Source of the DNA: Pseudomonadota bacterium
GTDB taxonomy: Bacteria; Pseudomonadota; Alphaproteobacteria; Rhizobiales; Hyphomicrobiaceae
Length of the DNA: 64,000 nucleotides
NCBI GenBank assembly: GCA_018242295.1
Contig: JAFECE010000011.1
Coordinates: 744,001 to 808,000, forward strand
Direction: 5' to 3'
In this document: positions 1 through 64,000 of the stretch, piece by piece
How positions within the stretch are numbered: the first letter of the stretch is position 1
How the letters are laid out: each line of letters opens with the position of its first letter
Program-made: the position numbers and the translations under genes
The notes under the pieces: model-generated
Told to the model about the DNA's origin: nothing
The model's input: the letters and a program-made list of their open reading frames with translations, nothing else
Database searches by the model: none

Positions 1-928
1 ACGGCGTCGCGAGCGTTATGGCCGCCGCCAACGCTGCTGCCTTCAGATCGAAGCTGACGGTCCGACGGCTCCAGAGCCAGCCGATGACGACGACGAGAGC
101 GGCCGATACGGCGGCTTGCAGCCAAAGCGCGTGGTCGGCCGAAAGCCCGAGACCGCGGGCAAGTCCGAACGGCGTTTGTATCCTCTCGGTATCGGGGGAC
201 GTCGCGATGAGGGAAGCGACGTGCTGAAGCTGCTTCGGCAAAGCGAGCCAGGAGGCGACGCCGAATGCGGCTATCGAGGCGATCACCATGGCAGCGACGG
301 TCAGCGCCGCGGCGGCGATAGAGTGGTAATAGCCGCCGGCAATGAGCGCGATCGGAATGAGCAAGCCGAGATGCGGCTTGAACGACAGGAGCCCGATCGC
401 GACGCCGGCCAGGATCGGCTTGGTTTCAAGCAGCACAAGCCCAAATCCCAAAAGGCCGGATGTCAACGCGCCGTTCTGCCCGATGTAGAAATTGAGCCAT
501 GGGCCGGGAGTCGCCAGCATCAGCAGCAGATCGCGCCGCGACGTGCTGATCCGAGCGAGCGCAGCGATGAGCAGGGAAAGCGTCGCGCAGATCCAGGTCA
601 GCATCGATGCCGCATAGGGAACAAGCGCGAGTGCCGCGGCGGCCAGGAGAAAGGTCGGGGGATAGGACCACGGGAAATCGCCGCCATTCGGATTATGATC
701 GAGTGCACGCTGGGCGCCCTTGTGGCGCACGGGGTCATAGGGGGCCATGAGGTCGCCGCTGCCGACCAACTGACCCGCGGAGTAGATGCCCAGATAATCG
801 CCGTTGGCCGGGAGGCCTTGGGGTGTCGTGATCCAGCCTTTGGGACTGACGCGGGCCGTGTTCAAGGTGAAGGCCCAAACGGCAATCGCCAGCAGCGCGA
901 ATACGGAGGGAATATCGATGCGGCGCAT
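1..928 (-). CDS. GT87/DUF2029-like membrane glycosyltransferase (partial, C-terminus outside window)
   Basis: The frame is open from an ATG at 926-928 to the left edge of the window, giving 309 codons with no stop, so the C-terminus is missing. It begins MRRIDIPSVFALLAIAVWAF, a first membrane segment. Further on are a GQNGALTSGLLGFGL segment and a SFKPHLGLLIPIALIAGG segment, the pattern typical of the DUF2029/GT87 polyprenyl-phosphate-mannose transferase-like family, followed by more hydrophobic helices. Such enzymes move a sugar from a polyprenyl-phosphate donor at the cytoplasmic membrane; the substrate cannot be deduced here. No clear ribosome binding site precedes the ATG, so the start could lie a few codons away. 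Confidence 0.7.
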   Translation of the reverse strand, partial: MRRIDIPSVFALLAIAVWAFTLNTARVSPKGWITTPQGLPANGDYLGIYSAGQLVGSGDLMAPYDPVRHKGAQRALDHNPNGGDFPWSYPPTFLLAAAALALVPYAASMLTWICATLSLLIAALARISTSRRDLLLMLATPGPWLNFYIGQNGALTSGLLGFGLVLLETKPILAGVAIGLLSFKPHLGLLIPIALIAGGYYHSIAAAALTVAAMVIASIAAFGVASWLALPKQLQHVASLIATSPDTERIQTPFGLARGLGLSADHALWLQAAVSAALVVVIGWLWSRRTVSFDLKAAALAAAITLATP

Positions 929-1137
929 AGGGGGGATCACTGGCTGTTCGGTGCTCGCGGATGCCCGCGAGTCAGAGACAAAACGCAGCGGCCTTAAGTC
1001 TCCGGTAACTTCTTTGCGCTGGGCCTTGACGTGCCCTGGAGTTTGACAGCCTGTCATTACCAAAGCATTAGGCAGGGCGGAGTGGCGAGGCCTGGGGCCT
1101 TACGCTTTGCTTGCCATTTTTTCGACCGGAGACAGGA

Positions 1138-2421
1138 TTGAACGTCGAGACGGACGCTCATCGTATCGGGGCGGTGCCGGACATTCGGGTCGGCGCCGGC
1201 GGTGAGCCTGTGACCGGGCCTGAGGATACGCCGGTCGCCGCGATCGTGCACGCATGCCATTCCGCGTCGATCGATCAGGGGCTCGCAGCGCTCGCCATCC
1301 CGGGTCTCGATCGGGCGACGCTGGAGCCCATCCTGCAATACTGCGCCAGCCTCAAATGCGTCGAGGACAACGTAACCTGCCAGGGGTGCAAGCGGCGGAC
1401 GGAAGCCCAGGGCATCGAAACGCTCGATCAGTTCATCCTCAGCAAAAAGGAAGTGATTGTCGGCGACGGCCGCGTTCGCCTCCAGGGCGAGGGCACCGAG
1501 ACGGTGTCGACGCCGTGCCTCGAAACGCTCGCCAAGCAGTGGTCGGGTGAGAATTACTGGTTCTGGGCGCGCCGGGTCATTCGCAAGCTGCGCCACGGCC
1601 TGCGGCGGGCGCATATGCGCGGGGAGCCGGTGGCAGGCGAGGGCGAGACGCCGTCCATCATTCTGATGGAGCCACAACTCGCGGACAACATCGGCATGGT
1701 GGCGCGCGCCTGCGCAAATTTCGGGCTCGACGATCTTCGTCTCGTCAACCCGCGCGACGGCTGGCCGAACGAAAAGGCGCGGATCGCGGCGTCCGGGGCA
1801 AACTACATCATCGATGACGCGCAGGCCTACGGCACGCTCGAAGAGAGCCTGGCGGATCTGAACTGGGTCGGGGCGACGACGGCGCGGCAGCGGGATCTTC
1901 GCAAGCCAGTGCTGACGCCCGAGCAGGCGATCGTTGAAATGCGGAAGCGGATCGGCCGGGGTGAGCGCTGCGGCGTGCTGTTCGGGCGCGAACGCAACGG
2001 GCTCGAGACGAACGAGGTGGCGGTCGCGGACGCGTTCATCATGATTCCAGTAAATTCTCGTTTCGCTTCTCTCAACCTGGCGCAGGCGGTGCTGCTAACG
2101 GGATACGAATGGATGCGGAGTGATGCCGGGCGAAGCCTCGGCCGGGTTACAACCTACGAGAAGCCTCTCACCGAAGGTCTCTACATGGGCCGGGACCGTC
2201 CAGCGACCAAGCAGGAACTCCTTGGACTGTTTGAACATTTAGAGCGTGAACTGGAAACCAACGGGTTTTTCAATCCAGCTCACCGCAGAGCGGTCGTGTC
2301 ACAAAACCTGCGTACGCTCTTGACGAGACTCAACGCGACAGAGCAGGAAGTACGCACCCTTCGTGGCATAGTTGCCACGCTTTCACAGGGCAAAGGAAAG
2401 GCCCGAAAAGGGGGAGAGTAA
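1138..2421 (+). CDS. trmJ: TrmJ/SpoU-family tRNA 2'-O-methyltransferase with N-terminal cysteine domain
   Basis: The C-terminal part, from about residue 168, is a SPOUT methyltransferase: SIILMEPQLADNIGMVARA at its start, then the LFGRERNGL and IMIPVNSRFASLNLAQAVL motifs of the TrmH/TrmJ knot, which methylates ribose at tRNA position 32 using S-adenosylmethionine. The usual TrmJ is about 250 residues; this frame is 427 residues. The first 160 residues hold a C-x4-C-x6-C-x2-C cluster (C69, C74, C81, C84) in a region resembling DUF433 proteins. GC-rich third positions continue through the whole frame, so the extension looks coding. Start chosen at TTG 1138, seven bases after a GGAG; a shorter TrmJ could start at ATG 1615, but no ribosome site is visible there. 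Confidence 0.8.
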   Translation: MNVETDAHRIGAVPDIRVGAGGEPVTGPEDTPVAAIVHACHSASIDQGLAALAIPGLDRATLEPILQYCASLKCVEDNVTCQGCKRRTEAQGIETLDQFILSKKEVIVGDGRVRLQGEGTETVSTPCLETLAKQWSGENYWFWARRVIRKLRHGLRRAHMRGEPVAGEGETPSIILMEPQLADNIGMVARACANFGLDDLRLVNPRDGWPNEKARIAASGANYIIDDAQAYGTLEESLADLNWVGATTARQRDLRKPVLTPEQAIVEMRKRIGRGERCGVLFGRERNGLETNEVAVADAFIMIPVNSRFASLNLAQAVLLTGYEWMRSDAGRSLGRVTTYEKPLTEGLYMGRDRPATKQELLGLFEHLERELETNGFFNPAHRRAVVSQNLRTLLTRLNATEQEVRTLRGIVATLSQGKGKARKGGE

Positions 2422-2565
2422 GCGCCTTCATATGGCCAAGTTTTGGGCCGAGCGATGCCAACTCGAGAGGCTAATGGCATTGTGCAACGTGGCTGCTGCA
2501 AGGGCCGCGCCTGGGTTTCCCATTCACTAATAAAGAAAGTCAAAGAGGCTCAACTGGAGATGTGG

Positions 2566-3216
2566 ATGAATACGAGGGCGGGGGTGTTGGCGAGCGTAAT
2601 GGCGCTGTCGCTTATGGGTACTGCAGTACCCGCCGGCGCGCAGGAGCTCAGCGAGCACGCGGTGAGATCGTTCATGGAATATGCTTGGTCGCTCACGCCG
2701 CAGCAATTCTCCAAGCCGGACGGCTCGGTCATTGTCATCGACAAGAACAAGAAGTCGGAAGTTGAGGTTCCGCTCGACGTGGCACGCGATGTGATCAAGG
2801 CCGGGCGGCTTTCGGCGCATGCCCAGATCTGCGATCTGCGTGACGACCAGGTGCAGAATCACCGCGCCATGATGCGCCGGGAAGAGGCCAAGAACAAGTG
2901 GACCCAGCAAAATCTGGTCTACATCAGTCAGTTACACCTCACGACGGTGATGCTGCTGACCGGCCGGATCAAGCTCGTCGAGAAGGAAGGCGACAAGGAA
3001 GTCGTCGTCGACGAAAAGAAAGAGCCGGCGCAGACCTGCTCGGACGAGCAGCGCAAGAAGGTTAAGGAAATGATTGCGGCCTACGTTGCCGCGAGCCCGC
3101 CGCCCAATTTCGCGGCAGCCGGGCAGCCTCCGGTAGCCGGCGCTCCGGTCGCAGCTGGTGCTCCGGTCGCAACCGGGTCGACCTCGATCACGGAAACGAC
3201 GATCAAGAAGAATTAA
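2566..3216 (+). CDS. Secreted hypothetical protein with Ala/Pro/Gly-rich tail
   Basis: The 216-residue product starts with a Sec signal peptide (MNTRAGVLASVMALSLMG, predicted cleavage after PAGA, about residue 26). The mature part is charged and contains two cysteines, one in a QICDLRDDQ segment and one in AQTCSDEQRKKV. The tail has three imperfect AGAPVA-type repeats. The start at 2566 follows a GGAGA; another ATG lies at 2560. I do not recognise the family. It is probably periplasmic. It is followed by an intrinsic terminator and then by rpsD. Confidence 0.75.
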   Translation: MNTRAGVLASVMALSLMGTAVPAGAQELSEHAVRSFMEYAWSLTPQQFSKPDGSVIVIDKNKKSEVEVPLDVARDVIKAGRLSAHAQICDLRDDQVQNHRAMMRREEAKNKWTQQNLVYISQLHLTTVMLLTGRIKLVEKEGDKEVVVDEKKEPAQTCSDEQRKKVKEMIAAYVAASPPPNFAAAGQPPVAGAPVAAGAPVATGSTSITETTIKKN

Positions 3217-3271
3217 GCGTCATATGGGCCGTTGACGAGACGGCCTGACGCCGGTATCACCCAAACGTCTT

Positions 3272-3298
3272 CGCGGGTCCTTACGGGCCCGCGTTTGA
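3272..3298 (+). terminator. Intrinsic terminator after the secreted protein gene
   Basis: An 8-bp stem (GCGGGTCC / GGGCCCGC, one G-U pair) with a TTAC loop is followed by GTTTGATTT. It separates the secreted protein gene from rpsD. Confidence 0.7.
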
Positions 3299-3425
3299 TT
3301 TCTGCGCACCCGTGGCGGGACTGTCGAAGGTCCATGCCTGTCGGCCCCCAATAGGGGGATGAGGAGGGGGCGCTCCACAGTCACGGTTCAATCGAGCCGT
3401 GCCATAACTCATGGAGTGCTAGAAG

Positions 3426-4043
3426 ATGACTAAGCGCGTTCGCGCCAAGCATAAGATCGATCGCCGTCTCGGCGAGAACATCTGGGGCCGTCCCAAGAGC
3501 CCGCTCAACCGCCGCGAGAGCCGTCCCGGCCAGCACGGCGAGCGCCGCTCGGGCAAGCTTTCCGATTTCGGCCAGCAGCTCAAGGCCAAGCAGAAGCTCA
3601 AAGGCTATTACGCATCGATTTCGGAGCGTCAGTTCCGCGCCGCTTACGACGAAGCTTCGCGCCTCAAGGGTTCGACGTCCGAGCATCTGATCGGGCTTTT
3701 GGAGCGCCGTCTCGACGCGCTCGTCTACCGCGCCAAGTTCGTGCCGACGGTTTTCGCCGCGCGCCAGTTCGTCAGCCACGGCCACGTGACCGTCAACGGC
3801 CGCCGCGTCACGATCCCCAGCTATCGCCTCAAGGTCGGCGATGTCGTTGAAGTTCGCGAGAAGGCGAAACAGCTGGCACTCGTTCTCGAAGCTATCAAGA
3901 GCGCCGAGCGCGATCTGCCCGACTACATCAACGCCGATCACAACAAGATGACGGCTTCGCTCACGCGCATTCCGGCTCTGAGCGACGTGCCCTATCCGGT
4001 GCAGATGGAGCCGAACCTCGTCGTCGAATTCTACTCGAGGTAA
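3426..4043 (+). CDS. rpsD: 30S ribosomal protein S4
   Basis: This is a 205-residue primary 16S rRNA-binding protein of the small subunit. It opens [20 protein letters not shown], as alphaproteobacterial S4 does, and lacks the zinc-binding cysteines found in some bacterial S4 proteins. The S4 RNA-binding domain is visible in the middle ([14 protein letters not shown], then [19 protein letters not shown]). Length and ends match the family. The gene is monocistronic here, not in an alpha-type ribosomal protein operon, and has terminators on both sides. Confidence 0.98.
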
Positions 4044-4149
4044 TCGCTCACGCTGGCTACTCCGCGCGGGCCAGCTCCGCGAGGCGGCGCTCGCGCCGTC
4101 ACCCAGTCGGGCTCTCGGCCTTTGGCCGAAGTGTCCTGTGATTTGGAGA

Positions 4150-4177
4150 AAGGCCGCCTCTCTGGCGGCCTTTTTTA
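4150..4177 (+). terminator. Intrinsic terminator of rpsD
   Basis: AGGCCGCC and GGCGGCCT form an 8-bp stem around a TCTCT loop and are followed by six T residues. The stem lies about 110 bases after the rpsD stop codon. Confidence 0.85.
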
Positions 4178-4222
4178 TTGCGCTTGCAAGGGGCTTTGTC
4201 GCGTTCGGTATCACCTCACCAC

Positions 4223-4311
4223 CGTCATGCCGACGAAGGTCGGCAACCAGACAAGCGGTCCGCAATCGTTGTGTTGATGTTTGGCTGGATCCCGGCCTTC
4301 GCCGGATGACG
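4223..4311. repeat. About 90-bp REP-pair element, copy 1
   Basis: Begins CGTCATGCCGACGAAGGTCG and ends CCGGCCTTCGCCGGATGACG, two facing REP-like palindromes with a central TTTGGCTGGATCC segment. Same layout as the copies at 8141, 8501, 18985 and 34854. Confidence 0.7.
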
Positions 4312-4323
4312 TTCGAATTTATT

Positions 4324-4468
4324 CGTCATCCTCGGCCGGGCGCGGCAAGGCCGCGTCGAAGGCTGGGGATCCAGCGTTAGATTTGTCGAAGACGCAGTAT
4401 CGTGCCTTCGGCACTTCTCACGCTGGATCCCCGAACGGCCTCGCGAGCTCGTCCGTTCGAGGATGACG
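4324..4468. repeat. 142-147 bp palindromic element, copy 1
   Basis: Bounded by the inverted repeats CGTCATCCTCG and CGAGGATGACG, with a second inner pair GGGGATCCAGCG / CGCTGGATCCCC. The centre carries GACGCAGTATCGTGCCTTCG. Near-identical copies lie at 7972-8113 and 34692-34838. It contains no coding frame of its own. Confidence 0.8.
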
Positions 4469-4483
4469 CGCGGGTGGCGACGT

Positions 4484-5125
4484 TCAACGCTTGCCGAAGA
4501 GATCGTCGAACGCCACCATGACGTGCTCGCGGTAAGCGGGGCGGGCTTTCAGCTGTTCATACCAGGCTTCGACGTTCGGAAGGCTCGGGCGCGGGATCTC
4601 GATACCGTAGTAGCGGAAGAGAAGGGCGCCTGTCGTGATGTCGGCAAGGCTCAAGCTTTCGCCGAGCATGTAGTCTTTTCCCTGCAGCCAGCGATCGAGA
4701 AGCTCGAAGTGCTTCGCGCTTTGCTCGACACCGCGACGGATGATCGTCCAGTCTCTTTCCGCCTCGGGCGTGCGATAGAAGGCCAAAAATACATCGTTGA
4801 GAAAAGTCGGCTGCAACGCCGTCGCTGACCAATCCATCCATCGCTCGTAGTTGGAGCGCTGCCAAGCATCGTCCGACCAGAATCGGTCCTTGCCGTAGCG
4901 CGCCGCCAAGTAGCGAAGAATGGCATGCGATTCCCACACTGCCTGTCCCTCGTCGTCGATCACGGGAATGCGGCCGTGAGGGTTCATGGCGAGGAATTCA
5001 GGCGTGTCGAGTTTTCCGAAGGCGCCGCCCGCCGCGATGTGCTCGTGTGGGAGATCCAATTCTCCAACGAGCCACATGACTTTTTGGACGTTCAACGAAT
5101 TTCGGCGGCCCCAGACTTTCAGCAT
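4484..5125 (-). CDS. Glutathione S-transferase family protein
   Basis: A 213-residue two-domain GST. The N-terminal thioredoxin-like half has GRRNSLNVQKVMWLVGELD, where an Asn/Ser pair occupies the usual catalytic region, followed by GRIPVIDDEGQAVWESHAIL, the glutathione-binding NxxGxxP...ES pattern. The C-terminal helical half ends DITTGALLFRYYGI and LPNVEAWYEQLKARPAYREH. It probably conjugates or reduces substrates with glutathione in the cytoplasm; the substrate is unknown. The stop codon lies 15 bases from a repeat element, and no partner gene is adjacent in an operon. Confidence 0.92.
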   Translation of the reverse strand: MLKVWGRRNSLNVQKVMWLVGELDLPHEHIAAGGAFGKLDTPEFLAMNPHGRIPVIDDEGQAVWESHAILRYLAARYGKDRFWSDDAWQRSNYERWMDWSATALQPTFLNDVFLAFYRTPEAERDWTIIRRGVEQSAKHFELLDRWLQGKDYMLGESLSLADITTGALLFRYYGIEIPRPSLPNVEAWYEQLKARPAYREHVMVAFDDLFGKR

Positions 5126-5238
5126 CGCGTGCTTCGCTCACTTATCGATCTGCCCATCGCGCGGGTGGCAACGATATAGCGGGAATGTGCGCGATATGGC
5201 TAGGCCGCGCGTTCGTTCGAAGCTAGCGAACGAATTGC

Positions 5239-6354
5239 TCAGACGGGCTTCCACCATTGGCGGCGATGAGGTGCGCGCGCGATGGAGACGCCGGGGCTCG
5301 CTGCGATCGCCGGACCGCCGCCCTCCGGTTTGCGCTTCCGGCGACGCGTGGATGGCGGCTCGGCGTTGGCCCAGCCGTAGGCGAGGATCGTCATCAGGGC
5401 GGAAGCGGCGAAGAAATAGACGCCGGGCAGCACGCGGGCTTCCGTGTAGCCCGACGAGTTGACGTAGAAGATCATCAACGCCAGCACCATGACGTCCGTC
5501 ATCGAATAGCGGCCGATCCATTCCATCGTTGCGAACGACTTCCTCCGGAAATCATCCGGCATGTCGTGCGCGGTGATCAGCGTCAGCAAGTAGAAGAGCT
5601 TCAGGAACGGAAAGAAGACGGATACGGCGAAGACGACGGCGCAGAGGAAATACTCCTGGTTCTCGAAGAGCGCATACACGATCGTCAGGATCGAATGCTC
5701 GTTCGTCCAGACGTAAACCGTCGTGAAGCGGATCGTCGGCAGGATGAGGCCGAGCGCGAAAAAGACCGTGGCGAGAATGATCAGGAAGCTCAGCGCGAAG
5801 TTGCGCCATCCGGAGGTGCGGGCCGCTTGCCCGACGTCGGGCTGAGGCAGCACGGGGACGAGATCGGGCGCGGCGGCCATGCCGTCGGTTCGTATCCATG
5901 CGTAGGACAGGATCATCAGCATGACGGCGGCCGTGAAGAAGTAGACGCCGTTGAGGCTCGAGGCATCGTAGACGCCCTGGCTCTTGATGAAGAAGATCGT
6001 CAGCGCCAGCACGAGGACGTCGTGCATCGACCATTTGCCGAGCCATTCGAGCGCGCGCAGCCGGCCCTGGTGGCGGACGATTTCGGCCGGCGGCAAGGTC
6101 GAGACGAGCAGCAGATAAAGAAGCTTCGTCACCGGCAACAGGATCGAGAAGATGAGCACGATCATGCCGAGGAAGGTCTGGCCATCGTGCAGCAGCACGC
6201 CGACGGTCGAGAGGAGGGAATGCTCCGTCGTCCAGAATGAGAAGGTTGTGAGCTTCAGGATCGGCATCGTGATGCCGAGAGCGAGGCAGACGCTGGCGGT
6301 CAGTATGGTCAGCGAGAGAAAGAAGCGCCTGCCGCTCAGCCACATGATACGCAC
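5239..6354 (-). CDS. PqiA-like (paraquat-inducible protein A family) membrane protein
   Basis: 371 residues consisting of two homologous halves, each with about four membrane helices and a conserved EWLGKWSMHDVLVLALTIFF / EWIGRYSMTDVMVLALMIFY segment, the signature of the PqiA family. Members usually work with MCE proteins in envelope lipid transport. Here no pqiB- or mce-like gene is adjacent, and the CxxC zinc-ribbon motifs of classical PqiA are absent. Start chosen at GTG 6354, which follows AAGGAG by seven bases; ATG 6345 is an alternative. The tail after the last helix is rich in basic residues. Confidence 0.85.
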   Translation of the reverse strand: MRIMWLSGRRFFLSLTILTASVCLALGITMPILKLTTFSFWTTEHSLLSTVGVLLHDGQTFLGMIVLIFSILLPVTKLLYLLLVSTLPPAEIVRHQGRLRALEWLGKWSMHDVLVLALTIFFIKSQGVYDASSLNGVYFFTAAVMLMILSYAWIRTDGMAAAPDLVPVLPQPDVGQAARTSGWRNFALSFLIILATVFFALGLILPTIRFTTVYVWTNEHSILTIVYALFENQEYFLCAVVFAVSVFFPFLKLFYLLTLITAHDMPDDFRRKSFATMEWIGRYSMTDVMVLALMIFYVNSSGYTEARVLPGVYFFAASALMTILAYGWANAEPPSTRRRKRKPEGGGPAIAASPGVSIARAPHRRQWWKPV

Positions 6355-6475
6355 TCTCGCGCTCCTTTCGCGAACGGGACGAGCCCTGTCGCCGATGTCG
6401 CGAGGCAACACTTCCGTTCGGCAAAATTGAGACAGTGGCCGGTCAAGCCCGACGTGCGCTGGGGCGGTACCGGAG

Positions 6476-7483
6476 CTAGCCCTTTTTGTCGAGCTTCTTG
6501 GACTCGTCGCCATTGTCAATTGCAGCGACGCGTTTTCGCGCGTGCTTGATGTGATCCGCGGCAGGAAGCTTTTCGGGCGGTACGCCGCTGGCTTCAATCA
6601 TAGTCTTTCGAACCATCTTGCCGATTTCGTGGTGAGTGCGGTTCGCTCCCGACTTTGTCTATATATCTCCCCTGCGAAGCCGTTCTTCTGCTTGCGTCAA
6701 CCGAAATAAATTTGCCGCAAGTTCTGTACTACCCATGCGGTCAAGAATTTGGTCCTTGTTCTGAATACTCTTGGCTCTCTTTATGCCATCAACATTCAGG
6801 CCGCCGTACATTCCTTTGTATCCTTCGCTTTGAAATATCGCGAAATCTTTGGGCGTGGTGACGCCGGACGCGTGGGCGGCCGATGCAAGTCCCTTTTGCT
6901 GATCTGCGACTTCATCACGAATCAGAACTCGACGCTGGTCCTCAGTGAGCGCCTCAATGCTTTGGTCGGCGATTTCCTGTCGGCGCGTCTGCTCGGCGAA
7001 GTATCTCTGGGCGATCGCTATTGTGAGCTTTGACGGATCGCCATTTTCAGCCACCAAATAGCAAGCGCGGCGGCTAAGGATTACGTCCTCTTTCGGACGG
7101 CCGCCTCTGGGGTTTTTTCCCGCTTGGGAAAAAACCTCGTCCGGATTCCAAGGCGCGCCATCCATGCGCCAGAAATGGCCGGATGGATCGATGCCTGATT
7201 GTTGGCATGAAATATAGGCTCTCGTGATTACCGCTCGGAACTTATCCCATGACCCGTACTCGAACATTGTCATGAGATAGCGCCCGTACCAAAGCTCGGC
7301 GCCATCGTCAGCTTCGTGTCTGCCTGTTTCGAACTCAGCCAGCAACGTTTCAATTCGCCGATCGAGCTTGCTCGTCTCAATTTCTTCCTGGACGTCGGAC
7401 AGCTCAGTTTGCGCGGCTCGCTCCAGAGCTTCTTCCGTTGGCATGCCCAGGGAGAGAGCTTTTTCATACTTTTTGTTCGTCAT
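6476..7483 (-). pseudogene. dinD: DNA-damage-inducible protein D (dinD) interrupted by an in-frame TAG
   Basis: Codons 1-274 encode a DinD-like protein with [20 protein letters not shown]-type sequence ([19 protein letters not shown]), [29 protein letters not shown] and [15 protein letters not shown]. Codon 275 is TAG (6659-6661). The same frame then continues for 60 sense codons with the rest of the family C-terminus (ANRTHHEIGKMVRKTM, then SGVPPEKLPA) to a TAG at 6476-6478. The N-terminus is about 60 residues longer than E. coli DinD. DinD is LexA-controlled in enterobacteria and inhibits RecA filaments; no LexA box was identified here. Base composition is less GC-rich than the neighbours. 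Confidence 0.85.
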
Positions 7484-7640
7484 CTGTTGGCGGCCTTGTA
7501 GGTCAAGGGTACTTCGACTTGCGAAAGGAGATTATTGATACGCTCGCCTGCCTCCATATCGCGATGGTTGTAGCGATAGCATACTTCGCGAACGATCGAG
7601 GTGCTTGGCAGAAATTTGGTGATGAACCCCGTAATCTTGG
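7480..7640 (-). pseudogene. C-terminal fragment of an unknown gene upstream of dinD
   Basis: An open minus-strand frame reads ITGFITKFLPSTSIVREVC, then [18 protein letters not shown] and [10 protein letters not shown], and stops with TGA overlapping the dinD ATG (ATGA). This coupling and the protein-like composition suggest the end of a real gene cotranscribed with dinD. No start is visible before the frame runs into the oppositely oriented peptidase remnant. I do not recognise the family. Confidence 0.4.
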
Positions 7641-7643
7641 CAT

Positions 7644-7961
7644 TTGAACAGGCTCGAACGGCTGGCGCGGCGGGCGTCGATCGGCATCGGGCGGGGCGGA
7701 ACTCCGTCAGGCAATTCTTCGGGCGACATCTTCATGGCCTTTTCGACAGCGAACGATCCGGGGCAATTGCCGGAGCCTGCTGCGCTGACGTTCACCGCCG
7801 TCAGCAACGACGATCTCGACGCGATTTATCTCGCCGTCGTGGAGAGCGTCGAAGAAGCCGTGTTGAATGCGATGCTCGGTGCAGAGACGACGACGGGCAA
7901 GCACGGCCGGGTCGTCGAGGCCATCGATGCGCAAAAACTAAAAGCGCTCGTGCTTGGATGA
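7644..7961 (+). pseudogene. 5'-truncated P1/DmpA-family peptidase remnant
   Basis: About 105 codons match the C-terminal end of P1 (S58, DmpA-type) aminopeptidases: RLARRASIGIGRGGTPSGNS, SGDIFMAFSTAND, then AVVESVEEAVLNAMLGAETT and a final LKALVLG. In DmpA the serine after the glycine/asparagine stretch is the autocleavage nucleophile, and that region is retained. The N-terminal two thirds are absent; the homologous region starts at the junction with the dinD patch. No plausible start or ribosome site exists, so this is a remnant. Confidence 0.7.
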
Positions 7962-7971
7962 AGCATCCTGT

Positions 7972-8113
7972 CGTCATCCTCGACCGAGCGTGGCGAAGCC
8001 ACGTCGAAGGTCGGGGATCCAGCGCAAGAATCGTCGAAGACGCAATAACGTGCCTACGGCAGTCTTACGCTGGATCCCCGAACGGCTCGCGTGCTCGCCG
8101 TTCGAGGATGACG
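7972..8113. repeat. 142-147 bp palindromic element, copy 2
   Basis: Same terminal CGTCATCCTCG / CGAGGATGACG pair and inner GGGGATCCAGCG / CGCTGGATCCCC pair as the copies at 4324 and 34692. It lies ten bases after the stop codon of the peptidase remnant. Confidence 0.8.
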
Positions 8114-8140
8114 TAAGGGTAAGCGCTTCTTCTTTCACAC

Positions 8141-8230
8141 CGTCATCCCGGCGTCGGCCGGGATCCACCGCAACGGTCAGCAACCTGGATGTTCGCATCG
8201 ACAGGACCCCGACCTGCGTCGAGGTGACAG
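8141..8230. repeat. About 90-bp REP-pair element, copy 2 (degenerate)
   Basis: The left arm CGTCATCCCGGCGTCGGCCG is intact. The right arm, ending at GTGACAG, is decayed but still aligned with the GACAGATCCCCGCC...GATGACG arm of the copy at 18985. Confidence 0.6.
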
Positions 8231-8281
8231 GATGCGAGTCACAGCATTCCGCCGAACGGAAGATGATTTCGGGATGCGCGC

Positions 8282-8477
8282 TGCACTTTCCTCTCCCGGA
8301 ACGGGAGAGGATGTCCGTCGAGCCGGAGGCTCGCTTTTGAAGGGTGAGCCGGAGGCTCGCCTACGGCGAGATGGGCAGGTGAGGGACTTTGACGCGAAAC
8401 GACGGATAACGGTCGAACTGCGAAGTCCCCTCATCCGCCCCTTCGGGGCACCTTCTCCCACTGGGAGAAGGAACGAT
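8282..8477. repeat. Palindromic CTCTCCC/GGGAGAAGG intergenic repeat
   Basis: Contains CCTCTCCCGGAACGGGAGAGG, a direct repeat of GAGCCGGAGGCTCGC, then CCCCTCATCCGCCCC and CTTCTCCCACTGGGAGAAGG. It is a non-coding compound palindrome of a type common between genes in this order. Related short pieces occur at 19944 and 20697. Confidence 0.55.
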
Positions 8478-8500
8478 GATTGCCTATGATCTTCCTATAA

Positions 8501-8592
8501 CGTCATCCCGGCGTAGGCCGGGATCCATCCAAGCATCAATTTCATCGCTGGATAGCTGGCTTGGGCTAATTCCCGCCTTCGCGGGGATGACG
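8501..8592. repeat. About 90-bp REP-pair element, copy 3
   Basis: Begins CGTCATCCCGGCGTAGGCCG and ends CCTTCGCGGGGATGACG. The arms form facing palindromes with about 45 bases between them. Confidence 0.75.
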
Positions 8593-8606
8593 CTTCTTTT
8601 GGGTCT

Positions 8607-8645
8607 GCAAAAATAAAAGCGGGACTGCTCGAAAGCAGCCCCGCT
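8607..8645 (-). terminator. Intrinsic terminator of grxD
   Basis: On the minus strand, AGCGGGGCTGCTTTCG and AGCAGTCCCGCT form a stem of about 11 bp, followed by TTTTATTTTT. It lies 25 bases past the grxD stop codon. Confidence 0.85.
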
Positions 8646-8670
8646 AAATTCTCGATGACGGTTGCGAGCG

Positions 8671-9015
8671 TCAGGCGTGCTGGTGCGAGTGGGGAATGCC
8701 CTTTTCGCAGATGAGATTGTGCAGCTCGCCTGCGGAATACATTTCGCGCATGATATCGCAGCCGCCGATGAATTCGCCCTTGACGTAGAGCTGAGGGATC
8801 GTCGGCCAGTTCGAGAACGTCTTGATGCCTTCGCGAACGCCCTGATCATCGAGCACGTTCACATCCTTGAACGGCACGCCGAGGTGCTCAAGGATCTTCA
8901 CGGCGGTCGCCGAGAAGCCGCACTGCGGAAACTGCTTCGTGCCCTTCATAAACAATACGACGTCATTGTCGGCGATCGTCTTGGCGATCGTTTCGCTGAC
9001 CGTATCAGAGGCCAT
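8671..9015 (-). CDS. grxD: Monothiol glutaredoxin, Grx4 type
   Basis: A 114-residue CGFS glutaredoxin. The motif TKQFPQCGFSATAV places the active cysteine at residue 32, and the WPTIPQLYVKGEFIGGCDI segment binds glutathione and the [2Fe-2S] cluster. Such proteins carry iron-sulfur clusters in the cytoplasm, often together with BolA. The next gene upstream on the same strand is a BolA homolog, separated by 87 bases, which supports a Grx4-BolA pair. A terminator follows directly. Confidence 0.97.
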   Translation of the reverse strand: MASDTVSETIAKTIADNDVVLFMKGTKQFPQCGFSATAVKILEHLGVPFKDVNVLDDQGVREGIKTFSNWPTIPQLYVKGEFIGGCDIMREMYSAGELHNLICEKGIPHSHQHA

Positions 9016-9102
9016 TCTGAGGCTCCTTTATTGGTGTCGGGGCAGCCCGGACGGCGCACCCGCTTCGCTTGTTTTGAGATGTGGGCGAGACCGGGCCGTT
9101 AG

Positions 9103-9339
9103 TCAATCCGGCGGTAGCGCGGTGGTAAGCTGCAGGGCATGCAATACCCCGCCCATGTTGCCGCCTAGGGCCTCATAGACCATCTGGTGCTGCTGGACGC
9201 GGCTTTTGCCCTTGAAGGCGGCCGAGACGACGTGGGCGGCCCAGTGGTCGTTATCGCCTGCCAGGTCCTTGAGCACGATTTGGGCGTCCGGGAAGCGGGT
9301 TTTTATCATCCGTTCGATGTCGGCCGCTGGCATTGGCAT
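9103..9339 (-). CDS. bolA: BolA/IbaG-family protein
   Basis: A 78-residue protein with the BolA fold: PMPAADIERMIKTRFPDAQI at the start and the HVVSAAFKGKSRVQQHQMVY helix-turn region with conserved histidines near the centre. It likely forms a [2Fe-2S]-bridged heterodimer with the CGFS glutaredoxin encoded downstream. In related genomes this pair follows purL; here they lie about 5 kb from purL and on the same strand. Confidence 0.94.
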   Translation of the reverse strand: MPMPAADIERMIKTRFPDAQIVLKDLAGDNDHWAAHVVSAAFKGKSRVQQHQMVYEALGGNMGGVLHALQLTTALPPD

Positions 9340-9531
9340 TCGATGAACTCCGTTCTATGAGATGGGGCGTTTCCGGTCTCAAACCTTGCCGCTTTCGATC
9401 AGGCAGAGCAAGACCCGCGATCAGTCAATCTTATCGAATTGTCACGCGATTGCGATTGGACGTTATCAAGGCGCGTAGCTATCTTTGTGTGCACGAGGAC
9501 GTCAAGTTCTCAAAGTCTAATGGAGGACACC

Positions 9532-9621
9532 ATGAAGACCTGGACCAAACCCGCAGTTCGCGAGCAGGAAGTCGGCCTCGAAGTTACGTCGTACCTTCCG
9601 GCTGAGATCGACCTCATCTAA
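9532..9621 (+). CDS. pqqA: PqqA, precursor peptide of pyrroloquinoline quinone
   Basis: A 29-residue peptide beginning MKTWTKPAVREQEVG and containing EVTSY followed by AEID, the invariant core of PqqA. Glu17 and Tyr21 have the E-x3-Y spacing required for the carbon-carbon crosslink made by the radical SAM enzyme PqqE with PqqD. The ATG follows TGGAGGAC by four bases. The gene is alone: a strong terminator follows after 26 bases, and no pqqB, C, D or E occurs in the window. It may be the only pqqA or one of several copies supplying PQQ for periplasmic dehydrogenases such as methanol dehydrogenase. Confidence 0.93.
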   Translation: MKTWTKPAVREQEVGLEVTSYLPAEIDLI

Positions 9622-9647
9622 GTCGATACTTCCGATTTGAATTCAAG

Positions 9648-9686
9648 CACGGCGGCAGGACATGACATCTGCCGTCGTGTTTTTTT
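9648..9686 (+). terminator. Intrinsic terminator of pqqA
   Basis: CACGGCGGCAG and CTGCCGTCGTG form an 11-bp stem (one G-U pair) around a 10-base loop, followed by a run of seven T residues. Confidence 0.92.
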
Positions 9687-9699
9687 GTGTGCGGTGACG

Positions 9700-9735
9700 G
9701 AAACACCCGCTGCCGGCAGCCGCAGCGGGTGTTTC
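9700..9735. terminator. 14-bp hairpin between pqqA and the DUF2147 gene
   Basis: GAAACACCCGCTGC and GCAGCGGGTGTTTC pair perfectly around an 8-base loop. No long T run follows on either strand. The hairpin sits 41 bases past the stop of the minus-strand DUF2147 gene and could end that transcript. Confidence 0.5.
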
Positions 9736-9775
9736 ATTGGCCGAGGTGGGGGGAACGCCTCGGCTGGCGCGAGCT

Positions 9776-10615
9776 TTACTGCTCGCAATCGATGGTGACC
9801 TTCACCCAGGGCAGATCGAGCTTGCACTTGCCGGATTTGGTTCGCGTCAGAACCTTGTCCAACGAGATATCGCCGATCTTGATCTTGCCGAGCTGGCCGG
9901 CAATGTCGTTGTCGTTGCCTTTGGCATCGTCGTTGCCGTTGTCGCCGTTCTTCGCCGTTTCACCGGGCGTTTCCGAGGACGGTGCCGGTGCGGGCGCAGG
10001 AGCTTTGGCTTCATCCGTCTTCTTCGTGTCCTGAGCAGGCGCTTCCGCTGCGGGTTGCGCACTCGCTTCCTTCGTTGCGGCGGGTTGTACGCTGGAGGAC
10101 TCGGGCTTCGCTGCAACAGGCGCCTCTGCGGGCGGCGGAACGACCGCGGCCGTTACGGCGTCGGGTTTCTTGGTTGCGGGCGTATCGGCCTTCGCGTCCG
10201 TCTGACCGCAGAGCTGCAGATCATGCGGCGCTGGCTTCCAGATCATCGTCTTCGACAGAAATTTCATGCCGGCGTAACCGACGACCTTGAGGTTGCCGTT
10301 CGCGAGCGGCGTCAGCTCGACGTCGTACTTGCGGCCGCGTTCCGGCGAATAGATCCAGCCGTTATCCCAACGGCCGCCGCCGACCGGCGCGACATTGCCC
10401 ATGATTTGCTTGCCGCATCCGTCGGCATCCGATTCCGACTTCACCCAAACGACGTTGCCGCACAGCGTATCGCCGCATTGTTTGATTTCGATGGCGCCGC
10501 GGCCCGTGTCGTTGATCCAGATGCCAATCGGATCGGTAGCGGCTGATGCGCTCCCGACGGCAGCCGGTGCTACGAGGGCGACGAACGCCGATGCGATGTA
10601 TTTCACTGCGCGCAT
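9776..10615 (-). CDS. Secreted DUF2147-domain protein with Ala/Pro-rich linker
   Basis: 279 residues. A signal peptide (to about ASAA, residue 26) precedes a DUF2147 domain: PIGIWINDTGRGAIEIKQCG, DTLCGNVVWVK, WIYSPERGRKYDVEL, then LKVVGYAGMKFL and MIWKP, as in the family's lipocalin-like fold. Residues of about 140-240 form an Ala/Pro/Lys/Glu-rich disordered linker. A short C-terminal region ends KCKLDLPWVKVTIDCEQ with two cysteines that may pair. Periplasmic location is inferred; the function of the family is not established. It lies convergent to pqqA. Confidence 0.88.
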   Translation of the reverse strand: MRAVKYIASAFVALVAPAAVGSASAATDPIGIWINDTGRGAIEIKQCGDTLCGNVVWVKSESDADGCGKQIMGNVAPVGGGRWDNGWIYSPERGRKYDVELTPLANGNLKVVGYAGMKFLSKTMIWKPAPHDLQLCGQTDAKADTPATKKPDAVTAAVVPPPAEAPVAAKPESSSVQPAATKEASAQPAAEAPAQDTKKTDEAKAPAPAPAPSSETPGETAKNGDNGNDDAKGNDNDIAGQLGKIKIGDISLDKVLTRTKSGKCKLDLPWVKVTIDCEQ

Positions 10616-10918
10616 GACACTGTCCTTGTGGTGAAAGATCAGGTTTGTTTCAGCTCTGGGGCTTTGTGCACCAAGCTTCCCCGGAACGATGTTCCGTAGG
10701 GGACAGTCCGTTCGAAAGCTCGCGCTCCGATTTTTCTACATGGCCGCCCGAAATTTCCGGCAGGGCCTGAAACGAACTTCCAAGCCCTATCGTAACGGAT
10801 CATGTGAGATCGAAAACCCCGGCGCTGGTAGAAGCGTCGTCCGGTCGCACTGCTTTCGCAGAGCCCGCGATTTCGCGTCGAAGTGAGAATAAGCCTCTCA
10901 AAAACGGAGATGTTTCCG
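10616..10918. other. Intergenic region, divergent promoters expected
   Basis: It separates the divergent DUF2147 gene and the small secreted protein gene. It contains a GGAACGATGTTCC palindrome near 10684-10696. I see no coding frame with a credible start. Confidence 0.4.
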
Positions 10919-11215
10919 ATGCAGAAGCCATTTCTGGCAGCGATGCTGCTTGCCTTATCGTCGTCATTCGCACTCGCCGACGATAGCGGCATAACGACAA
11001 AGGCGATGAAAGATCATCCGGGCGTTGCGGGCAGCGGCTCGACAGCCACGCCGACGGCAAAGCCGAATTCAGGCAGCCTTTCGGAGAAGCAGATGCAGGA
11101 ACAGCCGGGCGTCAACAGCGACAGGACCGGCTCCACGGCGATGCCAAATGCGAAGCCGGCGGATGGTTCTCTTTCGGGCGCAGAAATGGAGCAGAACCCC
11201 GGCGCAACCAAATGA
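10919..11215 (+). CDS. Small secreted repeat protein
   Basis: 98 residues: a signal peptide (MQKPFLAAMLLALSSSFALA) followed by three imperfect tandem units, each with a lysine or glutamate before M, a PGV/PGA turn and a TATP or TAMP-AKP segment (KAMKDHPGV, KQMQEQPGV, AEMEQNPGA). The start at ATG 10919 lies ten bases after GGAG; ATG 10910 is closer to that site and less likely. Probably periplasmic or extracellular. Function and family are unknown. A terminator-like hairpin follows. Confidence 0.75.
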   Translation: MQKPFLAAMLLALSSSFALADDSGITTKAMKDHPGVAGSGSTATPTAKPNSGSLSEKQMQEQPGVNSDRTGSTAMPNAKPADGSLSGAEMEQNPGATK

Positions 11216-11254
11216 TGTGGACTGTTTGACGAAAGTTTTCTTTGCATACCACTG

Positions 11255-11292
11255 AAGGAGGGAGGCGAGCGCATCGCTTCCACTCCTTTTTT
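11255..11292 (+). terminator. Intrinsic terminator of the repeat protein gene
   Basis: GGAGGGAGGCGAGCG pairs imperfectly with CGCTTCCACTCC, and six T residues follow. Confidence 0.6.
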
Positions 11293-11505
11293 CGATGTGT
11301 GCTGATGATCTCCGGGTTCATCAGAGCTTTGCTCCAGACAGGAAATCTTTGACGTTAATGTCCGTTAGACATCGGCAATTTCGCCCGTTCACGTCCAGTG
11401 TTTATGGGATGCTTATATTTTTGCAGGAGTGGCGCAGTCGAATCTTTATGGGCGACGCCCTATTCTATTTTTTAGATCCGATGTGCTGCAGAGCGTTAGG
11501 CCGCT

Positions 11506-11826
11506 ATGTCATTCGACTTTCGGAAAGAAGCTGATTTTCAAAGCCGCTTCGATCAAGAAGCTGAAGAGCTTGCGAAGCAGAAAGAGCGCAATGACAGGCA
11601 AACCGCGCTCCTCTTCGCGGTGCTGATCGGTGTGCTTGCGGGAACTGGCATCATTTTGCTTGCCACCGGCAACCGGCCGTGGCCGTCCGGGCCTTCGGAG
11701 CTTCGCGATTGCGCGACGGTCGAGCCCGCAGCGTCGCGCCTTGCCTGCTACGACGAACTTTCACGCCACTCGCAAGTTGCGCCTTTCAAGGGCGCTCCGC
11801 CGAAAGAGCTTGGCGACCAGAAATAG
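11506..11826 (+). CDS. Single-pass membrane protein, unknown function
   Basis: 106 residues. A charged N-terminal helix (DFRKEADFQSRFDQEAEELA) is followed by one transmembrane segment, ALLFAVLIGVLAGTGIILLA. The C-terminal part contains CATVEPAASRLACYDEL, a C...RLACYD pattern seen in several small periplasmic proteins. It is probably anchored in the inner membrane with the C-terminus outside. It lies 22 bases upstream of the next small gene, suggesting one transcript. Confidence 0.7.
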   Translation: MSFDFRKEADFQSRFDQEAEELAKQKERNDRQTALLFAVLIGVLAGTGIILLATGNRPWPSGPSELRDCATVEPAASRLACYDELSRHSQVAPFKGAPPKELGDQK

Positions 11827-11848
11827 CCTTTGGAACGGGACATCCCTC

Positions 11849-12115
11849 ATGTTTCCAAGCACACGCCGCGCCCAGATTCTCGATTATTCCATTCTTCGCA
11901 ACACGACGCCTGAGGGACGGGCCATTGGCCGGTTCGGCGGACGCGATTTTTCCGAATTCGTTCGCGACGAGTTCGGGCGTCTCCTCGTTTACTCGGGTGT
12001 CGCGCCGCGCCGCGGTGACGGCCAATTCGACGGGGATGCCTTGAGGGAAGGGGAGTTCATCGTGCTGCCTGGGTTGATTTACCGGTATCGCTTAAAGCGG
12101 CGGCGGGCAGCGTAG
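11849..12115 (+). CDS. Conserved-looking hypothetical protein (88 aa)
   Basis: The frame reads MFPSTRRAQILDYSILRNTT and ends GEFIVLPGLIYRYRLKRR. Its middle has a YSGVAPRRGDGQFDGDAL stretch. The composition is protein-like with GC-rich third positions. No signal peptide or membrane segment is seen. The ribosome site is weak. Probably cotranscribed with the membrane protein gene before it. I do not recognise the family. Confidence 0.6.
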   Translation: MFPSTRRAQILDYSILRNTTPEGRAIGRFGGRDFSEFVRDEFGRLLVYSGVAPRRGDGQFDGDALREGEFIVLPGLIYRYRLKRRRAA

Positions 12116-12262
12116 ATTTCGTCTCCATCCCTGAGATTTCGGCGGAGATTCCGGGCTCCGCCTTTGGCGACTTGCCGAATCAACTTAAAACCGGAAGCCA
12201 ATTCGTCATTGGAGTGAACAAAGCGAAAGCGCTCGGGAAGCGGCTTCATCGCAGGGGGCACA

Positions 12263-13048
12263 ATGCGGACGGTCATCTGCCATTTCTTCAATGAGGAATA
12301 CATGCTGCCGTGGTGGCTCGCCCACCACCGCCGCGTCTTCGATCACGGCATCATGATCGACTACCATTCCACCGACGCCAGCCGGGAGATCATCAAGCAG
12401 TTCTGTCCCGACTGGGAAATTCATATGACGCGGAATGCCTATTTCGACAGCGCCGCTATCGATCGCGAAGTCGAGGACTACGAGAGGACGTGCCGGTCGT
12501 GGCGGATGGCCCTCAACGTGACGGAATTTCTCTACGGCAACTTTCAGCAGCTGGACAAAGTGATCGCGCCGACGCGGCATTTCATCGGGAACTACGTTTT
12601 CGTGGATCCGATGAACGGTCCGCCGCCATCGTACGAGCGTCCGCTGCACGAGCAGGCGACCTTCGGCTATTACGAGGATGACAGCAAAGCCTTCCGGAAA
12701 TTAAATCTTGGCCTCAGGGCGAGCCGCAGCCTGCACAATTTCGGCCAGCGCTATCCGGAGCGGGGCGGGCGGCACTGGTATCAGAGTCCGACGCTCGATG
12801 ACCTAGCGATTTTCTATTACGGATATTCCGTGCTCAACGAGGACGGCATCGCGCGGAAGCTGCAGATCAAAACCAAGATGAGCCCGGTGGAAATCGCAAC
12901 TCACGGCGCCGACCATCCCAACACGGTCACGCGCGAAAAATACCTCGGCAATATCGATCGCTATCATCGGTCGCGTAGCAAGGATCTGACCGCGACGATC
13001 GCGAAGTTCGCGAAATATCAGTATTCGGGAGAGCCGGCGCTCTGCTGA
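12263..13048 (+). CDS. GT2-like glycosyltransferase (Glyco_tranf_2_4 type)
   Basis: 261 residues. It begins RTVICHFFNEEYMLPWWLAH and continues HHRRVFDHGIMIDYHSTDAS, the 'N-E-x-x-x-l-x-x-W-l-x-H...G...i...D-x-x-S-x-D' pattern of nucleotide-sugar transferases related to family 2 and family 92. The rest is rich in aromatic residues and lacks membrane helices, so it is cytosolic. Donor and acceptor are unknown. No other glycan gene is directly adjacent. The gene seems to stand alone. Confidence 0.75.
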   Translation: MRTVICHFFNEEYMLPWWLAHHRRVFDHGIMIDYHSTDASREIIKQFCPDWEIHMTRNAYFDSAAIDREVEDYERTCRSWRMALNVTEFLYGNFQQLDKVIAPTRHFIGNYVFVDPMNGPPPSYERPLHEQATFGYYEDDSKAFRKLNLGLRASRSLHNFGQRYPERGGRHWYQSPTLDDLAIFYYGYSVLNEDGIARKLQIKTKMSPVEIATHGADHPNTVTREKYLGNIDRYHRSRSKDLTATIAKFAKYQYSGEPALC

Positions 13049-13096
13049 ACGAAGCGCGGCATCGCATGCCGTGCTTCGTCCGCTTTGGTGGTTGCG

Positions 13097-13555
13097 CTAT
13101 TTCAGTTCGAGCAATTCGACATCGAAGATCAGGGTCGCGTTCGGCGGGATGACGCCGCCAGCGCCGCGTGCGCCATATCCCAACGCAGGCGGAATGATGA
13201 GCGTGCGTTTGCCGCCGACCTTCATCGACGCGACGCCTTCGTCCCAGCCCTTGATGACTCGTCCCGTTCCGATCGGGAACTGGAACGGCTGGCCGCGATC
13301 CAGAGAGGAGTCGAACTTGTTGCCCTTTTTGCCGTCCTGATAGAGCCAGCCCGTGTAGTGCATCACGCAGATCTGCCCGGTCTCGGGCGTGGCGCCGGTG
13401 CCGACGGTGGTGTCTTCGTATTGGAGTCCGGACGGTGTGGTGGTCATGGATGTTCCTTGAGTTTCGGCGATTGCCGTGTTGCTGGAGAGAATAGCGCCGC
13501 TCGCGGCGAGAACTGCTGCGAGAGCCATCATTGTCGGGAAGCCTGCGTGGCGCAT
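13097..13555 (-). CDS. FKBP-type peptidyl-prolyl cis-trans isomerase, secreted
   Basis: 152 residues. A signal peptide (MRHAGFPTMMALAAVLAASG) precedes a single FKBP domain with TPSGLQYEDTTVGTGATPE, VMHYTGWLYQDG, FDSSLDRGQPFQFPIGTGRV, IKGWDEGV and GYGARGAGGVIPPNATLIFD. It should catalyse proline isomerisation during folding of exported proteins in the periplasm. The start at 13555 follows AAAGGA. The frame extends further upstream without a good start. A REP element lies just beyond the 5' end. Confidence 0.94.
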   Translation of the reverse strand: MRHAGFPTMMALAAVLAASGAILSSNTAIAETQGTSMTTTPSGLQYEDTTVGTGATPETGQICVMHYTGWLYQDGKKGNKFDSSLDRGQPFQFPIGTGRVIKGWDEGVASMKVGGKRTLIIPPALGYGARGAGGVIPPNATLIFDVELLELK

Positions 13556-13640
13556 TTTGGTTCCTTTGAGGTTTCCATCCGTTTGGAGGGCGACGGAGGC
13601 CTGCATCCTGATGGAGAGCAACATTTCGATCATGAGGTTT

Positions 13641-13670
13641 GGCTGGATCCCGGCCTTCGCCGGGATGACG
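13641..13670. repeat. Single REP-like palindrome
   Basis: GGCTGGATCCCGGCCTTCGC followed by CGGGATGACG, identical to the right arm of the 34854 element. No left arm is recognisable. Confidence 0.6.
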
Positions 13671-13681
13671 AATTTCAGCGT

Positions 13682-13909
13682 CTAAGTCGATGCTCCTGAT
13701 TTCTTCAGGATTGCCTCGAGGCGGCGGTGATATTCCGACTCCATCGCCAGGATGTGCTGGTAGACGTTGTCGAGTTCTTCCTTGCGGTCCTCGTTCTGCG
13801 CTTCCTCGACCCAGGTCGCGAATTCTTCGCGCAAGGTGAAAAGGACGTCGAGCGCCCCTTTGATCTCGCTCAATTCCTGCGCGGATTGAGGATCGCTCTC
13901 GCTCGCCAT
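13682..13909 (-). CDS. Small helical hypothetical protein (75 aa)
   Basis: Starts MASESDPQSAQELSEIKGAL and runs as one amphipathic helical stretch (DVLFTLREEFATWVEEAQNE, then LAMESEYHRRLEAILKKSG). It is acidic and cytosolic. The start at 13909 is the ATG nearest the conserved-looking part. It lies 105 bases downstream of purL on the opposite side of a gap of five bases from the purL stop, on the same strand. Family unknown. Confidence 0.6.
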   Translation of the reverse strand: MASESDPQSAQELSEIKGALDVLFTLREEFATWVEEAQNEDRKEELDNVYQHILAMESEYHRRLEAILKKSGAST

Positions 13910-14014
13910 TGAGGACGCCTTTTCGTTGTGTTTGCCAACAACGCTTACCACCGCATCACATGCTCGCAAAGAACACCCGGCCGCCTGGAAAATGGCTAGC
14001 CGTTTCAAACGCCG

Positions 14015-16243
14015 TTATGCGCCAAGTTCGCCCTGCATCAACTTCGGCATGAAGCCTTCGTGCGCGGTGCGAAGCTCGGAGAGCGGCAACGCGTTCTCGC
14101 CCTTGAGGGCTATGGCGTTACCGCCGACGCGGCCGACGATGCGGGCAGGGAGTTCGAGCAAGCGGGCGCGCTCCAGTACTTCCTCAGCTTTCTGCGGCGT
14201 CACCTCGACGACGTAGCGGCCCTGGTCCTCGCCGAACCAGATGGCGTGTGCGGGCAGCTTGCCTTCGTAGGGGTAGAGCTCGACGCCGACGCCGTTCGTG
14301 CCGCCCGCGAGCGCCATTTCGGCAACGGCGACGAGAAGGCCGCCGTCCGAGCAATCGTGTACCGCCAGTGCGCGGCCTTCGCGGATCAGCGTGCGGATCA
14401 GGCGTCCGGCCTTGATCTCATCTTGCAGATCGACGGGCGGGGGCGCGCCTTCGAATTTTCCGGTCGCGTGGCGCTGATAAAGCGACTGCCCGAGATGACC
14501 TTCCTCGCGGCCGATCACGATCAGTATGTTGCCTTCGCTCTTCAGCCGAATGTCGGCGATCTTCGTCCAATCCGGCACGAGGCCGACGCCGCCGATCGCC
14601 GGGGTGGGAGGAATGCCGACGCCGTTCGTTTCGTTGTAGAGCGAGACGTTCCCTGAGACGACGGGATAGTCGAGCGCGGTGCAGGCTTCGCCCATGCCGC
14701 GCACGCTCGCCACGAACTGGCCCATGATCTCGGGCCGCTCGGGATTGGCGAAGTTCATGTTGTCGGTGATCGCAAGGGGATCGGCGCCGACGGCCGTCAG
14801 GTTGCGCCAGGTTTCGACGACGGCCTGCTTCGTGCCTTCCTCAGGGTCGGCGGTGACGTAGCGGGGCGTCACGTCGCAAGCGATGGCGATGCCCTTCTGC
14901 GTACCGTGCACTCGAACGACTCCGGCATCGCCACCCGGACGGCCGACGGTGTCGCCCATGACCATGTGGTCGTACTGTTCCCAGATCCAGCGGCGGGAGG
15001 CGAGCGCGGGACCGCCCATCAAATCCTTCAGCGTGCCGAGGAGCGAGTTCGGCGCAGGCACCCATTCGGGGAGAATATTCGAGGGCTTTTTCGGCTCGAT
15101 GTAGGGACGCTTGTACATCGGCGCGGAGTTCGCGAGCACGGGCACGGGAAGATCGGCTTCGATCTTGCCTTTGTGCTTGATGATCATGCGCTGGGTGTCG
15201 GTCGTATGACCGATCACTGCGAAATCCAGGCCCCATTTCTCGAAGATGGCCTTCGCGTCGGCTTCGCGCTCGGGCTTCAGGATCATCAGCATGCGCTCTT
15301 GGCTTTCCGAGAGCATCATTTCGTAAGCGGTCATGCCGGTTTCGCGCTGAGGCACGAGGTCGAGATCGAGTTCGATACCGACGCCGCCTTTGTCCGCCAT
15401 CTCGGACGTTGACGACGTGAGGCCGGCTGCGCCCATGTCCTGAATGGCAATGATACTATCCGTCGCCATCAGCTCGAGGCAGGCTTCGATCAGGAGCTTC
15501 TCGGTGAAGGGATCGCCGACTTGGACGGTCGGGCGTTTCTCATCGCTCTTCTCGTCGAACTCGGCGGAGGCCATCGTGGCGCCGTGGATGCCGTCTCGAC
15601 CCGTTTTCGAGCCGACGTAGACGACCGGCAGGCCGACGCCCTTGGCGGCCGAATAGAAGATCTTGTCGGTTTTCGCGAGACCGACGCACATGGCGTTGAC
15701 GAGGATGTTGTTGTTGTAGCCTTCGTCGAAGTTGGTTTCGCCGCCGATGGTCGGGACGCCGGTGCAGTTGCCGTAGTGGGCGATGCCGGCGACGACGCCG
15801 CCAACGAGGTGGCGTGTTTTCGGATGGTCCGGCGCGCCGAAGCGCAGCGCGTTCATGTTCGCAACCGGCCGCGCGCCCATCGTGAAGACGTCGCGCATGA
15901 TGCCACCGACGCCGGTCGCGGCGCCCTGGAACGGTTCGATGTAGGAGGGGTGGTTATGGCTTTCCATCTTGAAGACGACGGCGTCACCGTCTCCGAGATC
16001 GACGACACCGGCATTTTCGCCAGGACCCTGGATCACTTTCGGGCCGGAGGTCGGCAGCGTCTTCAACCAGACGCGCGAGGACTTATACGAGCAGTGCTCG
16101 CTCCACATGACGGAGAAGATGCCGAGCTCGCAGATCAGCGGCTCGCGGCCCAGGATTTCGAGCAGGTGCTCGTACTCCTCGGGCTTGAGGCCATGCTCGG
16201 CAACGATCTCGGGCGTGATCTTTCGCGTGGTCGTATCGGTCAT
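14015..16243 (-). CDS. purL: Phosphoribosylformylglycinamidine synthase subunit II
   Basis: 742 residues, the small form of PurL that works with separate PurQ and PurS. The complex converts FGAR, glutamine and ATP to FGAM in step four of purine synthesis. Visible motifs are [12 protein letters not shown] near residue 45, KMESHNHPS (ATP/metal binding), [18 protein letters not shown] and the second-half [15 protein letters not shown]. Partners purQ (19120) and purS (20443) are encoded on the same strand upstream, separated by about 3 kb of unrelated genes. Confidence 0.98.
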
Positions 16244-16455
16244 AAGGCTCTCGTCGGGCGCTCGGATTGCGTCCGCTTATATGGGCTCGGGAACGGTTTG
16301 TCGCCTTCGGGCTCGGACGGGCCCAATGGCCAAACGTCGCGATAACGCTGGTTCCCGCGTGCGGGGGGTGGGGAGGCGGCCCCATTGTTCCGGCAGTCAG
16401 CCGATTCATTCGGCCTTTCCGGCCAAAAAGCCCAGAATGAAAGGGCCTATCGACG

Positions 16456-16836
16456 TCAATTCATCTGTACGACGGCCTTCCTGTATCTGGCGAGCCAGCC
16501 CCGTATCTCGGCGATCTGCCTGTCCTGGGACTTGATGATGCTCTGGGCCAGCTTTCGGATCTTGGGATCCGTGCCGAACTCGAGCTCGGCCCTGGCCATG
16601 TCGAGGGCGCCCTGGTGGTGGGGAATCATTTTGGTGACGAAATCGACATCGGGATTGCCGGTGTAGGTCAGCGCGTGCATGGCCTCGTCCATTTTGTAGA
16701 TCGCCGTTGCGAGTGCGCTGGCGGCCGGGGCCCTCGTGGCGCCTCCTACCCGGTCGGAGGTCTTGTCCCTTTTGCCCTTTGCAGCGGCCGGAACGGGCGC
16801 GAGGCCCAGGCACGTCAGAGCCGTGAAGTTTTTCAT
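16456..16836 (-). CDS. DUF305 family exported protein (copy 1)
   Basis: 126 residues. The N-terminus MKNFTALTCLGLAPVPAAA looks like a short signal peptide. The DUF305 core has TGNPDVDFVTKMIPHHQGAL, DMARAELEFGTDPKIRKLAQ and IIKSQDRQIAEIRGWL. The HHQGA histidines are the expected metal-binding residues; some members are linked to copper handling. It is 45 percent or more similar by eye to the adjacent copy at 16989, so the pair probably arose by duplication. Confidence 0.88.
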   Translation of the reverse strand: MKNFTALTCLGLAPVPAAAKGKRDKTSDRVGGATRAPAASALATAIYKMDEAMHALTYTGNPDVDFVTKMIPHHQGALDMARAELEFGTDPKIRKLAQSIIKSQDRQIAEIRGWLARYRKAVVQMN

Positions 16837-16949
16837 GAGCCTTCCTTTCGAGCAAAAGGCCGCCGGAAGCTCACATCGCTATCGGATAGGCGTTGGGGAT
16901 CTCGAAATCTGGCGCCGTGCATTTGATCTGAATTTTGCGCGGATTGAAC

Positions 16950-16982
16950 GCGTCGCCACCGCTGCACGCCGGGTGGCGACGC
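16950..16982 (-). terminator. 11-bp hairpin after the second DUF305 gene
   Basis: GCGTCGCCACC and GGTGGCGACGC pair perfectly around an 11-base loop just past the stop codon of the 16989 gene. The T run is missing, so its role as a terminator is uncertain. Confidence 0.5.
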
Positions 16983-16988
16983 ATGGCC

Positions 16989-17366
16989 TTACTTCTTGTG
17001 CTTGGCGAGCCAGGCGTTCATGGCCGCGATCTCGGGTTCCTGCGCTTTGATGATGTCTTCCGCCAGCTTCCGCATCTCGGGGTCTTTGCCGTACTGCAAT
17101 TCGACCTTGGCCATGTCAATGGCGCCCTGGTGGTGGGCGATCATGCCGTTGACGAAATCGACATCGGCGTCGCCGGTGTAAGGTATCGACATCGCCGCGT
17201 GCATCTTCTGGTTCGCGGCTTCAAATGCTTTCGAGGAGTCTGATCCTTCGGGTGTTTTGGGCGCGTCCATCTGCATGTGATCCATGCCCTTCATTTCCAT
17301 GTCTTCGGCGAATGCGGGGGCGATGGAAACGAAGCCGAGGCAAATCAGAATGGCGATGCTTCTCAT
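16989..17366 (-). CDS. DUF305 family exported protein (copy 2)
   Basis: 125 residues with a clear signal peptide (MRSIAILICLGFVSIAPAFA). The mature N-terminus is methionine-rich (EDMEMKGMDHMQMD), a pattern common in periplasmic copper-binding proteins. The DUF305 core follows: GDADVDFVNGMIAHHQGAID, MAKVELQYGKDPEMRKLAED and AMNAWLAKHKK. The start at 17366 is five bases after AAGGAAG. It lies upstream of its paralog on the same strand. Confidence 0.92.
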   Translation of the reverse strand: MRSIAILICLGFVSIAPAFAEDMEMKGMDHMQMDAPKTPEGSDSSKAFEAANQKMHAAMSIPYTGDADVDFVNGMIAHHQGAIDMAKVELQYGKDPEMRKLAEDIIKAQEPEIAAMNAWLAKHKK

Positions 17367-17657
17367 AGATCTTCCTTTCAAGAAATGGCGTGCATCCGAA
17401 TAACGGGCGGCGGGGCGGACCTAGGGCAACGAATTCCAATTTTGACGATTGTTTTACGCGCTTTGGATGTGGCTCTTTCCGTCCTACCCGTTTGGACTGT
17501 GACCGTTTCGCGCTGCAAAACTCGCAGTTCGGCGTTGCACAAGTGGCGATTTTCTCCGCGCCATCAGGAGCTTATCTCACGGTCCAGCGACGACGTCACG
17601 TCCAGACAATTGTGCGCGGATTTGAACTCGGTTGCTTAAGACAGTGGAGATCCTGTC

Positions 17658-18047
17658 ATGACACGTTTCGCAGAACTCTCAGGCGTTGTGCTTCTTTCGA
17701 GCTTGGCTGTGCTTCATGGTGCGCGCGTTTCGTCGGCCGACGAAGCGACGGCTCTACATGTTGCTCCGCTCAAGGGCATTACCTTGGCGGTCGGGCCGAA
17801 GCGGGCGGTTGGCTATTACACCAGCGCCGATAACGCCTGCAATCTGACGCTCATGTTGGCGGATTCCTATACCGAGGCCGACAAGACGGCATCGGAGCCG
17901 GTGCGCATCAAGCTCACCGTGCGTGAGGGCACGTCGGCCAAGGTCGATGCTCTCGAAGGATCGCTTTCGTTCGCGTGTGCAACAGGCGCGTCATCAATGA
18001 TCATACAACCCGTCCAGCAGGTCGCGTATAACGCAGTTGCAAAATAA
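17658..18047 (+). CDS. Secreted hypothetical protein (129 aa)
   Basis: A signal peptide (MTRFAELSGVVLLSSLAVLH, cleavage near VSSA-DE) is followed by a beta-rich domain (APLKGITLAVGPKRAVGYYT, NACNLTLMLADSYTEADKTA) with two cysteines that could pair. The end reads MIIQPVQQVAYNAVAK. It resembles a small periplasmic beta-sandwich. I do not recognise the family. The gene is monocistronic: a strong terminator follows after 55 bases. Confidence 0.75.
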   Translation: MTRFAELSGVVLLSSLAVLHGARVSSADEATALHVAPLKGITLAVGPKRAVGYYTSADNACNLTLMLADSYTEADKTASEPVRIKLTVREGTSAKVDALEGSLSFACATGASSMIIQPVQQVAYNAVAK

Positions 18048-18102
18048 CGACGGTCTTTTCTCGGCGCGCTTCCAAGTCCACGCTTGCAAGTCGTTTGGGA
18101 TG

Positions 18103-18133
18103 GGGCGGGAGCTACAACTCCCGCCCTTTTTTT
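18103..18133 (+). terminator. Intrinsic terminator
   Basis: GGGCGGGAG and CTCCCGCCC form a perfect 9-bp stem with a CTACAA loop, followed by seven T residues. Confidence 0.92.
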
Positions 18134-18331
18134 ATTCGTTCATTGCATTGATATCATTAGATTATTTTTTATCCCGTCGATTGTGCAGTGCGCATAAGAG
18201 GCATGCCTTTTTGCCTCTGGCGGACCTCCGGCGGATCGCATATCTACACTGTAGAAGAGGCGGCCCGGGGGCTTATCCCGGGATCCGGTTCGGGATTGGG
18301 CCCGGCCGGTTAGCTCAAGACAGGTGATGTT

Positions 18332-18421
18332 ATGAAGGCCATCGTGTTCGCTGTGTTCCAGTCGATGACGTCTGCTTACGTAGACCCTCACAAAAACCAG
18401 CGGCGCGGGAACGGCCGCTAA
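18332..18421 (+). CDS. Possible small ORF (29 aa) ahead of a terminator
   Basis: The frame reads MKAIVFAVFQSMTSAYVDPH and ends KNQRRGNGR. It follows AGGTGAT by four bases and is followed by a strong terminator at 18443, so it forms a plausible self-contained small transcription unit. Its N-terminal half is hydrophobic and the end is basic. It could equally be part of a non-coding RNA, since the 130 bases before it are rich in inverted repeats. Confidence 0.35.
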   Translation: MKAIVFAVFQSMTSAYVDPHKNQRRGNGR

Positions 18422-18442
18422 GCGGACCGTACGACTGCATGG

Positions 18443-18469
18443 AAAAGGGGCCTTTCGGCCCCTTTTTTG
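18443..18469 (+). terminator. Intrinsic terminator after the small ORF
   Basis: AAGGGGCC, loop TTTC, GGCCCCTT, then TTTTG. A compact stem of eight pairs. Confidence 0.88.
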
Positions 18470-18487
18470 TTGCTCGCTCTATGGAGG

Positions 18488-18739
18488 TCACCAGGGTTGC
18501 GAAAAGGCGCCAGCCGGTTGCGCTGAGTAGTGTGGTCCCTCAGATCTGAACCGGGGTGCCGAAGCCATGCGAATGAGGCGCTGGCGCGTCATCCCGCGGA
18601 GACTTTCCGAAAGTCGAAGATAGAGCTGTTGCATGCGGATGAGCCTGACCGGGCTCGGCGCGCTGGAGCGCTGCTCGCGATCGATCCATTCGCGAATCCG
18701 TGTGACGCGTTCGAGAAGCGTGATGAAACGTCGGGACAT
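18488..18739 (-). CDS. Small DUF465-like helical protein (83 aa)
   Basis: Starts MSRRFITLLERVTRIREWID after GGAGGA. The pattern LLERVTRIREWIDREQ followed by RLIRMQQLYLRLSESLRGM resembles the helical hairpin of DUF465/YdcH-type proteins, though with fewer lysines. The C-terminal 25 residues are low in structure. It is cytosolic by appearance. Function unknown. The two longer in-frame extensions upstream lack a ribosome site. Confidence 0.55.
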   Translation of the reverse strand: MSRRFITLLERVTRIREWIDREQRSSAPSPVRLIRMQQLYLRLSESLRGMTRQRLIRMASAPRFRSEGPHYSAQPAGAFSQPW

Positions 18740-18984
18740 GAATTTTCCTCCGGAATAGGGAGGTCTGCCCGGGGCAAAGACGCAGCACCGGGCACACCCG
18801 ATGCGGTCCGACATCGCAGCACCGTTATGGCGCTGCCAGAGGGGCCCGGCCCCGCAATCCCAAAAGACGTAGGAAGGGCCGCGTTGCGCTCCAAGAGGGC
18901 GGCCGCAAATGCCACGAAATGATCACAATGAAACCGCCGCTCAGTCGCGGGGCGTGGTTGCAGTCGGCGTGTGCATTCAAGCAC

Positions 18985-19074
18985 CGTCATCCCGGCGAAG
19001 GCCTGGATCCGTCCAGGCCCACAACTCGCGAAGAACGGATGCTCGGACAGATCCCCGCCTGCGCGGGGATGACG
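18985..19074. repeat. About 90-bp REP-pair element, copy 4
   Basis: Begins CGTCATCCCGGCGAAGGCCT and ends GCCTGCGCGGGGATGACG. Its reverse complement matches the copy at 34854 over most of its length, including the GGACAGATCC inner segment. Confidence 0.8.
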
Positions 19075-19119
19075 TTCCCGGTTAGGCAGCGCGAGTTTCA
19101 GTTGAGGCGGCGGCGTGCG

Positions 19120-19824
19120 CTAGGCAACGGCTTCGAGCGTCGACAGGAGCATGCTTTCGAAAACGCGCCGGCCATCGGTGCCGCCGAGGGCCTTTTCGTA
19201 GAGGCGTTCGGGATGGGGCATCATGCCGAGCACGCGGCCCGTCTCATTGACGATGCCGGCGATATTGCGCTGGGCGCCGTTCGGGCAGGCATCGGCTGTC
19301 GTTTCGCCTGCCTCGTTGGAATAGCGGAAGGCGACGCGGCCTTCGCCCTCGAGGCGGTCGAGCGTTTCGCTGTCGGCGAAGTAGTTGCCTTCGCCATGGG
19401 CGATCGGCACCCTGATCACTTCGCCTTCGCGGTAGCACTTCGTGAAGAACGTCTGATCGTTCTCGACCTTCAGGAAGACGTCGCGGCAGATGAAGTGCAG
19501 CGACGCGTTACGCAGAAGGGCACCGGGGAGCAGTCCCGACTCGCAAAGGATCTGGAAGCCGTTGCAGATGCCGATGACGGGTGTTCCGGCTTTCGCCTTG
19601 GTGACGACGTCCTTCATGATCGGCGAATGCGCGGCCATGGCACCGCAGCGGAGATAGTCGCCGTAGGAGAAGCCGCCCGGCAGCACGATGACGTCGGACG
19701 AGGGGACGCTGGCGTCGCCGTGCCAGACCATCTTCGGCGCGAAGCCGGTCACGCGTTCGATCGCGGTCTGGACGTCGCGATCGCAGTTCGATCCGGGGAA
19801 GACGATGACGGAGGCGCGGAGCAT
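19120..19824 (-). CDS. purQ: Phosphoribosylformylglycinamidine synthase, glutaminase subunit
   Basis: 234 residues of class I glutamine amidotransferase. It starts [20 protein letters not shown]; the nucleophile cysteine lies in [20 protein letters not shown], and the His-Glu pair in [13 protein letters not shown]. It supplies ammonia to PurL for FGAM synthesis, with PurS bridging the two. An exported hypothetical gene separates it from purS. Confidence 0.97.
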
Positions 19825-19943
19825 CCTCGATAACCTCGGTTAGCGGAATTTATTGGAACCGCCGAGAGCGGCATGTCCATTTATAACTGACAGCTGTCAG
19901 GTAATGCGACTCCGGCCGCAAGTCCACTTGGCGGGGTGCCTCA

Positions 19944-19976
19944 CCTTTTCCCCTCCCCCTTGCGGGGAGGGTAAAG
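19944..19976. repeat. CCTCCCC/GGGGAGG palindrome
   Basis: CTTTTCCCCTCCCCCTTGCG followed by GGGAGGGTAAAG, a short hairpin of the same type as pieces at 8282 and 20697, located 3' of the 19990 gene. Confidence 0.45.
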
Positions 19977-19989
19977 AAAGTGCCCGTCT

Positions 19990-20439
19990 TCAGGGAGAGC
20001 TGAGTGGCGAGAGCTTTTTCTTTTGCTCCTCAACTTCAGCACGGGACATGTTGGTCAATCTGCTGTCCTCGGCCTTTGTTTCGGCGACCAGCTCCGTGAA
20101 CTGCATCTGATCGCCATAGCCGCAGGTCTTGCTCTGCGCCGTCCAAACGCCCGTCACCTGCTTCACGAACTTGCGCAGGACGACTGCGGGGTGGGCGTTC
20201 TGGCCGGGTGCGGTGAAGGTGATCTCGACGCGCCAGACGTCCGGCTGCCTGACCGTGATGACGTCGTGGTTGCCCGCGCTTCCCCGTTCCGCGCCCGGAA
20301 GCCACGTGGCCCAATTGCGGAGCGCTTCGAATCCTATGCTGCAATCGAGATCGGGCGGCGGCACCTTTGCGGGCTCAGCGAGCGCCTGACATGGCGCGAG
20401 TGCGATCACGGCAAGCGTCATCCGCACCCTTGGCGCCAT
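19990..20439 (-). CDS. Exported hypothetical protein within the pur cluster
   Basis: 149 residues. A short signal peptide (MTLAVIALAPCQALAEP after MAPRVR) precedes a domain with three cysteines and several tryptophans (LDCSIGFEALRNWATWLPGA, VWRVEITFTAPGQN, VWTAQSKTCGYGDQMQFTEL). The C-terminus is charged. It starts three bases after the purS stop codon, so it is cotranscribed with purS, yet its periplasmic look does not suit a purine enzyme. Family not recognised. Confidence 0.75.
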   Translation of the reverse strand: MAPRVRMTLAVIALAPCQALAEPAKVPPPDLDCSIGFEALRNWATWLPGAERGSAGNHDVITVRQPDVWRVEITFTAPGQNAHPAVVLRKFVKQVTGVWTAQSKTCGYGDQMQFTELVAETKAEDSRLTNMSRAEVEEQKKKLSPLSSP

Positions 20440-20442
20440 GGC

Positions 20443-20682
20443 TCAACCGATTTCGTAGCTGTAATTCTCGATGACGGTGTTGGCGAGCAGGTCCTTGCAC
20501 ATCTGCTCGACGATGGCTTTCGCCTTCGCCGGATCGCTCTCGGAAAGATCGACCTCGATGTACTTGCCTTGACGGACGTCGCCGACGCCCGTGATGCCGA
20601 GCCCCTTGATGGCGCCTTCGATGGCTTTGCCCTGCGGATCGAGCACGCCGTTCTTCAATGTGATCTTGATGTGGGCTTTCAT
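20443..20682 (-). CDS. purS: Phosphoribosylformylglycinamidine synthase subunit PurS
   Basis: 79 residues: MKAHIKITLKNGVLDPQGKA, then IKGLGITGVGDVRQGKYIEV and a C-terminal LLANTVIENYSYEIG. This matches the PurS fold, a dimer that holds PurL and PurQ together for ammonia transfer. It lies between purC and purQ on the minus strand, the usual order in this bacterial order. A repeat element separates it from purC. Confidence 0.96.
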   Translation of the reverse strand: MKAHIKITLKNGVLDPQGKAIEGAIKGLGITGVGDVRQGKYIEVDLSESDPAKAKAIVEQMCKDLLANTVIENYSYEIG

Positions 20683-20696
20683 GCAGGTCCTTTACT

Positions 20697-20816
20697 CCCT
20701 CGCCCTGCGCAGCGGGAGAGGGCTGGGGTGAGGGGCGGCCACCATGCAAACGTGATTGCTGCCCCTCACCCTAACCCTCTCCCCATGACGCGTGCAGGGT
20801 CATGGGGAGAGGGAAA
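20697..20816. repeat. Palindromic CCCTCACCC/GGGTGAGGG intergenic repeat
   Basis: CTCGCCCTGCGCAGCGGGAG and GGCTGGGGTGAGGGGC face CGCCCCTCACCCTAACCCTC-type sequence (GCCCCTCACCCTAACCCTCT) and CATGGGGAGAGGG. It lies between purC and purS and can form long RNA stems. Confidence 0.55.
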
Positions 20817-20821
20817 CTAAT

Positions 20822-21637
20822 TTAGTTCGGCTTGCCGTTGACGGGCGTTACCGGACCGTTGATCGGCGTGTTCGATGCGACGAGCACCGGACCCGCACCG
20901 CGCGGACGCGGGGTTTCTGTCAGGACGCCGAGGCGGCGAGCAACTTCCTGGTAGGCTTCGAGAACGCCGCCGAGATCGCGCCGGAAGCGGTCCTTATCGA
21001 GCTTGTCGCCCGACTGGATGTCCCACAGGCGGCAGCAGTCCGGGCTGATCTCGTCGGCAAGGACGAGTCGAACTTGGTCGTTGTCGTAGAGGCGGCCGAA
21101 CTCGACCTTGAAGTCGATAAGGCGGATGCCGATGCCGAGGAAGAGGCCGACCAAGAAATCGTTGATGCGCAGCGCGAGCTGCATGATCTCGTCGATCTCT
21201 TGCGGCGTTGCCCATCCGAACGCCGTGATGTGCTCTTCCGAGACCATCGGGTCGTTGAGCTCGTCCTTCTTGTAGTAGAACTCGATAATTGAGCGCGGCA
21301 GCTGCGAGCCTTCCTCAAGGCCGAGGCGCGTTGAGAGCGAGCCTGCAGCGACGTTGCGCACGACGACTTCGAGCGGCACGATCTCGACCTCGCGGATCAA
21401 CTGCTCGCGCATGTTGAGACGCTTGATGAAGTGTGTCGGCACGCTGATCTCGCCGAGCTTCGTAAATATGTACTCGGAGATGCGATTGTTCAGAACGCCC
21501 TTGCCCTCGATCAACGCATGCTTCTTCGCGTTGAAGGCGGTCGCGTCGTCCTTGAAGTGTTGGATAAGGGTGCCTGGTTCAGGACCCTCATAAAGGACCT
21601 TTGCCTTACCCTCGTAAATTCGCCGACGCTTGTTCAT
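20822..21637 (-). CDS. purC: Phosphoribosylaminoimidazole-succinocarboxamide synthase
   Basis: 271 residues of SAICAR synthase, which joins CAIR and aspartate using ATP. The start [20 protein letters not shown] is the family N-terminus and follows AGAGGTCCAGGA. Later motifs are [45 protein letters not shown] and [14 protein letters not shown] (metal and substrate binding). The last 25 residues ([18 protein letters not shown]) form a Pro/Asn-rich extension beyond the usual end. Confidence 0.97.
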
Positions 21638-22015
21638 TCCTGGACCTCTGAGGATCAACAGCTTGCTCTCACTCATTGCGATACACGGATCTTTTCACGA
21701 GTTCGTACACGGACGCTGACGCCTTGATTCTCCAACGGGTTTTCTTCTTGTCGGGAAGGAAGCGGCGCACCTTTTCGCGCTCGTATGTCTTGGCCGGACA
21801 CTAGCCGAACGAGGGGGGCGACACAATGTAGACCATGAGCCGCAGCGCCTCTTATGGTGAGCGGTAGCCAAGCCGTTGATTTAGTTCAGTCCACGCGGTA
21901 ACCGTGCGCTGAGATATGCATTTGCGGGGCCCCTGCAATACGCGTATAGCGTGCAGATTTAGTCTATACAACCAAAAGTCCATACCGGCTGGCAGTCCGG
22001 GGAGGAGGATGACGC
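21638..22015. other. Intergenic region between purC and the ATPase inhibitor gene
   Basis: Holds the divergent upstream regions of purC and the zeta-subunit gene. The stretch at 21955-21985 (GATTTAGTCTATACAACC) is AT-richer and could hold a promoter. I see no gene, repeat or strong hairpin. Confidence 0.4.
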
Positions 22016-22342
22016 ATGACGACCTTCGACGAACGCGAACGGGGATTCGAGAGCAAGTTCGCCCATGACGAAGATCTGCGCTTCCGCGCCGAGGCGCGCC
22101 GCAACAGGGCGCTTGCGGAATGGGCCGGTGCGAAACTCGGGCTTACGGGTGAGGCGCTCGACGCCTACGTGAAGGACGTTCGCAAGGCCGATCTTGTCGA
22201 AAAGGGCGACGAGGACGTGCTCCGGAAGGTCAAGGGTGACCTCGAGGCGAAGGGCATCGCCGTTTCTGATACCGAGATCCGCAGCTTCATGGCGGAAGCG
22301 CTGGCGAAGGCCGTGCGCGATATCGAATCGGCGAAGAGCTGA
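22016..22342 (+). CDS. DUF1476 protein, F1-ATPase inhibitor zeta subunit
   Basis: 108 residues, starting TTFDERERGFESKFAHDEDL and followed by RFRAEARRNRALAEWAGAKL, the highly conserved DUF1476 opening. In Paracoccus this protein is the zeta subunit that blocks ATP hydrolysis by the F1F0 synthase, acting through its N-terminus. The protein is entirely helical and cytosolic. The ATG follows GGGGAGGAGGATGACGC. It is located next to purC, as in many relatives. Confidence 0.92.
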   Translation: MTTFDERERGFESKFAHDEDLRFRAEARRNRALAEWAGAKLGLTGEALDAYVKDVRKADLVEKGDEDVLRKVKGDLEAKGIAVSDTEIRSFMAEALAKAVRDIESAKS

Positions 22343-22399
22343 CGGATTTTTATTACAGCCGGCGGCTTCGCTTCACGGAGGCGGCCGCCGGGTGCGCGC

Positions 22400-23026
22400 T
22401 TAGGGGCGTGTGCCGAGCAAGGCCGCCCCGAAACCGATGAAGATGCCGCCGGTCACGCGATTGAATGTGCGTTTCAGTGCCGGTTTCGTCAGATAGGCGG
22501 CGAGCGTTTGTCCGCCTAACCCGTAGACCGCATACCAAAACGACTCAGCGCCTGCGAACGTCAGAATGAGGATCGCATACTGCGGGAATTGCGGCGCACT
22601 CTTGTCGAGGAACTGCGGGAGAAATGCGGTTGCGAAAAGCAGCAGCTTCGGATTGCTGATGCCGATGATAAATCCACCGCGAAAGAGAGCGGCTGGCGAT
22701 AGAGATAGCATCGGCTGATCGGCACCAAGGTTGATCGGTGCATCGGCGCCCATCCAAGCTTTGATTCCGAGATAAACCAGATAGGCCACACCCCCGTAGC
22801 GCACGACATCGAAGAGAAGCGGCGAGGCGATCAAGACGGCGCTGAGACCGGCGGCGGACGCGGCCAGCACAATGATGAGCGCAGTCAGGCATCCCGCCAT
22901 TGCAGCAATGCTACGCCGCGCGCCCCAACGGACGCTGCGTGTCAGGATATGCAGCATGTTTGGTCCGGGCGTGCCGCAGAGAAGAAACACGGCAGCAAAA
23001 AAGAGCCACCACGTATGAATGTTCAT
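22400..23026 (-). CDS. LysE/RhtB family amino acid exporter
   Basis: 208 residues with about six membrane helices. The N-terminus MNIHTWWLFFAAVFLLCGTP-GPNML carries the family's TPGPN motif, and GFIIGISNPKLLLFATAFLP the NPK motif. Members export amino acids or homoserine lactone-like compounds; the substrate here is unknown. The start at ATG 23026 gives the family N-terminus; the frame is open further upstream without a good site. It is convergent with the zeta-subunit gene. Confidence 0.92.
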   Translation of the reverse strand: MNIHTWWLFFAAVFLLCGTPGPNMLHILTRSVRWGARRSIAAMAGCLTALIIVLAASAAGLSAVLIASPLLFDVVRYGGVAYLVYLGIKAWMGADAPINLGADQPMLSLSPAALFRGGFIIGISNPKLLLFATAFLPQFLDKSAPQFPQYAILILTFAGAESFWYAVYGLGGQTLAAYLTKPALKRTFNRVTGGIFIGFGAALLGTRP

Positions 23027-23117
23027 CGCAAAAACCTTCCGCTGTCGAAGCGTTGGCCGCCGGGGGCGTAATTCCAATCGCTTCAGACGGGGCCGACCAT
23101 ACAGCCAAAAACTCGAG

Positions 23118-23702
23118 TCAGCCGAGCTTTTTCAAGAACTGGCCGAACTGTAGCAGACCCTCCGGCCATGGACCGTGGCCGGATGCGATGTTGATGTGCC
23201 CGCTTTCGCCTGCGTCGCTCAATGTTGCGCCCCATTTCCCCGCGAGATGCTCGGCGCGCGCGTAGCTGCAATAGAGATCGTTATTGGCGACGACGACATG
23301 CGCGGGAAACGGCAAGCGCCGTTCCGGCATCGTTTCGAAGCCGCGCGCGCCTTTCTCGGGCGGCCATCGCTTGCCGCCGGTGTCGGGCCAGAAATCCGCG
23401 TGGTCAAGATCCGCGGGCGCGACCAGGAACGCGCCGATGACGCGATTGCGCTTCAGCTTGTCAGCCGCGAAAATCGTCGCTGCCACGCCGACCGAATGCG
23501 CGACGATGACGACAGGCTGTGTGGCGCCGCCGGCGAATTTCGCCATGCGGTCGCCCCAGATTTCGACCTCAGGGTTGTCCCAGTCCTGCTGGATGACGCG
23601 GCGCGCGGTCCTGAGATTTCGTTCCCAGCGGCTTTGCCAGTGATCGGGGCCAGAGTCCTGCCAGCCAGGAACGATGAGAATGTCGACTTCCGATGTTTTC
23701 AT
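23118..23702 (-). CDS. RBBP9/YdeN-family serine hydrolase
   Basis: 194 residues of alpha/beta hydrolase. It opens DILIVPGWQDSGPDHWQSRW; the nucleophile elbow is VIVAHSVGVAA (in place of GxSxG), the acid lies in VVANNDLYCSYARAEHLAGK, and the histidine in GESGHINIASGHGPWPEG. These are typical of the RBBP9 (DUF1749-like) family of small esterases; the substrate is unknown. The start at 23702 is the first ATG before the fold. It is 91 bases from the LysE gene. Confidence 0.9.
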   Translation of the reverse strand: MKTSEVDILIVPGWQDSGPDHWQSRWERNLRTARRVIQQDWDNPEVEIWGDRMAKFAGGATQPVVIVAHSVGVAATIFAADKLKRNRVIGAFLVAPADLDHADFWPDTGGKRWPPEKGARGFETMPERRLPFPAHVVVANNDLYCSYARAEHLAGKWGATLSDAGESGHINIASGHGPWPEGLLQFGQFLKKLG

Positions 23703-23914
23703 CGTGGGCGCTGGGAGTCCTGCATGCGTAGTGAAGCTGAATACATTCGTCGTGGCCGTGTCGCCAGTCGCGCATTCCGCCGCCAGCAAGGTGGTTTGTA
23801 GCGGAAAAAGTCGCAAAATTGTAACTTTTGGGGAAATCGTGGTTCCAGGCCATTGCCTCCGGACCTTTTGTAATCTTTTGTAACAAAGGAGGTCAATCGA
23901 AAGCAAAACGGGAG

Positions 23915-24868
23915 TTGGGCCTGGGCAATTCCACAAATGTCGCCGTTCTGCTGGCCGATCGGAAGTATCTTCCGGCTGCGCTTTTCGTGGCGCAGAAGCT
24001 CTCGCGGCAACGATCGCGGAACTTCGATATCAGACTACTGGTCACCGAATGTCCGGAAGCCGTGCGCCAGGCCCTCGATGATGGCATCACCATACAGGAT
24101 TTCGTGCCCGACGAGCGGGCGCAACGGACGGCATCGCTGAAAAAGAAACCGCCAATTGCGTTCGGGCGGCTGACGATGGATTCCGTGCTGCCCGAGCACT
24201 ATCAAAAAATTCTTTATCTCGATTGCGACCTCTGGATCGGCAACCGCGAAATTTCGCAGCTGTTTACGATGGATCTCGATGGCTTCGCTTTTGGCGCCGT
24301 CTTCGACGCCGGGGAAATCGTCAGAGCCGCTGATCCGATCTGGCGGGATTACAAGCGCAAGCTGGGTCTCGACGATGATACGCCGTACTTCAACTCCGGC
24401 GTGATGATGATCGACAGGAACGAGTTCAAGAAGCAGCGGATCGGCGAGCGGTGCCTCGAATATATCGCAAACGGCGGCTACCTCGGCATGATGAACGACC
24501 AAAGCGCTTTGAATGCCGTGACCAAGGGGCAATGGCAGCAGCTATCTCCGATCTGGAATTGGATGTTCGGGGCTCGCGCTCGTCTTACCGAAGAAACCGA
24601 TCCGGCAATCATTCACTTTATCGGGCCGCAGAAATTTTGGAATGACACGCGTGGGCGCTTTGCTCCGAAATACCGGCAGGAGATGACGGCCTTTCTCGAG
24701 ACCCTCGGCTATGAAGCCTTCGTGCAAGAAACGCCGCAGATCTTCAGGGTACGCCGCGCAATCAAGCAGTTCGGTTTTGATGCGCTTGCGGCCGTCGGTG
24801 CCAACAAACGCGAACTGTTGATTCGGTCGGCTTTGGCCGCGCATTCGGCAAATGGGTCGAGCGCATAG
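23915..24868 (+). CDS. Family 8 glycosyltransferase
   Basis: About 317 residues. The GT8 pattern is clear: NVAVLLADRKYLPAALFVAQ at the start, LPEHYQKILYLDCDLWIGNR with the metal-binding D-x-D, then TPYFNSGVMMIDRNEFKKQR and MMNDQSALNAV, with IHFIGPQKFWN near the end. It transfers a hexose or galactose-like sugar with retention of configuration, probably to lipopolysaccharide or another glycan. The start is uncertain: TTG 23915 fits the family, but the frame is open to TTG 23828, and the good AAGGAGG at 23886 has no start codon at the proper distance. Confidence 0.88.
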   Translation: MGLGNSTNVAVLLADRKYLPAALFVAQKLSRQRSRNFDIRLLVTECPEAVRQALDDGITIQDFVPDERAQRTASLKKKPPIAFGRLTMDSVLPEHYQKILYLDCDLWIGNREISQLFTMDLDGFAFGAVFDAGEIVRAADPIWRDYKRKLGLDDDTPYFNSGVMMIDRNEFKKQRIGERCLEYIANGGYLGMMNDQSALNAVTKGQWQQLSPIWNWMFGARARLTEETDPAIIHFIGPQKFWNDTRGRFAPKYRQEMTAFLETLGYEAFVQETPQIFRVRRAIKQFGFDALAAVGANKRELLIRSALAAHSANGSSA

Positions 24869-24877
24869 AGCCGCTCA

Positions 24878-26389
24878 TTAAAGCGGCGGTGTGGGCGGAT
24901 CGGAAAGCAGGTAGAGCACGTAGGTTGCGCCACCGGGGCCGCCGTTGGCGCGCGTCAGTGTTCCGAGCGGTTCGACCTTGCGAAATTTCTGCTGCAGCAA
25001 TGGCAGATCAGCACGTCTTTCGAGTTCAACGTAGAGGGCGGGCTTTTCGAGCAGAGAGGCGCCGAGCGGCGGCAGGAACTCATAGCGAATGCGCTGGTCG
25101 AGCTGCGCGACGTCGCTTCGTCCTTTGAGGCCCATGAAAAGCTGTCCGGTCGTCGCGTAACTCGAGGTGGCGACCCAGCCGGCATCCGTTTCGCGGCGCT
25201 TGGCTTCGATTGCATCGGCCAACGCCGGCCAACCGCGCATCTGCTCCGTCGGGTCTTTTGCAGTGACCACCAGCGGATGGATCGCGTGCGCATAGATGGC
25301 GGCCGTCATCGCGAAGCCGGTCGCGAGCGCGGCAAGGAATGTCGTGCGCCGCCATTTCGGCGAAACGTTCTGAAGCGCGATTGCGGCGCATATGGCGAGG
25401 GACGGATAAAGGGGGGCGGGCCAGTTGCCCTGCACGCGGTCGTGGAGTGCGTGGGCGAGGAAGTAGATCAGCATCGGCAGTACCGCCGCGGCCAGCAGCA
25501 GATCGTTTTCCTTGTGGCCGCGGCTGGCGATTGCTGAGCGGGCGACCCTTATGAGACCGGCAATGGCCAGCACCGCGATGACCGGGCTGGCCAGCGCGAT
25601 GAACCCGCCGATGAACTCGAGCAGATAGGTGGGTCCGGCCGAACCGTTATTGGCGACGCGTCCGAACTGCTTGGTGAAGGATGCCCAGCCGTGCTCGGCG
25701 TTCCAGATGACGACGGGGCTCGCGATCGCGGCCGCGATGATGCCGCCGATCCAAAGCTCCGGCGCGCGCAGCCATTTGCGATTTTCGGGCGTCGCGAGCA
25801 GCCAGACGAGAATGGTGCCGCCGAGGAAGAGGTTCGTATATTTCGAAAGCAGGCCGAGGCCTGCGAACAGTCCGACGGCGAGCCACCATCTGGCGTTCTG
25901 GCTGCGGTTCAGCTCGGCGAGTGCCCAGATCACCAGTCCGGCGCAAAGCACGGACGGCAGATCCGGCGTGACGATGATGCCGCCGACCGCGAGCAGCGGC
26001 ATCGCGAGCATGATCCAGACCGATCGCCGCGCTATCTCCGATCCGTAGAGGAGATAGGCCGTTCGCCAGAGTACGAGGGTGCCGGCTGCGCCGATGAGGG
26101 GGCCGAGCAGACGAACGCCGAGTGTCGTATCTCCGGCGATGGCGCGGCCCGCGCCGATGATCCAGGCCACCATCGGCGGGTGATCCAGATAAGAGAGCGA
26201 AGGCGCGAGAGACCAGATCCGATAATAGGCCTCATCGTCGACGAGGCCGAGATAGCTCGCGAGGCCAAGCCGAATGGCGGTAAGCGCGAGCACGGCTGCG
26301 AGCAGCACGCTGTTCGCCGTGCGATTGTCGGACTGCCGTTCACCGGCGGCGGAGCCGCTTACCGCTTCGGTGGTTAGAACGGCCGTCAT
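24878..26389 (-). CDS. GT39-type (ArnT/PMT-like) membrane glycosyltransferase
   Basis: 503 residues with about eleven membrane helices. Near residue 50 is YLGLVDDEAYYRIWSLAPSL, with the acidic pair typical of GT39/GT83, followed by SYLDHPPMVAWIIGAGR and VTPDLPSVLCAGLVIWALAE. Such enzymes move a sugar from a polyprenyl-phosphate donor to a lipid or protein on the periplasmic face. The ATG at 26389 overlaps the GT2-GtrA stop codon by four bases, which indicates translational coupling and a common pathway. Confidence 0.9.
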   Translation of the reverse strand: MTAVLTTEAVSGSAAGERQSDNRTANSVLLAAVLALTAIRLGLASYLGLVDDEAYYRIWSLAPSLSYLDHPPMVAWIIGAGRAIAGDTTLGVRLLGPLIGAAGTLVLWRTAYLLYGSEIARRSVWIMLAMPLLAVGGIIVTPDLPSVLCAGLVIWALAELNRSQNARWWLAVGLFAGLGLLSKYTNLFLGGTILVWLLATPENRKWLRAPELWIGGIIAAAIASPVVIWNAEHGWASFTKQFGRVANNGSAGPTYLLEFIGGFIALASPVIAVLAIAGLIRVARSAIASRGHKENDLLLAAAVLPMLIYFLAHALHDRVQGNWPAPLYPSLAICAAIALQNVSPKWRRTTFLAALATGFAMTAAIYAHAIHPLVVTAKDPTEQMRGWPALADAIEAKRRETDAGWVATSSYATTGQLFMGLKGRSDVAQLDQRIRYEFLPPLGASLLEKPALYVELERRADLPLLQQKFRKVEPLGTLTRANGGPGGATYVLYLLSDPPTPPL

Positions 26390-27564
26390 CGCCGCCAAGT
26401 GAATGCAGAGCTGACGGCGTAATTGAAGACGGCTGCCATGAGAGCGCCTGCGATACCAGCCCGCCACCATGTTGTGTCGTGGCTATAGACGAGATCCGCA
26501 ACGCCGATGTTGGCGAGCGCGCCGATGCTACACACGACATAGAAAATCAGCAGGCCTTTGATCGCTTCGAAGCCGGTCAAGCGGCGGTCGCGGAACGTCA
26601 AGACGTTGTTCAAGAAGAAGTTGAAGGTCATGGCCACGAACGACGCGAAGATCTGGGCGACGTTGAAGGACGTGCCGCTGATGTGAATGGCACTTCGCAG
26701 CGCGAACAGGTGAACGACGAGGCCGAGTGATCCGACAAGCGCAAACAGGACAAATCGCGGCGGCAGGAGATTTCCGGAGATCTTGGCGAGAAGTAGCCCG
26801 AGAAAATCTGCGATGACGATGCCGTCGAGCTTCGACTTGCCGACGCGGCGAGGACGGAACACGTAAGGGATCTCGCGGATGCGGACGCCCGAGGGTGCGG
26901 ATGCCAGAATGTCGAGGAGGAGCTTGAAGCCGCCCGGCGAAAGGTTCGGCGCGATCGTGTCGATGAGGCTTCTTCTGAGCATGAAGAAGCCGCTCATCGG
27001 ATCGCTGACGTTCGTCCGCAGCAGAAGGTTCGAGAGGGCGGTCGCAAGCGAACTCGAGATGCGCCGCGCGGTCGAAAAGCCTTCGCGGGCTTCGCCCGAT
27101 TGGCTGTAGCGGGTGCCGATGACGATGTCCGCGCCGCCGCCTTCGATATCGCTCAACATACGCGGCAGCAATTTTTCGTCGTGCTGGAGATCGGCATCGA
27201 CGACGGCCACGATGTCGGCGGCAGAGGCGAGCATGCCTTCGATCACGGCGCCTGCGAGACCTCGGCGGCCGACTCTGCGCATGGCACGGACGCGCGGATC
27301 GTTTGCGCCGATGGCGCGGATGGCACCCATCGTGCCGTCCGGGCTGTCGTCGTCGACGAAGATCACTTCCCAGCGGATGCCTGCGAGCGCGGCGTCGAGC
27401 GCGGCGATCATGGCGGCGATGTTGCCCGCCTCGCAATAGGTCGGGATGACGACGGTCAGCCGCGGCCGGAAATTGCCTGCCTCACGCGGTGATCCAATTG
27501 CCGGGCTGGTAGTGTCTGGCACGGTAATCCCGGTTAGCGTTTCGGACGTCACCATGAGCACCAT
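26386..27564 (-). CDS. GT2 polyprenyl-phosphate sugar synthase fused to GtrA domain
   Basis: 392 residues. Residues 30-260 form a DPM1-like GT2 domain: LTVVIPTYCEAGNIAAMIAA, VIFVDDDSPDGTMGAI, AVVDADLQHDEKLLPRML and VSDPMSGFFMLRRSL. Residues 270-390 form a GtrA flippase-like domain with four helices (LFALVGSLGLVVHLFALRSA, FFLNNVLTFRDRR). The fusion would load a sugar onto polyprenyl phosphate and help present it across the membrane for the GT39 enzyme encoded next. It overlaps the PAP2 gene upstream by several bases. Confidence 0.92.
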   Translation of the reverse strand: MVLMVTSETLTGITVPDTTSPAIGSPREAGNFRPRLTVVIPTYCEAGNIAAMIAALDAALAGIRWEVIFVDDDSPDGTMGAIRAIGANDPRVRAMRRVGRRGLAGAVIEGMLASAADIVAVVDADLQHDEKLLPRMLSDIEGGGADIVIGTRYSQSGEAREGFSTARRISSSLATALSNLLLRTNVSDPMSGFFMLRRSLIDTIAPNLSPGGFKLLLDILASAPSGVRIREIPYVFRPRRVGKSKLDGIVIADFLGLLLAKISGNLLPPRFVLFALVGSLGLVVHLFALRSAIHISGTSFNVAQIFASFVAMTFNFFLNNVLTFRDRRLTGFEAIKGLLIFYVVCSIGALANIGVADLVYSHDTTWWRAGIAGALMAAVFNYAVSSAFTWRR

Positions 27565-28355
27565 CGGGCGAGGGGGTTTGGCGTGTCGGTCAAAGGATCA
27601 GCTTTTCCTGTACGCGAAATCAAATCGAAAAGCAGGTAGATCGCGGCAACAGTTGCGGCCATAACGACCCCCGCGAAAATGACGTCGGACAAGAAATGCG
27701 CGCCTTGCGACATGCGCACGAGGCCCGAGAAGAGCCCGCACAGCGCGCCCGCGAGGATAAGCCTGCTGCCCATGCCAGCGAAGAGAAACGCCGCGGCGAA
27801 GAACGCCGTGTAGGCCATCGATGCTTCGCCTGCCACGAAAGAACAGTTCTTCTCGCATTGCTTCGAAGGCTTGAGCGGCGGCGTATATGTTTTCGTGCCG
27901 CCGAACTCGACGAGGTGAACGGGTCGTGCCCGGCCCCAATTGTCTTTCAGAATGGTATTGGCGACGATGCCGGGTCCGATCGCGAGGCACGCCGACAGGA
28001 AGAGCCATTTGGGAGCGGTCAAGCCGAAGCTCGCGCGCTTGCGCAGGACGGAGGCTCCGAGGCCGCAGACGGTAAGAACGCAGAAGCCAACGAAGGAAAT
28101 ATATAGCGTCAGGCGGATTACGTCGGCGATGGTCGTCGCCGTGCCCGAGTAGATGCCGCCGCCTTTGCCGACGAAGATGCCGTCGCCACGATAGAAGAAT
28201 GCAGCCGTCCGCGTATCGATTTCCGGGAAAAGGCTGAACAAAACTCCGGCAAGCACACCGACAATCGCTGCACCCCAGAGGAGCAACGCGACGTTCCTGC
28301 TTTTTTCCTGTGCCCCGAATTCGGTTTGCGGTTCACCCGCGATCATGATTCCCAT
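27549..28355 (-). CDS. PAP2-family membrane phosphatase (copy 1)
   Basis: 268 residues with about six helices. PAP2 motif 1 is KDNWGRARP and motif 3 is RMSQGAHFLSD, both complete. Motif 2 reads FVAGEAS, so the usual SGH is AGE and the general-acid histidine is replaced by Glu. Likely removes phosphate from polyprenyl pyrophosphate or lipid A at the periplasmic face. The stop overlaps the start of the GT2-GtrA gene. Start at ATG 28355; the frame is open upstream to 28439. Confidence 0.9.
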   Translation of the reverse strand: MGIMIAGEPQTEFGAQEKSRNVALLLWGAAIVGVLAGVLFSLFPEIDTRTAAFFYRGDGIFVGKGGGIYSGTATTIADVIRLTLYISFVGFCVLTVCGLGASVLRKRASFGLTAPKWLFLSACLAIGPGIVANTILKDNWGRARPVHLVEFGGTKTYTPPLKPSKQCEKNCSFVAGEASMAYTAFFAAAFLFAGMGSRLILAGALCGLFSGLVRMSQGAHFLSDVIFAGVVMAATVAAIYLLFDLISRTGKADPLTDTPNPLARWCSW

Positions 28356-28439
28356 CGGACTCAAATAGTCTCCGCCCGAGGCTCGCTTAAACTTTCGGTT
28401 TGCGGATGTCACGTAGCAGCATTCGACCAGGCCAGACAC

Positions 28440-29210
28440 TCAGGCCGAGCCCGGCTCGATCAGACCCGCACGCTCGCCTTCCAATGTGTCGAAAAGGAGT
28501 TGCAGGCATCCGGCGGTAATCGCCATCAAAACCCCAGCAAAGATCACGTCCGACAGGAAGTGCCCGCCCTGGGCCATTCGGGTCAGTCCAGAGAGGCCGC
28601 CGAGGACGATCGCGGATGTGACAAAGTTGCGCGAGAGGGATTTGAAAAGCATCGCGGCGGCGAACAGCACGATGAAGATCGATGAAGCTTCGCCGGAAAC
28701 GAACGAGCAATTGTATTGGCACTGGTTCGAAGGTGGAAACGGTGCGGCGAACGCCTTGGTGCCTGCGAATTCGACGACTTCGCGTGGACGAGCGCGGCCC
28801 CAGTGATCCTTGAAGCCGAGGTTGGCGACGACCAGCGGGCCCGTCAGCAGGCAAACGGCCAGGAACAGCCATTTCCTTTTGTCGACGCCGAGCCAGCCGG
28901 AGGCTGTCCGCGCGGTGATGAACAATCCCACGAGGGTTAAAGCGCACGTCACGTAGAACGCGACGTTGAAGGCGAGGCGCAGCATCCAGAAGGCCGTCAG
29001 CTGATTGCCGACGAATTGGCCGTTGCCTGCATAGAACAAGTGAGCGGCAGCGAGATCGATGCCGGGCATCACGCCGAAGATGGCGAATGAAAGGGCGCCG
29101 ACGGCGACGGCGCCCTTGATCAGGCCAATTGCATCGATGACTGGCTTAGCTTCGGCAACGTCATTTTCATGACGTTCTTCCATACCGAAAGCAAAGCCCG
29201 GCACCGACAT
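28440..29210 (-). CDS. PAP2-family membrane phosphatase (copy 2)
   Basis: 256 residues, paralog of the next gene. Motifs are KDHWGRARP (motif 1), FVSGEAS (motif 2, again Glu for His) and RMAQGGHFLSD (motif 3). A conserved CQYNCSF cysteine pair precedes motif 2 in both copies (CEKNCSF in copy 1). It is the first gene of a likely four-gene operon with copy 1, GT2-GtrA and GT39. The start follows a G-rich stretch at 29211-29225; ATG 29183 is an alternative. Confidence 0.9.
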   Translation of the reverse strand: MSVPGFAFGMEERHENDVAEAKPVIDAIGLIKGAVAVGALSFAIFGVMPGIDLAAAHLFYAGNGQFVGNQLTAFWMLRLAFNVAFYVTCALTLVGLFITARTASGWLGVDKRKWLFLAVCLLTGPLVVANLGFKDHWGRARPREVVEFAGTKAFAAPFPPSNQCQYNCSFVSGEASSIFIVLFAAAMLFKSLSRNFVTSAIVLGGLSGLTRMAQGGHFLSDVIFAGVLMAITAGCLQLLFDTLEGERAGLIEPGSA

Positions 29211-29305
29211 CCCACCACCCCGACATATCTCAAGGTCCAGCCTATCGGTAGCCAAGATGGCAGCGGCACGTCAGTTTGATTACAGTTTCGTGACGTTGCC
29301 GGCGT

Positions 29306-30613
29306 TCAAGCGTTGCCGAACACGCGCCGGAAGATCGTGTCGACGTGGGCGGTATGGTAGTCGATATCGAACATCGCATCGAGCGCAGCAGGCGGCACCT
29401 TCGCCGTCACGTCTTTGTCGGACTTGAGTTCGGTTAGAAAGTCCTTGCCTTGCTCCCAAGTCTTCATGGCGTTGCGTTGAACGAGGGCGTAGGCATCCTC
29501 GCGGCTGACGCCGGCCTGGGTCAAAGCCAGCAGCACGCGTTGCGAATTGTGCAGGCCGCCAAGCTTTTCCAAGTTCTGCTTCATGGTTTCGGGATAGACG
29601 ACCAGCTTTTCGATGACGCCGGCGAGGCGGGCCAGCGCGAAGTCCAGCGTCACCGTCGCATCGGGGCCGATCATGCGCTCGACACTCGAATGCGAAATAT
29701 CGCGTTCGTGCCAGAGGGCGACGTTTTCCATCGCCGGAAGGGCGTAGGCGCGCACCATGCGGGCGAGACCCGTCAGATTTTCCGAGAGGACCGGGTTGCG
29801 CTTGTGGGGCATCGCCGATGAGCCCTTCTGGCCGGGCGAGAAGTACTCTTCCGCCTCCAGGACTTCCGTTCGCTGCAAATGGCGGATCTCGATGGCAAGT
29901 CGCTCGATGCTCGACGCGACGACGCCGAGGGTCGCGAAATACATGGCGTGACGGTCGCGCGGGATGATTTGCGTCGAGACGGGCTCAGGGACGAGACCCA
30001 TCTTTTCCGCCACGTACTCCTCGATGCGCGGATCGACGTTGGCGAAGGTTCCGACCGCGCCCGAGATAGCACAGGTGGCGACCTCCTTCCGGGCGGCGAC
30101 CATCCGTTCGCGGGCGCGCGTGAATTCGGCGTAGGCATAGGCGAGCTTGATGCCGAACGTCGTTGGCTCGGCATGGATGCCATGGCTACGTCCGATGGTG
30201 ATCGTATCCTTGAATTCGAACGCGCGGGCCTTGAGCGCGGCGAGGAGACGGTCGAGGTCCGCAATCAGGAGATCGGCGGCGCGGACCAATTGGACGTTGA
30301 GGCAGGTGTCCAAGACGTCGGACGACGTCATTCCCTGGTGGATAAAGCGGGCGTCCGGTCCCACGTGCTCGGCGAGGTGGGTCAAAAAGGCGATCACGTC
30401 GTGCTTCGTTACCGCTTCGATTTCGTCGATGCGGGCGACGTCGAAGGTCGCGGCCGACCCTTTTTCCCAGATGTTTTTTGCCGCAGCCTCGGGGATGATG
30501 CCGATCTTGGCTGTGGCCGTCGCGGCGTGGGCTTCGATTTCGAACCAGATTCTGAAGCGGGTCTCCGGCTCCCAGATGCGGGTCATTTCGGGACGTGAGT
30601 AGCGGGGTATCAT
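29306..30613 (-). CDS. purB: Adenylosuccinate lyase
   Basis: 435 residues of the fumarase/aspartase superfamily. It splits SAICAR to AICAR and adenylosuccinate to AMP, both releasing fumarate. It begins MIPRYSRPEMTRIWEPETRF. Visible signatures are GMTSSDVLDTCLNVQL, TIGRSHGIHAEPTTFG (catalytic His) and the GSSAMPHKRNPVLSENL loop with the catalytic serine. The ATG at 30613 matches the family N-terminus. It lies upstream of purC on the same strand, with lipid-sugar genes between. Confidence 0.98.
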   Translation of the reverse strand: MIPRYSRPEMTRIWEPETRFRIWFEIEAHAATATAKIGIIPEAAAKNIWEKGSAATFDVARIDEIEAVTKHDVIAFLTHLAEHVGPDARFIHQGMTSSDVLDTCLNVQLVRAADLLIADLDRLLAALKARAFEFKDTITIGRSHGIHAEPTTFGIKLAYAYAEFTRARERMVAARKEVATCAISGAVGTFANVDPRIEEYVAEKMGLVPEPVSTQIIPRDRHAMYFATLGVVASSIERLAIEIRHLQRTEVLEAEEYFSPGQKGSSAMPHKRNPVLSENLTGLARMVRAYALPAMENVALWHERDISHSSVERMIGPDATVTLDFALARLAGVIEKLVVYPETMKQNLEKLGGLHNSQRVLLALTQAGVSREDAYALVQRNAMKTWEQGKDFLTELKSDKDVTAKVPPAALDAMFDIDYHTAHVDTIFRRVFGNA

Positions 30614-31048
30614 CGAGCTAAATCCTTGATGCAACGCGGGAGGCGTAGCAGACGGGCAACGCTTCAGCAATCGCAGGGGGCCTTAGCCGCGGGCGCTTCA
30701 GCGAAACGCCGCGCGCTCTGAATTTTTCGCTGCCCTGCAGCAAATGCTTTGCAACAATTCGTGAATGGCAACTTCAATTACCGCCAGTGTATCGCCACGA
30801 ACGCCTGACCTATTTCCGCTATTGCGAGCGGGACGTTTCTGTTTTTTGTTCAGGTAATATTCAGGGCAGTTAAGTCACACTCGTAAAAATCGTCGGTCTA
30901 CGTTCAAATTTGCGCATTCAATTCGCGTAGGGGTGGGCCTACATTGAAAGACCCAAGGATGTAATGAGTCGATGAGCTCTACGGGGTGGCCAACTGAACC
31001 CCTGGTCCGGGCTCTACGCAAAAGCCATAAGCGGGAGACTTGAAGATA
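30614..31048. other. Intergenic region upstream of purB and the 67-aa gene
   Basis: This is a divergent promoter region, AT-richer around 30770-30900 (for example TTCAGGTAATATTCAGGG). The right part has the facing words CCCAAGGATG and GGTGGCC...GGGCTC. I see no gene in it. Confidence 0.4.
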
Positions 31049-31252
31049 ATGTCGCAACAGATGGGCAGCGGGGAGCTGGCTGAATTGGTTCATCAGATGG
31101 AACAGTCTGAGGACGATCCGCGCCAGTGCTACGCCCTCGTGAAAGAAAGAATCACTGAGTTTCGGGATTCGGGCCGGGATATTCCGGATGAATTGCGCAA
31201 ACTCGAAAGACGCCTAATGACGGAATGCATGCACGCTTCTCAGGGCCGCTAA
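31049..31252 (+). CDS. Small hypothetical protein (67 aa)
   Basis: The frame begins MSQQMGSGELAELVHQMEQS and continues as a helical, charged protein with DPRQCYALVKERITEFRDSG and RKLERRLMTECM, including two cysteines. It is followed by a good terminator, so it is a separate transcription unit. The start at 31049 is 12 bases after GGGAG; TTG 31040 is closer to it and possible. Family unknown; it could be a regulatory or adaptor peptide, but nothing shows this directly. Confidence 0.6.
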   Translation: MSQQMGSGELAELVHQMEQSEDDPRQCYALVKERITEFRDSGRDIPDELRKLERRLMTECMHASQGR

Positions 31253-31336
31253 TATTCCGAACATTGCAGGATCGTAATAATCTGCAATTGCGTCTCGTAG
31301 ATTTTCTCGTAGATTTATAGCTTCCGGATTCTTTCA

Positions 31337-31376
31337 GGCCGGCTTGCGCAAAATCCAGCGCAGGCGGCCTTTTGTT
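31337..31376 (+). terminator. Intrinsic terminator after the 67-aa gene
   Basis: GGCCGGCTTGCGC pairs with GCGCAGGCGGCC around an 8-base loop, followed by TTTTGTTT. Confidence 0.85.
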
Positions 31377-31433
31377 TATGTGCCTCTTTGAGACGGGCTC
31401 AGACCCCGCGCCGAAGCAGCTGTTGCCGCCTGA

Positions 31434-31679
31434 CTACAGGACGTTATGGGTGCCGTCGCAGTAGGGCTCGTCGTCCGTCGCCTTGCAGCCGCAGAGATTG
31501 AAGGTGCCCGTATGGTCCGGCACGAACCGCATCGGTTCGAACGACGTGCCTTGATGAGAGCCGTCGCAAAAGGGCTGGGTCTTGGACCGGCCACAACGGC
31601 AGTACCAATACTCCTGGCCTTCCGTGAGATCGACCTGGTAGGGCCCCGTTTGGGCGACTACGGCCTCGTCAGACATCAT
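31434..31679 (-). CDS. Dual CDGSH iron-sulfur domain protein
   Basis: 81 residues with two CDGSH motifs. The first is CRCGRSKTQPFCDGSH and the second is CGCKATDDEPYCDGTH. Each can bind one [2Fe-2S] cluster through three cysteines and one histidine. Bacterial members of this short two-motif type are cytosolic; their redox partner is unknown. The start at ATG 31679 follows ATGGAGC. Confidence 0.93.
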   Translation of the reverse strand: MMSDEAVVAQTGPYQVDLTEGQEYWYCRCGRSKTQPFCDGSHQGTSFEPMRFVPDHTGTFNLCGCKATDDEPYCDGTHNVL

Positions 31680-32044
31680 TGTGCTCCATCTCGCAGAGTA
31701 GGGCCCGCTCAACCGGCTCGCTGAACTCGTGTTGGCGAACCAGGCCGGTGCAGCCCGCGTTTTTTTGACTCGCTATCGGGTTTAGGAGCGCCGGGCAAGG
31801 GTCCCCGCTGTCCGGCTCAGCAGCTGGCTTCATCGTCCGGTCGTGGTCTGCCTAACAAGTGGGCGGGCAACTTTTTTCAGCAACGGCATTCTAGACATCG
31901 GCAAACGGCTGGGCGAATGTCACACACGGGCGTACGGAGTCCTGATTGGCGCGGCGGCGGGGGAATTGCCGTCCGGGTGGGGAAGGTTATCCAGCGCCAA
32001 AATGTCCTGTGACCAAAAATGTCCAGATCATGAGGGACCCGCGC
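31680..32044. other. Intergenic region between CDGSH and APC permease genes
   Basis: Divergent upstream region. A T run at 31760-31768 lies after a weak hairpin (GCAGCCCGCG). No coding frame or repeat is convincing. Confidence 0.35.
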
Positions 32045-33445
32045 ATGGCCGATCTCTTCCGCAAGAAATCTGTCGCCTACGACGACTCGGACTTCGGCAT
32101 GAAGCGTGTCTTGACCGCGCTCGATCTGACGCTGCTCGGCATCGGTGCGATCATCGGAACAGGCATTTTCGTCCTGACCGGCGTGGCGGCGGCGACGCAA
32201 TCGGGTCCAGCGGTCGTGCTCTCGTTCGTCGTCGCGGGATTCGCGTGCGGGTTTGCGGCGCTCTCGTATGCGGAACTCGCGTCGAGCGTCGGCGGATGTG
32301 GAAGCGCCTACGGCTATAGCTACGCTGCGTTCGGCGAACTCATCGCCTGGATCATCGCCTGGGACCTCATTCTCGAATACGGCGTCTCAGTCGCGGCGGT
32401 CGCCAATGGCTGGTCAGGCTATTTCAACAACGCGCTCACGGCCATCGGATTTGGCCTGCCGCCGGAGTTCACGAAGGGGCCGTTCGCGGGCGGGATCGTC
32501 AACCTTCCAGCGTTCGGTATCGTCTTCCTGTTGATGATCATGCTGATCATCGGAGTGAAGGAGACGGCGCGGGTCAACGCGGCGATGGTCGCGGTGAAGC
32601 TCGGGACGATCACGATCTTTCTGGCGGTCGCGATCTTCAACATTCACCCTGAGAATTGGACGCCGTTCGCGCCATTCGGCTGGTTCGAGCACACTCCGGA
32701 AGGCAGGCCGGTCGGCATTCTAGCTGGCGCGTCTCTCGTCTTCTTCGCCTACGTCGGCTTCGATGCGGTTTCGACGGCGGTCGAAGAAGCCCGTGACCCG
32801 CAGCGCGACGTGCCGACGGGGCTCATCGGTTCGCTGATCTTCTGCACGATCATCTATATCGTAGTGTCGGGCGTGCTGACCGGCATTGTCAATTACACCG
32901 AACTCAACGTGTCCTCGCCCGTCGCGTTCGCGCTCCAGAAAATCGGGTACAACTGGGCTTCGGCGCTGGTTGCCGCGGGCGTCATCACAGGTCTGACGAC
33001 CGTCATGCTCGTTCTCTACTACGCCCTGACGCGCATCATCGTCGGCGTATCGCGCGACGGGCTCCTCCCGCCCTATTTTTCGGTGGTCAACCGCCGCACG
33101 CATACGCCGGTCCGCACGACGGTCATTGTCGGTTTCGTCATGGCGGTCATGGCGGGCTTCATTCCGCTCGGCATTCTCGCCGAACTCGTGAACATCGGGA
33201 CCCTCGCGGCGTTCGTTCTCGTGTGCGCCGGCGTGATCTCGCTCAGATTTTCACACCCGGATTTGCCGCGGCCGTTCAAGATGCCCGGCGGCATTATCAT
33301 TCCCGCGCTCGGCATAATTTCCTGCGGTGCGCTGATCGCCTTCCTGCCGTTCGAGACGCACCTGCGTTTCGTTGTCTGGTTGGCCGTCGGGCTCGTCATC
33401 TATTTCGTCTATTCAATCAGGCACAGCCGGCTCGCGATCGCTTGA
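32045..33445 (+). CDS. APC-superfamily amino acid permease (YfnA/CAT-like)
   Basis: 466 residues with about twelve membrane helices. The opening MADLFRKKSVAYDDSDFGMK leads into LTLLGIGAIIGTGIFVLTGV, the conserved first helix of amino acid/polyamine/organocation transporters. The segments FFAYVGFDAVSTAVEEARDP and SRDGLLPPYFSVVNRRTHTP are typical of the YfnA/CAT branch that imports neutral or cationic amino acids. The start at ATG 32045 follows GAGGGA; ATG 32030 is an alternative. No regulator or binding protein is adjacent. Confidence 0.94.
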   Translation: MADLFRKKSVAYDDSDFGMKRVLTALDLTLLGIGAIIGTGIFVLTGVAAATQSGPAVVLSFVVAGFACGFAALSYAELASSVGGCGSAYGYSYAAFGELIAWIIAWDLILEYGVSVAAVANGWSGYFNNALTAIGFGLPPEFTKGPFAGGIVNLPAFGIVFLLMIMLIIGVKETARVNAAMVAVKLGTITIFLAVAIFNIHPENWTPFAPFGWFEHTPEGRPVGILAGASLVFFAYVGFDAVSTAVEEARDPQRDVPTGLIGSLIFCTIIYIVVSGVLTGIVNYTELNVSSPVAFALQKIGYNWASALVAAGVITGLTTVMLVLYYALTRIIVGVSRDGLLPPYFSVVNRRTHTPVRTTVIVGFVMAVMAGFIPLGILAELVNIGTLAAFVLVCAGVISLRFSHPDLPRPFKMPGGIIIPALGIISCGALIAFLPFETHLRFVVWLAVGLVIYFVYSIRHSRLAIA

Positions 33446-33681
33446 GGGCCAATTAACCGTCGAGCCCCCCTGGAAATTGACGAAGCGCGAGAGTAGGTTC
33501 CCGGCCGACCGCGGCCGCCTGTAAGCTTGCCTGCTCATCCGTCGGCCCGGATACGAGGATCAACACAAATGGACTGCGACAGTCGAAGTGACACTTCGAT
33601 TTCGCCCGCATCCCTCCAGCTCGCCTGATATCGGGCTCGCTCGGACGGCTGCGCGGTGGCCGTGAACCGGAAGGGCCTGAC

Positions 33682-34680
33682 ATGCTGCGCAGCTATCGCC
33701 GCGAAAACTCGCACCTCGTTTTGGCGCAGGAAAGTATTGAGGCCGATGCTGGGGTGATCGAACTTCCAGTTTGGATCGATCTCTACAATCCGCCTCCGCA
33801 GGACAACCGCTATGTCGAGCAGCTGCTCGGAATTTCGTTGCCGACGCGGGAAGAGATGCAGGAGATCGAAGTCTCCGCCCGGCTCTATCAGGAGGACGGC
33901 GCCGAGTTCATGACGCTGACGGCTGCGTCCCGGCTCGAAAGCGACGAGCCGATCAACACGCCGATCACGTTCGTGCTCAAGGGCACCACGCTCGTGACGG
34001 TTCGTTATGAGGAACCGAAGGCCTTCGCCAATTTCGTCGTGCGGGCGCAGCGTGCCAATGCCGTGCCCGTTGCCAACGGCGAGCAGATCATGATGGGCCT
34101 CATCGAAGCGCTGCTCGATCGCATGGCGGATGCTCTCGAGCGCGTCGGAACGGGGATCGATCAGGTTTCGCGGCAAGTGTTTCGCAAGGGCGGGAAGGCG
34201 AAGGAAAAGGCATCGCCTTCCAGCGACGATTTGCAGGCGGCGATCGAGAGGATCGGGCAGGACGGCGATCTCTTGACGAAGGTTCGCGAAAGTCTCGTCA
34301 GCATCAACCGTGTGCTGACTTATCACACGAGCGTCGACCAGGATAAGAAGGTCACGAAGGAAGCCAAGGCGCGCAGCAAGGTTCTTTATCGCGACGTGGT
34401 CGCGTTGACCGATCAGGCGACGTTTCTGTCGAGCAAGGTCAACTTCCTGCTCGATGCGACGCTCGGGCTCATCAATCTGCAGCAGAACCAGATCATCAAG
34501 ATCTTCTCGGTCGCGGCCGTGGTGTTTCTGCCGCCGACGCTCGTCGCCTCGATCTACGGTATGAACTTCGCGGATATTCCGGAGCTCAGGTGGGGGCTCG
34601 GATATCCGTTCGCGCTGGGCTTGATGGTGATCTCGGCGATCCTGCCGTATCTTTATTTCAAGCGCCGCAGGTGGTTGTAG
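33682..34680 (+). CDS. corA: CorA-family divalent cation channel
   Basis: 332 residues. The N-terminal cytosolic domain (LPVWIDLYNPPPQDNRYVEQ, LPTREEMQEIEVSARLY) and the long helices that follow (ERIGQDGDLLTKVRESLVSI) are followed by two C-terminal transmembrane helices with the YGMNF selectivity motif near residue 298. Such pentameric channels take up magnesium or cobalt. The C-terminus is basic (FKRRRWL). The gene stands alone and is followed by a repeat cluster. Confidence 0.94.
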   Translation: MLRSYRRENSHLVLAQESIEADAGVIELPVWIDLYNPPPQDNRYVEQLLGISLPTREEMQEIEVSARLYQEDGAEFMTLTAASRLESDEPINTPITFVLKGTTLVTVRYEEPKAFANFVVRAQRANAVPVANGEQIMMGLIEALLDRMADALERVGTGIDQVSRQVFRKGGKAKEKASPSSDDLQAAIERIGQDGDLLTKVRESLVSINRVLTYHTSVDQDKKVTKEAKARSKVLYRDVVALTDQATFLSSKVNFLLDATLGLINLQQNQIIKIFSVAAVVFLPPTLVASIYGMNFADIPELRWGLGYPFALGLMVISAILPYLYFKRRRWL

Positions 34681-34691
34681 TCTTGGTGTTT

Positions 34692-34838
34692 CGTCATCCT
34701 CGGTCGAGCGCGGCAAGGCCGCGTCGATGGCCGGGGATCCAGCGTTAGACTCGTCGCAGACGCAGTATCGTGCCTTCGGCGATTCGTACGCTGGATCCCC
34801 GAACGCGCATCGCTGCGCTCACGCGTTCGAGGATGACG
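34692..34838. repeat. 142-147 bp palindromic element, copy 3
   Basis: Ends CGTCATCCTCG and CGAGGATGACG, with an inner GGGGATCCAGCG / CGCTGGATCCCC pair and a centre GACGCAGTATCGTGCCTTCG shared exactly with copy 1. It begins 12 bases after the corA stop codon. Confidence 0.85.
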
Positions 34839-34853
34839 GTGCGTATTCCAGAA

Positions 34854-34943
34854 CGTCATCCCCGCGCAGGCGGGGATCTGTCCAAGTGTCGGTTCATCGC
34901 AAGTCTTTGGCCTGGATGGATCCCGGCCTTCGCCGGGATGACG
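34854..34943. repeat. About 90-bp REP-pair element, copy 5
   Basis: Begins CGTCATCCCCGCGCAGGCGG and ends CCGGCCTTCGCCGGGATGACG (last 20 bases shown without the first C in other copies). It is the inverted orientation of the 18985 copy. Confidence 0.8.
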
Positions 34944-35003
34944 GGGTACGCGGCGACGGCTTATGTCTCAAGAACGCATGCCAACGGAGGCCGGAATTCA
35001 GAC

Positions 35004-35021
35004 ACCTTCGCCGGGATGACG
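35004..35021. repeat. Partial REP arm
   Basis: CCTTCGCCGGGATGACG is an isolated right arm of the REP family, directly 3' of meaB. Confidence 0.5.
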
Positions 35022-35030
35022 AAGCTTGGG

Positions 35031-36008
35031 CTATGACTCAAGCAAGCGGCGCGCCGCTTTGTCGGGCGTCATGGTGCCCGAGAGGACGGCGTCGGCGAGC
35101 GGATCGAGGCCTTCCTTGCCGCCGGATTTGATGCGTGCGGCGACGATGTCGGCGGCGGCACGGGCGATCAGGTAGCGGGCGCGGCGGCGGCGTCTTTTCA
35201 TTGCGCCTTCGGCTGCGACGCGGCTGCCGAGTTCATCGAACGCGCTGACTAAGCCGGGAACGCCTTCGCCGCTCAGCGCGCTCGTCTTCAAGACCGGGAC
35301 TTTCTCGGACGCCATCGCGCGGATCGACAGTGCGCCGATGAGCTGCTGCATCGTCTGCTCGGCGCCTGGGCGATCAGCTTTGTTGACGACGATGATGTCG
35401 GCGATTTCCAGAAGGCCGGATTTCATCGCCTGGATGTCGTCGCCCATTCCCGGCGCCGCTATGACGACGCGGATGTCTGCGACCTCGGCGACGTCGATTT
35501 CGTTCTGGCCGGTGCCTACGGTTTCGAGGAGCACGATATCGAAACCGGCGCCGTCGAGCGCGTCGATGATGCGCACGGCTGCAGGGGAGAGGCCGCCGAG
35601 ATAGCCGCGCGAGGCCAGCGAGCGCACGAAGACGCCGTCGTCGTCGAGCGCGGCCGTCATGCGAATGCGATCACCGAGGATGGCGCCGCCGGAGATCGGG
35701 CTTGAGGGATCGACGGCGATGACACCGACGGTACGGCCCTGCTGTCTCAGATGCGCGATGACGGCGTTGACGAGCGTCGATTTTCCGGCGCCGGGTGGCC
35801 CTGTAAAGCCGACGACGAGGGCGTGTCCCAAATGCGGCTGCAGCGCCTGCAGCAACCCCGGCGCGGCGGCCGACAGGCGTTCAAGCTCGGTGATCACCGT
35901 CGAGATCGCGCGCCGCTCGCCGGCACGCATGCGTTCGACGTATCCCGCGATTTCGGCGTCTGGAATGCGGGCGATTGGGGGAAGCGGATCTGCGGTCGTT
36001 TTGGCCAT
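35031..36008 (-). CDS. meaB: MeaB/ArgK-type G3E GTPase, chaperone of methylmalonyl-CoA mutase
   Basis: 325 residues. The P-loop GFTGPPGAGKSTLVNAVIAH lies near residue 70, followed by VGVIAVDPSSPISGGAILGD and RGYLGGLSPAAVRIIDALDG. The GTP-binding NKADRPGA motif lies in the second half. MeaB guards and reactivates B12-dependent methylmalonyl-CoA mutase, important in the ethylmalonyl-CoA pathway of methylotrophs. The mutase genes are not in this window. The gene is monocistronic here. Confidence 0.93.
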   Translation of the reverse strand: MAKTTADPLPPIARIPDAEIAGYVERMRAGERRAISTVITELERLSAAAPGLLQALQPHLGHALVVGFTGPPGAGKSTLVNAVIAHLRQQGRTVGVIAVDPSSPISGGAILGDRIRMTAALDDDGVFVRSLASRGYLGGLSPAAVRIIDALDGAGFDIVLLETVGTGQNEIDVAEVADIRVVIAAPGMGDDIQAMKSGLLEIADIIVVNKADRPGAEQTMQQLIGALSIRAMASEKVPVLKTSALSGEGVPGLVSAFDELGSRVAAEGAMKRRRRRARYLIARAAADIVAARIKSGGKEGLDPLADAVLSGTMTPDKAARRLLES

Positions 36009-36086
36009 ATGCGCTGATTAGAAGGGAAGCGGTTCAGGCGCAACAGGGCATTGCCTCGCTCGCGGTGGTCCTTTCCCTCATGCGCT

Positions 36087-36758
36087 CTAGAACTTCTCCA
36101 GCAGATCTTCTTCGGCCGCGGGCTTTTGCGGCGGGGCGGATTTGAGGATTGCCGGAAGGATGGCTTCCGCGCTGTCGACGACGTTGAAGTGCACGTCGAG
36201 GCCCTCGCGTATGAAGGTTTCCTTCTTCATGTGCGCGAGGAGCGACAGGAACTGGTCCCAGAAGCCATTGATGTTGGCGATGACGATCGGTTTCGCGTGG
36301 CGGCCGAGCTGCGACCACGTCAACTGTTCGACGAGTTCCTCCAGCGTGCCGATGCCGCCGGGGAGGGCGACGAACGCGTCGGCGCGATCGAACATCAGCT
36401 GCTTGCGCGTGTGCATGTTCTCGACGACGATCAGCTCGTCGACGTCCTTCAGCATCAGTTCGCGGTTGCCGAGGAATTCTGGGATGATGCCCGTGACCTT
36501 GCCGCCCGCTCCGAGCGAGGCGCGGGCGACCTCGCCCATCAGGCCGAGGCTGCCGCCGCCGTAGATCAGGCGGATGTTATTGTCAGCGAGAGCCTTGCCA
36601 AGCTTTCGGGCCGCAATCGCGTAGGCGGTGTTCAGCCCCTTGCCGGAGCCGCAATATACGCAGACACTTTCGATTTTCGCGGGGGTTGTGGATTGCTTAT
36701 CATTTGCCGGTGTGCCGGCCGGCACCTTGGTCATTTCATTCATTCTCGTTCCATTCAC
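36087..36758 (-). CDS. LOG-family (TIGR00730) nucleotide-processing protein
   Basis: 223 residues at most. After a flexible N-terminal tail of about 28 residues the Rossmann fold starts SVCVYCGSGKGLNTAYAIAA. Further motifs are IYGGGSLGLMGEVARASL, MHTRKQLMFDRADAFVALPG and GGIGTLEELVEQLTWSQLG, the PGGxGTxxE signature. Members release cytokinin-type bases or act as AMP/pyrimidine nucleosidases. The start could be ATG 36743 or 36758. Confidence 0.92.
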   Translation of the reverse strand: MNGTRMNEMTKVPAGTPANDKQSTTPAKIESVCVYCGSGKGLNTAYAIAARKLGKALADNNIRLIYGGGSLGLMGEVARASLGAGGKVTGIIPEFLGNRELMLKDVDELIVVENMHTRKQLMFDRADAFVALPGGIGTLEELVEQLTWSQLGRHAKPIVIANINGFWDQFLSLLAHMKKETFIREGLDVHFNVVDSAEAILPAILKSAPPQKPAAEEDLLEKF

Positions 36759-36939
36759 AAACTACGTAACTTCAATATTTAGGGGTTCGCTCATTACTCG
36801 CCAGAGTATGCCTGGGTTGCATGCTGGTTTTGTGGAGGCCGTACAGCGTTCAAATTCTATTTTCGCGTTGCCGGGCCCGTGGGACTGGCGAGAAACTGCC
36901 GCGTGTGGTTAGTTCATAGCGGGGTTCAAAGGCGAAGTT

Positions 36940-38607
36940 ATGAAAAACGGCGAAGCCACGGTTTCCGCGAAGAAAACCGCGATTTCCAGCGCGCGCGCCG
37001 GTGCCGTTACCGCGTTGCTCGGCGTTTTGGCGCTTTTGCCGCTGCCGCTTGATGCCGCCATAGATCATGGCGATGTGCGATCTTTGGGTACGACCTTCGC
37101 CGTCGACAGCCGATTTCCGCGGGTCGTCGCCAAGGATAACGGCGATACGCTGGATGCTCGGGACGAGCCGTTCCCTGTGGTGGCTCAGGGTCTGCCGAAG
37201 CCGCCAGATGGAGCGGCGGCGCCGGAGACGGCCAAGGATCTCACCGACAGTTTATGGCCGCCGAAAGAGCTTGGCGTTGCCGATCGCGTGCAGGACTGGC
37301 TCGCGCGCGCCAATCGCGAATTTCAGACGACGATCATCCGGCGATTGTCGACGCCGGCAGCGGGGGGCGACGCCGACGCGATAGCGCGCAAAATCGAGCA
37401 GGTGAAGCGGGAAGACGCTGAAGCTGCGGCACGGAGGGCGAAGGAGGCTCTCGACGCGGCGCAGGCAAAGCTTGCGGCGGAGGCGGAAGCCAAGCACAAC
37501 CAAGAATTGTCCGACGCTGCGGCGAAGGCCGCCGAGCAAGCCAAGGCTCGCGAAGCGGAAGCGGCGCGTCTCGAGGTGCAGCGGAAGGCCGACGAGGCCA
37601 AGCGTCTGGCGGACGAACAAAAGCGCCAGGATCAGCTTCGGCTTGCCGCGGAAGAGAAAGCGGCGGAACAACGGTCAGCTGAAGCGGCCGCCGCTAACAA
37701 AGCTGAAGAAGAGCGGAAGGCGGACGCCGAGCGGCAAGCGTTGAAGGCCGCCGAAGAGGCCAAAGCAAAAGCTCAAGAAGAGGCGCGCCGCAAGGCCGCC
37801 GAGGATGCGAAGCAAGTCGCGGCGGAGGAAGCTGCGAAGGCCGCAGCCAAGGAGCGGGAACTCACTGCTCAGCGGGAAGCTGAAGCGGCTGCCAAAAAAG
37901 CCGAAGAAGAGCGGAAGGCTGACGCCGAGCGGCAAGCGCTGAAGGCTGCCGAAGAAGCTAAAGCCAAAGCTGCGGAAGAGGCACGGCGGAAGGCGGCTGA
38001 GGACGCGAAGCGTATCGCGGCCGAGGAAGCTCTGAAGGCTGCGGCTGATCGCGAAGCGAAGGCAAAAGAAGCTGCGGAAAAAGTCCGTCTCGCAGAAGAG
38101 GCGGCCAAGAGAGATGCGGACGCGAGGCGGGCCTCAGAATCTGCAAAGCAGGCGATGGCCGATGACGCGGACAAGGCCAAGACCGCCGTCGCGGCGACGC
38201 CGAGCGCGGCCGAGCCGTCGCCGGTGAAAGTTCAACTGAAGGCGGCCTCCAAGAAGGTGTCTTCGCGCGGTGAAAAGGGGGTTGCACGCAAGCGGCCTCA
38301 TTCCCATGCGCACGCGCATCGCGCGGCGAAACGTCGTGTGGTCGTGGCTGCCAACCACCTCGCGCGGGGGCCCGTTGTGAAGCCCTGGGTCCGGCGGGCG
38401 CGGCAAGGCCGTTGCCGGGCGGCCGGGGAGAAGGTCTTGTTGCCCGGCCGCTATACGGTCGCACGCGGCGATAACCTGTGGCGGATCGCCCTTCGGCACT
38501 ACGGGTCGGGTTTATATTTCAAACGGATTTATCGCGCGAACCGGAACGTCATTCGCGATCCGAGCCACATTTATGCGTGCCAGCGGCTTTATCTGCCGCG
38601 CCGGTGA
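36940..38607 (+). CDS. Coiled-coil protein with C-terminal LysM domain
   Basis: 555 residues. A signal-like segment (AVTALLGVLALLPLPLDAAI, residues about 23-42) is followed by a Pro-rich linker, then about 300 residues of Ala/Glu/Lys heptads like those in TolA. Within this a unit starting EEERKADAERQALKAAEEAK is repeated twice, about 80 residues apart. A His/Arg-rich segment follows, and the last 55 residues form a LysM peptidoglycan-binding domain (GRYTVARGDNLWRIALRHYG). Probably periplasmic and wall-bound. It lies 42 bases upstream of the ABC exporter gene. Confidence 0.85.
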   Translation: MKNGEATVSAKKTAISSARAGAVTALLGVLALLPLPLDAAIDHGDVRSLGTTFAVDSRFPRVVAKDNGDTLDARDEPFPVVAQGLPKPPDGAAAPETAKDLTDSLWPPKELGVADRVQDWLARANREFQTTIIRRLSTPAAGGDADAIARKIEQVKREDAEAAARRAKEALDAAQAKLAAEAEAKHNQELSDAAAKAAEQAKAREAEAARLEVQRKADEAKRLADEQKRQDQLRLAAEEKAAEQRSAEAAAANKAEEERKADAERQALKAAEEAKAKAQEEARRKAAEDAKQVAAEEAAKAAAKERELTAQREAEAAAKKAEEERKADAERQALKAAEEAKAKAAEEARRKAAEDAKRIAAEEALKAAADREAKAKEAAEKVRLAEEAAKRDADARRASESAKQAMADDADKAKTAVAATPSAAEPSPVKVQLKAASKKVSSRGEKGVARKRPHSHAHAHRAAKRRVVVAANHLARGPVVKPWVRRARQGRCRAAGEKVLLPGRYTVARGDNLWRIALRHYGSGLYFKRIYRANRNVIRDPSHIYACQRLYLPRR

Positions 38608-38649
38608 CGGCGATGGACTTTCCCGGCGCATGATCCTATCTGAAGCCGA

Positions 38650-40557
38650 ATGCAAAGCGCCGTTGTCAACTGGTGCGCGGCGGTCCGCGATGGACTGCTG
38701 GCGCGTATCACGCCTTCTGCCAAGTCCAGCCGGGTCTTGAGGGCGCTCTGGCCCTACGTCTGGCCCGAAGACAGGCCCGACCTCAAGCGGACGGTCGTCT
38801 GGTCATTTATCATCGTCGTCATCGCCAAGGGCGTGACGGTGACGGTCCCATTTACGCTGAAGTGGGCGACGGATGCGCTCGTCACGGCGACGGGCGGCCA
38901 TGTTGCGAGTAACCAAACGCTGCCCTGGCTGATCGGCGCGCCGGTTCTGGCGACCATCGTTTACGGCATCGCGCGCATCGTGATGTCGCTGCTCGTGCAG
39001 ATCCGTGAGGGCATGTTTGCGCGCGTTGCGATGCATGCGGTGCGAAAGCTCGCGCTTTCGACGTTCGAGCATATGCACCGCCTGTCGCTGCGCTTTCATC
39101 TCGAACGTAAGACGGGCGGGCTGACACGCGTTCTCGAACGGGGCCGCACCGGCATCGAGAACATCAGCCGCATGGCGTTGATGACGCTCATTCCGACGAT
39201 CGTCGAGTTTCTGATGATCATCGCGGTCTGCGCCTATGAGTTCGACTGGCGCTATATCGTCACCATCGTGCTGATGATCGCGGCGTACCTCTGGTTCACG
39301 GTGAAGGCGACCAACTGGCGGCTTTCGATCCGCCGGGCGATGAACGAGAGCGACACCGACGCCAACACGAAGGCGATCGACAGCCTGCTGAATTACGAGA
39401 CCGTCAAATACTTCGGCGCGGAAGGACGGGAAGCGGCGCGCTACGACAAGTCGATGGCGGCTTACGAGAAGGCGAGCATCAAGACGTATACGTCGCTCGC
39501 GGTTTTGAACTCGGGCCAAGCGATCATCTTCACGATCGCGCTGACGATCTGTCTTGCGATGTCGGCGACGGACATCATCTCCGGCAAGGATACGGTTGGC
39601 CATTTCGCGATGGTCAATCTCTTGATGCTGCAGCTCTTCATGCCGCTCAACTTCATGGGCATGGTGTATCGCGAAATCAAACAGGGCCTGACGGACATCG
39701 AGCGCATGATGGAAGTGCTCGAGCAGAATCCGGAAGTCGCTGACATTCCGGGCGCGAAGGAACTGAAGGTGGCGGGTGGCGCCATCCGGTTCGACCGCGT
39801 CGGCTTCGCCTATGATCCGGAGCGGCGAATTCTGAAGGATGTTTCGTTCGACGTGCCCGCGGGCAAGATGATCGCCATTGTCGGCCCGTCGGGTGCGGGC
39901 AAGTCGACGGTCGGGCGGCTGCTTCTCCGCTTCTACGACGTGACGAACGGTAAGATCACGATCGACGGGCAGAACATTCGCGACGTGACGCAGTCTTCGC
40001 TGCGCGCGGCCATCGGCGTCGTGCCGCAGGATACGGTGCTGTTCAACGATACGATTTTCTACAACATTAAGTACGGCCGCGCCGATGCGACGGACGCGGA
40101 GGTTTATCACGCGGCGAAGCTGGCGCAGATCGACGATTTCGTCCGCGCGCTTCCCGATGGATACAACACGATGGTCGGCGAGCGGGGCCTGAAGCTCTCA
40201 GGCGGCGAGAAGCAGCGCGTCGCGATCGCGCGGACTATTCTGAAGTCGCCGCCGATCCTGCTGCTCGACGAGGCGACGAGCGCGCTCGACAGTCATACGG
40301 AAAAGGAAATTCAGGACGCGTTGGATCGGGTTTCCAAAGACCGCACGACGGTCGTCATCGCGCACCGGCTGTCGACGATCATCCATGCCGACAGCATTCT
40401 GGTCTTGGAGGCGGGTCGCGTCGCGGAGCAGGGCACGCACGGCGAGCTCATTGCGAAAAACGGGCTTTATGCGAGCCTCTGGGCACGGCAGCGGCAGGCG
40501 GAGAAGGCGCGCGAGGAACTTGCGCATGCGCTCGAAGAGGCCGGCGAGCCTGCGTGA
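38650..40557 (+). CDS. Atm1/HMT-type ABC exporter
   Basis: 635 residues, with permease and ATPase on one chain. The N-terminal half has six helices and the family loop LTRVLERGRTGIENISRMAL. The ATPase half has Walker A GPSGAGKST (residues 412-420), the signature LSGGEKQR, Walker B ILLLDEATSALDS and the H-loop IAHRLST. This branch exports glutathione-linked iron-sulfur precursors or metal-glutathione complexes from the cytoplasm. The start at ATG 38650 has a weak ribosome site. It may be cotranscribed with the LysM gene. Confidence 0.92.
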   Translation: MQSAVVNWCAAVRDGLLARITPSAKSSRVLRALWPYVWPEDRPDLKRTVVWSFIIVVIAKGVTVTVPFTLKWATDALVTATGGHVASNQTLPWLIGAPVLATIVYGIARIVMSLLVQIREGMFARVAMHAVRKLALSTFEHMHRLSLRFHLERKTGGLTRVLERGRTGIENISRMALMTLIPTIVEFLMIIAVCAYEFDWRYIVTIVLMIAAYLWFTVKATNWRLSIRRAMNESDTDANTKAIDSLLNYETVKYFGAEGREAARYDKSMAAYEKASIKTYTSLAVLNSGQAIIFTIALTICLAMSATDIISGKDTVGHFAMVNLLMLQLFMPLNFMGMVYREIKQGLTDIERMMEVLEQNPEVADIPGAKELKVAGGAIRFDRVGFAYDPERRILKDVSFDVPAGKMIAIVGPSGAGKSTVGRLLLRFYDVTNGKITIDGQNIRDVTQSSLRAAIGVVPQDTVLFNDTIFYNIKYGRADATDAEVYHAAKLAQIDDFVRALPDGYNTMVGERGLKLSGGEKQRVAIARTILKSPPILLLDEATSALDSHTEKEIQDALDRVSKDRTTVVIAHRLSTIIHADSILVLEAGRVAEQGTHGELIAKNGLYASLWARQRQAEKAREELAHALEEAGEPA

Positions 40558-40638
40558 GGCAGTAGTGGCGATGCGGGGGGCGGTTTTGGAGCCTTGTGAC
40601 AGCGCTAGGCTCTGGACTCATTCATTCGGATACTCTCG

Positions 40639-41046
40639 TCACGGCGCATAGATATCCAGGTCTAGCCGCAAACCGCGATCGCCAAGTTTCTTCAACGTAG
40701 CGGGACCCACGCAAAGCCCCTCCTTTTTCTCTTCGAGAAACAGTCCGCAGAAGATGTCGGCGTCGTAGGCTGATGTCACCCTCTGCCATACGGCTAGATC
40801 TTCAGTGGTTCCATCTAGGAGTGCAGCGATTTGCGCATCCAGATCGCCTGGTGAGCGTCTTTCGACGTGGATGCCCCATCGGCCTCGACGCGCAGTGCGC
40901 TCTGTGCCCGACTTGAGGTTGCGAATGACCTGGCCGCGACGTTCCGCAACGTCAGGCGCCTTGCCAAGAAGATTTGTTATCTCATCTGGATCGAGATCCT
41001 GTCCGAAGATTCGCAAAGAAGCGGCCGTTTCGCTCAGGGCTGCCAT
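40639..41046 (-). CDS. DUF4279 domain protein
   Basis: 135 residues: MAALSETAASLRIFGQDLDP, followed by DEITNLLGKAPDVAERRGQV, GRWGIHVERRSPGDLDAQIA and FCGLFLEEKKEGLCVGPATL, ending with LRLDLDIYAP. This matches the DUF4279 layout. Function of the family is not known. The protein is cytosolic with no signal peptide. It lies convergent to the ABC exporter gene. Confidence 0.85.
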   Translation of the reverse strand: MAALSETAASLRIFGQDLDPDEITNLLGKAPDVAERRGQVIRNLKSGTERTARRGRWGIHVERRSPGDLDAQIAALLDGTTEDLAVWQRVTSAYDADIFCGLFLEEKKEGLCVGPATLKKLGDRGLRLDLDIYAP

Positions 41047-41113
41047 CGTCGTTGTTCACTCAGTCCTGTAATGATTGGCGATTATCGATCAATTGGCTGA
41101 TCGAGTTTGAAGC

Positions 41114-41299
41114 CTAGTCTTCGACGATCTTCCAGCCGTCGGGGTTGGGCAGCTTTTTCCGCTTCGTCTCGGCTTCTTCGCGCGTCGTGAAGCGGATCGC
41201 CAAGGAGCGCGGGACGAACACATCCCCGTTGCCGAGATAGGTGTGCTGTCCAGTGGTGCGAAAAACGTCGTGCCGGTGTTCTTCCAGTAAATATGCCAT
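41114..41299 (-). CDS. Small hypothetical protein (61 aa)
   Basis: Starts MAYLLEEHRHDVFRTTGQHT and ends PNPDGWKIVED. A compact basic protein with TTREEAETKRKKLP. The frame is open upstream to 41419, but the ATG at 41299 is preceded by a G-rich stretch (GGAT) and starts the protein-like part. Family not recognised. Confidence 0.6.
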   Translation of the reverse strand: MAYLLEEHRHDVFRTTGQHTYLGNGDVFVPRSLAIRFTTREEAETKRKKLPNPDGWKIVED

Positions 41300-41457
41300 T
41301 GGCCGGGATCTCGCGTTCGCCGCGTTGAGCGGGAAGTGTGATCGCAACTTGCTGCAAAAAACTAGCCCCGAGATAGGGGCCGGGAGACCCATCTCGGGGC
41401 TAGTTACGAGTTCAGCCATTAGCCCTTCCAGGAAGCTTGCGGCCTAGCTCGATTCCA

Positions 41458-41910
41458 TTACGGGACGACTTTCGCCACCTCGCCCTCTAGTCGCTGCTTC
41501 GACTTGCCAGCTGCCTGATAGGCTTTGATCGCCTCGAGATTGACGGGCTTGCCGACCTGGACCAGCGCGACCATGCCCATGCCGAAGTGGGGCAGGCATT
41601 TGAAGACGTAGAGGCCGTCCTTCGCCGCGCTGAAGACGACTTCCTTGCTGAAGTCACCTTTCACTTGCGGCACGCCCTCGGGCCAGACTTTATCGACGCT
41701 TTCAGCGTTGTGGCCCTTGTCGGTCGGAACGAATTTCACTGTGTCGCCGGGTTCCACTTTCAAAAATCCCGGTTCGAAGGCCATGCGATTGCCGACGTTG
41801 TCCTCGTTGCGCATCTCGATGATGTGCTCGGCGGCGGATGTGAAGCGCGGGGCGACGACGGATGCGAGCGTGATGGTGCTCGCCAACAGAATCTGACGGG
41901 TCAACTTCAT
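41458..41910 (-). CDS. Pseudoazurin (blue copper protein)
   Basis: 150 residues. A signal peptide (MKLTRQILLASTITLASVVA, cleavage near SAA) precedes a cupredoxin. Copper ligands are visible: the His in DKGHNAES and the Cys, His and Met in FKCLPHFGMGMVALV. The EPGDTVKFVPTDKGHN stretch is typical of pseudoazurin. It is a periplasmic electron carrier to nitrite reductase, nitrous oxide reductase or cytochrome peroxidase; such partners are not in this window. The upstream region (41930-41970) is AT-rich. Confidence 0.93.
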   Translation of the reverse strand: MKLTRQILLASTITLASVVAPRFTSAAEHIIEMRNEDNVGNRMAFEPGFLKVEPGDTVKFVPTDKGHNAESVDKVWPEGVPQVKGDFSKEVVFSAAKDGLYVFKCLPHFGMGMVALVQVGKPVNLEAIKAYQAAGKSKQRLEGEVAKVVP

Positions 41911-42128
41911 ACGGTTTCCTCGCCCGGCCTTTTGTCATGGTCTTATTGTTTACATAAAAAGTATAGTTTAAGGCGACGCACCGCTCAAGGTGCCGTTTTG
42001 CCGCAAAGGCCGCGCACGCCAGGAAGGCGCCGAGCCGGCGCGCGGGAAAACTTATCCCCGCTTGATCGCCGGGTGTTAATCTTCACCTTTCGGCCGGTAG
42101 GTTCCGGATTTCGAAAGGATATGGACGT

Positions 42129-42881
42129 TTGAAAGCTCAGGAATTCGCAGAGGCGTCGAAAAGGGTTCTGGCCGCGATCTGGCGCGGCTCGGTGATTGCG
42201 CTCTGGACCGTGCGCGAGATCCTGAGAACCGCGTGGACGATCTCGCGCGGGCCGTTGATCGCCGCGCTCAACATCTTCCTGGCTCTAATCATCCTCTTCG
42301 AGGAATGGGGCTGGCGACCGCTTTCCGATCTCATCGGAAGGCTCGCGAAATACGCGCCCATTGCAGCGGCGGAGCGGTTTATCGCCGGGTTGCCACCCTA
42401 TGCGGCGCTGCTGGTGCTGGCGTTTCCGACGGCGCTGCTGTTGCCGCTGAAATTCGTGGCCGTGTGGCTGCTGGCGAACGGGCATTTCGCGACGGCGACG
42501 CTTTTGTTCATCGGGGCGAAGATCGCGTCGACTGCGATCATCGCGCACCTCTTCATTCTCACAAAACCGTCGCTGATGCAGATCGGCTGGTTCGCGCGCG
42601 GCTTCAACTGGCTGATGCCGTGGAAGGACGCGCTGTTCGCGCAGATTCGTGCATCGTGGGTTTGGCGGTATGGCCGCGTGGTGAAGGCTCGGGCCAAGGA
42701 CGCTGCTGCGAAGCTTTGGGCGCGAACGCGGCCGCAGGTCGCCGCGCTTTGGCGGCGGTGGACGGGGCGGGAATTCGGTTTCGGCAACGGCGGGGCGGAC
42801 CGGTTGGGGTTTCCCGCAGGCGAATCGGTGCGGGTGAAAGCCGGCGATCAGCGACCCTCGAACGAGGACGGTCGGGGCTAG
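42129..42881 (+). CDS. Hypothetical membrane protein
   Basis: 250 residues from TTG 42129, which follows AAGGAT by about nine bases. It has three to four hydrophobic segments: GPLIAALNIFLALIILFEEW, YAALLVLAFPTALLLPLKFV and FIGAKIASTAIIAHLFILTK. The C-terminal part (residues 175-250) is basic and soluble with several Trp and Arg. I do not recognise the family. It is oriented divergently from the pseudoazurin gene. Confidence 0.65.
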   Translation: MKAQEFAEASKRVLAAIWRGSVIALWTVREILRTAWTISRGPLIAALNIFLALIILFEEWGWRPLSDLIGRLAKYAPIAAAERFIAGLPPYAALLVLAFPTALLLPLKFVAVWLLANGHFATATLLFIGAKIASTAIIAHLFILTKPSLMQIGWFARGFNWLMPWKDALFAQIRASWVWRYGRVVKARAKDAAAKLWARTRPQVAALWRRWTGREFGFGNGGADRLGFPAGESVRVKAGDQRPSNEDGRG

Positions 42882-43114
42882 ATTTCCGGCCAAGATGCCG
42901 AGGTGTGGCAACACGAATGCCAAGGACAGGCGATTTGATTGCAATTCAGCCACAGGGTCTAGGCTGATTTATTTAATACCAGCCGTCCGGATGTTGACTG
43001 CAATCGTCAAGTATTCTTTGATTTCCTCAGGATCAGAATTTGTTGCTTGCTGCCAGGCGAGGCCGGGTTCCGGCGGTTTTCGGCAATGTTTGGCGGGAGT
43101 TAGGGGGAATTGGA

Positions 43115-44380
43115 ATGAAATCGAGTTTTGCAGCCGGCATCGTGCCGGTTTTGGCGTTGGCATCGATAGCGTCCGCCACGAGCGCCAAAGCCGAGGACAA
43201 GCCGGATAATGGCGTTCCGGAATTCTCGATTGCGCAGGACATGCCCTACGATGCGGCCCGCGCTTCGCTGGCAGCTTCCGGCATCAGGTACGGCCTCAAC
43301 TACACCGGCGAATATTACAACGTGACTTCCGGCGGCGCGTCGCGCGGCTCGTCGTACAATGGCCTCGTCGAAACCTACGTCGATATCGATCTCGAAAAGC
43401 TCGTCGGCTGGAAGGGCGCGGTCATTCACGCCAACGCGTTCTATATTCACGGCATCGGACCGACCTCGAACACCGGCAGCACTTTCGCGGTCAGTAACCT
43501 GGAAGGCCTCGAAACCGTGCGGCTCGACGAACTGTGGTTCGAGCAGTCGCTGCTCGACGACAAGCTGAAAGTGAAGCTCGGCGCGATTGCCGCCGATACC
43601 GAATTCTTCGTCAGCGATACCGCGGCCGCCTTCCTGAACGGTACGTTCGGATGGGCCGGAATCGTGGCGGCGAACATGGTCCAGGGCGGCCCGGCGTATC
43701 CGTTGACCGCAATGGGTGCGCGAGTCGCCTATACGCCGAACGACAACCTCACGATTTTGGCAGCCGTCTTCAACGGCAGCCCCGCCAACCCGTTTGCGGA
43801 CGCGCAGGAGTCGAACAGGCACGGCACCGACTTCCGCTTTGGCGACGGCGAGCTGATGATTGTCGAGGGCGCCTTCAGGTACGACGTCGGCCTGCCCGGC
43901 ACGATCAAGCTCGGCGGCTGGAAGCAGTTCGACGCTCCCAACGGCTACTATACGAACTTCAACACCGGAGCAGCCGTGAACTCCGACTACGGGCTCTATG
44001 CAATCGTCGACCAGCAGATTTGGAAGGGTGGCGAAGACAAGAGCGTCAATGTCTTCGCCCGTTTTTCGGGTAGCCCCGAAAACATCAGTCCGGTGGACTT
44101 CTACTTCGATACCGGCATTCTGTTCACGGGCTTCGTGCCCGGCCGGGCCAAGGATGCGTTCGGCGCCGCTTTCGGCTACGGGCGGGTTTCCTCCGATCTC
44201 GTTGCGACGGATCCGAGCGCCCTGCGTTCATATGAATCCGTGCTGGAGATCAATTACGCTGCCGAACTCAGGTCCGGCGTCAGCCTCACTCCCGACTTCC
44301 AATACTTCTGGAATCCGGGCGCGACTACGGAAGTCAACAACGCCGCCGTATTCGGTGCGCGGTTGAAGGTCAGCTACTAG
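43115..44380 (+). CDS. OprB-family carbohydrate-selective porin
   Basis: 421 residues. A signal peptide (MKSSFAAGIVPVLALASIAS, cleavage near AKA-ED) is followed by an outer membrane beta-barrel. It has GIRYGLNYTGEYYNVTSGGA, the opening strand of OprB porins, then LDELWFEQSLLDDKLKVKLG and YNYFWNPGATTEV-like late strands (FQYFWNPGATTEVNNAAVFG). The last residue is Tyr, in place of the usual Phe. It would let sugars or other small solutes through the outer membrane. The ATG follows GGGGGAATTGGA. A terminator follows the gene. Confidence 0.92.
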   Translation: MKSSFAAGIVPVLALASIASATSAKAEDKPDNGVPEFSIAQDMPYDAARASLAASGIRYGLNYTGEYYNVTSGGASRGSSYNGLVETYVDIDLEKLVGWKGAVIHANAFYIHGIGPTSNTGSTFAVSNLEGLETVRLDELWFEQSLLDDKLKVKLGAIAADTEFFVSDTAAAFLNGTFGWAGIVAANMVQGGPAYPLTAMGARVAYTPNDNLTILAAVFNGSPANPFADAQESNRHGTDFRFGDGELMIVEGAFRYDVGLPGTIKLGGWKQFDAPNGYYTNFNTGAAVNSDYGLYAIVDQQIWKGGEDKSVNVFARFSGSPENISPVDFYFDTGILFTGFVPGRAKDAFGAAFGYGRVSSDLVATDPSALRSYESVLEINYAAELRSGVSLTPDFQYFWNPGATTEVNNAAVFGARLKVSY

Positions 44381-44437
44381 GCTACGCGGCTTCTGGGCGG
44401 CTTCTTGGCCGCATGCGGGATTTACCGTACGACTTGT

Positions 44438-44470
44438 GCCTCCTGGCGCTGCGGCGCTAGGAGGCTTTTT
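44438..44470 (+). terminator. Terminator overlapping the miaA ribosome binding site
   Basis: GCCTCCTGGCGC and GCGCTAGGAGGC form a 12-bp stem with one G-T mismatch-type pair and a TGCG loop, followed by five T residues that end one base before the miaA ATG. The 3' arm contains AGGAGG, the ribosome site of miaA. Confidence 0.85.
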
Positions 44471-44471
44471 C

Positions 44472-45410
44472 ATGAGCAGCGTCAAAACAGATCTTCGGCC
44501 GATCCTGATCGCCGGGCCGACGGCGAGCGGCAAGTCGGCGCTGGCGATGGCGATCGCGGAGCGCTGCGGCGGCGAAATTATCAATGCCGACAGCATGCAG
44601 GTCTATCGGGAGCTGCGCATTCTGACAGCGCGGCCGCCGCTTGAGGACGAGGCGCGCGTTCCGCATGCGCTCTACGGGTTCGTGCCGGCCAGCGAGGCCT
44701 ATTCGGCGGGACGCTTCGTACGCGACGCCGCGGCTGCGATGGCGAAGGCGCAGAGCGGGGGGCGACGGCCGGTCATCGTCGGGGGCACCGGGCTGTATTT
44801 CAAGGCGCTGCTCGAAGGCCTGTCGCCGATCCCCGACATCGGCCCGGAGGTTCGCGCGTATTGGCGCGGCGAGGGGGACCGGCAGGGGGCGGGGGCCTTG
44901 CACGACGAACTGGCGGCGCGCGATCCTCTCATGGCCTCGCGTCTCGCGCCGACCGACCTGCAGCGAATCGTCAGGGCGCTCGAGGTGATCGACCAGACGG
45001 GGCGTTCGCTCGCCGACTGGCAATCGCTGCGTGGCGAGCCGGTGATCGCGGAAGCGGATGCGGCGTGCCTTTTGGTTTCCGGAGACCGCGCGGAGCTTCA
45101 TGCGCGGGCCGATGCCCGCTTTGAGCGGATGATGCGCGAGGGGGCGCTTGACGAAGTGCGGGCGCTGTCGTTGCTACAACTCGATGCCGATCTGCCGGCA
45201 ATGCGGGCCATCGGGGTCCGGCCGCTTCTCCGGCTGATCGCAGGCGAGGCGACCGTCGAGCAAGCGCTGGAAGAGGCGAAAGCGGAGACACGCCAATACA
45301 TAAAACGGCAGGAGACTTGGCTCAAAAGACATATGATTTCGTGGAAATCGGTTGAGACGAAAGAAACGGAAAGTTATTTGCGCGATATTTTCGCATTTAT
45401 TCAGTGTTAG
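44472..45410 (+). CDS. miaA: tRNA dimethylallyltransferase
   Basis: 312 residues. The P-loop [20 protein letters not shown] lies near residue 13; then come [60 protein letters not shown] and the C-terminal [13 protein letters not shown]. It attaches dimethylallyl to A37 of tRNAs that read U-starting codons. The start at ATG 44472 has AGGAGG seven bases upstream, inside the terminator stem. ilvB follows after 85 bases. Confidence 0.97.
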
Positions 45411-45495
45411 CGTTGACCAATTAGGCTCCGACCCCTACTTTCCGGCAACCTTTTCGAAACCGCCCGAGCCCTTTGGCCGGCGAAGGAGTTTACGC

Positions 45496-47262
45496 ATGGC
45501 ACGCACGATGACCGGCGCCGAAATCGTACTGCAGGCGCTGGCCGACCAGGGCGTCGAGCTGGTCTTCGGATATCCCGGCGGCGCGGTGCTGCCGATCTAC
45601 GACGAGATCTTCAAGCAGGAGAAGATCCGCCACATCCTCGTTCGCCAGGAAGGCGGCGCGTTGCACGCGGCGGAAGGCTATGCGCGCTCGACTGGCAAGG
45701 TCGGTGTTTGTCTCGTGACGTCGGGGCCGGGCGCGACGAATGCCGTGACGGGCCTGACCGACGCCTTGATGGATTCCATTCCGCTCGTGTGCATCACGGG
45801 GCAGGTGGCGACGCACCTCATCGGCAACGATGCGTTCCAGGAATGCGATACGGTCGGCATCACCCGGCCATGCACGAAGCACAACACGCTCGTGAAGAAC
45901 GTGAATGATCTCGCGCGCATCCTGCATGAAGCGTTCCTCATCGCGCGCACGGGCCGTCCGGGGCCGGTGGTCGTCGATATTCCGAAAGACGTGCAATTCG
46001 CGCTCGGCAATTATGTCGGGCCGTCGAATATTCAGCACAAGACCTACCGGCCGAAGCTGAAGCCGGAGCAGACGGCTGTTCGCGAAGCCGTGGATATCAT
46101 CGCCAGCGCCAAAAGGCCGGTGTTCTATACCGGCGGCGGTGTCATCAATTCGGGTCCGAAGGCAAGCCAGCTGCTGCGCGAGTTCGTGCGGCTGACGGGC
46201 TATCCGATCACGTCAACACTGATGGGGCTCGGCGCCTATCCGGCGTCCGACAAGCAGTGGCTCGGCATGCTCGGCATGCACGGCACCTACGAAGCCAATC
46301 TCGCGATGCACGATTGCGACGTGATGATCAACATCGGCGCGCGCTTCGACGATCGCATTACGGGCCGCGTCGATGCGTTTTCGCCGGGATCGAAAAAGAT
46401 TCACGTCGATATCGATCCCTCGTCGATCAACAAGAACATCGTGGTCGATGTACCGATCATCGGCGACTGTGCCTACGTTCTCGAGGACATGCTGCGGATC
46501 TGGAAGGCCAAAGCGCCGACGGTCGACAAGCCGGCGCACAAGGCTTGGTGGAAGCAGATCGATGGCTGGCGGGCGAAGAAGTCGCTGGCTTACAAAAATT
46601 CCAAAGACATCATCATGCCTCAGTACGCGTGTCAGCGTCTGCAGGAGCTGACGAAGAATCGCGATACGTTCTTCACGACCGAGGTCGGTCAGCACCAGAT
46701 GTGGGCGGCGCAGTTCCTTCAATTCGAGGAGCCGAACCACTGGCTGACGTCTGGAGGACTGGGCACGATGGGATATGGACTGCCGGCCGCGATCGGCGTG
46801 CAGCTTGCGCATCCGAGATCGCTCGTCATCGACGTTGCGGGTGACGCATCGATCCTGATGAACATTCAGGAGTGCTCAACGGCAGTTCAATACCGGCTGC
46901 CGGTCAAGGTCTTCATCATGAACAACGAGTACATGGGCATGGTGCGTCAGTGGCAGCAGCTCCTGCACGGCAACCGCCTGTCGGAGAGCTATACGGAAGC
47001 GCTGCCGGATTTCGTGAAGCTCGCCGAAGCCTACGGCTGGGCAGGCATGCGTTGCGAGCATCCGGCCGATCTCGACGATGCGATCGAAGAAATGATCAAT
47101 ACGAAGGGGCCGGTGATGCTTGATTGCCGCGTCGCCAAGCTCGCGAACTGCTTCCCGATGATTCCTTCTGGAAAGGGTCATAACGAGATGCTGCTCGGCG
47201 AGAACATTACGGACGAAGAGGTCGAGCGCGCGATCGGCGACGAAGGGAAGGTATTGGTTTGA
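45496..47262 (+). CDS. ilvB: Acetolactate synthase large subunit
   Basis: 588 residues of ThDP enzyme that condenses pyruvate to acetolactate, or with 2-oxobutyrate, the first step for Val, Leu and Ile. The catalytic Glu lies in [20 protein letters not shown]; the FAD/regulatory domain spans the middle, and the ThDP-binding segment is [20 protein letters not shown]. It starts at ATG 45496 after GGCGAAGGAG. Its stop overlaps the start of a small secreted protein gene; the small subunit IlvN comes 1.25 kb later. Confidence 0.98.
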
Positions 47263-47798
47263 GAAACGGGGGCTCAGGCTTCGGTATTGGACTGGTGTTG
47301 GCCGCCGCTATGTGCGCGTCCGCCATCGTTGCCGTGCCGCAGACGTCGGCCGCCAGGGAAACCTGGGACCACGTTGCTAACATCAAGGATGCCGCGAAAC
47401 GCCTTGGCGAACTGCATCGCAGCCAGGGCTCGGCCGGCGTATTGAAGTTCCTCGACGCCTGCTACCGAACGCAGACGCTCGCCAGCGAATATTCGGCAGG
47501 TCTCGAGTCGTGCATGGCGCAGGACTACATGCACAGCCAAGTGCTGGCGCAGATCTATTCGCGCATTCCGCAGGCCGATCGCGTGCGGATGGGTACGCCG
47601 GCGCCGGAAGACATTGCGCGTGGCATGGGGCAACGGTTCGTCGCGACGTTCCAGCAATACAAAATATCGACGAAAGAAGCCGAGAAGTTCAAGAAGCTGG
47701 TCGATACCAATGGCATGCCTATCTTCTTGAAATCGGTGTTCCCGCCGCAAAAGCCAGGTGAGGCCAACCCCGATGCCGGCGCGGCGAGCAAGAACTAG
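47259..47798 (+). CDS. Secreted hypothetical protein between ilvB and ilvN
   Basis: 179 residues from TTG 47259, overlapping the ilvB stop by four bases (TTGA), which suggests translational coupling. A signal peptide ([20 protein letters not shown]) is followed by a helical mature part with two cysteines ([34 protein letters not shown]) and a C-terminal acidic tail. Periplasmic location is inferred. No family recognised. Its position inside the acetolactate synthase operon is unusual. Confidence 0.75.
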
Positions 47799-47803
47799 CA
47801 ACG

Positions 47804-48478
47804 ATGCTGAAGCTCGTCATTGCCAACAAGCTTTACTCGTCGTGGTCGCTCAGGCCATGGCTTGTGCTTTCCGCATTCAACATTCCGTTCGAGGAAGTTT
47901 TCATTCCGTTGAGGACGCCTGAAAGCCGAGGGCTGGTGCTCGAGTATTCGCCCTCCGGGAAGGTGCCGGCACTTGCCGACGGCGATATCGCCATCTGGGA
48001 GAGCCTCTCCATCATCGAGTATCTGGCGGAGAAATTTCCGGAGCTTGCGATCTGGCCGCGCGATGTCAGTGCGCGCGCCCATGCCCGCTCCATCTCGAAT
48101 GAGATGCACGCGGGCTTTCAGGCGATCAGGCAGGCTTGCCCGATGCACCTCGGCGCCCGCTTTGCGACGCCGCCGTTAACCGAGCCGATGCGCGCCTGCA
48201 TCGACCGGATCGAGGACATCTGGGCGGAGGCGCACAATCGCTTTGCGGGCGGACAGCCATTTCTCTACGGTGCGTTCTCGGCGGCCGATGCCATGTATGC
48301 GCCCGTCGTGACGCGGTTCGACACGTATCAAATTCCCGTGCGCGAGGCGACGCGAACCTATATGGATGCCGTTCTTGCGCATCCCGCATACGAAGCGTGG
48401 CGGGCGGCAGCGCTCGTCGAGCCGTGGCGCATCCCGGATTACTCCGAGGGCCACACGCTGGTCGAAAGCTTCATCTGA
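47804..48478 (+). CDS. Glutathione S-transferase-like protein between ilvB and ilvN
   Basis: 224 residues. The N-terminal thioredoxin-like half reads MLKLVIANKLYSSWSLRPWL, with SSWSLRPW in the active site region as in maleylacetoacetate isomerase-like or YfcF-like GSTs, then YSPSGKVPALADGDIAIWES. The C-terminal half is helical (QPFLYGAFSAADAMYAPVVT). It lies five bases after the preceding gene and 32 bases before ilvN, thus in the same transcript. Confidence 0.9.
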   Translation: MLKLVIANKLYSSWSLRPWLVLSAFNIPFEEVFIPLRTPESRGLVLEYSPSGKVPALADGDIAIWESLSIIEYLAEKFPELAIWPRDVSARAHARSISNEMHAGFQAIRQACPMHLGARFATPPLTEPMRACIDRIEDIWAEAHNRFAGGQPFLYGAFSAADAMYAPVVTRFDTYQIPVREATRTYMDAVLAHPAYEAWRAAALVEPWRIPDYSEGHTLVESFI

Positions 48479-48510
48479 TCCAAACTTTCATCCGACCTAA
48501 GAGACCGACG

Positions 48511-49056
48511 ATGTCCGACCTTACGAAGCAAATGCCGCCGCCGAGCGTACTCAGATCGCAGGAGATTGTCTCGCGTACGCTCTCGATCGTCGTTGACAAC
48601 GAGCCGGGCGTGCTGGCGCGGGTCATCGGCCTTTTTGCGGGCCGTGGCTACAATATCGATTCCTTGACCGTCACCGAGGTCGAGCACGAGAAGCGCGTGT
48701 CGCGCATTACCGTTATCACCAGCGGCACGCCGGCTGTTCTGCAGCAGATCAAGCATCAGCTCGAGCGTCTCGTTCCCGTGCATCGCGTGCGCGATCTGAC
48801 GGAAGAGGGCGGATCGATCGAGCGCGAGCTGGCGCTGGTCAAGGTTGCGGGCAAGGGTGACAAACGCATCGAAGCGCTGCGGCTGGCCGAGATCTTCCGG
48901 GCCCAAGTCGTCGATACGTCACTCGAGCATTTCGTTTTCGAGGTTACGGGTAAGCCTTCGAAGATCGAGACGTTCGTTCAGCTGATGACGGAGCTCGGGC
49001 TGGTCGAAGTTTCACGCACCGGCATCGCCGCCATCGGCCGGGGTGCGGGCGGCTGA
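48511..49056 (+). CDS. ilvN: Acetolactate synthase small (regulatory) subunit
   Basis: 181 residues. The ACT domain opens RTLSIVVDNEPGVLARVIGL with FAGRGYNIDSLTVTEVEHEK, followed by the LVPVHRVRDLTEEGGSIERE linker and a C-terminal domain (RAQVVDTSLEHFVFEVTGKP). It binds IlvB, raises its activity and confers valine feedback inhibition. The start at ATG 48511 is the family N-terminus; the frame is open far upstream, overlapping the GST gene in another frame. Confidence 0.97.
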   Translation: MSDLTKQMPPPSVLRSQEIVSRTLSIVVDNEPGVLARVIGLFAGRGYNIDSLTVTEVEHEKRVSRITVITSGTPAVLQQIKHQLERLVPVHRVRDLTEEGGSIERELALVKVAGKGDKRIEALRLAEIFRAQVVDTSLEHFVFEVTGKPSKIETFVQLMTELGLVEVSRTGIAAIGRGAGG

Positions 49057-49122
49057 TCGTCAAACAATTTCACAGTTTTTGATCGGCAACAGGGAGAACC
49101 GGTTCGCCGCGTTGCCGTTCAG

Positions 49123-49728
49123 ATGTCGCAGGATCTCCTTCTGTCGCTGCTTACGTTTGCTTTCGTCTCGGGCATGACGCCCGGGCCGAACAACACGATG
49201 CTGCTGACATCCGGCGTCAATTTCGGTTTCGCGCGGACGTGGCCGCACATCCTCGGCGTGACGATCGGGTTCACGATCATGTTCGCGGGGGTTGCTCTCG
49301 GCGCTGGGCGGGTGTTCACGGCATTTCCGACGCTCTATTCGGTTCTGCGCATCATCAGCATCGGATATCTGCTGTGGCTCGCGTGGCGGATCGCGACGGC
49401 GGGAACGAGCGATCCGGTCGTCAGCGAAAAAGCGCGGCCGATGACGTTTTTCGAGGCGGCGCTGTTCCAGTGGGTCAATCCGAAAGGCGTGATGATAGCG
49501 CTGAGCGTCGCGGCCAACTACGTTTCGCCCGCGAACCTTTGGGCCGGCGTTTCGTTGATTTCAGCGATTTTTCTCACGGTCTCGCTGATTTCAGCGACGA
49601 CTTGGGCCTTCTTCGGCACCTCGCTCAGGCCGCTTCTCGCGAATGAGCGGCAGGTCAAGATTTTCAACGTGGCGATGGCCGTTGCGCTCGTTGCGTCGCT
49701 GTGGCCGCTCGTCCGCGAAATGATTTGA
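49123..49728 (+). CDS. LysE/RhtB family amino acid exporter
   Basis: 201 residues with about six membrane helices. MSQDLLLSLLTFAFVSGMTP with PGPNNTMLL carries the TPGPN motif, and LFQWVNPKGVMIALSVAANY the NPK motif. It lies 66 bases after ilvN, so it may export surplus branched-chain or other amino acids, but this is inference from position only. The ribosome site is weak. Confidence 0.9.
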   Translation: MSQDLLLSLLTFAFVSGMTPGPNNTMLLTSGVNFGFARTWPHILGVTIGFTIMFAGVALGAGRVFTAFPTLYSVLRIISIGYLLWLAWRIATAGTSDPVVSEKARPMTFFEAALFQWVNPKGVMIALSVAANYVSPANLWAGVSLISAIFLTVSLISATTWAFFGTSLRPLLANERQVKIFNVAMAVALVASLWPLVREMI

Positions 49729-49745
49729 GCGTTCTACGCCGCGCG

Positions 49746-50228
49746 TCAGCCCTTCTTGGCCATCCGGGCGTTTTCGTGTGCCAACGCCTCGGCCGATTCA
49801 GAGAAATGAGAACCGTCATCGTTCAGCCCAAACTTCTGTTTGTCGAGCCCTTTGAAAGCGAGTGAACCATCGGACGTGGCGTAGAGCGGCAGGGCGCTCG
49901 GCGGCTGACCGAAGGTGACCAGAAATGCCTGGATGTTCGGTTGGTATTTGCCGTCGACGCCCTTGGCGCAGCGGTCCGGGCCCTCGGCGGCTGCGCAAGC
50001 ATTCAGCGAATTATAGGACGGCGCGCGGCTTCGATGCAGCGCAACAGCTTTGTCGATCGCCTGTCCGCATTGGTCGATCGTCAGTTTCTGAACGCCGGCG
50101 CAGTCGCCCGACGAGATGAAAACGCCCGTTTCGACCTTCGTTTTCGGCTGCACGGCTGTCGCGCTATTCCCGCAACCGGCAACGGTGACGGCGGCAAACA
50201 GCATTCCGAATAACGCGATCGTTCGCAT
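49746..50228 (-). CDS. DUF1190/YgiB-like lipoprotein
   Basis: 160 residues. Signal peptide MRTIALFGMLFAAVTVAGC ends in a lipobox (TVAGC), so the mature protein is probably lipid-anchored. The mature part shows ISSGDCAGVQKLTIDQCGQA, HRSRAPSYNSLNACAAAEGP and DRCAKGVDGKYQP, a cysteine pattern typical of DUF1190. The C-terminal part has SDGSLAFKG. Function is not known; envelope location is inferred. Start at ATG 50228. Confidence 0.75.
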   Translation of the reverse strand: MRTIALFGMLFAAVTVAGCGNSATAVQPKTKVETGVFISSGDCAGVQKLTIDQCGQAIDKAVALHRSRAPSYNSLNACAAAEGPDRCAKGVDGKYQPNIQAFLVTFGQPPSALPLYATSDGSLAFKGLDKQKFGLNDDGSHFSESAEALAHENARMAKKG

Positions 50229-50392
50229 GGCGTCGGGTCCAAATTGGGCATCGGAGACGGCCAAATATGCGTATTCGGAGTTAGGGTTCAGTTAATGGTT
50301 GCACGGGGCTCGCGAGCGGGAGCCGAGAAAAATTCGATCTAGGGCAGTCGGTAGCACCCCGGCCCGTTGAATCCTTATGCCGATCTCTGTAG

Positions 50393-51505
<1,113 letters not shown>

Positions 51506-51650
51506 TCGCTGCGGTAGATTTCCGGGCGGGGTCCAGACAGCTGGAACCGCCCGCACTACTGCGCTTTGGGGAGGGTTTACGTGCGGCAGCGCGGGCGGTC
51601 TACGTCAAATCCAGCCAACTGACCTTTCGGACAATCGACCGGGACTAACG

Positions 51651-51687
51651 CGGGCGGCAGAGGAGCGGGGACCTCTGCCGCCCGTTT
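51651..51687 (+). terminator. 13-bp hairpin downstream of ilvC
   Basis: CGGGCGGCAGAGG and CCTCTGCCGCCCG pair perfectly around an 8-base loop, followed by TTTCC. A second imperfect hairpin (GGGCGGGGTCCAG / CTGGAACCGCCCG) lies at 51524-51554, closer to the ilvC stop. Confidence 0.65.
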
Positions 51688-51783
51688 CCGATTCTGCCGC
51701 TTGCACGGCTTCTTCGGATATAAAGGGGCTCTGACGCAGCGCGGCCGCTGCGTGAGCCCGATGGTGTTTCCATCGGGCGGCAG

Positions 51784-52056
51784 GTGATCCATCATCACAC
51801 CTCGCCGCAATGTACCTGGTGCAACACCAGGCTGCTGAAACCGGCTAAGAGGTGCTGGGAGATCTTGACTGTCGCCCCCCAGCGACGCTGTCGTGAGTGT
51901 CATATGCGGTTCGAATCTTGGCCGGGTCATGACCAAACTTGGCTGAAGCCAAGGCTAGAGCTTTTTTGTGCAGTTGGAATTCACATCGATAAGCGCCCAA
52001 CATATTTGTGCTTCGAGCATTTGAAGAGGAGCCGAAATTGCTGGGGCGCGTTTTAG
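51784..52056 (+). CDS. Possible cysteine-rich small protein (90 aa)
   Basis: From GTG 51784 the frame has CTWCNTRLLKPAKRCWEIL and RRCRECHMRFESWPGHDQTW, two CxxC-type pairs that could bind zinc. The ribosome site is weak, codon use is less biased than in neighbours, and this stretch is less GC-rich. The opposite strand also has an open frame. It may be a real small zinc-finger-like protein or chance. Confidence 0.35.
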   Translation: MIHHHTSPQCTWCNTRLLKPAKRCWEILTVAPQRRCRECHMRFESWPGHDQTWLKPRLELFCAVGIHIDKRPTYLCFEHLKRSRNCWGAF

Positions 52057-52117
52057 TCAAATGGAGACTTATTTGCGGCTGCCGATCCCTCGCGCCTTAT
52101 ATGCGTGAGGATTGCAC

Positions 52118-52861
52118 GTGAAAGCCCGCGCGATGCCGGATGCCGTTTTTCCGTTTGCAGACGGCGTAAAATCCGTTTCGAATTGTTCGCTGAAATTATC
52201 CAGTGAGCCTTGGCCATTTGCGGTCAAGTATGCAGCCGATATCGACGCGCATTGGCAGGCGGCGACAAAATCCAATTCCTCGTATTTCAATGGCATCGTG
52301 CATCTGATCGATAGCGTGCGTTTCGGCGATGACGTGCTCGAAGCAACGCTGACGCGCACGGATTTCAAAAGCTATCTCTATTGGCGGCTCGGCGGCTATC
52401 CCGAGGCCGGTGTTGTCGACGGTTTTGGTTCGGCGATCATTCGCTCTTCCGACGGCGACATTCTGCTGGCGCAGCAAATGCCGGGGAACGTCAATTATGG
52501 TTTCGCCTGTCTTCCATCGGGCTTTATCGACGCGCGTGACGTGCAGCCTGACGGCACGATCGACATCACGCGGAGCATCGAGCGGGAAATTGCCGAAGAG
52601 CTGGGAGCGGTCGCGAACCATGTCGAACGCGAGGGTCGCTTCATCGTTGCGCGATCCGGTACGCAATTGTGTTTCGCGATCTTGTTCAATGCGGCGCTCT
52701 CGACGGCGGAGATCATGAGGCTCGTCGACGAACACAACGCGACGAGCGACGATCCGGAGTTGGAAGTGATCATTCCGGTCGCGAGCCTCGCTGACATCGC
52801 AGAGCTCAAGATGCTGCCTTATGCGCGCGCATTGCTGGAGGCGCTTTTCGCCGCGCGCTGA
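52118..52861 (+). CDS. NUDIX-like hydrolase
   Basis: 247 residues from GTG 52118, seven bases after GAGG. The Nudix region is CLPSGFIDARDVQPDGTIDI, ending SIEREIAEELGA, that is REIxEELG at the core but with a longer, altered first half of the box (a G-x5-E position is not exact). The N-terminal 100 residues are unlike the short MutT proteins. It probably cleaves a nucleoside diphosphate-linked substrate. TTG 52112 is another possible start. The PhzF-like gene follows after 116 bases. Confidence 0.75.
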   Translation: MKARAMPDAVFPFADGVKSVSNCSLKLSSEPWPFAVKYAADIDAHWQAATKSNSSYFNGIVHLIDSVRFGDDVLEATLTRTDFKSYLYWRLGGYPEAGVVDGFGSAIIRSSDGDILLAQQMPGNVNYGFACLPSGFIDARDVQPDGTIDITRSIEREIAEELGAVANHVEREGRFIVARSGTQLCFAILFNAALSTAEIMRLVDEHNATSDDPELEVIIPVASLADIAELKMLPYARALLEALFAAR

Positions 52862-52977
52862 GGCCCTCGCGCTAGGTGAAAAAGGGCTTGGCGGCGACCG
52901 AGGGTTGCCGCATGGTGCCGCCGCTCACACGGGTCGCTCGTCGCGGCTCGGCGAGGCAGCGGGGAGTATGGCGCACG

Positions 52978-53889
52978 ATGGCGCTCACATATCATGTCCT
53001 GGACGTTTTCACGGAACGGCCGTTCGGCGGCAATCCGCTTGCCGTCGTGCTTGGCGCCGACAGGCTGAGCACCGCCGACATGCAGACGATCGCCCGGGAG
53101 TTCAATCTCTCCGAGACGGTGTTCGTGCTGACGACCACGAGTCCGGGGCATACGGCGCGCATCCGCATCTTCACGCCGAGCCGGGAGCTACCATTTGCGG
53201 GCCATCCGACGATCGGCACGGCCGTGCTGCTGGCCGAGCTTCGCGCGATGCTCGGAAACGGCGAGAGCGATGCGATCATCGCGCTCGAGGAAGAGGTCGG
53301 CAGCCTTCGAGTGGGCGTGCGCATGCGGGCGGGCGGGGCGTCGTTCGGAGAGTTCGACGCGCCAAAGCTCGGCTCAGTTCCGGAGCTGTTGCCGGAACCC
53401 GAGCAGATCGCGGCGGCGGTAGGTCTCATTCCGAGCGAGATCACCTTCGAAAATCACAAGCCGACGCTGGTTCGAAGTGCGCCGGTCTTTGCCTTCGTGC
53501 CGGTATCGAACCTCGAGGCCATGGCGAAGGTGCGTATTTCTCCGCAGCACTGGGCGCGGGCGTTCACGGATCGCGGCATCAGTGGTGTCTACCTCTACAC
53601 GCGGCAGTGCGTGCGTGGGCAGTCGGCATTCCATGCGCGGATGTTCGCGCCCGACTTGGGCGTCAGCGAAGATCCGGCGACGGGGTCGGCCGCGGCGAGC
53701 TTCGCCTACGTCATCCAGGAGTTCGACGGCCTGACCGACGGCGTGCACAAACGGGGCATCGAGCAGGGCTTCGAAATGGGGCGCCCGAGCGCGATCTCTC
53801 TGACGATGACGGTCGCGCGCGGGAAGCTCGAAGGCGTGCGCATCGGCGGCTATGCCGTGCGCGTCGCCGAGGGAACGTTGAAGATCTGA
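52978..53889 (+). CDS. PhzF-family isomerase/epimerase
   Basis: 303 residues. MALTYHVLDVFTERPFGGNP, LAVVLGADRLSTADMQTIAR and FNLSETVFVL with the catalytic glutamate (as in PhzF Glu45); further FTPSRELPFAGHPTIGTAVL and LGVSEDPATGSAAASFAYVI. The two-domain fold is that of diaminopimelate epimerase-like enzymes. Substrates vary and cannot be deduced. The start at ATG 52978 is the family N-terminus. It ends four bases from the convergent cytochrome gene. Confidence 0.93.
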   Translation: MALTYHVLDVFTERPFGGNPLAVVLGADRLSTADMQTIAREFNLSETVFVLTTTSPGHTARIRIFTPSRELPFAGHPTIGTAVLLAELRAMLGNGESDAIIALEEEVGSLRVGVRMRAGGASFGEFDAPKLGSVPELLPEPEQIAAAVGLIPSEITFENHKPTLVRSAPVFAFVPVSNLEAMAKVRISPQHWARAFTDRGISGVYLYTRQCVRGQSAFHARMFAPDLGVSEDPATGSAAASFAYVIQEFDGLTDGVHKRGIEQGFEMGRPSAISLTMTVARGKLEGVRIGGYAVRVAEGTLKI

Positions 53890-53893
53890 TCGT

Positions 53894-54478
53894 CTACTTG
53901 CGCGCCAGGACTTCTTTGCGCGCAGCGGCTGGCAACATGCGGGACAGCGTGTTGTCCTTATAGGCGTAGTGGTGCGCCAGCGCGGCGAATGCGTGCAAGC
54001 CGATAATGAAATAGAGCGCGTTGCCGATGAACTCGTGCGCGTCCTTCAGAGTGCGCGCGAAGTCTTTGTTCTCGCCGATGAGGTAGGGAAGCTCGAGCCC
54101 GAAAAAGGGAGCGGGGCGGCCTGCGGCGTTCGACATCAGCCAGCCGAGCAACGGCATCGCCACCATCGCAGCATAGAGCGCGGCGTGGGTGAGATGGGCG
54201 ATGCCCGTCTGCCAAGCTGGCGGAACTGGGATGATCCGTGGTGCGACGATGCGGGTCCGCAGCAGGATGCGGACGATGACCAGGAGCAGGATCGTGATCC
54301 CGAGCGACTTGTGGAGCAGCATGAGCTGGTCGCGCGTCGGGTCGCCCTTCGGAAAGGATTCGTGGAACTCGACGGCGGCGAACACCGCGACGAAGGCCAG
54401 TGCCGTAAACCAGTGCAGAGCGACGAGGGCCGGCGGGTACGCGTTCGCTTCGGTGGATGGTTCAATGGCTACGGTCAC
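53894..54478 (-). CDS. Cytochrome b561 family protein
   Basis: 194 residues with four membrane helices. Conserved His residues for two haems lie in YPPALVALHWFTALAFVAVF, LMLLHKSLGITILLLVIVRI, and YFIIGLHAFAALAHHYAYKD, as in bacterial di-haem b561 proteins. It moves electrons from the quinone pool or oxidises superoxide in the cytoplasmic membrane. The GTG start at 54478 follows GGGGAGAAG by six bases; the upstream open frame has no site. Confidence 0.92.
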   Translation of the reverse strand: MTVAIEPSTEANAYPPALVALHWFTALAFVAVFAAVEFHESFPKGDPTRDQLMLLHKSLGITILLLVIVRILLRTRIVAPRIIPVPPAWQTGIAHLTHAALYAAMVAMPLLGWLMSNAAGRPAPFFGLELPYLIGENKDFARTLKDAHEFIGNALYFIIGLHAFAALAHHYAYKDNTLSRMLPAAARKEVLARK

Positions 54479-54721
54479 GCAATCTTCTCCCCGGGAAATG
54501 CTTCGGATGTGAACTTGTGGCAGTTTCTGAACGAGTTTTGCGACCGTTATCCGTTGGAATTGGACGAAAATTGCCGCAGACGGCCGGTTTTGTTGCTGAT
54601 GCCTGGCCGCGTTCCTGGCCGCGGCGGCGGAACGGCTTGATTTTCGGGAACCAGATCGGTTATTCACCCCTCGATTGAATTGTTGGACCGGATGGGTCCC
54701 ACGGATCGGACTTTTGCCTTC

Positions 54722-54850
54722 ATGGCGCGCGCGACCGGCATTGCTGCAACTTTGGCGTTTGCTACGAGCAACCGCGGCGGCACCCTCGCGCCTAAGTTCC
54801 TATTTTCGCTGCTCCTTAGCCTTCTCCTTACCGGCCCCTGGGCCGCATGA
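54722..54850 (+). CDS. Leucine-rich leader peptide upstream of leuA
   Basis: A 42-codon frame ends 108 bases before the leuA ATG. Codons 27-36 read LFSLLLSLLL, seven leucines in ten residues. The last codons (Thr-Gly-Pro-Trp-Ala-Ala) overlap the 5' arm of a stem. An in-frame ATG also occurs at 54692, giving 52 residues. The arrangement is that of an amino acid attenuator: ribosome stalling at leucine codons would change pairing downstream. The exact start is not certain and no strong ribosome site is visible. Confidence 0.65.
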   Translation: MARATGIAATLAFATSNRGGTLAPKFLFSLLLSLLLTGPWAA

Positions 54851-54883
54851 CGCCCGGCCGTCGCCGGGTTCGTGCCCAGGGGA
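54834..54883 (+). promoter_or_regulatory. Attenuator-like stem structure before leuA
   Basis: CCCCTGGGC (54835-54843), within the end of the leader ORF, pairs perfectly with GCCCAGGGG (54874-54882). An inner stem CCCGGC / GCCGGG lies at 54853-54868. A competing short hairpin GGCC...GGCC at 54833-54844 is also possible. No T run follows, so the mechanism might be control of translation or a Rho-type event and not intrinsic termination. Confidence 0.5.
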
Positions 54884-54958
54884 TCAGACGGCCACCAAAT
54901 AGAGCTTGATAGCGCTCGCGGCAGACCCAAGAGTCGCCCGGCAAAGGATGAAAAAGCG

Positions 54959-56539
54959 ATGACTTCCGAAATCAAGAACGCGCCGGCAGCGCCGAAGCGC
55001 GAAGCCGACAAGATCATAATTTTTGATACAACCTTACGCGACGGCGAGCAGTGCCCCGGCGCGACGATGACGTTCGAGGAGAAGCTGCAGGTTGCCGAGC
55101 TTCTCGATGCAATGGGTGTCGACGTGATCGAGGCCGGTTTCCCGATTGCGTCGGATGGCGACTTCGAGGCGGTGACGGAGATCGCCAAACTCGCGAAGCA
55201 ATCGGTCATCTGCGGTTTGGCACGGGCGAACTTCAACGATATCGACCGCGCGGGCGAAGCGATCAAGCCAGCGAAGCGCGGCCGTATTCATACGTTCATC
55301 GGCACGTCGCCGCTGCATCGCCAGCATCAGCTGCAGCTGACGCAGGAACAGGTTTATGAGCGGGTCGTCGCGTCGGTAACGCGGGCGCGCGGCTATACCG
55401 ACGATGTCGAGTGGAGCGCGATGGACGCGACGCGCACCGAGCACGATTATCTCTGCCGGGTCGTGGAAGCGGCGATCAAGGCGGGCGCGACGACGATCAA
55501 TATTCCCGATACGGTCGGCTACGCGCTGCCGGAAGAGTATTTCGACCTCATCACGATGCTGAAGACGCGCGTCCCTGGCATGGACAAGGTCATCATCTCG
55601 ACCCACTGCCACGACGACCTGGGCCTGGCGGTCGCCAACTCGCTGGCCGGCGTTCGGGCGGGTGCGCGGCAGATCGAATGCACGATCAATGGCCTTGGCG
55701 AGCGGGCGGGCAATGCCGCGCTCGAAGAGATCGTGATGGCCATTCGCACGCGTCACGATCTGCTGCCGCACGATACGGGCATCAAGTCCGAAATGCTGTC
55801 GCGGGCATCGAGGCTCGTTTCGGCGGTGACGAACTTCCCAGTACAGTACAACAAGGCGATCGTCGGCCGGAACGCGTTTGCGCACGAGAGCGGGATTCAT
55901 CAGGACGGCGTGCTGAAGAATACCGAGACTTACGAGATCATGACGCCGGAATCCGTCGGCGTCGGAAAATCGTCGCTCGTCATGGGCAAGCATTCCGGGC
56001 GCGCGGCGTTCAAGTCCAAGCTCAAGGAGCTCGGCTACACGCTCGGCGACAACGCGATGGAGGATGCCTTCAACCGGTTCAAGGCGCTCGCCGACCGGAA
56101 GAAGCACATCTACGACGAAGACATCGAAGCGCTTGTCGACGACGGCATGGCGCACATGAACGACCGGGTGAAGGTTACGGCCTTGACCGTGATCGCCGGT
56201 ACGATGGGGCCGCAATCGGCGACGCTGACGCTTGATGTCGACGGGCAGTCAAAAACAGTGCAGAGCGCCGGCAACGGGCCGGTCGATGCAACCTTCAATG
56301 CGATCAAGCTGCTGTTCCCGCATAATGCGCGTCTCGATCTTTATCAGGTGCACGCGGTGACGGAGGGCACCGATGCGCAAGCGGAAGTTTCGGTGCGTCT
56401 CGAGGAGGATGGCCGTATAGCAACCGGCCGGGCCGCCGATCCCGATACGCTCGTCGCCTCCGCCCGGGCATTTGTCGCGGCGCTGAACAAGCTTGTCGTC
56501 AAGCGGCAGAAAACCGCCCAGGCGCAGCAGGCGGTCTAG
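54959..56539 (+). CDS. leuA: 2-isopropylmalate synthase
   Basis: 526 residues. It condenses acetyl-CoA with 2-oxoisovalerate, the first step for leucine. The catalytic core has IIIFDTTLRDGEQCPGATMT near residue 20, the VIEAGFPIASDGDFEAVTEI segment and the metal-binding STHCHDDLGLAVANSLAGVR. The C-terminal regulatory domain (ITVIAGTMGPQSATL-like LTVIAGTMGPQSATLTLDVD) binds leucine for feedback inhibition. The start at ATG 54959 follows AAAGGAT. A leucine-rich leader ORF precedes it. Confidence 0.98.
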   Translation: MTSEIKNAPAAPKREADKIIIFDTTLRDGEQCPGATMTFEEKLQVAELLDAMGVDVIEAGFPIASDGDFEAVTEIAKLAKQSVICGLARANFNDIDRAGEAIKPAKRGRIHTFIGTSPLHRQHQLQLTQEQVYERVVASVTRARGYTDDVEWSAMDATRTEHDYLCRVVEAAIKAGATTINIPDTVGYALPEEYFDLITMLKTRVPGMDKVIISTHCHDDLGLAVANSLAGVRAGARQIECTINGLGERAGNAALEEIVMAIRTRHDLLPHDTGIKSEMLSRASRLVSAVTNFPVQYNKAIVGRNAFAHESGIHQDGVLKNTETYEIMTPESVGVGKSSLVMGKHSGRAAFKSKLKELGYTLGDNAMEDAFNRFKALADRKKHIYDEDIEALVDDGMAHMNDRVKVTALTVIAGTMGPQSATLTLDVDGQSKTVQSAGNGPVDATFNAIKLLFPHNARLDLYQVHAVTEGTDAQAEVSVRLEEDGRIATGRAADPDTLVASARAFVAALNKLVVKRQKTAQAQQAV

Positions 56540-56741
56540 AAGAATAGAACGAGTTTTCGCTTAATTTGGCGGGGTGGCGTGCGGGAGCACTGTGCGCTAC
56601 CCGCGTCCATCTGGCGGAATATGGAAAGGGGCAGCCGTAAGTTAACATTCGCGCGGAAGCCTTGCTTTGGACGTGGCGGCATTCTTGTATAACGCCGTCC
56701 GCTTTATTAGCTCGGCGGCAGAGAGTAGGCCAGGTTCGCGA

Positions 56742-57782
56742 ATGTTCGGTTTAGGCTTCAGCAACGTCCTCTCCGACAACATTGCTATCGATCTCGGCAC
56801 CGCGAACACGCTCGTTTACGTGGAGGGGCGGGGCGTCATCATCAATGAGCCGTCGGTCGTCGCCATTCGGTCGCGCGGCGGTGTCCGCGATGTTCTGGCC
56901 GTCGGCGAGAAAGCAAAGCAGATGCTCGGCCGGACACCGGAAAGCATCGAGACAATCCGGCCGCTCAGAGACGGCGTGATTGCCGATTTCATCGCCACGG
57001 AAGAAATGCTGCGCCAGTTCATCGGCCGCACGAAATCGCTCATCGAATTCATTCGTCCGCGGATCTTGGTTTGCGTGCCGGCCGGTGCGACGCCGGTGGA
57101 GCGGCGCGCGGTTTACGAGACGGCGCTGTCAGCCGGTGCGCGCAAAGTGTTTCTCGTCGAGGAGCCGGTGGCGGCCGCGATCGGAGCCGGGTTGCCGATC
57201 GACGAGCCCAAGGGATCGATGGTCGTCGATATCGGCGGCGGGACGACGGATGTTGCGGTTCTGTCGCTTGGCGGCGTGGTGCAGGCGCGCTCGATCCGCT
57301 GCGGCGGCAATGCGATGGATGACGCCATCGTCCGTTACGTCCGGCGCAAGCACCAGCTGGTGATCGGCGAGGCGAATGCCGAACGCATCAAGATCGAGGC
57401 TGGATCGGCGTCGCGCATCATTAACGGCGAAACGGCGGAAATCGTCATTCGCGGCCGGGAGATGAAGGAAGGCAAGGCGAAGACGGTCGTTCTTGGACCG
57501 CACGATATTGCAGAGGCGCTCGAAGGAACCGTCGAGCAGATCGCGGAATTCATTCAGCATACGATCGAGGATCTGCCGCCGGAGATTTCGACGGATATCT
57601 GCGAGCGCGGCATTTATCTTTCTGGCGGCGGCGCGAAGCTGACGAAACTCGACGAGGAGCTCGAACGCAGGGTCGGCGTCAAAATTCATTTACCCGAAGT
57701 TCCGGAGCAATGCGTCATTACGGGAACAGCGGCAATACTGCGAACGCTCAAAGAGCGTGAGCATCTTTTGATCAGACCCTGA
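56742..57782 (+). CDS. mreB: Rod shape-determining protein MreB
   Basis: 346 residues of bacterial actin. MFGLGFSNVLSDNIAIDLGT followed by ANTLVYVEGRGVIINEPSVV is the phosphate 1 region; later GSMVVDIGGGTTDVAVLSLG and the final IYLSGGGAKLTKLDEELERR are the nucleotide-binding parts. Filaments on the inner membrane guide the elongation complex. ATG 56742 is the family start; the open frame begins upstream at 56667. First gene of the mre operon. Confidence 0.98.
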   Translation: MFGLGFSNVLSDNIAIDLGTANTLVYVEGRGVIINEPSVVAIRSRGGVRDVLAVGEKAKQMLGRTPESIETIRPLRDGVIADFIATEEMLRQFIGRTKSLIEFIRPRILVCVPAGATPVERRAVYETALSAGARKVFLVEEPVAAAIGAGLPIDEPKGSMVVDIGGGTTDVAVLSLGGVVQARSIRCGGNAMDDAIVRYVRRKHQLVIGEANAERIKIEAGSASRIINGETAEIVIRGREMKEGKAKTVVLGPHDIAEALEGTVEQIAEFIQHTIEDLPPEISTDICERGIYLSGGGAKLTKLDEELERRVGVKIHLPEVPEQCVITGTAAILRTLKEREHLLIRP

Positions 57783-57823
57783 CCCCTTTTCGTGTAGCGG
57801 GTCGAGAGCGGCGGACAAGCGGC

Positions 57824-58774
57824 ATGACGCGGCTCAAGGATCATAATCTCTTTCTTCGGCGCACGGATGGTGTGGCGCCGGGAAAGCGCATGCGTCCGGT
57901 GCTGTTGCTACTGGTATTCGCGGCATCCGGTTTGCTGCTTCTCAGCCGTCTCGATCATAGCATGCTGGGCGATGTGCGATGGCGCGCCGCTTCGTGGCTG
58001 ACGCCGGTATTGCAGGGTGCGATGATCCCGGCTCAGCCCGTCCGCGAGATCGGGCGATCGATATCGACGCAAGTTGACCTTGGGAACGAACTCGAGCGGC
58101 TCAGGCAGGAAAATCAAAAGCTCGAAAGCTGGAAGTGGCGGGCACAACAACTCGAAGGGAAGGTTGCTGATCTCGAAGCGCTCGCAAAGGTCGTGCCCGA
58201 GCAGAAGCTCGATTTCGTCACGAGCCGCGTCATCTCGGATGCAAGCGGCGCGTTCGTGCGCAGCGTAACGATCGATGCCGGACGCGGGCGAAACGTGAAA
58301 GAGGGCTATCCCGTCGTCAACGCCGACGGGCTTGTCGGCAGGATCGTCGATGTTGCCCCGGATGCGGCGCGCGTGCTGCTTGCGACCGATCTCAACAGCC
58401 GGATTCCCGTTCGGATTGGGCCCAATGCCGTGCGCGGAATTCTTGCGGGGGACAACAGCTCGCGTCCGAAGCTGATCTACATTCCGGACGACGCCAATAT
58501 CGCCATCGGCGACGATGTGGCGACGTCGGGCACGGGTGGGGTCTTTCCAGCTGGGCTTCGTCTCGGCGCCGTTGCGGGCAGCCTCTCGGAGCCGCGCGTT
58601 GCGTTGCGCGCCGATCTCGACCGGCTGGATTACGTAAGCGTGCTTTTTTTCGCCGATCCGTTTCACGATCTCACCGACGAGCTTTCGAACCGGAAAACTG
58701 CGGGAGAGGTGAACAACACCGCTTCGCCGCCTAATGCTTCGCTTGGCAATGCTTCGCCGGGGAAAGCCAAATGA
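57824..58774 (+). CDS. mreC: Rod shape-determining protein MreC
   Basis: 316 residues: a cytosolic start, one membrane helix (PVLLLLVFAASGLLLLSRLD), a coiled coil (ELERLRQENQKLESWKWRAQ) and the periplasmic beta domain (VTSRVISDASGAFVRSVTID, GVFPAGLRLGAVAG). It links MreB and MreD to PBP2. It lies 41 bases after mreB, and its stop overlaps the mreD start by four bases. A low-complexity Ala/Asn/Ser tail ends the protein. Confidence 0.96.
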   Translation: MTRLKDHNLFLRRTDGVAPGKRMRPVLLLLVFAASGLLLLSRLDHSMLGDVRWRAASWLTPVLQGAMIPAQPVREIGRSISTQVDLGNELERLRQENQKLESWKWRAQQLEGKVADLEALAKVVPEQKLDFVTSRVISDASGAFVRSVTIDAGRGRNVKEGYPVVNADGLVGRIVDVAPDAARVLLATDLNSRIPVRIGPNAVRGILAGDNSSRPKLIYIPDDANIAIGDDVATSGTGGVFPAGLRLGAVAGSLSEPRVALRADLDRLDYVSVLFFADPFHDLTDELSNRKTAGEVNNTASPPNASLGNASPGKAK

Positions 58775-59286
58775 GGTCGCTCCGCCTATTGATGCCGATC
58801 ATTTCCGTCGCGGTACTGACACTCGCGGCGGCGCTGCCGTGGGGCTTGGCGGCGGAAGATCGTTTCGTGTTGCCGCTCTTGCCGGTGATCGCGATCTATC
58901 AATGGACGCTCGACCCCGATGCGTGGCTGCCGGAGTGGGCGATCTTCATCGCGGGCCTGACGCTCGATGTGCTGACGCAAGGCCCTCTCGGCTATTGGGT
59001 GCTCGTCTATTTGTTCACGTACATCGTCGCGCTCTTCGCATCGCGCGCGCGGACAGAGACCGCCGCTGGCAGAATGGCGCTGCTTGCCGCCGCGATCGTC
59101 GCGGTGACGGGCTTTTCGTGGATGCTGGCGTCGCTCTATTTTCTGCAGCTGCTTGACTGGCAGCCCTATGCGCGGAGCACCCTGATCACCATAGTTGCCG
59201 CCATCGTGCTCGTGCCGTTGCTCGGCGTTCTCCGCTTCCGGTCTAGATCGGCCCGGGGCATCCGTCTGACGCGAGGCAGCGGATGA
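58771..59286 (+). CDS. mreD: Rod shape-determining protein MreD
   Basis: 171 residues with five to six membrane helices (LLMPIISVAVLTLAAALPWG, FVLPLLPVIAIYQWTLDPDA, FIAGLTLDVLTQGPLGYWVL). This matches MreD size and layout; a DxxxxGPLG motif is visible. It overlaps mreC and mrdA by four bases at each end (ATGA). Confidence 0.92.
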   Translation: MRSLRLLMPIISVAVLTLAAALPWGLAAEDRFVLPLLPVIAIYQWTLDPDAWLPEWAIFIAGLTLDVLTQGPLGYWVLVYLFTYIVALFASRARTETAAGRMALLAAAIVAVTGFSWMLASLYFLQLLDWQPYARSTLITIVAAIVLVPLLGVLRFRSRSARGIRLTRGSG

Positions 59287-61085
59287 CGGATGTGTTGGAT
59301 GGGGACGAGCGCGGGCGAGGGGATCAGTTTACGCGGCGAAGCTTGCTGCTCGGCGGTGTGCAGGCGGCGGGTTTAGGCCTTGTCGGCTGGCGGGTATTCG
59401 ATCTGCAGGTGATCGGTGCGCGCCGCTATGGGCCACTTGCCGAAGATAACCGCATCAATCTGCAGGTGCTGGCGCCGAAGCGGGGACGCATTTTCGATGC
59501 TTACGGCCGCCTGCTCGCTGACAACGAGCAGGTCTTTCGGGTCATGATTACACCGGGTCTTGCAAAGAATCCCAGCGGCGTGCTTCGGCGCGTCAGCCGC
59601 ATCGTGCCGCTGTCGGACGACGAGATCGCGAAGATCGTCGCGCGGGCGCGCAAGCAGGGACGCTACGTTCCGACGACGATCGCTTCCGACTTGAGCTTCG
59701 AACAGGTAGCGCAGCTCAATCTCTTCGCGCCGAGCCTCCCCGGCATCGCCACGGATTTCGCGCTGCGCCGCCGATATCACGATGGACCTGCACTCAGTCA
59801 TGTCGTCGGCTACGTCGGAAGCGTCGAACGGTTCGCCATCAATGACGACGCGGTCGCAAGACTTCCTGAAATGCGTATCGGCAAGGGCGGCGCCGAACTC
59901 GGATTCGACGGCGAGCTGCGCGGCACGGGCGGCATTCAGAAGGTCGAAGTCGATGCGCGCGGACGTATCATCCGCAATCTTGAAACGGTCGAGCCGGTTG
60001 GGGGCCGGGACGTGACGCTCACGGTCGATTCCGAGCTGCAGCGGCTCGTCTCGGACCGGATGCAACGGGAAGGCCGCGCAGCGGCGGTGATGCTGGACAT
60101 TGCGACCGGTGGCATCGTCGTCATGGCATCGGTTCCGGGTTTCGATGCGGGCGCGATTGCGGGCGGCATCGCGGGCGCGGACTGGCAGAAGCTCGTGCAG
60201 TCGGAAGACAAGCCGCTGCTCAATCGCGCGATCGCCGGACAATATGCGCCGGGATCGGCGTTCATGGTTGTGACGGCGCTTGCAGGTCTCGATGCCGGCG
60301 TTCTTTCGCAGGGCGAACGCATTCAATGCGATGGGCACTATGCGTATCGCGGCGAAGTCTACCGTTGCTCGAAGCACGACGGTCACGGGAGCCTGTCGGT
60401 GCACGAGGCGATCCGATCGTCTTGCGAAGTGTTCTTCTGCGAGGTGGCGAGCCGTTTGGGGATCACACGGATCGCGGCGGCGGCTCGCGCGATGGGGCTC
60501 GGTGGGACGTCGAACGTCGGGCTCGGCGAAGAGAAGGCCGGGCTGGTTCCGGATCCGGATTGGAAGCGCGGCAATCTCAATGCGTCGTGGCTCGGCGGCG
60601 AGACGCTGCTGACGGGCCTCGGGCAAGGCTACATGCAGGCGACGCCGTTGCAACTCGCGGTGATGGCGGCTCGCATCGCCAGCGGACGGGCTGTCGTTCC
60701 GGTCGTCGGGAAGCGCGCGGGCGCTCCGGAATTTCAGCGGTTGCCATTCGGAGTAGAGAGTTTCGACGCCATTCGTAAAGGCATGGCCGCCGTCGTCAAC
60801 GACGAGAACGGAAGCGCCAACGAGGCCAAGCTCGGCGCGGGGAAACCAATGGTGGCAGGCAAGTCCGGCGGGTCGAAAGTCTTCGCCGGCTTCGAACCGG
60901 CGGAGGCGCCGCGCTATGCGATAGCGACCGTCATCGAGCGTGGCGGAGACGGCAACGCGACTGCCGCGCTGCTCGCGCGCGACATTCTCAATCTCGCCGT
61001 CGATCGCGCCGGTCCCGCCCACGGCGATATTCCCCCGGGTGGCGGCGTTGTTCCGGCGACGAACTACGGTGAGAAGGCGGGATGA
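59283..61085 (+). CDS. mrdA: Penicillin-binding protein 2 homolog with altered active site
   Basis: 600 residues with the PBP2 layout: basic N-terminus, one membrane helix (LLLGGVQAAGLGLVGWRVFD), dimerisation region (LAPKRGRIFDAYGRLLADNE), and transpeptidase domain. The catalytic box, normally S-T-F-K, reads YAPGSAFM, with Ser325 present but Lys328 replaced by Met. The second box is SCE (380-382, usual SxN or SxD), and the third is KSGG (527-530, usual KTGT). About 25-30 residues normally after KTGT are absent. The frame is otherwise intact and overlaps mreD and rodA. PBP2 normally cross-links wall strands and activates RodA; cross-linking here is doubtful. Confidence 0.93.
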   Translation: MTDVLDGDERGRGDQFTRRSLLLGGVQAAGLGLVGWRVFDLQVIGARRYGPLAEDNRINLQVLAPKRGRIFDAYGRLLADNEQVFRVMITPGLAKNPSGVLRRVSRIVPLSDDEIAKIVARARKQGRYVPTTIASDLSFEQVAQLNLFAPSLPGIATDFALRRRYHDGPALSHVVGYVGSVERFAINDDAVARLPEMRIGKGGAELGFDGELRGTGGIQKVEVDARGRIIRNLETVEPVGGRDVTLTVDSELQRLVSDRMQREGRAAAVMLDIATGGIVVMASVPGFDAGAIAGGIAGADWQKLVQSEDKPLLNRAIAGQYAPGSAFMVVTALAGLDAGVLSQGERIQCDGHYAYRGEVYRCSKHDGHGSLSVHEAIRSSCEVFFCEVASRLGITRIAAAARAMGLGGTSNVGLGEEKAGLVPDPDWKRGNLNASWLGGETLLTGLGQGYMQATPLQLAVMAARIASGRAVVPVVGKRAGAPEFQRLPFGVESFDAIRKGMAAVVNDENGSANEAKLGAGKPMVAGKSGGSKVFAGFEPAEAPRYAIATVIERGGDGNATAALLARDILNLAVDRAGPAHGDIPPGGGVVPATNYGEKAG

Positions 61086-62221
61086 TGGAAACCTTATTCG
61101 CTACGCGCAGCACCTTCGGCCGGCCGCTTCGCCTCAGCGAGAAGCTGTGGCGCATCAACTGGCCCCTCTTGCTGACAGCCTCTCTGCTGGCGGGCATCGG
61201 AACGGCGACGCTTTATTCCGTCTCCGGCGGTTCGTTTCAGCCTTGGGCCGAGCGGCATACGCTCCGCTTCCTCATCATGCTCGGCATCGTCGTCGCCATG
61301 GCGCTCGTCCGGCTGGATGTGTGGATGAGGCTCGCTTATCCCGCGTATCTCGTGGCGCTTCTGATGCTGGCGCTCGTGCCGTTCATAGGCTCGGAAGCGC
61401 TCGGCGCGAAACGGTGGATCGATGCCGGTCCAATCTCCTTTCAGCCGTCGGAGCTGATGAAACTCGCGCTCGTCGCGGCGCTGGCGCGCTTCTATTTTCA
61501 AGTGCTGCCAGAAAAAGTTGGCAAACCGCTGTTTATCTTGCTGCCGCTTCTCATCATCGGCGTGCCGGTTTTCCTGACCATGCAGCAGCCCGATCTCGGA
61601 TCGGCCGCACTGTTCGTTGCGCTGGGTTTGTCGCTGATGTTTCTCGCCGGCGTGCCGCTTCGCTACTTCGCGCTTGGCGGTTTGCTCGCCCTCGCGTCGC
61701 TGCCTGTGATCTGGTCGGGAATGCACGACTATCAGAAGCGGCGCGTCGAAGTGTTTCTCAATCCCGGCATGGATCCGCTTGGCGCGGGCTATCACATCAC
61801 GCAGTCGAAGATCGCGCTCGGAGCGGGCGGCGTTGCGGGAAAGGGGTTCATGCAGGGCACGCAGAGCCAGCTCGATTTTGTCCCTGAGAAACATACGGAC
61901 TTCATCGCGAGCATCATCGGCGAGGAGTGGGGGTTCACCGGGATGCTGTTTTTGATCGCGGTCTATGGGCTGCTCATCCTGATGATGATGCTGATGGCGC
62001 AGCGGTGCGAGAACCACTTCGCCCGGCTCGCCATCGCGGGTTCGGCAATGACCTTCTTCCTCTATGTCTTTATCAACCTGGCCATGATCACGGGGCTGGT
62101 GCCCGTCGTCGGTATTCCGCTGCCGCTCGTCTCGTATGGCGGCACATCGATGACGACGCTGATGATCGGGCTCGGGGTCGCCATGTCGGCCTATGTGCAC
62201 GGCCGGAACGGCAGGGGTTGA
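61082..62221 (+). CDS. rodA: RodA, SEDS peptidoglycan glycosyltransferase
   Basis: 379 residues, about ten membrane helices. Conserved SEDS parts are all present: AKRWIDAGPISFQPSELMKL, MQQPDLGSAALFVALGLSLM, FVPEKHTDFIASIIGEEWGF with the catalytic Asp, and GIPLPLVSYGGTSMTTLMIG. It polymerises lipid II for side-wall elongation and needs PBP2 as its activator. It overlaps mrdA by four bases and closes the operon. Confidence 0.96.
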   Translation: MMETLFATRSTFGRPLRLSEKLWRINWPLLLTASLLAGIGTATLYSVSGGSFQPWAERHTLRFLIMLGIVVAMALVRLDVWMRLAYPAYLVALLMLALVPFIGSEALGAKRWIDAGPISFQPSELMKLALVAALARFYFQVLPEKVGKPLFILLPLLIIGVPVFLTMQQPDLGSAALFVALGLSLMFLAGVPLRYFALGGLLALASLPVIWSGMHDYQKRRVEVFLNPGMDPLGAGYHITQSKIALGAGGVAGKGFMQGTQSQLDFVPEKHTDFIASIIGEEWGFTGMLFLIAVYGLLILMMMLMAQRCENHFARLAIAGSAMTFFLYVFINLAMITGLVPVVGIPLPLVSYGGTSMTTLMIGLGVAMSAYVHGRNGRG

Positions 62222-62341
62222 GACAAGAGGGCGTGTTTTCCCCGGAAACGCCAGCAAAATCGGGCTTCATTTCAATGGGGTGTGATAGTTTGGGCGAGGG
62301 GGTGGACAGAGCCTTCGGCCGATGCTATTCGCTCCGTCCAA

Positions 62342-62361
62342 GGGGCCCGTATTCGGGCCCC
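62342..62361 (+). terminator. Hairpin after the mre operon
   Basis: GGGGCCCG, loop TATT, CGGGCCCC is a perfect 8-bp stem; only TTCGCC follows, so termination is likely but the T run is weak. It stands 120 bases past rodA and before the tRNA gene. Confidence 0.6.
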
Positions 62362-62414
62362 TTCGCCGTCCTTTGGAGCCGCTCGGTTCCCGTAGTTAGG
62401 CCGGCGATTGGTAC

Positions 62415-62490
<76 letters not shown>

Positions 62491-62551
62491 AATCTTTCAA
62501 TGATATACGCAGCTTTGTCCTTTCCGGTTTTACACTTTTCCGGGGCCGGTT

Positions 62552-63604
62552 TTACACTTTCAGTTTTACAATCGTTCTCTCGCCCTGTTCGAGCTTCTTC
62601 GCGGCGGACGCTGAGAGCGCTTTTCGCCTAGCTGCCTTCGTGTAGTGCGCCGCCATTTGCGGCGTGACGTGCCCGAGTTGAGCCATGATTTCATTCTCGG
62701 AGCAGCCGGCCTCTGCAAGCTCCATCCCGCGCAGATGACGAAGGCCATGAACCGTGTAGCCGACGACGCCGATGCTTTTGAGATGCTTCCGCATCCGTTT
62801 TGCGAGTGCGTTCGCGTCGATGGAACTTCCGTCTTCGCGTCTGACGTACAGCAAACCCTTCGGAAGCCTTTCGAGATGGCTTTTCAACTCGCTGCTCATT
62901 GAGGCATGCGCGTCCGCGCCGGACGATTTCCGCGTCTTCCCGCAACGGATGACGATCGTGTCGGTTTCGCGGTGCGCTGGGCCGACACGCACGATGTCGC
63001 TGGCGCGGAGGCCGAGCCATCGTCCGAGCATGTACGCTGTCATCAAGTATTCTGGCGGCGATGATTTCTCGAAGGCCTCGCGGATTTGCTGCGGCCATAC
63101 TTCGTAGCTCTCCGACTTGGCGAGGCGGTTGATGTTGTGGGCTGGGTTGGCCTCTAGATCATAATCGAGGTCGAGACCGGCGCGGAACAAAGCCGAGGCG
63201 ACCGAAACGAAGTGATCGGCGGCCCTCGCTCCAGACGCCTTTGCGACCTTGTTCCGGATCTTGATGACGTGCTTACGTCTGATATCAGCCGCTTTGCAGA
63301 TCTCGATGGGCTTGAGCCGCTCGAGGTCCCGATCGTAATCTTTTTGCGATTTTGGCTCTAGCGAAGTGAATTCCGGCGCCTGTTTGTAGTCGATGATCAG
63401 CGCACCTACTGACTTCGGGATCTTCGGCGGGGGCTTCGGATCAATTGCGATCCCGTTCAAGCGACGCTGATAATCCGCTTCGAACGCGGGCGAGCCCGGC
63501 TCGCCTTCCAGCCGGAAGCGAGATTTGCCACGCCGGAAATATAAGTAGCTCTTACCCTTGGCGGTGATCTTCGCGACGTATTTCGGCGGCCTATTCGTCT
63601 TCAT
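62552..63604 (-). CDS. Tyrosine recombinase (phage-type integrase)
   Basis: 350 residues. The N-terminal part has a SAM-like core-binding region (YDRDLERLKPIEICKAADIR); the catalytic domain shows the first Arg in GRWLGLRASDIVRVGPAHRE, the HGLRHLRG box, and the LGHVTPQMAAHYTKAARRKA end with His and the nucleophile Tyr. The gene ends 61 bases from tRNA-Lys, as in tRNA-integrated islands and prophages. The excisionase-like gene overlaps its 5' end by 14 bases. Confidence 0.93.
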   Translation of the reverse strand: MKTNRPPKYVAKITAKGKSYLYFRRGKSRFRLEGEPGSPAFEADYQRRLNGIAIDPKPPPKIPKSVGALIIDYKQAPEFTSLEPKSQKDYDRDLERLKPIEICKAADIRRKHVIKIRNKVAKASGARAADHFVSVASALFRAGLDLDYDLEANPAHNINRLAKSESYEVWPQQIREAFEKSSPPEYLMTAYMLGRWLGLRASDIVRVGPAHRETDTIVIRCGKTRKSSGADAHASMSSELKSHLERLPKGLLYVRREDGSSIDANALAKRMRKHLKSIGVVGYTVHGLRHLRGMELAEAGCSENEIMAQLGHVTPQMAAHYTKAARRKALSASAAKKLEQGERTIVKLKV

Positions 63605-63836
63605 CGATCAGCGCCATAATCGGGTCGTCGCAACGATCGCCTTTGCCGAGTTCCGCGTCAAGATCTACTGCGCGCCAAAGCGGACGACGCGCCGATCCTC
63701 TACCAGTAGGCTGGAAACGTCCATTCTTGCGCTCGCGATCGAACTGCGTCGGAGACATTCGCGTATGTCTCGCAGCCTCACGCCGAGTAAGCCAATCACT
63801 GGCGTTGTTTTCGTAAGTGCAGGTTTGTTTTTTCAT
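63591..63836 (-). CDS. Excisionase/MerR-like small DNA-binding protein
   Basis: 81 residues from ATG 63836. The SDWLTRREAARHTRMSPTQF segment with FDRERKNGRFQPTGRG is a winged helix-turn-helix of the AlpA/Xis/MerR sort, followed by PLWRAVDLDAELGKGD. It overlaps the integrase by 14 bases, so the two are coexpressed, and it could control excision or integrase expression. TTG 63842 is another in-frame start. Specific family is not settled. Confidence 0.75.
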   Translation of the reverse strand: MKKQTCTYENNASDWLTRREAARHTRMSPTQFDRERKNGRFQPTGRGSARRPLWRAVDLDAELGKGDRCDDPIMALIDEDE

Positions 63837-63912
63837 GAGCAAGCAATCGCGTTGATTTTTGTCGCTTGCGATGACGGCGAAAGAGAAATCGCCGAGCGGT
63901 TTGCTTGCTCAT
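63835..63912. promoter_or_regulatory. 12-bp inverted repeat upstream of the excisionase-integrase pair
   Basis: ATGAGCAAGCAA (63835-63846) and TTGCTTGCTCAT (63901-63912) pair perfectly, with 54 bases between them. The left copy covers the excisionase start codon region. It may be a regulator or recombination accessory site, or a loop former. The rest of the window to 64000 contains no credible gene. Confidence 0.5.
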
Positions 63913-64000
63913 TTGCATTTCGTGTTCCTATCACACGTTGCATTCGCAGGGCATGGATTCGTGCGCGATCTCCGGCAAAATTTCCAATCGGCAAAAGAGC

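Follow-up and report, generated by a model that had tools for sequence, protein, structure and literature searches.

The lysine of the SxxK motif has an established role in the superfamily to which PBP2 (MrdA), the transpeptidase of the Rod complex, belongs. Class B penicillin-binding proteins (PBPs) are also reported to act on their SEDS partners: the pedestal of the class B protein activates the SEDS protein, and contact between the pedestal and extracellular loop 4 (ECL4) is the proposed means by which active PBP2s stimulate RodA (PMC8078798). Among engineered mutants, inactive class B PBPs that support a SEDS partner are already known (PMC8078798, PMC12713402). In B. subtilis, division is still supported by a PBP2B without catalytic activity, and engineered mutants of this kind are reported to have shown that for some class B PBPs the role of SEDS activator outweighs that of transpeptidase (PMC8078798).

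In Caulobacter, normal growth and shape are reported to depend on PBP2 as a transpeptidase, and a Tat signal has been described for alphaproteobacterial PBP2 (PMC12911857). PBP2 of A. baumannii is reported to bind zinc via Asp350, Asp365, His371, and Cys384; the ligand mutants still bind bocillin, and disruption of the site leads to the loss of rod shape (PMC9974482). In E. coli RodA, Asp262 is reported to be needed for activity (PMC10449877). As to distribution, PBP2 and MreB are missing from the Rhizobiales/Hyphomicrobiales according to one report (PMC12911857), MreB is absent in Hyphomicrobiaceae according to another (PMC10259793), and a third places a node of loss within the Rhizobiales (PMC12130487). 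The window analyzed here, a stretch of 64,000 nucleotides from a Hyphomicrobium genome, carries a complete mre cluster with a PBP2 that departs from the active enzymes at each of its catalytic boxes.

The mre cluster and its PBP2

The gene order at the locus, with every gene on the forward (+) strand, was leuA-mreB-mreC-mreD-pbp2-rodA, and the cluster was intact. The upstream neighbor leuA (54872-56539), encoding 2-isopropylmalate synthase (TIGR00973, 697.5 bits, cut-off 598.7), served as the marker of the site; it was present in 22 of 22 genomes of the genus (fragmented in G004 and G012) and adjoined mreB wherever the genus loci carry mreB. It was followed by mreB (56667-57782; NCBIfam MreB NF010539, 437 bits), mreC (57824-58774; Pfam PF04085), mreD (58771-59286; Pfam PF04093), pbp2 (59283-61085), and rodA (61082-62221), which encodes the SEDS glycosyltransferase (TIGR02210, 384.3 bits, cut-off 336.7). 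A first-pass annotation of the window had described a 600-codon pbp2 frame overlapping both neighbors, and this was correct: the frame is open, and it overlaps the end of mreD at 59286 and the start of rodA at 61082 by 4 bases each.

The 600-residue product scored 531.3 bits against TIGR03423 (equivalog cut-off 455), had PF03717 followed by PF00905, lay between mreD and rodA, and shared its descent with the mre genes, all of which identify it as the PBP2 orthologue. By profile match, the PBP dimerization or pedestal domain PF03717, which column counts showed to be spared by decay, comprises residues 64-233 (59472-59981), and the transpeptidase (TP) domain PF00905 comprises residues 267-569 (60081-60989). 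The same genome had six PF00905 matches, PBP2, one other class B protein, and four class A proteins that carry both transglycosylase and transpeptidase domains. The class B protein, 615 residues long and without a transglycosylase domain, lies near ftsW and is called FtsI-like on the strength of that position. A motif scan of the genome found the SxxK, SxN, and KTG boxes retained in the FtsI-like protein and in the four class A enzymes. That the genome might encode another PBP2, a possibility raised in the first-pass annotation, was rejected, as there was none among the six PF00905 matches.

Box 1 of the window PBP2 reads S325-A-F-M328. Serine is retained at the nucleophile position (Ser325, 60255-60257), and an ATG codon (60264-60266) places Met328 at the aligned position of the SxxK lysine, so the SxxK of an active D,D-transpeptidase is absent. 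Box 2, S380-C381-E382 (60420-60428), reads SCE and is thus neither SxN nor SxD; SxD was found in both intact members of the genus and in 19 of 19 aligned intact relatives. Box 3, K527-S-G-G530 (60861-60872), retains KSG followed by Gly instead of Thr, and 19 of 19 aligned intact relatives have KTGT. The readings of the three boxes in the first-pass annotation were therefore accurate. It had also described a stretch of 25-30 residues missing after box 3; the stretch is indeed absent, with the junction at 60881-60882, but its length by alignment is 21 residues. The loop has 0 residues in the window PBP2 and in five sisters, while among the 19 aligned intact-SxxK PBP2s it has 21 residues in 18 and 22 in one.

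Residue retention was counted in 31 aligned PBP2s, 19 with an intact SxxK and 12 from Hyphomicrobium that have lost the lysine, referred to here as dead. The alignments left out G108, in which PBP2 is split over two contigs at box 1, and the column counts omit another 10 PBP2s from the family and 28 from the order that were read for motifs only. K328, W363, T530, Q532, and P563 were altered in all 12 dead PBP2s, and the loop Asp was changed or lost in all 12. Position 363 is Trp in 19 of 19 intact PBP2s and Ser in 12 of 12 dead ones. Asp382 was replaced in 10 of 12 and Thr530 in every one, the fourth residue of box 3 being G, A, V, S, L, or E across the dead clade. Ser325 was retained in 10 of the 12, K527 in 11, and both S380 and C381 in all. 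The decay of the boxes was deeper in two species, G010 and G019; Ser325 is Ala in the former and Gly in the latter, and G010 has also lost K527, and with it the KTG of box 3.

Other features were preserved. R18-R19 (59334-59339), C349 (60327-60329), C362 (60366-60371, together with Ser363), H368 (60384-60386), S380, and C381 were retained in 31 of 31 PBP2s, and C349 was invariant in 42 aligned PBP2s. As a residue match, the arginine pair resembles the Tat signal that alphaproteobacterial PBP2 is reported to carry (PMC12911857). C349, C362, H368, and C381, a putative Cys3His set of zinc ligands, were untouched in 12 of 12 dead PBP2s. By residue-number offset, the proteins being unaligned, Cys349, Cys362, His368, and Cys381 would correspond to Asp350, Asp365, His371, and Cys384 of A. 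baumannii PBP2, a catalytic enzyme in which the site is Asp2HisCys rather than Cys3His (PMC9974482).

The SEDS residues of RodA were kept, as the first-pass annotation had noted, in the motif VPEKHTDF that begins at RodA residue 267. Asp273 (61898-61900), the TDF aspartate, which was equated with E. coli Asp262, was present in 32 of 32 RodAs. Only 3 of the 76 columns that are invariant in 20 comparison RodAs (19 encoded beside intact-SxxK PBP2s, and that of G108, where the PBP2 box was not read) changed in a dead-PBP2 lineage. Since the catalytic Asp and the conserved columns are retained, RodA looks active.

Distribution and descent of the lesion

A PBP2 orthologue was present in 14 of 22 genomes of the genus Hyphomicrobium, and none was found in the other eight. 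The lysine was lost in 12 of these 14, where it is replaced by V (5), L (5), M (1), or E (1); SxxK was retained in G006 and G009 only. The first-pass annotation had left it to sister species to show whether the lesion is conserved. The loss of the lysine is common to the 12 genomes and the loop deletion to five sisters, but the methionine is not shared: the two nearest sisters of the window genome, G014 and G018, have Val (GTC and GTG) at that codon. Consequently, the lysine was lost before the Met arose, and the Met was probably derived from Val as a late change on an older loss.

A RodA orthologue (63-100% identity) was present in exactly the 14 genomes that have PBP2. The eight genomes without PBP2 had a sole SEDS match at ~30% identity, which was taken for FtsW. 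MreB (78-100% identity) was found in 18 of the 22 genomes; the presence of MreC and MreD was judged at the locus only. In G008 and G017, both single contigs, leuA is followed by 12 kb without any mre gene, and in G011 and G021, leuA-mreB is followed by 9 kb without mreC, mreD, pbp2, or rodA. The contigs of G002, G004, G005, and G013 end at the site, making absence there less certain.

A species tree built from nine dcw proteins and leuA (a quick search under LG+G4, with ten outgroups and G009 represented by leuA only and G004 left out) contained a clade of 14 species (SH-aLRT 100) that consisted of the 12 species with a dead PBP2, G008, and G017. G019, the most decayed, was sister to the other members of this clade (SH-aLRT 99). 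In a tree of PBP2 residues 1-230, the 12 dead proteins also formed one clade (SH-aLRT 91), with G009 and G006 outside. In the tree of mreBCD and rodA, G004, whose PBP2 would lie beyond the contig end, joined G019, so that the 12 were not one clade; a constraint holding them together was not rejected (AU p 0.32). The simplest reading is a single loss of the lysine, in the ancestor of the 14-species clade, with the pseudo-enzyme persisting in 12 species and the whole mre cluster subsequently disappearing from G008 and G017. On the species tree, the loss in G011 and G021 is a separate event, as is the one in G002, G005, and G013, if real.

The lesion was sought more widely. In a sample of the order, a PBP2 match at E <= 1e-60 was obtained in 37 of 397 genomes. 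Boxes were read in 70 rows from the genus, family, and order (69 genomes, G226 contributing two pieces, one of which lacks box 1), giving 12 dead PBP2s, 57 with SxxK, and 1 without box 1. Of 385 genomes sampled from the class, 353 had a PBP2 match, and SxxK was present in 60 of the 60 in which the boxes were read, 30 top-scoring and 30 low-scoring; the latter were chosen by E-value and are not strictly the lowest 30, and in 4 of them box 3 lay beyond the frame read. Some of the low-scoring class PBP2s with SxxK scored below the window protein. Among 80 named loci, 77 had SxxK, and the other three were H. facile DSM 1565 (G001), Hyphomicrobium sp. AWTP1-10 (G014), and the metagenome-assembled genome Proteobacteria SZAS-19 (G012). 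The named-loci, order/family, and class sets overlap in part (e.g. L086 is G119). Among the PBP2s of the order, the family, and the class sample in which box 1 was read, the same lesion was not found outside the Hyphomicrobium clade; throughout the material examined, the lysine is missing from this one clade only.

Selection on the dead protein and rival explanations

Nei-Gojobori dN/dS was pooled over three pairs of genomes with a dead PBP2, the pooled set being restricted to closer pairs because dS was saturated in some others. The ratio was 0.081 (95% 0.057-0.113) for residues 1-230 (the N-part), 0.121 (0.092-0.155) for the TP domain, and 0.052 (0.035-0.072) for RodA. The corresponding values pooled over two intact pairs were 0.146 (0.104-0.198), 0.095 (0.072-0.130), and 0.090 (0.066-0.121). 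Relative to RodA, the N-part ratio was 1.6 in both dead and intact pairs, whereas that of the TP domain was 2.3 in dead pairs and 1.1 in intact pairs. Across all seven dead pairs, which share genomes and are not independent, dN/dS was 0.059-0.137 in the N-part and 0.106-0.162 in the TP domain; across all five intact pairs the ranges were 0.108-0.290 and 0.066-0.254. The value for the TP domain was above that for the N-part in all seven dead pairs and in two of the five intact pairs, and the last 40 residues were looser in dead and intact pairs alike. Pbp2 is thus constrained throughout, and its TP domain is relaxed about twofold relative to RodA. In a neutral simulation with substitutions only, 5 of 1000 frames were still open at 0.15 substitutions per site and 0 of 1000 at 0.3 per site.

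The columns that are invariant in the 19 intact PBP2s numbered 106. Changes in at least one dead protein occurred in 3 of 31 such columns in residues 1-230 and in 34 of 75 in residues 231-600 (Fisher p 0.0003, a value that is indicative only, as the rows are related). Inside the TP domain, changes affected 17 of the 26 columns near the boxes, against 17 of 49 elsewhere (p 0.015). As a control, columns invariant in 17 outgroup enzymes were scored in Hyphomicrobium; of 83 such TP columns, 5 were changed in each intact PBP2 and 16-26 in each dead one, and of 32 N-part columns, 0-1 and 0-2, respectively. The spared portion of the dead protein comprises the pedestal and the membrane anchor. Catalytic residues have been lost clade-wide from a protein that remains under purifying selection, the combination by which a pseudoenzyme is recognized.

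This combination must be set against the possibility that pbp2 is functionless and decaying slowly and passively, the frame surviving through translational coupling to mreD and rodA, where stops or frameshifts would harm rodA. The 4-base overlaps on both sides, the more advanced decay in G010 and G019, the relaxed TP domain, and the disappearance of the whole cluster from G008 and G017 are all in keeping with such a course. Coupling, however, requires an open frame and not a conserved protein, and both halves of the protein are under strong amino-acid constraint (0.081 and 0.121), R18-R19 and the Cys3His set are intact in 12 of 12, and the N-part has changed in only 3 of 31 invariant columns; passive decay is accordingly considered unlikely. 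An error of sequencing, assembly, or annotation is of negligible probability. No point in its support was found, and the loss occurs in 12 genomes, including that of H. facile DSM 1565, with differing codons; a sequencing error, a frameshift, or a local pseudogene was rejected on the same grounds, the loss being common to the 12.

The residues that survive in the boxes bear on two further explanations. If the TP domain had been converted to a module that binds or senses peptide stems, muropeptides, or beta-lactams, contact with the ligand might be what keeps Ser325 and K527 in place, and the persistence of Ser325 in 10 of 12, K527 in 11 of 12, and S380 and C381 in 12 of 12 members, in a TP domain that is still constrained, agrees with this. 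It is nonetheless a doubtful explanation, and a less probable one than passive decay, given that G010 and G019 no longer have Ser325, that G010 also lacks K527, and that the fourth residue of box 3 is variable. The same retention of Ser325 and K527 could be read as that of a transpeptidase still active with another general base. The lysine position, though, is occupied by M, V, L, or E, two members have no Ser, and Trp363, Asp382, and Thr530 are replaced in 12, 10, and 12 of the 12, respectively, which makes continued activity very improbable.

A probable pseudo-transpeptidase partner of RodA and its relation to known systems

The explanation that is likely to be correct is that the protein is an orthologous Rod-complex PBP2 that has no D,D-transpeptidase activity and is maintained by selection for its non-catalytic work. 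The first-pass annotation had proposed a pseudo-transpeptidase retained as a RodA activator or scaffold, with another enzyme doing the cross-linking. The loss of the lysine in 12 species, the purifying selection, the sparing of the N-part, the catalytic Asp retained by RodA, and the intact boxes of the FtsI-like protein and the four class A proteins of this genome are in keeping with that proposal. Its further suggestion of an intermediate in elongasome loss agrees with the two species nested in the clade that lack the whole mre cluster. In the best reading of these sequences, the dead PBP2 would be a RodA activator or scaffold and mark a stage on the way to losing the Rod system. The protein would be exported, fold, and bind MreC and RodA, and its pedestal would switch RodA on via extracellular loop 4 in the way described for active PBP2s; it would be unable to transpeptidate. 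The TP domain appears to have been retained as a folded body, and the glycan strands made by RodA would be cross-linked by class A PBPs, L,D-transpeptidases, or both.

Against this reading, the clade lives partly without the complex, as the two nested species show, so the function is dispensable in the lineage. The partial relaxation of the TP domain, the more advanced decay of the boxes in G010 and G019, and the failure of the mreBCD and rodA tree to unite the 12 also weigh against it. Given the need for PBP2 transpeptidation in Caulobacter, its loss here would require a changed cell-wall economy. No expansion of L,D-transpeptidases was seen: there were 16-18 YkuD matches in 11 of the 12 dead genomes (18 in the window genome) and 9 in G015, which is 85% complete, compared with 23 and 14 in the two intact genomes and 10-20 in the eight without PBP2, with similar counts in those genomes of the genus that are more complete. 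Nor was there an expansion of class A PBPs; PF00905 matches numbered 6 in each of the 12 dead genomes (in G012 one of them is a piece), 5 and 6 in the two genomes with an intact PBP2 (two of the six in G009 being pieces), and 4-5 in those without PBP2. The absence of either expansion in the dead clade means that no specific replacement enzyme is indicated.

A broader proposal, judged slightly more probable than its negation, is that the elongasome of Hyphomicrobium is naturally uncoupled, RodA polymerizing under MreBCD and a pseudo-PBP2 while cross-linking is carried out wholly by other enzymes. The genus would then display the dismantling of the Rod system in stages: an active PBP2; a pseudo-PBP2; MreB without RodA and PBP2; and nothing. 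If so, a route to the loss of the system in Hyphomicrobiales would be one in which the transpeptidase activity goes first and the scaffold later. These genomes show that the absence of PBP2 and MreB is not general in the Hyphomicrobiales, and the pattern across the genus suggests that the losses were repeated and staged. The finding thus bears on how the Rod system has been lost in this order.

A search of the open-licence literature found no report of a natural pseudo-PBP2, or of a Hyphomicrobium mre cluster with a dead PBP2, which, given that scope, argues only weakly that none exists. A pseudo-PBP2 occurring in nature throughout a clade would mean that evolution itself has split activation from transpeptidation in the elongation machinery, and one could then ask what the TP domain does beyond catalysis. 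The dead PBP2 also predicts that this step would be insensitive to PBP2-directed beta-lactams. Because the dead protein passes the equivalog cut-off, automatic annotation would label it an active enzyme.

The closest known system is the Rod-complex PBP2/MrdA itself (TIGR03423), which the protein resembles in profile score, domain order, gene neighbors, descent, the twin-arginine pair, and the zinc-type site. It differs in lacking the SxxK lysine, in having SxE at box 2, in the loss of Thr530, in the replacement of Trp363, and in the absence of the 21-residue loop. Inactivated B. subtilis PBP2B and S. aureus PBP1 are alike in that a class B PBP is needed while its transpeptidation is dispensable, which has been explained by SEDS activation; as reported, however, these are engineered mutants of division enzymes, in B. 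subtilis with PBP3 as a back-up, whereas the loss described here is natural, clade-wide, and in an elongation enzyme (PMC8078798). The S311A mutant of C. difficile SpoVD is likewise an inactive class B PBP; asymmetric division is reported to be sustained by it in part, in a manner that depends on its SEDS partner SpoVE. This mutant, however, is engineered and sporulation-specific, and the formation of heat-resistant spores fails (PMC12713402).

Order of losses in PBP2 proteins lacking the SxxK lysine

Among the PBP2 proteins that lack the SxxK lysine, those with leucine at the lysine position, found in five Hyphomicrobium genomes (loci L013 in G007, L014 in G012, L015 in G016, L016 in G015 and L017 in G010), still have the loop that follows box 3 (the KTGT motif of intact PBP2s), at a length of 17-21 residues. 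Because the loop is still present in these proteins, the lysine was lost before the box-3 loop.

The mre site in other Hyphomicrobium genomes

The leuA-mreB pair was retained in G011 (L303) and G021 (L302), while mreC, mreD, pbp2 and rodA were all absent from this locus, and a genome-wide search of both genomes found no RodA or PBP2 orthologues, leaving MreB intact with its usual wall-synthesis partners gone. The state of the mre cluster is uncertain in G002 (L306), G013 (L307), G005 (L308) and G004 (L170), since the contigs stop within or directly beside the site.

An unusual intact-box PBP2 and the region downstream of rodA

The PBP2 of genome G174 (locus L371, from 4822) has intact boxes, yet by eye the residues ahead of the KTG box form an unrelated-looking stretch, as might result from two compensating frameshifts, either in the gene or in the assembly.

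In the window, rodA is followed on its 3' side by a tRNA-Lys(CTT) gene (62415-62490, + strand) and next by a phage-integrase-family gene (PF00589; 62552-63604, - strand), an arrangement resembling the terminus of an integrated element.
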